From a virus: DNA of 20,498 nucleotides. The DNA is taken from positions 1-20,498 of IMG/VR virus record IMGVR_UViG_3300007276_000404. The stretch is one strand, 5' to 3'. Position numbers and translations under genes: made by a program. The notes under the pieces are model-generated. The model was not told the DNA's origin. It worked only from the letters and a program-made list of their open reading frames with translations, and did not search any database. Shown here piece by piece: positions 1 through 20,498 of the stretch (position 1 is the stretch's first letter; each line of letters opens with the position of its first letter).

Positions 1-40
1 GGTTCGTTACTCAGCAGGTTCGTTACTCAGCTGTTACTCA
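1..40. repeat. Direct repeats of a 16-bp unit at the left edge
   Basis: A 16-bp unit, GGTTCGTTACTCAGCA, occupies 1-16 and is repeated at 17-32 with only its last base changed. A third partial copy of the core GTTACTCA lies at 33-40, so this core occurs at 6-13, 22-29 and 33-40. The array may continue to the left of the window. It is followed by an AT-rich stretch (about 41-72) and then by the promoter of the small-terminase-like gene. The repeats themselves are seen directly. That they bind a protein, for example the small terminase at a packaging start site or a replication or regulatory factor, is inference from their position. Confidence 0.8.
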
Positions 41-89
41 TAAATTATATATAATTTTCTAAAACCTATATACCCCCGAAATTTGAATC

Positions 90-118
90 TTGACAATGTA
101 CCTCTTTTTCAGTATAAT
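90..118 (+). promoter_or_regulatory. Consensus sigma70-type promoter P1
   Basis: TTGACA at 90-95 and TATAAT at 113-118 are separated by exactly 17 bp, a perfect match to the bacterial housekeeping promoter consensus. Transcription would be expected to start about 7 nt after the -10 box, near 125-126, which coincides with the ATG of the small-terminase-like gene. The transcript would therefore have essentially no 5' untranslated leader. The -35 box also happens to offer a TTG codon in frame with the gene, but this cannot be the translation start if P1 is the promoter. Confidence 0.85.
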
Positions 119-125
119 ATTTACC

Positions 126-578
126 ATGTCAAAAGAATTAATAGCAGTCAGTCCCGAAGGTATGGAAATTGCCAACAATTATCTACAGTTTGGTAATATT
201 AAGGCAGTCTCGGAAATGATGCAAGTACCCCAACACAGTGTAGTTGAGGTACTTAATACACGAGAAGTAAAGAAGTACCTTGATACTGTATATTTGGACC
301 TCGGATACCGAAATCGGGATAACCTTGCGAGCCTGATGGATACTATAATTGAGTCCAAGCTGGAGGACGCGCAGGAATCCGGAATGTACTCAAGCAAGGA
401 TCTAATAGAGATATTACAGATAGCCCATAAAATGCGTATGGACGAGATAAAGGCTATGAACGATAGTACTAAAACAAGTACTATAAAGAATCAAACAAAC
501 GTACAAATAAATGAGAACGGGGGGTTTGGAGAAGGTAATTATGGAAAGCTAATGGAGAATCTCCTGAAGCAAGGTTAG
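126..578 (+). CDS. Terminase small subunit-like DNA-binding protein
   Basis: This 150-aa protein probably recognises phage DNA and feeds it to the large terminase for packaging. The N-terminal third (about residues 13-55) looks like a helix-turn-helix: an 'AxxYL..gNIkAVSemmqVPqhsVvevLNtreVKkYLd' pattern typical of phage TerS-like proteins. It is followed by a long charged helical region (about 60-120) that would suit oligomerisation, and a Gly/Asn-rich tail. The start is placed at 126. The reading frame stays open back to a TTG at 90, but that stretch is the P1 promoter, and ATG 126 lies at the predicted transcription start with no Shine-Dalgarno, suggesting leaderless translation. ATG 162 is an alternative but has GAAGG only 1 nt upstream. 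The gene is first in the module, next to direct repeats that could be its binding site. It is separated from the large subunit by about 7.5 kb. TerS families diverge strongly, so the name rests on fold-like pattern and context. Confidence 0.6.
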   Translation: MSKELIAVSPEGMEIANNYLQFGNIKAVSEMMQVPQHSVVEVLNTREVKKYLDTVYLDLGYRNRDNLASLMDTIIESKLEDAQESGMYSSKDLIEILQIAHKMRMDEIKAMNDSTKTSTIKNQTNVQINENGGFGEGNYGKLMENLLKQG

Positions 579-593
579 TTTGGAGATTTTTAG

Positions 594-1250
594 ATGACTA
601 CTGAGATATGGGTAGCTCTCATCAGTTTGGGTGGTGTGATATGGACAACAACTGTAGGACTTTTTCTTAATCACGCCCGCAAACAGAAAGCAGAAGTAAG
701 CCTTCTAGACGAAAAAATAGGACGTATTCGATCAGAACAAGGCTTTGAGAGAAAAGCCATAAATACTTTCGTTAATCTCCAGTTGTGGGATGTAGTATCT
801 GCTAGAATTCAAAAATTTTGTGAGAAATCTTCCATAGATAGGTTTCTTATCCTAGTTGCTGTAAATGGGGCAAATGACCCTCGAGAAACTACAGCGATTT
901 TTCAACATCGTCAAGATTCTACAGAATTTCAGTCGTATGTTGGTATAGACTTAGATCGCGATTATATCTCGCGACTAGCAGAATTAAAAAGGGACGGTCA
1001 TACAGTTGTTAGAACAGCTGAATTACCTTCTTGTTTGATTAGGGACATCTACCGAGCGGAAGGAGTTCAATTTGCTGTTTGGTATTTAATCGGTACTATG
1101 ACGAACCCTGAGACCGATCAAGTTGCGTATAAATATTGTAGTTTTGCAACTCATGAAACTTCAATCTCAGAAGAGACCGCGAGATCGATAAACAATATAG
1201 TTGGTGAGCTGAAAAAATTATTAGGTAAAACTAGCTACAGCGCGTATTAG
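594..1250 (+). CDS. Predicted membrane-anchored phage protein, function unknown
   Basis: A 218-aa protein with one hydrophobic segment at about residues 5-25, followed at once by a basic patch (HARKQK) and a short charged helix. By the positive-inside rule this gives a single-pass protein whose main body (about 50-210) lies on the cytoplasmic side. The body alternates beta and alpha segments (for example 'RFLILVAVNGAND' then 'YISRLAELKRDGHTVVRTAEL') and loosely resembles a GAF-like sensory fold; that is an impression, not an identification. GGAG at 582-585, 8 nt before the ATG, gives a good ribosome site. The gene follows the small-terminase-like gene by 15 nt, and its TAG stop forms part of the next gene's Shine-Dalgarno. 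One N-terminal TM domain could also suit a holin-like or host-takeover protein, but the large soluble domain is unlike a classical holin. Confidence 0.7.
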   Translation: MTTEIWVALISLGGVIWTTTVGLFLNHARKQKAEVSLLDEKIGRIRSEQGFERKAINTFVNLQLWDVVSARIQKFCEKSSIDRFLILVAVNGANDPRETTAIFQHRQDSTEFQSYVGIDLDRDYISRLAELKRDGHTVVRTAELPSCLIRDIYRAEGVQFAVWYLIGTMTNPETDQVAYKYCSFATHETSISEETARSINNIVGELKKLLGKTSYSAY

Positions 1251-1258
1251 GAGATTAC
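1248..1258 (+). promoter_or_regulatory. Shine-Dalgarno cassette TAGGAGATTAC (copy 1)
   Basis: TAGGAGATTAC, with AGGAG at 1249-1253, stands 8 nt before the ATG at 1262. Its TAG is the stop codon of the upstream gene. The identical 11-mer recurs before the genes at 3039 and 16001. Confidence 0.75.
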
Positions 1259-1261
1259 ATT

Positions 1262-1610
1262 ATGGCATCGTTTAACGTGCCTTTTACTATTTTACAAGGC
1301 GAAACATACGATGAGACCTTAACCTGGAAAGTTGGCGACCCCGCGGTTGCTGTTGACTTGACTGGTTATACTGCGCGTGCACAAGTGCGCTCTAGTGTTA
1401 CTTCTTCGATTGTTCTCCTAGAGCTTACTACTGAGAATGGTGGTATTGTACTTGGTGATGCAGCTGGCACGATACAGCGAATTGTATCGGCCGCAGATAC
1501 TGCTGCGATTACATGGAAGAATGCTGTTTATGACCTAGAGGTTATAGATGCCGGAGGTGCTGTACGCAGACTAATGTCTGGCAAAGTTACAGTATCCCTG
1601 GAAGTAACTC

Positions 1611-1618
<8 letters not shown>
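1262..1618 (+). CDS. Small beta-rich phage structural protein
   Basis: A 118-aa protein with alternating short beta strands and no TM segment or signal peptide. The pattern 'F.[35 protein letters not shown]..ts..[11 protein letters not shown].l.daaGtI...[11 protein letters not shown]..[12 protein letters not shown].[18 protein letters not shown]' is one I associate with a widespread small beta-sandwich protein encoded beside fibre genes in tailed phages. Its exact role, such as an adaptor, neck or fibre-attachment protein, is not established from this sequence. A strong Shine-Dalgarno cassette precedes the ATG. The gene overlaps the collagen-like gene by 8 nt, so the two are probably co-translated and may act together on the particle surface. 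Confidence 0.65.
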
Positions 1619-3017
<1,399 letters not shown>

Positions 3018-3022
3018 CCAAG

Positions 3023-3033
3023 TAGGAGATTAC
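3023..3033 (+). promoter_or_regulatory. Shine-Dalgarno cassette TAGGAGATTAC (copy 2)
   Basis: Identical to the copy at 1248-1258. AGGAG (3024-3028) lies 10 nt before the ATG at 3039. Confidence 0.75.
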
Positions 3034-3038
3034 TAACC

Positions 3039-4790
3039 ATGGCATTTGTAGCAGCAGATTGGACCATATTAAGATCAACAGGGGCCAACCCATTCGAGAT
3101 AGACTACGTAGGAGATGCCCATGCGGGTACGGCTCCTACTTATGCCACTGGTATTGAGTTACACAGAGCATTACAGGATTTCGCGGATGATTCAGCAGAC
3201 GGTACGGAAGAAATTTCGATCGTGGATGAAGTTCCTTCACAACGAGGTGGTGTTGATACTAACATTACTTTAATTAACGGGTATCATATTACCCCCACAG
3301 CAGCAGAACACATATATGATACATCTATATCTCAAACCCATCCAGTTAATGGTTCACAGATATATGACGGTATTCAGGTGTTCGGTAACTCTACCTCCAT
3401 TCAGGTTATTCAGAATGGGGCTAGATTAACTAATGACTTCTGGAACGAAACAAAGATGATTGCTGCAGTGTCTGACGCAACATCAAACACTTCACACCGA
3501 TTCATGGTTCTAGTTCGCGATAGCGGAGCAGATATTGATGGTCGTCGACTAATTGGTACGCAACGCGTGTATGGCACAGTTTATACTGAGTTCTCAATTG
3601 GTGGCGGTACTAACCGTGGTAACAACGTACTAGCTCTAACCGCCAACAGTAACTTGAACAATGCTACAACACAAGGCACTATTGACGCTTTAACTTTCGT
3701 TATTGCCGAGGGATACACACCTATTGATGGAGACGGTGACGGCAACCCTGAGAACTACTATGTCGAATGGGACATGAATGGTAACTCTAAAAACGAAGCG
3801 TATGAGTATTCTCAGAATATGATTCGTGAGGGTGTTGTGACAACTCCTGTAAACGGTACTTTTGGACTTGACCCTAATATCTTTCGGGGAGTTACGCACT
3901 CGGTCGCAGTCACCGACCTAACCTCAGGTGCTTGGGTAGAACCCGAAGCGTTATCTTGGGGAACTGGAGCTACATCAGGTACGGGTCAATTGCTAGCAGT
4001 TGATGATACTATCTCTGGTAACGCTACTATTATGTATATTCAGCTACTTACTGGTGTTGTACCTAATGCTAATACCATTACAGGAGCTACTAATAGTGCT
4101 ACTGCTACAGCGGGTACAGTAACCGGACAGGTTATTAGTGTACCGCCTATTGGAGCATCTACCGGAACGAATATTAAAGGCGCTTATGGTGTCGGTATTC
4201 AAGAGGCTGACCTATCAAACGGTGATACTCTTATTGACTTAACCGGAACTGCGAACAATGCGCCTAATAACGTATCGTTCTCTGTTGTTGGTCTAAATAT
4301 CACTACTACTGCGGACTATCTACTAGTTGGTCCTGATACTGCAGGCTCTCTCGATACTGCTCAGATGACTCTAGCAGTTACTCTATCAAGTGGTACGGAG
4401 ACCCAAGTTAACGTAGGTGCAGGTAACATTCCTGTAGATACGCCAGCTACCGGTACTATTCGTATTGAGCGAGATAGTGGTGAGTTTACTCGTCACGCTT
4501 ATACCTCATACGATGCTACTAGAGCTTTCTTCACAATAGCTAGTACTGACTTTAGTCTTGATAATGCAACATTAACTACTAATGACCTATTTATCTCGTA
4601 TATTGATAAAGTCGCGGGTGCTACTACTGAGTCATTCAACACAGTATTTAACGCAACTCGCGCTTTAAGGGTTATCGTTAGAAACGGAGCGACTGTCGGA
4701 GGTATAGCACCTATCGTACCAATCGACGTTGCGGGGTCACTTGGCTCAGGTGGTGGTTCTACTACTATCTCAAGAACTCTAGATACGTAA
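3039..4790 (+). CDS. Large virion structural protein (583 aa), probably abundant
   Basis: A 583-aa protein, rich in Thr, Asn, Gly, Ala and Asp and predicted to be mostly beta strand, with no TM segment. Its N terminus ('FVAADWTILRSTGANPFEIDYVGD') and its 'NiTLINGYhI' region resemble uncharacterised structural proteins of large siphophages. A DGDGDGN run at residues 230-236 looks like a metal-binding loop, although the glutamate expected at position 12 of an EF-hand loop is absent. The C-terminal end is a flexible GSGGGSTT-type tail. The strong Shine-Dalgarno cassette upstream and the strong terminator directly downstream imitate the arrangement of the tail-tube gene in this window, which suggests an abundant product. 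Candidates are a decoration, fibre or shaft component. Function is inferred from composition and context only. Confidence 0.65.
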   Translation: MAFVAADWTILRSTGANPFEIDYVGDAHAGTAPTYATGIELHRALQDFADDSADGTEEISIVDEVPSQRGGVDTNITLINGYHITPTAAEHIYDTSISQTHPVNGSQIYDGIQVFGNSTSIQVIQNGARLTNDFWNETKMIAAVSDATSNTSHRFMVLVRDSGADIDGRRLIGTQRVYGTVYTEFSIGGGTNRGNNVLALTANSNLNNATTQGTIDALTFVIAEGYTPIDGDGDGNPENYYVEWDMNGNSKNEAYEYSQNMIREGVVTTPVNGTFGLDPNIFRGVTHSVAVTDLTSGAWVEPEALSWGTGATSGTGQLLAVDDTISGNATIMYIQLLTGVVPNANTITGATNSATATAGTVTGQVISVPPIGASTGTNIKGAYGVGIQEADLSNGDTLIDLTGTANNAPNNVSFSVVGLNITTTADYLLVGPDTAGSLDTAQMTLAVTLSSGTETQVNVGAGNIPVDTPATGTIRIERDSGEFTRHAYTSYDATRAFFTIASTDFSLDNATLTTNDLFISYIDKVAGATTESFNTVFNATRALRVIVRNGATVGGIAPIVPIDVAGSLGSGGGSTTISRTLDT

Positions 4791-4799
4791 TAAGCAGGT

Positions 4800-4831
4800 A
4801 ATAATAGAGGTCTTCGGGCCTCTATTATTTA
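4800..4831 (+). terminator. Rho-independent terminator T1 with UUCG loop
   Basis: The stem AATAATAGAGG-TC (4800-4812) pairs with GG-CCTCTATTATT (4817-4829) around a TTCG tetraloop at 4813-4816. The C(UUCG)G cap is an especially stable RNA hairpin. The 3' side is T-rich, and the A-rich and T-rich flanks suggest it might work on both strands. It ends transcription after the 583-aa structural gene. Confidence 0.85.
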
Positions 4832-4881
4832 ATACAAAATTTTAAAAAAGGTACTTAGTTGAAAGTACTTAGGAACACGTA
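4832..4881. other. Spacer with a short inverted repeat
   Basis: After the terminator comes an A/T-rich run. GTACTT (4851-4856) and AAGTAC (4863-4868) then form a 6-bp inverted repeat, while GTACTTAG also occurs as a direct repeat at 4851 and 4865. AGGA just after it may be the ribosome site for the ATG at 4882. No -35/-10 pair with reasonable spacing is visible here, so the downstream genes probably depend on readthrough of T1 or on an unrecognised promoter. Confidence 0.4.
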
Positions 4882-6759
4882 ATGGCCGTACCAGCGTACA
4901 CAGAAGACTTGACCGATATTTCTTTAATGGAATCGGGTGAGACTGGTGTTGTAGCCCTCAATATCTCAGGGGGTGGTGGTGGTGCGCCGGCATTTGGAGC
5001 AGACTTCTCGATTCAGGGCGCCGGCTGCTGGGATAAAGCTGCGTCAAATGCAGAAAGAGCAATCGCTATTAACAAAACCCCCGGAGCTGGAACCGTAGCC
5101 GCGGGCGTTCACATATTTCAATGGGGGCTGGTCGGAACACCTGGAGTAACAGATACCCTAGCCCTTCGTGGGGTTTATGTTTTGGCGGGAACAAGCACTA
5201 GTGACTTCACTCAATTTCACGTTGAGGGCAGTGACACATTTGGAGCACAAGGTCGAGTAGGAAAGTGTTACCCCTTTCGGTATAATACTACAGCAAACAC
5301 AGGTAGTTCCCCTTATCGAACTCTGCAAGGTACTCCAGGCGCTACACCTACCTATTTTGGGTATGGCCTAAAAACTGTATCTACAGTTAAAAGTTCTAAC
5401 TTTGGCATGGATGCAGTACGATACGGTACTGGAGCATATTTGACAGCAGGGGAACTAATCGCAGCAGGAGATGCCTCAGACGATCCCTGTACCTTCGTAG
5501 ATTTTAATACCCAGAACGATGCTCTAGCTAATAGATGGGGTATTCTTACAAGTATAGGCGGTACAAACTACGAACTTCAAGGCCGCTTTGTTATAGGACA
5601 GGATAATACAAAAACAGCCACTCTATGTCGCTTCAAAGACAGCGATGTTAACATCTCTATTGTTGACACGGTTCACACTGAAACAGATTTTACTCAAATA
5701 ATTATCGATCATGCGTCCACTCGTGCAGAGCTGATAAACATAAATATTACAGCTTTGGGAACCAATAATAAGGGTTCGGTAATAGTAAACTCCGCTAACC
5801 CTACTGTGCTTATTACTGGGGGTACTTGGCAGGATATAGACGCTACCCTATTTAGATCAAATACCACGGTTTCAGGATTAACCAGTAGAAATACCGGCAT
5901 AGTCACCCAAAATGGGGCTACTATATCTGATACTGTGTTTGCGGGAACTACAGCCACTCATCACGTACTCTCTGATAACCCAAGTCTTATTGAAGACTGC
6001 ACATTTATTTCTAACGGCACAGGACACGCCGTTCGTTGTGACACAGTTGGCACATATGATTGGACAGGAAACGTAGACTCAGGGTACTCTGGCACTCCAG
6101 GAAGCAATCCAACTCCTAGTAGTGGCACCGCAAATGATATGTTTTACAATAATTCAGGAGGTCTAATTACTCTAAACGTAGCAGGGGGTGCCACAACTCC
6201 TAGCGTACGAAACGGGGCAGGAGCTACTACTGTTGTTGTAGCGGGTTCTGTAACGGTAACAGCTAATGCAGCACTAAAAGATGGAACAGCGGTTGAATCT
6301 GCGAGAGTATACTTAAGAGCTTCTAATGGTACAGGGCCTTTCCCATACTTAGACTCAGTAACTATTACTAGATCCGGTACAACAGCAACTGTAGCGCATA
6401 CTGCCCATGGCATGGATTCAGGGGATAAAGTAACCCTGCTAGGTATAACAGACAAAATAGAAGATAGAGGCATACACACAATTACAGTTACAGGTGCTAA
6501 TGCTTATACATATACTACAACAGATTCAGGCTCTACTAGCTATACAGGAACAATAAGGTCAACATTTGTGGCCCTAAGTGGCGTAACAGATGTCACGGGT
6601 GCACTAAGCGTTAGTAGGGTGTATCCTTCAAACCAGCCTGTTACAGGCTGGACTCGTAAATCTTCGGGGAGTCCTTTCTTACAAGAGGGGGTACTCGTAG
6701 GTACAATTAATAGCTCTACAGGGTTTAATGGAACCGCTGTAATGATTACGGATGAATAA
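4882..6759 (+). CDS. Putative tail fibre or surface structural protein (625 aa)
   Basis: A 625-aa protein rich in Gly, Thr, Ser and Asn, with many short beta-prone segments and no TM region. A glycine run (SGGGGGAP) near residue 30 ends the N-terminal part. Residues about 200-430 have the 'NTTVSGLTSRNTGIVTQNGATISDTVF' style of a right-handed beta-helix. Around 495-545 there is a small module of the 'VAHTAHGMDSGDKVTLLGI...GIHTITVTGANAYTYTT' type that recurs in phage virion proteins. Beta-helical phage proteins commonly bind or cleave host polysaccharide. No catalytic residues can be pointed out, so a depolymerase call is not justified. The gene follows terminator T1 by about 50 nt, has a weak AGGA ribosome site, and its TAA overlaps the next ATG (TAATG). 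Confidence 0.6.
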   Translation: MAVPAYTEDLTDISLMESGETGVVALNISGGGGGAPAFGADFSIQGAGCWDKAASNAERAIAINKTPGAGTVAAGVHIFQWGLVGTPGVTDTLALRGVYVLAGTSTSDFTQFHVEGSDTFGAQGRVGKCYPFRYNTTANTGSSPYRTLQGTPGATPTYFGYGLKTVSTVKSSNFGMDAVRYGTGAYLTAGELIAAGDASDDPCTFVDFNTQNDALANRWGILTSIGGTNYELQGRFVIGQDNTKTATLCRFKDSDVNISIVDTVHTETDFTQIIIDHASTRAELININITALGTNNKGSVIVNSANPTVLITGGTWQDIDATLFRSNTTVSGLTSRNTGIVTQNGATISDTVFAGTTATHHVLSDNPSLIEDCTFISNGTGHAVRCDTVGTYDWTGNVDSGYSGTPGSNPTPSSGTANDMFYNNSGGLITLNVAGGATTPSVRNGAGATTVVVAGSVTVTANAALKDGTAVESARVYLRASNGTGPFPYLDSVTITRSGTTATVAHTAHGMDSGDKVTLLGITDKIEDRGIHTITVTGANAYTYTTTDSGSTSYTGTIRSTFVALSGVTDVTGALSVSRVYPSNQPVTGWTRKSSGSPFLQEGVLVGTINSSTGFNGTAVMITDE

Positions 6760-7883
6760 TGGCAATAACAGTAGATTATAGCACAGCCCCTCCCTGGTTG
6801 ATTACGATACCAAAGGCAGACCTAATCCTAGAATCTGGTACTAAGTATAAGCTAACTGTGGATGACTTTTGGGTATTACTCCGTGACTTCACTGATAATG
6901 AAACTACTATGGCAAAACCGAAGCTATATTTTCGAATACCTGCCACTACGAGTACCCCCTCGATTACTGAGATAATAGATGAATACTATTCTCTTCAATT
7001 TGAAGATGGTGCGTACTCTGTCAACATTGTTAATGGTAATACTAATATTAGAGAGGTTGAGGTTAAAAACTCAGTCTCGGTCAATACAAATAATACTACT
7101 GGATTCATAGACCCCACATTCCTAGAACTAGGGCTGTTTAATAATCGCGTGTCTATAGATGCTCAAAATATAACGGGTAATGCGGTTGTGGGTACCGGGA
7201 AAACCCCTGCTGGGGGGATTATCGGAACACGCTCAACCCCTTGCTTACTTGCATCTGATGCGAAGTTAATTGCCTCTGCTAGAGGCTTAAGTACTTTTGA
7301 CTTAATGAGCGATCTTAACCTAACCGCCGGAGACTATAGTGGGGGGTATACTTGGACTGGCAGCAACAGAAATACAGAACTTTCCGTAGGCCCCTCCGTA
7401 ATTATGACGGGGAACGCTATAGAAGAAATAATTGTATCAGGGGGGTTAGATGGGTTTAATAGATTACACCGATGTGAACTTAGATTAGTTACAAGTATAT
7501 CAGGGCACTTATTTCAATGTGATTTGACTAGCGACCTGAGTTTAGTAGGGGATATTGAGATAGACCAGTGCTTTTCCGCAGTACCCGGATCAGGTTACCC
7601 GGTTGTTTCAGGGGCAGGAACAAATAGTGTAATTATTAGAGATATGCGAGGAAGTATCGGGATTGATGGCCTGACAGGGAACACGGACAACTCCATAGGA
7701 GTTTATGGAGGTCGAATAGTAGTCGGGGCTGCTTGTACTGGCGGCACCCTTTATTTAAGGGGAGACCCTTATGATATTACTGACTTATCAGGAGGTTTAG
7801 TGACCATAGTAGACCAAACATCTAGCCAGAAAGTAACAGAAATTTTAGCACAAACAAAGCTCGCTGTAGCACTAAGCGCATAA
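6759..7883 (+). CDS. Putative virion structural protein (374 aa)
   Basis: A 374-aa protein. The N-terminal part ('MAITVDYSTAPPWLITIPKADLILESGTKYKLTVDDFWVLLRDF') contains a W-L-I-T-I-P-K motif and a conserved-looking D-D-F-W. The rest is a long run of short beta segments with Asn, Gly and Thr turns ('SIDAQNITGNAVVGTG', 'ELSVGPSVIMTGNAIEE'), suggesting a beta-solenoid or fibre-like fold. There is no TM segment. It is translationally coupled to the gene before it (1-nt overlap) and sits directly upstream of the packaging genes. Proteins like this occur in siphophage structural modules, but I do not recognise a defined family. A fibre, head-surface or baseplate role is possible. Confidence 0.55.
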   Translation: MAITVDYSTAPPWLITIPKADLILESGTKYKLTVDDFWVLLRDFTDNETTMAKPKLYFRIPATTSTPSITEIIDEYYSLQFEDGAYSVNIVNGNTNIREVEVKNSVSVNTNNTTGFIDPTFLELGLFNNRVSIDAQNITGNAVVGTGKTPAGGIIGTRSTPCLLASDAKLIASARGLSTFDLMSDLNLTAGDYSGGYTWTGSNRNTELSVGPSVIMTGNAIEEIIVSGGLDGFNRLHRCELRLVTSISGHLFQCDLTSDLSLVGDIEIDQCFSAVPGSGYPVVSGAGTNSVIIRDMRGSIGIDGLTGNTDNSIGVYGGRIVVGAACTGGTLYLRGDPYDITDLSGGLVTIVDQTSSQKVTEILAQTKLAVALSA

Positions 7884-7894
7884 CGGAGATTTAT

Positions 7895-8137
7895 ATGAAT
7901 ATTTATAAGAAAAGAGGTGCCTGGTTCTTCAGGGATAAAAATGGACAACTACATAAGTGCAAATCTGAAGTAGAGGCTATAGAACGTAGTGGGATTAAAA
8001 AAGGCAAAGACCCTTTCGCACAAGAAGAAGCAGATATAGTAGAAGCAGATATAGCTGCGGAACTAGCAGAGAAGCTAGAAGCTGAATCAATGGAAGGCGA
8101 TAGTGGTATGTCCGATCTTAGTATGTTTAGTGGGTAA
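7895..8137 (+). CDS. Small acidic-tailed phage protein, function unknown
   Basis: An 80-aa protein with a basic N-terminal half ('YKKRGAWFFRDKNGQLHKCKSEVEAIER') followed by a highly acidic Ala/Glu helix ('AAELAEKLEAE') and a Ser/Met/Gly-rich tail. GGAG at 7885-7888 lies 6 nt before the ATG. It is wedged between the structural genes and TerL, ending 6 nt before the TerL start. The basic/acidic split could fit a small DNA- or terminase-associated protein, but nothing in the sequence proves it. Confidence 0.6.
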   Translation: MNIYKKRGAWFFRDKNGQLHKCKSEVEAIERSGIKKGKDPFAQEEADIVEADIAAELAEKLEAESMEGDSGMSDLSMFSG

Positions 8138-8143
8138 TATAAA

Positions 8144-9448
8144 ATGGCAGTAATAGTTTCAAGGGCAGATGTATCTTCAGAAGATTTACTGGACTATCCT
8201 CCCAGTACAAGGTATCTGAAGCTACCAGTGGCTCCTTATTTAGAAATGTTGGAGGTAGTTCCACTTCCTTCTCAGGTAGCTTTAATAAATGCAGTAAATA
8301 ACCCTAAATATAGGTTTATCTGCGCTGCCTTGTCTCGTAGACAGGGAAAGACGTACATAGCCAATATAATCGGACAGCTAGTTTCTTTAGTTCCGGGGTC
8401 TAATATTCTTATTATGTCTCCTAACTATTCTCTATCTCAAATATCTTTTGATCTACAGAGATCATTGATTAGACACTTTGACTTAGAAGTAACTAGAGAT
8501 AACGCAAAAGATAAAATTATTGAACTTTCGAATGGGTCTACTATTCGTATGGGTTCCGTAAATATGGTAGATTCGACAGTTGGCAGAAGCTACGATTTAA
8601 TCATATTTGATGAAGCTGCACTAGCGGACGGAAAGGAGGCTTTCAATGTTGCTCTACGTCCTACTCTTGATAAGCCAAACGCAAAAGCAATCTTTATTTC
8701 AACACCTCGTGGCCGTAACAACTGGTTTTCTGAGTTTTTTGACAGAGGTTTCTCAGAGGAATTTCCACAGTGGTGTAGTATTAAAGCAACGTATCGAGAC
8801 AACCCACGTATGTCAGAGTCGGATATCACTGAGGCTAGATTATCTATGTCAGAGGCAGAATTCAAGCAAGAGTACGAAGCTGACTTTAATCAATTTGAAG
8901 GCCAAATCTGGAACTTCAATTACGAAGATTGTACTAAAGATTTATCTCAACTTGAGATACATAAGATGGATATCTTTGCAGGACTAGACGTAGGTTTCCG
9001 GGACTACACTGCAATGTGTGTTATAGCGTATGATTGGGACTCGGAGAAATACTACTTACTAGATGAGTATATGGACAATGAGAAGACTACTGAAAAACAC
9101 GCGGAGTGTATTCGTGCTTTGATAGAAAAATGGGATATAGATTATATCTATATAGATTCTGCAGCCCAGCAGACCAGATTCGACTTTGCACAAAACTATG
9201 ATATTAGTACTATAAATGCAAAGAAGGCTAAAAACGAAGGAATAGGCTATGTGGCCTCTATTGTAGACAATGATAGACTCTTAGTCGACACGAGATGTGC
9301 TGAAAGTCTAATAACATTGGATTCTTATCAATGGGACCCTAACCCTAATTTGATAAAAGAAAAACCGAAACATAATAGAGCGTGCCACATGGGTGATGCT
9401 ATAAGATATGCACTTTACTCTTTTTCAACCTCAATGACGGGGTTCTAA
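8144..9448 (+). CDS. terL: Terminase large subunit (ATPase and nuclease)
   Basis: A 434-aa DNA-packaging motor that pumps phage DNA into the prohead through the portal and cuts the concatemer. The N-terminal ATPase has a Walker A-type P-loop (S-R-R-Q-G-K-T, residues 64-70), a Walker B 'LIIFDE' ending in D156-E157, and a coupling motif 'STP' at 186-188. The C-terminal RNase H-like nuclease has the expected acidic residues in 'AGLDVG' (D282), 'YIDSA' (D338) and 'MGDAIRY' (D418). Length and motif order match a complete enzyme. The ribosome site before the ATG is weak, so it may be translated by coupling with the small gene 6 nt upstream. The HNH gene and portal follow, as in many HK97-like modules. 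The small subunit is unusually far away, about 7.5 kb upstream. Confidence 0.97.
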   Translation: MAVIVSRADVSSEDLLDYPPSTRYLKLPVAPYLEMLEVVPLPSQVALINAVNNPKYRFICAALSRRQGKTYIANIIGQLVSLVPGSNILIMSPNYSLSQISFDLQRSLIRHFDLEVTRDNAKDKIIELSNGSTIRMGSVNMVDSTVGRSYDLIIFDEAALADGKEAFNVALRPTLDKPNAKAIFISTPRGRNNWFSEFFDRGFSEEFPQWCSIKATYRDNPRMSESDITEARLSMSEAEFKQEYEADFNQFEGQIWNFNYEDCTKDLSQLEIHKMDIFAGLDVGFRDYTAMCVIAYDWDSEKYYLLDEYMDNEKTTEKHAECIRALIEKWDIDYIYIDSAAQQTRFDFAQNYDISTINAKKAKNEGIGYVASIVDNDRLLVDTRCAESLITLDSYQWDPNPNLIKEKPKHNRACHMGDAIRYALYSFSTSMTGF

Positions 9449-9472
9449 TATTGAGGTCGTGGAAAATAACCC

Positions 9473-9501
9473 TTGACTACCAACCTGAATCTAGGTATAA
9501 T
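9473..9501 (+). promoter_or_regulatory. Sigma70-type promoter P2
   Basis: TTGACT (9473-9478) and TATAAT (9496-9501) are separated by exactly 17 bp in the short gap after TerL. The expected start near 9508 leaves a leader of about 23 nt before the HNH ATG. It should drive the HNH, portal and downstream head genes. No terminator is visible between TerL and this promoter. Confidence 0.85.
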
Positions 9502-9530
9502 TTTGGTATTAGAAAATATGGAAACTAAAG

Positions 9531-9893
9531 ATGGATTTAAAGCGAGATTTAGTAAAATACGTTAGAGACAAGGCAAAGTCTAAGTACGAGAAAGGTACTG
9601 AGTGCGAAATTTGTGGGGAAACTGACGATCTTGACTTTCACCATTTCCATGGCTTAAGCCAGCTACTACATAGGTGGGTAGCTAAAAACAAATTAGATGA
9701 AGGCGATATCTTAAAGTTTAGAGACCGCTTTATTGCTGAGCACTTAGACGAACTATATAAACATACAGTAACTCTGTGCCATGCGCATCACTTAAAACTT
9801 CACTCGATTTATGGGAAGAATCCGACCCTAGGGACGGCTTTGAAACAGGCGAGATGGGTTAAGATTCAAAGAGAAAAACATGGCTTGGTATAA
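9531..9893 (+). CDS. HNH endonuclease
   Basis: A 120-aa small nuclease. CEIC (C25, C28) and C83-x2-H form the likely zinc site. 'LDFHHFH' (H37-H38) supplies the first HNH histidines, and 'TLCHAHHLKLHSIYGKNP' with H84-H91 completes the HNH fold. A basic amphipathic N terminus and a C-terminal 'KQARWVKIQREKHG' helix surround it. HNH proteins encoded next to TerL and portal in HK97-type phages (HK97 gp74 is the model) help the terminase cut DNA, which is the likely role here; a homing endonuclease is less likely given the fixed position and small size. It is the first gene after P2, with a modest purine-rich ribosome site. Its last 14 nt overlap the portal gene. Confidence 0.88.
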   Translation: MDLKRDLVKYVRDKAKSKYEKGTECEICGETDDLDFHHFHGLSQLLHRWVAKNKLDEGDILKFRDRFIAEHLDELYKHTVTLCHAHHLKLHSIYGKNPTLGTALKQARWVKIQREKHGLV

Positions 9894-11073
9894 TCATCCG
9901 GTAAAAAGCGTTTTGAGCAAATTTAATCGTGCTCAGCCTGCCATAAGCGGAGAACACGGAAGTCAGAGCTCTTTAGAGCAGACATATAAGTACGAGCAGG
10001 CTTACGAAGAGATTGAAGTAGTAAACCGTGCTGTAAATATGCTTATAGACGATGTGTCAGAAATTCCTACTGCGGTAGGAGACCAGCTAAAGATACCAGC
10101 AGTAAGAAAGAATATAAAAAAGAGTAGGGTGGATAAGCTAGTTAACTTACAGCCCAACCCTTACCAAGATATAAATACGTTTAGACGCAACTTAGTTGCG
10201 GATTATTTACTAGACGGCAATATATTTATTTACTTTGATGGCGCGTATTTGTATCATTTGCCCGCAGATAAGGTAACCATAGAGCCCGACATAAAGACTC
10301 ATGTAAAGAACTATACATATAACAGAGATATTGTATTCCAACCTAATGAAATTATCCATATAAAAGAGAATAGTTTTAAATCAATATACAGAGGGACTTC
10401 TAGACTTAAGCCTGCTGTAGGAACCATCAATTTACTACTGTCTATGAAAAGGTTTCAGAAGAACTTCTTCAAGAATGGAGCAGTTCCCGGTTTAGTATTA
10501 AAAAGCCCAGATACTTTATCAGAAAAGATTAAAAATAGACTTACACAATCGTGGCAGGCTAAATATAGACCGGAATCAGGAGGCAGAAGCCCTCTTATCC
10601 TAGATGGGGGTCTAACTATAGATAGTGTATCAAATGTTAATTTTAAAGAATTAGACTTTCAACAGTCTATTGAAGACAACGAAAAGATTTTATTAAAAGC
10701 GTTAGGAGTACCTCCTATCCTTTTAGATTCGGGAAATAACGCAAATTTAAGGCCGAATCTAAGATTATACTATTTGGAGTCCGTACTTCCTATAGTGAGA
10801 AAAATTAATTTTGGTGTGGAAAGGTACTTTGGGTTTGCAATTAGGGAGGATATTACAGATATCCCAGCTCTACAGCCAGAGCTTAGAGACCAATCCGCAT
10901 ACTACTCCACTCTAGTTAACGGCGGAATACTGACGGCAAATGAAGCCCGTGTTGCTCTAGGCAAAGAGGAGCTTGATGGGGATGAAAATAACCAAGTGCG
11001 CATACCTGCTAATATAGCCGGAAGTGCTGCAAATCCAGACGAAGGCGGAGCACCCGCACAAGGACAAGACTAA
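9880..11073 (+). CDS. HK97-type portal protein
   Basis: A 397-aa portal, forming the ring at one capsid vertex through which DNA enters and leaves and onto which the tail docks. Typical features are 'NRAVNMLIDDVSEIP' near residue 50, the 'KLVNLQPNPYQDINTFRRNLVADYLLDGNIFIY' region, 'GTSRLKPAVGTINLLLSMKRFQKNFFKNGAVPGLVL' (long stem helices), and the tail-end 'LGVPPILLDSGNNANLRPNLRLYYLESVLPIVRKI'. The C-terminal end is low-complexity (AANPDEGGAPAQGQ), as in many portals. The length is usual for the family. The ATG lies inside the HNH gene (14-nt overlap), indicating translational coupling. It is followed by a small protein and then the protease-capsid gene. Confidence 0.93.
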   Translation: MAWYNHPVKSVLSKFNRAQPAISGEHGSQSSLEQTYKYEQAYEEIEVVNRAVNMLIDDVSEIPTAVGDQLKIPAVRKNIKKSRVDKLVNLQPNPYQDINTFRRNLVADYLLDGNIFIYFDGAYLYHLPADKVTIEPDIKTHVKNYTYNRDIVFQPNEIIHIKENSFKSIYRGTSRLKPAVGTINLLLSMKRFQKNFFKNGAVPGLVLKSPDTLSEKIKNRLTQSWQAKYRPESGGRSPLILDGGLTIDSVSNVNFKELDFQQSIEDNEKILLKALGVPPILLDSGNNANLRPNLRLYYLESVLPIVRKINFGVERYFGFAIREDITDIPALQPELRDQSAYYSTLVNGGILTANEARVALGKEELDGDENNQVRIPANIAGSAANPDEGGAPAQGQD

Positions 11074-11074
11074 T

Positions 11075-11500
11075 ATGGGAACTAATGTGAGACGTAAAAG
11101 AGCGGTAGCTAAGCAGGTTGCGGAGATTTTTGTTCGAGAAGGTAAGATTTTAGACCCTCTGGAATGGACGGCTCTTAAAGACAAACCTTTGAATGTAGCG
11201 GCAATTCGTATGCACCTAGGCAGCTGGAATAGAATGCTAGCCCGAGTTAGAACTGCAGAGCCCGAGCTATGGGCACTCATTGGAACAGACGAAGGAAAAA
11301 AGCATACTCCCGTAGTAAAAGCGAACTCAGTTAATGCCAAAAAAGAAGAGCCCAGTTTAATTGATAAGATTAAAGACAAGGTATCTTCCGACCCTAAAGA
11401 TGACCCTAAAGCAGCCCTAACTGCTGCTATGAAGGCGGCTAAAAAAGCCAAAGACTCTGAAGAAGCAGAGAAGAAGGCAGCAGCAGATGAAAATAACTAA
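11075..11500 (+). CDS. Small Lys/Ala-rich head-module protein, function unknown
   Basis: A 141-aa protein. The N-terminal half is a basic, mostly helical domain ('NVRRKRAVAKQVAEIFVREGKILDPLEWTALKDKPLNVAAIRMHLGSWNRML') that resembles a DNA-binding or helical bundle fold. The C-terminal half is a low-complexity tail of Lys, Ala, Glu and Asp ('AAMKAAKKAKDSEEAEKKAA'), probably a charged single helix. The start is put at 11075, 2 nt after the portal stop and behind an AAGGA-type site. The frame stays open upstream to an ATG at 11024 inside the portal gene, but that stretch has no convincing ribosome site. The position between portal and protease suggests a head assembly factor; a scaffold-like or DNA-binding role is speculative. 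It overlaps the next gene by 14 nt. Confidence 0.6.
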   Translation: MGTNVRRKRAVAKQVAEIFVREGKILDPLEWTALKDKPLNVAAIRMHLGSWNRMLARVRTAEPELWALIGTDEGKKHTPVVKANSVNAKKEEPSLIDKIKDKVSSDPKDDPKAALTAAMKAAKKAKDSEEAEKKAAADENN

Positions 11501-13463
11501 TAAAGTTTTTAATCTAACATCGTCCTTCGAGAAAGTAAAATCTCAAGATGATGGAAGCGTAGTAATTAGAGGCATGGCGTCTACTCCAGACATAGATAGA
11601 TCTGGAGATATTATTGACCCCAATGCTTGGAATAAAGGCGGGTTAATTGATTTTAAAGCTAACCCTGTAATTTTATTCAATCACAATTACGATCGTCCAA
11701 TAGGAAAGGCCACGGGTGTAACCGTGTCTGATAATGGACTAGAGATCGAAGTAAAAATTAGTAAGGCCGCAGGCGATGTTTGCGACCTAATTAAGGACGG
11801 TATCCTTGGAGCATTTTCTGTTGGTTTCAGAGTTAAGGATGCAGATTATATAGAAGAAACCAACGGCCTGTTAATTAAAGACGCGGAATTATTCGAAGTA
11901 TCAGTAGTATCGGTACCTTGTAATCAAGCTGCTACCTTTTCATTAGCGAAGTCTTTTAGTTCTGAAAAAGAATATGAAGACTATAAAAAAACTTTCACAC
12001 ATAGTGTAGACCTAGCCGGTCAGTCTCTGGCTAAGGAAGAAGCAATAGCTTCTAGCATAGCTAGCGACGCACCGGACGGAGAAGCACAAGCTTCTCATCA
12101 GGAGAAAACAATGGATCCTAAAGACCTAGAAGCTTTGATGAAGAAAGTAGCGGATGAAACTGCTACTAAAATCGCATTACAAGCTGCTGAAAAGAAAGCT
12201 GCAGACGAAGCACAAGCGAAAGCTACTGCTGATGCTGAAGCTGCAAAACAAGCTCAAGACGAAGAAACTCGCAAAGCTGTAGAAGTATCAGTAATTACTG
12301 GCACTGAGCAACTAGCCAAAGATTTCGAACAAAAGCTTTCCGCAAAAGACGCCGACATGGCTGCAACTATTGAGTCTTTCCGCAAGGAACTAGACGAAAA
12401 AGCTGCAGAATTGGCTTCTATTCAAGAGTCAAAAATGCGCTTTAATGATCGTGGCAACAATGGTGAGGGAATTGTAAAATTCGCTGACGAATTTGTACAG
12501 GCACATATTTTGGGTATTATCACTGATAAAGGCTTTGAAACTGATTTCGCAAAGTCCCTAATGGAAAAAGCTGGTGTTGATTATACTACATCTGCTGCTG
12601 ACATTGATCAAACCGTTGCTAACCGCATCGAAAAAGAAATTATGCAAGAGCTACGCGTAGCAGGACTATTCCGTGAAATCCCAGTGATTGCCGGCGCTAC
12701 AGTTCTACCTATGCAGCCTGATTCAAACCCTGCTACATTCCAGACTACCGGCGATACTTCTGGTAACTTGGAAGAGTACGGTGCAGTAGATGCAGCCTTC
12801 GACGTGCAGCAAGTAATCCTTAATGCATATCGTCTAATCTCAAGCACATATATCGACAACGATACTGATGAGCAAATTCTTATTGCTCTATTGCCTATGC
12901 TTGTAGATGCAGTTGCACGTGCACATGCACGAGCAGTTGATAGCATGATTATCAACGGAGCTGGCTCAATTGATGGCCTAGATACTTATGCTTCTGTCAC
13001 TGATAGTACTCTAAGTATTGGAGGTGGTGCACTTCTAACAGCTGCAGGCCTACTTAACGCTCGTCAGGTAATGGGTAAGTACGGTATGAATCCTCGTGAT
13101 ATCGCCTACGTAGTTAGCCAGAACGGTTATTACGATCTACTAGATGACGCGGGATTCCAAGACATCAATGAAGTTGGTAGTGATATCGCTATGAAGGTTA
13201 ATGGTACTGTTGGAGCTGTTTACGGTTCTCAAGTAGTTGTATCAGACAGCTTCCCAGCTGAAGCAGCGGGTACTCCTGCAGGCTTTGCTGTTAATATCCG
13301 TAACTACGTGATACCTCGTCTACGCGGTATCAAGCTAGAGACTGATTACGAAGTAATGGCGCAGCGTTCTGTGATCGTTGGTAGCCAAGCACTAGGTTTT
13401 GAAGAGCTTACTGCGGGTGTTGCCGGCCATGATGGTTGCATCAAGATCGACTTTGCAGCATAA
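11487..13463 (+). CDS. Prohead protease fused to major capsid protein
   Basis: A 658-aa polyprotein. Residues about 1-155 are an HK97-type prohead protease (U35/S78 group), with likely catalytic H66 in 'NHNYDRPIGK', S111 in 'GAFSVGF' and an acidic partner near E137 in 'ELFEVSVVSVPCNQAA'. Residues about 156-310 form a linker and a coiled-coil, Ala/Lys/Glu-rich delta or scaffold domain. Residues about 315-658 are an HK97-fold capsid protein ('IMQELRVAGLFREIPVIAGATVLPM', 'DAVARAHARAVDSMIINGAG', 'LRGIKLETDYEVMAQRSVIVGSQALGFEEL'). The protease probably cuts between scaffold and shell during maturation, plausibly near 315-325. Most HK97-like phages encode protease and capsid separately. An internal ribosome site with M209 probably allows the shell part to be made alone. 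A terminator follows. Confidence 0.92.
   Translation: MKITNKVFNLTSSFEKVKSQDDGSVVIRGMASTPDIDRSGDIIDPNAWNKGGLIDFKANPVILFNHNYDRPIGKATGVTVSDNGLEIEVKISKAAGDVCDLIKDGILGAFSVGFRVKDADYIEETNGLLIKDAELFEVSVVSVPCNQAATFSLAKSFSSEKEYEDYKKTFTHSVDLAGQSLAKEEAIASSIASDAPDGEAQASHQEKTMDPKDLEALMKKVADETATKIALQAAEKKAADEAQAKATADAEAAKQAQDEETRKAVEVSVITGTEQLAKDFEQKLSAKDADMAATIESFRKELDEKAAELASIQESKMRFNDRGNNGEGIVKFADEFVQAHILGIITDKGFETDFAKSLMEKAGVDYTTSAADIDQTVANRIEKEIMQELRVAGLFREIPVIAGATVLPMQPDSNPATFQTTGDTSGNLEEYGAVDAAFDVQQVILNAYRLISSTYIDNDTDEQILIALLPMLVDAVARAHARAVDSMIINGAGSIDGLDTYASVTDSTLSIGGGALLTAAGLLNARQVMGKYGMNPRDIAYVVSQNGYYDLLDDAGFQDINEVGSDIAMKVNGTVGAVYGSQVVVSDSFPAEAAGTPAGFAVNIRNYVIPRLRGIKLETDYEVMAQRSVIVGSQALGFEELTAGVAGHDGCIKIDFAA
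12111..13463 (+). CDS. Separate major capsid precursor from internal start
   Basis: Inside the protease-capsid gene an ATG at 12111, in frame and equal to M209 of the fusion, is preceded by AGGAG at 12100-12104 with a 6-nt spacer. This is a stronger ribosome site than the one for the full-length gene. The product would be 450 aa: about 100 residues of coiled-coil scaffold (delta domain) plus the HK97-fold shell, exactly the architecture of a normal stand-alone HK97 capsid precursor. Codon choice also changes near this point: arginine codons before it are mostly AGA, after it almost all CGN, as in highly expressed genes. Together these imply that hundreds of capsid subunits are made from this start and fewer protease fusions from the upstream one. 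This is inferred, not shown. Confidence 0.75.
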   Translation: MDPKDLEALMKKVADETATKIALQAAEKKAADEAQAKATADAEAAKQAQDEETRKAVEVSVITGTEQLAKDFEQKLSAKDADMAATIESFRKELDEKAAELASIQESKMRFNDRGNNGEGIVKFADEFVQAHILGIITDKGFETDFAKSLMEKAGVDYTTSAADIDQTVANRIEKEIMQELRVAGLFREIPVIAGATVLPMQPDSNPATFQTTGDTSGNLEEYGAVDAAFDVQQVILNAYRLISSTYIDNDTDEQILIALLPMLVDAVARAHARAVDSMIINGAGSIDGLDTYASVTDSTLSIGGGALLTAAGLLNARQVMGKYGMNPRDIAYVVSQNGYYDLLDDAGFQDINEVGSDIAMKVNGTVGAVYGSQVVVSDSFPAEAAGTPAGFAVNIRNYVIPRLRGIKLETDYEVMAQRSVIVGSQALGFEELTAGVAGHDGCIKIDFAA

Positions 13464-13491
13464 TCTTTAACTAGATTAAGAATAAAGACAA

Positions 13492-13517
13492 GGGGGAGTT
13501 CGCTCCCCCGAGTTTTT
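13492..13517 (+). terminator. Rho-independent terminator T2
   Basis: GGGGGAG (13492-13498) pairs perfectly with CTCCCCC (13503-13509) around a TTCG loop, with TTTTT at 13513-13517. This is a strong G+C stem placed 29 nt after the capsid stop. Some readthrough is presumably needed for the connector genes, because no promoter is visible behind it. A weaker inverted repeat (TAATCT/AGATTA) lies just before it, overlapping the capsid stop codon. Confidence 0.88.
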
Positions 13518-13531
13518 ACTAATAGGCTTAT

Positions 13532-14122
13532 ATGACAAATCTAATAACATTGGAAGAGTATAAAGAGACAAGTGGTATAACTACTACTAAAGAAGATGCA
13601 CGTCTTGAGCTTCTTATTACGTCTGTGAGTCAATTAGTAAAAACTTATTGTGGTAGAACTTTTGTAGATCATTATGATGATGATAAAATTGAAACTTTCA
13701 ATATAGACTATGACACTACCCGTGTCTATCTTAGTGAGTTTCCTATACAAGGTGTAGTTACTGTAGAAGAGAGAAGTTCCTATCAGCAAGATTATGAGTA
13801 CCGTACAGAAGAAGCTTTCGAATACTATATAGATACTGACACTGACAGCATTATAAAAACAACCGGAGGTTCTGGGTTTCTTAACTGGTGTAAGGGTCCG
13901 GGAGCTGTAAGAGTTACTTATTGCGGAGGGTTTGAAGAAACTCCAGAAGACCTCAAACTAGCTTTATATGACCTAGTTACCTATTATCATAAAGATGAGC
14001 ATAAGGAGATGAGAGTAATAGCGGGGTCAACGATTCGTAACAACGCATCCGTAAGTCAGGCTAATAATATTACTTTCCCAGATCATATAAAGAGAGTTTT
14101 AGATTTATATAAGAGCTTCTAA
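13532..14122 (+). CDS. Head-tail connector protein (gp6-like)
   Basis: A 196-aa protein resembling the HK97 gp6 / phiE125 gp8 type connectors that form the first ring below the portal. Typical elements are the N-terminal 'MTNLITLEEYKETSGITTTKEDARLELLITSVSQLVKTYCGRTF' (helical bundle start), a central beta part ('VYLSEFPIQGVVTVEERSSYQQDYEYR'), 'GAVRVTYCGGFEETPEDLKLALYDLVTYYHK', and a terminal helix. Family members are usually somewhat shorter; the extra length is in the central beta insertion. It lies directly downstream of the capsid gene, the usual position. The ribosome site is weak, and the stop overlaps the next ATG (TAATG), giving coupling. Confidence 0.85.
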   Translation: MTNLITLEEYKETSGITTTKEDARLELLITSVSQLVKTYCGRTFVDHYDDDKIETFNIDYDTTRVYLSEFPIQGVVTVEERSSYQQDYEYRTEEAFEYYIDTDTDSIIKTTGGSGFLNWCKGPGAVRVTYCGGFEETPEDLKLALYDLVTYYHKDEHKEMRVIAGSTIRNNASVSQANNITFPDHIKRVLDLYKSF

Positions 14123-15480
14123 TGAGCCGATCTGATGTAACAAAGCATATAACCAAGCCTCTTCTTAAAACATTAGAGAAAGAAGCTAGAGATGTTACCA
14201 GGAAGGACGTACAAGCCCAGACGGGGCAGCTACTTATTCTAAATGATATTAAGGTTTTTAAAAAAATAATTAAAGAATCTACCGGAGTTATTATAAGTAA
14301 TTCCGCAGAAAAGACAGCCTATGCAGCCGCAGTATCTAAAGCCTCTTCACTACAGAAAAGTTTTAGTAGTAAAAAGGCTAATAAGGCTCGTTTTAACACT
14401 ATAGTTAGACGATTGCCAGAAGTTCTACCTGAATCCAAGTTTGTGCTAGGTAAAACTGTGTTTATAGTAACTAATTTTACAAGTTCTATGTCTATTATTA
14501 AAGATGTAATTTTTGATAGTCTAGTTACTAGCGGTGCTTTAACAGCTTCACAGAAAGAAGAGACAAAAAGCTTAATTCATAAAGGGCATGGAGTTAGAGG
14601 AAATGCAGTATCTCAAGTAGGTATTGCACAAGGCATCTCCAGATTAGGGAACTTATCTGGAGTCGACTCACAAAAAGCACTTAAGGTACTAGATAGCAAT
14701 CTAGAGAGCTTTTTCACAAAAGGGAAAATAAGCCTAGCCCAAATGAATGAAATCCAGAAGCTAACCGTTAAGTACAACCAAATGGTCACAACTAGGGGGA
14801 AGCTAAAAGCACAATACTTTTCCATTATTGATTTTCAAGAAGGCAAGGAGAACCTAGGAGTCGACTCACAGATGGAGAAGGCCTTAGTTAAAGTTTTTAG
14901 GCAGTATATAGATTATATAGCCCCTAAATTGGCAGATATAAAAGGCTCTAGCTCCTTAGTTCAGAAGGTAGAGAAGCAGCTAGTTAAATCGATAGCGGGT
15001 AAACCCTCTAAACGTAAGAGAGTTAAAACTCCCACAGGTAAATACTCCGCCAAGTCTAGAGGTACCTCTAGCGTAAGGCAGAAGAAAGGCGGTAAGCCTA
15101 AAATAACTTTAACCAGGTCTAAAAGAATAAAGAAAGCAAAATTTACTCGTAAAGGTACCGCGTCCTCTCCTTTTGAGCTAATAGCTGCCCTTAACAAAGC
15201 ACTGCCCGCAACAATAAGAGCTAATATGGGCAGCCCTAAACTAAATTATAGAACAGGTGTGTTTGCTAATAGTGTTAAAGTAACTAATATAATGGTTCCT
15301 CCAAGAGGGTACCCTGTAATAGACTATACGTACCAGCAGGAGCCGTATGGAGTTTTTGAGGTAGGAAATAGCCGTTTGGCTTCTTTGGATAGAGACCCAA
15401 GAAACATTATTGACGAAACAATACGAGAGTTAGCTGTACTAGCTGCTTTTCGTAAGTTTCATACTAGGAGAGTATTTTGA
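14122..15480 (+). CDS. Large neck or tail-completion candidate with basic linker
   Basis: A 452-aa protein in the position where a short head-closure or tail-completion protein (HK97 gp7/gp10-like) is expected, but more than twice as long. Residues about 1-290 are mainly helical, with two similar segments around 'GVDSQ' (near 181 and 247). Residues about 293-345 are strongly basic ('KPSKRKRVKTPTGK', 'RSKRIKKAKFTRKG'). The C-terminal part (about 350-452) has the look of a compact virion domain ('LPATIRANMGSPKLNYRTGVFANSVKVTNIMV', 'YTYQQEPYGVFEVG', 'RDPRNIIDETIRELA'). The basic tract may contact DNA at the neck. The C-terminal domain may be the true neck/tail-completion unit, with the N-terminal part an addition. 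Function is inferred from position. It overlaps the next gene by 4 nt. Confidence 0.55.
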   Translation: MSRSDVTKHITKPLLKTLEKEARDVTRKDVQAQTGQLLILNDIKVFKKIIKESTGVIISNSAEKTAYAAAVSKASSLQKSFSSKKANKARFNTIVRRLPEVLPESKFVLGKTVFIVTNFTSSMSIIKDVIFDSLVTSGALTASQKEETKSLIHKGHGVRGNAVSQVGIAQGISRLGNLSGVDSQKALKVLDSNLESFFTKGKISLAQMNEIQKLTVKYNQMVTTRGKLKAQYFSIIDFQEGKENLGVDSQMEKALVKVFRQYIDYIAPKLADIKGSSSLVQKVEKQLVKSIAGKPSKRKRVKTPTGKYSAKSRGTSSVRQKKGGKPKITLTRSKRIKKAKFTRKGTASSPFELIAALNKALPATIRANMGSPKLNYRTGVFANSVKVTNIMVPPRGYPVIDYTYQQEPYGVFEVGNSRLASLDRDPRNIIDETIRELAVLAAFRKFHTRRVF

Positions 15481-15938
15481 GTACTGAGGTAAGCAGACTT
15501 TATGCCAGTAAACGGCAGGGAATAGTAACTGCCATGGCCGAGCAGCTGAAAGTAATAGATGGCAACGGAGCTTACCTCACAGACCTAGATTATAGAGCAG
15601 AACCTACGCTTAAATACTGGGACGAGATAGAGCAATTTCCGGCAGTGCATATAAATGCAGGGTCAGAATCAAGAGAATACATAGGTGCAGGACATAAGAA
15701 CAGATTTTTGTCTGTTACCTTACGACTATATGTAAATGAAGAAGAATCAGTAAACGCACTAGATAGTCTAATTGAAGATGTAGAAACAGTGCTAGAAGAC
15801 AACTCTCGATTAGCATATAAGGATAAATTAGGTGTACAACAGTACACACATCAAATCACAATCATCAGTATTGATACTGATGAAGGTGTGCTGGACCCCA
15901 TAGGAGTAGCAGAAATGCTTGTGGAGGTTCGCTACTAG
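15477..15938 (+). CDS. Tail terminator-like protein
   Basis: A 153-aa protein with the look of a phage tail terminator or gpU-type protein that caps the growing tail tube and joins it to the head. It has an N-terminal helix ('VSRLYASKRQGIVTAMAEQLKVIDGNGAYL'), then 'FPAVHINAGSESREYIGAGHKNRFLSVTLRLYVNEEESVNALDSLIEDVETVLEDN', then a final beta part ending 'PIGVAEMLVEVRY'. The start is an unusual TTG at 15477 overlapping the upstream stop (TTTGA), supported by AGGAG at 15466-15470 with a 6-nt spacer. Starts further down would cut into the first helix. It precedes the tail tube gene, the normal siphophage order. Confidence in the family is moderate, in the start high. Confidence 0.7.
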   Translation: MSTEVSRLYASKRQGIVTAMAEQLKVIDGNGAYLTDLDYRAEPTLKYWDEIEQFPAVHINAGSESREYIGAGHKNRFLSVTLRLYVNEEESVNALDSLIEDVETVLEDNSRLAYKDKLGVQQYTHQITIISIDTDEGVLDPIGVAEMLVEVRY

Positions 15939-15988
15939 AAAATACTGGCACGAATAAATGTTCACGCCCAAGTCTTTTCAAGATTACA

Positions 15989-15999
15989 TAGGAGATTAC
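15989..15999 (+). promoter_or_regulatory. Shine-Dalgarno cassette TAGGAGATTAC (copy 3)
   Basis: The third copy of the 11-mer, 1 nt before the tail tube ATG at 16001. A partial copy, AGATTAC, lies at 15981-15987. AGGAG is at 15990-15994, a 6-nt spacer. The rest of the 60-nt gap holds nothing that I recognise. Confidence 0.75.
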
Positions 16000-16000
16000 T

Positions 16001-17122
16001 ATGACAGATATTTTATATTTTAGTAGAGATACTAAAGTCTACATTGAAATTGGTGCTAACATTTGGGAAATACCAGTTCTTGACGGCTTTAGCTTCTCTC
16101 AATCAACAAACGCTACAGAGATTTCAATTAATGAAATGGAAAACGCTACAGGTGTTAGCCGTAGAGGCAAGCAAATGTTTAATGACTCTTATGCTCCCGC
16201 AGAATGGTCTTTTAGCACGTATGCTCGTCCTTTTGTTTCGACAGGCACAGGCGCGGGGGCTGCAGACGATGTTCTAGCTCACCACGCAGTCGAAGAAGTA
16301 CTATGGGCTCTTATGGTCGGTGATGCCGCTTACACAGAAAATGTAGCCGCCCCCAATGTATTTACTGGAGTAGTTCCAACCTTGGCAGACTCCGACATTG
16401 ACTTTTCCGGCTCAAATAAAAGCTCTTTGGGTACGTGTACTCTTCATTTTGTACTAGGTGCATGTAATGGGGCTAATGAGGCCTTCTATTCAATTTCGGG
16501 GGCTGTAGTAGATACAGCAACTATTGACTTTGATATTGATGGTATTGCTACTATTAATTGGTCTGGTTTCGGCTCTATTATATCAGAGGAAGCTACCGGA
16601 CCTACCGCAACTATTTATGAAGGTATCCCAGCAACTAATAACTATATTAGGAATCGTCTTACCTCGCTAGCAATTACAGGTTCTGGTACTGGAAATTTCG
16701 AGGCTACTTACGATATTACTCTAACCGGAGGAAGTATTGAAGTTAGTAATAACTTATCCTTTCTAACTCCTGAGACTCTTTGTGCTGTTAATCAGCCTAT
16801 AGGGCATGTTACAGGCACTAGGTCAATAAGCGGTAATTTTACTTGTTACCTAAATGCGGATACTGTTACATCAGACCATAGTGCAGACTTGTGGGAAGAT
16901 CTAATTGAGAGTACAACTATAGTAACTAACTCTTTTGGTCTTAACTTTAAGATTGGCGGAGCCTCGGCAGCCCCTCGTGTAGAAATGAACATGGCACAAT
17001 GTCACCTAGAAATTCCAACTCATTCTTTAGATGATGTGGTGTCTCTTGATGTCACCTTCAGTGCTTTAGGGTCTACTATAGATGCAACTGACGAACTAGT
17101 TGTTACCTACGTAGGTGTATAA
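16001..17122 (+). CDS. Major tail tube protein
   Basis: A 373-aa protein that stacks in rings to form the tail tube. The N-terminal 'FSRDTKVYIEIGANIWEIPVLDGFSFSQSTNATEISINEMENATGVSRRGKQMFNDSYAPAEWSFSTYARPF' is typical of tail tube proteins, including large T5 pb6-type forms: beta strands, then a loop rich in Arg/Lys, then 'AEWSFSTY'. The central part (about 80-200) is variable and Gly/Thr/Asn-rich. The C-terminal half ('RNRLTSLAITGSGTGNFEATYDITLTGGSIEVSNNLSFLTPETL' to 'VEMNMAQCHLEIPTHSLDDVVSLDVTFSALGS') completes a second tube-like beta domain. At 373 aa it is longer than lambda-type tube proteins. It has a perfect ribosome site and is followed by a promoter and terminator hairpin, fitting a very abundant product. 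Confidence 0.88.
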   Translation: MTDILYFSRDTKVYIEIGANIWEIPVLDGFSFSQSTNATEISINEMENATGVSRRGKQMFNDSYAPAEWSFSTYARPFVSTGTGAGAADDVLAHHAVEEVLWALMVGDAAYTENVAAPNVFTGVVPTLADSDIDFSGSNKSSLGTCTLHFVLGACNGANEAFYSISGAVVDTATIDFDIDGIATINWSGFGSIISEEATGPTATIYEGIPATNNYIRNRLTSLAITGSGTGNFEATYDITLTGGSIEVSNNLSFLTPETLCAVNQPIGHVTGTRSISGNFTCYLNADTVTSDHSADLWEDLIESTTIVTNSFGLNFKIGGASAAPRVEMNMAQCHLEIPTHSLDDVVSLDVTFSALGSTIDATDELVVTYVGV

Positions 17123-17130
17123 AAAAGTTC

Positions 17131-17159
17131 TTGACATTTAAGGTCTTTTCAAATATACT
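17131..17159 (+). promoter_or_regulatory. Sigma70-type promoter P3
   Basis: TTGACA (17131-17136) and TATACT (17154-17159) are separated by exactly 17 bp, in the 112-nt gap after the tail tube gene. The expected start is near 17166, only about 8 nt before a terminator-like hairpin. It would serve the tail chaperone and tape measure genes. Confidence 0.8.
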
Positions 17160-17173
17160 ATATGTACAAAATA

Positions 17174-17206
17174 AAAACAAGGAGTAGAAATGCTCCTTTG
17201 TTTTAT
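17174..17206 (+). terminator. Terminator or attenuator hairpin T3 in the P3 leader
   Basis: AAAACAAGGAGTA (17174-17186) pairs with TGCTCC plus TTTGTTTT (17191-17204) around a GAAA tetraloop (17187-17190). One T (about 17199) is bulged, and there is one wobble pair next to the loop. The T-rich 3' arm is terminator-like, although it is not a pure T run. It would end transcripts from the tail tube gene, and it also lies inside the leader of P3 transcripts, so it may act as an attenuator. The stem contains the AAGGAG of the possible leader peptide. Confidence 0.7.
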
Positions 17207-17225
17207 CACTTTATATAATAAATAG
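17190..17225 (+). CDS. Possible 11-aa leader peptide
   Basis: ATG at 17190 opens an 11-codon frame (MLLCFITLYNK) ending in TAG at 17223-17225, 9 nt before the tail chaperone ATG. AAGGAG at 17179-17184 lies 5 nt upstream, a near-ideal ribosome site, but it is buried in the T3 hairpin and the ATG sits at its loop. Translation could therefore open or be blocked by the hairpin. It may equally be a chance result of a GGAG/CTCC terminator stem. There is no independent support that it is made. Confidence 0.3.
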   Translation: MLLCFITLYNK

Positions 17226-17234
17226 GATTAGAAC

Positions 17235-17660
17235 ATGACAGACACGCCAGTTGTATCACTAGAATCTTTAATGATACCAAGTAGAGCAGTAAATATCCCT
17301 TTCGAGGGCTTCGACGGGTTAGAAGTAGAGCTCGTTTATTTATCAAGAAACGAATTAGTTAAACTTCGTAAAAAGTGTGTGACTTCCAAATTCAGTAGAA
17401 GTACTCGTCAGCCCGAAGAAACGCTAGATGAGGAGAAGTTTTTACAAGAATATTGTGCGGCCGTGATTCAAGGATGGAAAGGCTTTAAATATCGTTACCT
17501 AGAAGAGCTTCTTTTGGTAGATATATCAGCTTTTGAACCTGACGATGATATGCCTTTTACAGTACATAATGCTGTAACTTTAATGAAAAACTCAAGTGAT
17601 TTTGACTCGTGGGTTACCGAGACAGTAGGTGATCTCGAAAATTTTACAGCGAACAAATAA
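17235..17660 (+). CDS. Tail assembly chaperone, short form (G-like)
   Basis: A 141-aa protein, the unshifted product. Tail assembly chaperones bind the tape measure protein and recruit tail tube subunits during assembly; they are not in the finished virion. The sequence is a compact, largely helical, charged protein ('VNIPFEGFDGLEVELVYLSRNELVKLRKKC', 'EEKFLQEYCAAVIQGWKGFKYRYLEELL') ending soon after 'DSWVTETVGDLENFTANK'. It is recognised by its position between tail tube and tape measure and by the frameshift signal at its 3' end, both conserved hallmarks in siphophages. AGGA at 17224-17227 gives a good ribosome site. The short form is expected to exceed the fusion form greatly. Confidence 0.85.
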   Translation: MTDTPVVSLESLMIPSRAVNIPFEGFDGLEVELVYLSRNELVKLRKKCVTSKFSRSTRQPEETLDEEKFLQEYCAAVIQGWKGFKYRYLEELLLVDISAFEPDDDMPFTVHNAVTLMKNSSDFDSWVTETVGDLENFTANK

Positions 17661-18079
17661 TAGAGCTAGATAAGTTATTTGTTCGATATGTAAAAGAAGC
17701 GGAGCAAAATTTCGATGTAGATCGTTACTTAAATCTATGTGAACAGCTTGGGAATGAGCCAGATCTACAAAAGATGCCACTAACTACCGCAGATTTTCCT
17801 GCAGAAGTTCAAGTGGCTTTTTTTATGTACAGCCTTTTATCTGACAACTGGGAAGGTATGTCGGGTACCTACATGGGTAAAGACTGGAGTATAATAGAAA
17901 CCTTATTTAATATACACGATGTGCAGAATAGAGAACAAGTTCTGTTATTTATGAAAATGTATGAAAGCAAAATTGTCTCTTATAGGCATAAAGTAGCTGC
18001 TGATAAACAAAAACGAGAAAGCAAGAAAGCAAGCAGCTCAGGCGGTGGTAAAGAATTCACCCATAATGTACAAGGCTAA
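17235..18079 (+). CDS. Tail assembly chaperone, -1 frameshift fusion (GT-like)
   Basis: Slipping back one base on A AAT TTT (17639-17645) joins the first 137 codons of the short form to a second frame, open from 17633 to the TAA at 18077-18079. The fusion is about 281 aa. The added part begins 'YSEQIIELDKLFVRYVKEAEQNFDVDRYLNLCEQLGN', continues with a helical domain ('VQVAFFMYSLLSDNWEGMSGTYMGKDWSIIETLFNI') and ends in a Lys/Ser/Gly-rich tail. In lambda the G and GT proteins perform this chaperone function; the T part usually contacts the tail tube protein. The ATG at 17774 inside the second frame is not needed as a start. The stop overlaps the tape measure start (TAATG). Confidence 0.85.
17639..17685 (+). 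promoter_or_regulatory. Programmed -1 frameshift signal
   Basis: The slippery heptamer A AAT TTT at 17639-17645 is in the correct phase (X XXY YYZ, zero frame GAA AAT TTT). After a 4-nt spacer, CGAACAAATAA (17650-17660) pairs perfectly with TTATTTGTTCG (17675-17685), an 11-bp stem with a 14-nt loop. The zero-frame stop TAA (17658-17660) lies inside the stem. The -1 frame is blocked upstream by TGA at 17630-17632, so a slip must occur between 17633 and 17657, exactly where the heptamer lies. Sequence, phase, spacing and the open -1 frame all agree. Confidence 0.88.
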
Positions 18080-20498
18080 TGGCTAGTAAAGTAACAATAG
18101 ATGCAACTGTAGACGATAAGGGGACAATGAAGAAGACTGATCTTCAAGCTAAAAAGCTTGGTAACAGTCTGAATAATGTCGCCAAAAACAGTCACACAGC
18201 TGATAGAGGCCTAAAAGGCGCTAGCAAGCAATCCTCTAATAGTACTAAAAACTTCTCAAAAATGGCCCAAGGTATCAACGGAGGGCTTATACCTGCCTAT
18301 GCAGTTCTAGCAGCTAACGTCTTCGCGGTATCTGCAGCCTTCGAATTTTTAAAGAGTGCGGGAACCCTGAAAACCCTACAAGAGGGGCAAACTGCATATG
18401 CAGCTGCAACAGGTACTGCACTTAGATCCTTAACTAACGATATCATAGACGCTACAGATGCTCAGATTAACTTTCAAGACGCCTCTCAAGCTGCTGCTAT
18501 TGGAATATCTGCAGGACTTAACGCCGACCAACTAGTACGTTTGGGTAAAGCTGCTAAAGACGCCTCCCTTATTCTAGGTAGAGACGTCCCAGACTCCTTT
18601 AATCGCCTAGTTCGAGGTGTAACAAAAGCTGAGCCTGAACTATTAGACGAACTTGGTATCATTTTACGACTTGAGGATGCTAAGAAAGCCTATGGTCTTA
18701 TGATTAATAAGAACGCAGAAGATCTAACAGCCTTCGAAAGATCTCAAGCAGTAGCTAATGATGTTCTAACCCAGTCCGAAGAAAAATATAGTCGTATTCT
18801 AGCGATCACTTCTCCTACTACTAACTCTTTCATAAAGATGGGTAAAGCCATGAATGATGTAGTTAACCAGATAAAAATGGTATCCGCAAGTGTAATCGGC
18901 CCTCTAGCAGATGCTATTACAAATACTCCTGCATTAGGTATCGCAGTAATGGGTTTATTTGCTAAAAGTATTTTAAGCACTATACTTAACACAGAGGCCT
19001 GGGGCCAGTCAAGTGAAGAAGCTGCTGCACATGCAGAAAATGGGTACAGAAACGCAAATGCCGCTTTAGAAAAACTAAATCAAGGACAATCAAGAGCTGC
19101 AGCCTCCGCAGCGACTCTACGGAAAACTGGGGGCTTACCAGCTACTTTTAAAGGCAAAGGATTTGCACAGGTAGCTGCAGGAAACGGAGCCTCTCTATCT
19201 TCTCAACAAATTGTAGGCATGAGAAGTGCTGTAACCGCTTCCAAAGTTATGGTTCCTGAGATAAAAGCAGTCTGGGTAAGAGAGCTAAATATCATGCTTG
19301 CTGAGAGTAAAAGGACTACCTTAGGTATGTCAGCTAATTTTGAGTCTGTAGCTACTAGGTGGCAGTTAACAATGGCTAGAATGAAAGTAATTACTACTGC
19401 TGGCTTTGCAGCAATGAAAACAGCGGCAGCAGCTTTTGCAAGATTCGCTACTACGGCACTAAGTGTAGCTGGCTGGATAGCTATAGCCGCCTTAGTAGCT
19501 GGATATATACATTCTTTCTTTAAAGCAGAGAAAGTAATAACTTCCTTTGGAGAGAAAATAGAGCACACTACCACCAAGATGGGTAGTCTTACGGAAGAAT
19601 TTAAAGACTTTCATGAAGTTCAAAAGGTACTAATTGAAGACGGAGGTGGATTACTCCAGTACTACACAGCTCTAGGTAGCCGTATAGATTCCGTAGGCCT
19701 GTCTGCAAGTAGGACTGCTCTATCTTTTGCAGGGGCTGAATTTAATGCTGGGGGAGGTAAGGAAGGGCTCTGGAACAAGACTAAGCGTGTGGCAAGTAAT
19801 TTATTTGAGGGTGCTACTGACTTCAGCGGCATTGGCCTAACCGATAAAGCAGAAATAAAAGATTTCGATGGTACTTTTGGAGGATTCTTAGCCACTTCTA
19901 ATGATTCTAGGCTGCAGGACATGAGCGGGTATTACCGGGACTTAGCTAAAGAAATAGAGAACGCTAATAGATTTGGGGACGAGGGCAGCGTTACGATGAA
20001 TAAGTACTTAGAGACTATATTAGCTCTTCTAGAGTCTGAGAGCCCTGAAAAGGTTCGAGAACTTTCTCAGTCTTTAGGAGCACAACAATCAAAAGTGGCT
20101 GAACTAACTCTAACAATGAAAGAGTTAGTGCGCGTACGTGCAGATAATAAAATAGCCGCACAGGGTATGTTACAATCCTTTATTGCAGAAAGTAAAGAGA
20201 TCAGACTAGTTAATACCTTGGAGGAAGAAAGAACAAAAATGCAGATTATTGCTGCAGACGCTACTAAATTCTTAACTAAAGAGGAACTAGAAAGGTTAGA
20301 TGTAGTAAATAAGCAAATAAGTTTATTTAAGAAAATGGACAGACTAGAGAAGGATAAAGCCTTGCGTGCCAGCAGCCTAAAAATTGCAGGAGTTGTGGGG
20401 GGTATTGGCACAACTTCAGGACAGTCAGCTCTGCTCGCGTTTGAGCTACAAAGAGTCGAACTCACTAACAGAAGACTGTACGCAGAAGAAAAAATTAA
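18079..20498 (+). CDS. Tape measure protein (3' end outside window)
   Basis: The frame is open from ATG 18079 to the window edge: at least 806 codons with no stop. It sets tail length and is threaded through the tail tube with help from the chaperones just upstream. The N terminus ('MASKVTIDATVDDKGTMKKTDLQAKKLGNSLNNVA') is followed by a hydrophobic segment at about 70-90 ('LIPAYAVLAANVFAVSAAF') and the 'FKSAG/QEGQTAYAAATGTALRSL' helical region. Another hydrophobic stretch lies near 459-478 ('SVAGWIAIAALVAGYI'), surrounded by Ala-rich helices, and later parts are long charged coiled-coil segments. Such hydrophobic segments are typical of tape measure proteins, which help DNA cross the host membrane. 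The total length is unknown here. The ATG overlaps the upstream stop. Confidence 0.92.
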   Translation, partial: MASKVTIDATVDDKGTMKKTDLQAKKLGNSLNNVAKNSHTADRGLKGASKQSSNSTKNFSKMAQGINGGLIPAYAVLAANVFAVSAAFEFLKSAGTLKTLQEGQTAYAAATGTALRSLTNDIIDATDAQINFQDASQAAAIGISAGLNADQLVRLGKAAKDASLILGRDVPDSFNRLVRGVTKAEPELLDELGIILRLEDAKKAYGLMINKNAEDLTAFERSQAVANDVLTQSEEKYSRILAITSPTTNSFIKMGKAMNDVVNQIKMVSASVIGPLADAITNTPALGIAVMGLFAKSILSTILNTEAWGQSSEEAAAHAENGYRNANAALEKLNQGQSRAAASAATLRKTGGLPATFKGKGFAQVAAGNGASLSSQQIVGMRSAVTASKVMVPEIKAVWVRELNIMLAESKRTTLGMSANFESVATRWQLTMARMKVITTAGFAAMKTAAAAFARFATTALSVAGWIAIAALVAGYIHSFFKAEKVITSFGEKIEHTTTKMGSLTEEFKDFHEVQKVLIEDGGGLLQYYTALGSRIDSVGLSASRTALSFAGAEFNAGGGKEGLWNKTKRVASNLFEGATDFSGIGLTDKAEIKDFDGTFGGFLATSNDSRLQDMSGYYRDLAKEIENANRFGDEGSVTMNKYLETILALLESESPEKVRELSQSLGAQQSKVAELTLTMKELVRVRADNKIAAQGMLQSFIAESKEIRLVNTLEEERTKMQIIAADATKFLTKEELERLDVVNKQISLFKKMDRLEKDKALRASSLKIAGVVGGIGTTSGQSALLAFELQRVELTNRRLYAEEKI

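Follow-up and report, generated by a model that had tools for sequence, protein, structure and literature searches.

Probable Frameshifting in Phage Tail Assembly Chaperones

In phage lambda, the tail assembly chaperones G and G-T are obtained by a ribosomal frameshift (Levin 1993 and Xu 2004, as cited in PMC5009743), and the slip is a low-level one (PMC5009743). Shifts of -1, -2 or +1 are all in use among tailed phages (PMC5009743), and a switch of direction therefore has a precedent between distant phages. Among T5-like phages, the announcement of Sugarland describes this phage, like T5, as being without a predicted frameshift signal (PMC6256483). The GenBank record of phage Shivani annotates a joined two-piece chaperone, on which the Shivani announcement is silent; recoding in T5-like phages had therefore already been annotated before. 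As to +1 sites, influenza PA-X uses UCC_UUU_CGU, and a tendency of UUU_Ynn to slip to +1 in bacteria has been noted (PMC5009743). The locus analyzed below carries a cassette from which two tail assembly chaperones are very probably produced at a constant ratio, through programmed -1 ribosomal frameshifting. Judged from its sequence, the cassette is one of lambda G/GT-type -1 frameshifting, a kind already known.

Genomic Context of the Chaperone Genes

The window, i.e., the whole stretch of 20,498 nucleotides that was analyzed, is a 20.5-kb virus record and belongs to a marine tailed virus. The blastn search of positions 16900-18500 against phage records gave no match, and a protein search was therefore needed. 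The zero-frame ORF (17235-17660, 141 aa) was assigned as the N-domain of a tail assembly chaperone ("G") by its match to PHROG_313 (E 5e-12), while its Pfam match to Phage_TAC_5 lies below the family cut-off. The product of the overlapping -1 frame ORF (17633-18079, the "T" domain) matches the tail assembly chaperone family PHROG_3914 (E 4.7e-18), and its predicted fold resembles those of T5-like "tape measure chaperone" models. The nearest annotated chaperone relatives belong to T5-family (Demerecviridae) phages, with at most 39% identity. The fold search of the N-domain against the PDB returned a weak best match, 3klu (YqbN; Z 5.6, rmsd 7.0 over 101 aligned), which was not taken as proof of identity.

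The chaperone pair is positioned between the major tail protein gene (16001-17122), upstream, and the tail length tape measure gene (18079-20498; PHROG_3779, E 3.8e-48), which runs off the window and whose start overlaps the T stop as TAATG. Both chaperone frames, the elements of the recoding site and the tape measure gene lie on the + strand. Nearby genes match the Phage_tail_terminator_7 and T5 p143-like families. The interval that separates the chaperone gene from the major tail gene contains a promoter close to the consensus (TTGACA, 17 nt, TATACT) and, ~20 nt further, a hairpin resembling a terminator (17131-17198). A promoter-like site with two mismatches at most occurs upstream of the chaperone gene in 25 of 41 relatives, some of them ordered terminator then promoter. 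Elsewhere in the window, the prohead protease and the major capsid protein are apparently fused in a single 658-aa ORF (11487-13463), and positions 1611-3017 encode a long collagen-like protein of 468 aa with Gly-X-Y repeats.

Anatomy of the Predicted Recoding Site

Read directly from the sequence, the 3' codons of ORF 17235-17660 are GAA AAT TTT ACA GCG AAC AAA TAA, which places the slippery heptamer A AAT TTT (17639-17645) in phase with this ORF. A 4-nt spacer, ACAG (17646-17649), separates it from a hairpin whose 5' and 3' arms, delineated by folding and by the covariation described below, cover positions 17650-17661 and 17674-17685; in relatives, the gapless stem starts mostly at +4 to +8. 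The segments CGAACAAATAA (17650-17660) and TTATTTGTTCG (17675-17685) form 11 perfect base pairs, extended by a 12th, the wobble pair U17661-G17674. The zero-frame stop codon TAA (17658-17660) constitutes the 3' end of the 5' arm. After the slip, the -1 frame would be read from 17645 to its stop codon at 18077-18079, and the predicted G-T fusion amounts to 137 + 144 = 281 aa. These features had been proposed in a preliminary description of the locus. The heptamer and its phase proved exact to the base, and the letters and coordinates of the 11-bp inverted repeat, 4 nt past the heptamer, are correct; the stop codon does lie in the 5' arm, and the -1 frame is open over the claimed interval, the predicted fusion having the stated length of about 281 aa.

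Upstream of the heptamer, the segment AGGTGATC (17627-17634, + strand) matches the complement of the anti-SD over 8 nt and might act as a stimulator. Its counterparts are AGGTGA- or GGAG-like in many relatives and absent in several, and it overlaps conserved Val-Gly-Asp codons, which constrain it. A search of Rfam over the frameshift site returned no credible family.

Conservation of the Heptamer

Scans of IMG/VR yielded 145 loci, some contigs being counted twice, in which the frame of the T domain was assigned by profiles for both domains. In 132 of them, the window's own included, the T domain uses the -1 frame. At the junction, all 132 possess an in-phase A AAT TTY (TTT in 129 cases, TTC in three), only Y being seen at the last position. 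Elsewhere in the same genes, Asn is encoded by AAT at 59%, Phe by TTT at 73% and Glu by GAA at 69%, and the heptamer is therefore kept well beyond what codon usage would provide. When the 132 loci are grouped at 85% identity into 46 representatives, the chance that all groups use AAT has a log10 P of -10.6 for the Asn codon alone, a value that is overstated since independence is assumed. To note, a survey of all 64 heptamers in E. coli placed H_HH.U_UU.Y among the most efficient classes (PMC4066793).

The alignment of relatives suggested in the preliminary description thus documents a conserved heptamer. The contrary case, relatives in which the heptamer is lost while the second frame stays open with its own start, does not occur within the -1 clade, as all 132 loci keep it. 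In the neighboring T5-like clade, the heptamer is lost and the T domain is found in the +1 frame beside a conserved UUU_CGN; since the loss is accompanied by this shift and this motif, recoding has apparently been kept and its direction alone changed.

The Downstream Hairpin

The 62 nt starting at the heptamer fold with -16.4 kcal/mol, as compared to -5.75 (sd 2.13) for dinucleotide shuffles (z -5.0; 0 of 200 as good). With shuffling of synonymous -1 frame codons, the 45-nt segment of the window alone gives z -2.46 (p 0.03). A fold including the heptamer produced an outer 7-bp pairing, UUUUACA/UGUAAAA, which was not retained, since it would be melted by a ribosome positioned on the heptamer.

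The decisive support for the hairpin is comparative and goes beyond the sequence of the window alone. Synonymous -1 frame codons were shuffled within each of the 46 representatives. The 45-nt segment directly past the heptamer then exhibits a mean z of -2.75 (median -2.49), while the next lowest value among other T-frame segments is -1.61 and most are near 0. This same procedure gave no significant excess for the first segment in L013, L021, L098 and L150. The stems of the relatives form a family of roughly 6-12 bp. The long perfect stem, which had been thought worth comparing, is indeed at the long end of this family, although it is not unique there.

Two main pairing registers, defined by their best column sum, were distinguished: 57 in 23 of the 46 representatives, including the window, and 48 in seven; smaller groups pair with column sums of 60, 79, 53, 54 or 63. 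For register 57, 26 sequences were selected by their common stop position after removal of the register-48 rows; eight pairs are changed on both sides, and the covariation score of 0.146, as compared to 0.084 in shuffles (0 of 500 reaching it), is well above every slid control. In the window, the core of the stem harbors two compensated pairs, A-U at columns 19 and 22, that are G-C in most relatives. The nine register-48 sequences score 0.245, as compared to 0.077 in shuffles (0 of 500), in a test biased by the choice of members having at least six pairs. Cross-tests of each set with the other register gave no covariation excess; the shuffle controls leave the relatedness among sequences in place. 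The compensatory changes that an alignment of relatives was expected to reveal are therefore present in two registers. Between the two subfamilies, the 3' pairing partner is shifted by 9 nt. Locus L067 (3408-3461) displays a single 5' arm that can pair with either of two complete 3' arms spaced by 9 nt, and looks like an intermediate between the two hairpin registers.

A competing explanation accepts the frameshift and takes the hairpin as a by-product of protein constraint, the heptamer working alone. Both arms do cover well-conserved residues (in the -1 frame, Gln-Val for CAAGTAG and Leu-Leu for CTACTTG), and some sites of tailed phages have been described as functioning without stimulators (PMC5009743). 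However, the excess of folding survives shuffles that preserve the protein, the stem pairs change on both sides, and the 3' partner moves between subfamilies, with L067 carrying both positions; a by-product is therefore unlikely. The comparative data argue instead that the downstream structure is under selection, and the hairpin may stimulate the slip.

In 43 of the 46 representatives, the predicted fold has the stop codon within its 5' arm, the exceptions being L008, L022 and L026. This position is probably in part geometric, because the stem starts 4-8 nt and the stop 12 nt past the heptamer; the stop codon might nonetheless have a role within the stem.

The -1 Frame as Coding Sequence

From +24 to +120 relative to the heptamer, substitutions at the three -1 codon positions occur at 0.19, 0.096 and 0.419, which is a coding pattern. 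The first ATG, GTG or TTG of the -1 frame is located at a median of +129 across groups and at +135 in the window. No SD-like sequence precedes this first start in any of the 46 groups, nor does one precede the +135 start of the window. AlphaFold2 predicts a confident structure for the T frame, the first helix of which (residues 4-22) is encoded ahead of any start. The coding pattern and the predicted helix before any start argue against a free-standing second gene, and the -1 frame, to judge from its substitutions, evolves under coding constraint ahead of any start that could be used.

These observations bear on the explanation by which the T frame would be a gene in its own right, its translation depending on re-initiation or on a start codon of its own and not on frameshifting. 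Overlapping phage genes are often translationally coupled, and in many T5-like records the second ORF is annotated as its own gene from an ATG. It is nevertheless very improbable that such a gene exists here, as the first start would come after ~40 codons with a coding pattern and a confidently predicted helix, without an SD-like sequence in all 46 groups, and as re-initiation leaves both the heptamer and the hairpin unexplained. A change of frame by slippage of the RNA polymerase and not of the ribosome, for which the short A/T-rich run A4T4 might be invoked, can be dismissed almost entirely: the runs are of four bases only, those of usual polymerase slippage are much longer, and the codon phase and downstream hairpin, which it does not require, are both conserved.

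Proposed Mechanism

Programmed -1 ribosomal frameshifting is supported because the heptamer, the startless open -1 frame and the stem pass comparative tests, and because both parts belong to chaperone families and are located by the tape measure gene. Most ribosomes would read ORF 17235-17660 and stop at the TAA, yielding the 141-aa G-type protein. A minority would be slowed by the hairpin with AAT in the P site and TTT in the A site, and would slip back by one base: tRNA-Phe could then re-pair perfectly with UUU, and tRNA-Asn with AAA, the wobble base excepted. The slipped ribosomes would pass the melted stem in the -1 frame and produce the 281-aa G-T fusion. By analogy with lambda, G may coat the tape measure protein and the T part may recruit the tail tube protein. 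That slippage occurs, how often it does and what the two products do are inferred from the sequences.

A Likely Change of Direction at One Codon

The T domain is found in the +1 frame in phages T5, PG07, Spivey, AG74, OSYSP, smaug and D415, as well as in ten uncultured loci (L122-L131). The genes involved in T5 are T5.143/T5.142 (L154, 8625-9459, - strand). In cultured T5-like phages (L082-L086 and L088), an invariant UUU CGN occupies the junction. An automated scan identified UUU CGN at the junction Phe codon of 18 out of 18 +1-class loci, which include two IMG/VR copies of cultured phages, and T5 separately displays it. This Phe aligns with that of the -1 heptamer, and the +1-class loci do not possess A AAT TTY at the junction. 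The window, with its T domain in the -1 frame and TTT ACA, is not of the UUU_CGN +1 type. Upstream of the TTC, the +1 frame of T5 stays open for only 6 nt, and the second gene, as annotated, begins 61 nt past the first stop, with no obvious SD; the motif suggests that T5 may shift to +1 at UUU_CGN. In the Aeromonas phage vB_AdhS_TS3 (L087, 2471-3240), the chaperone genes contain several in-frame TAG codons, as though TAG encoded an amino acid, and the annotation is fragmented; the junction still has CAG TTT CGA.

In a tree of 58 fusions, a single change of direction suffices, the dividing branch having a support of 100/98, and some +1 branches are long. It is likely that, within the wider T5 family, the chaperone frameshift has switched direction once at the same Phe codon: a large uncultured clade would shift to -1 on A AAU UUY, with a hairpin whose pairing partner has repeatedly arisen anew at other positions, while T5 and the cultured phages related to it would shift to +1 on UUU_CGN. 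A literature search, with most subscription journals outside its scope, found no description of the conserved UUU_CGN or of the -1/+1 split. The new part would be the switch of direction inside one family and at one codon. A homologous junction that apparently uses -1 in one of the clades and +1 in its neighbor could reveal how a frameshift site reverses direction with its fusion protein kept. UUU_CGU also becomes a concrete candidate signal for T5, a model phage said to be without one.

Comparison with Known Systems

The cassette brings a large clade of uncultured phages into a known theme, on comparative evidence that is unusually clean. As in lambda, two chaperones would be made from frames that overlap immediately ahead of the tape measure gene; a -1 slip close to the 3' end of the first ORF would give the long product its C-terminal extension. 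The lambda heptamer, GGGAAAG, differs from the A AAT TTT of the window, and the clade of the window, unlike lambda, possesses a conserved, covarying hairpin. T5.143/T5.142 and their homologues have N and T domains homologous to those of the window, encoded at the corresponding position of the tail operon and with the same Phe codon at the junction. Their T domain, in contrast, uses the +1 frame, and their junction has UUU_CGN in place of A AAT TTY. The -1 signals of dnaX and of the IS3 family (X XXZ ZZN followed by a stem) resemble that of the window by their efficient E. coli heptamer class and a stem a few nt downstream; the SD-like match upstream, a possible stimulator in the window, would be a further parallel. 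Compared to these, the clade of the window is distinguished by a zero-frame stop codon lying within the stem in most members and by the predicted use of the signal for tail chaperones.
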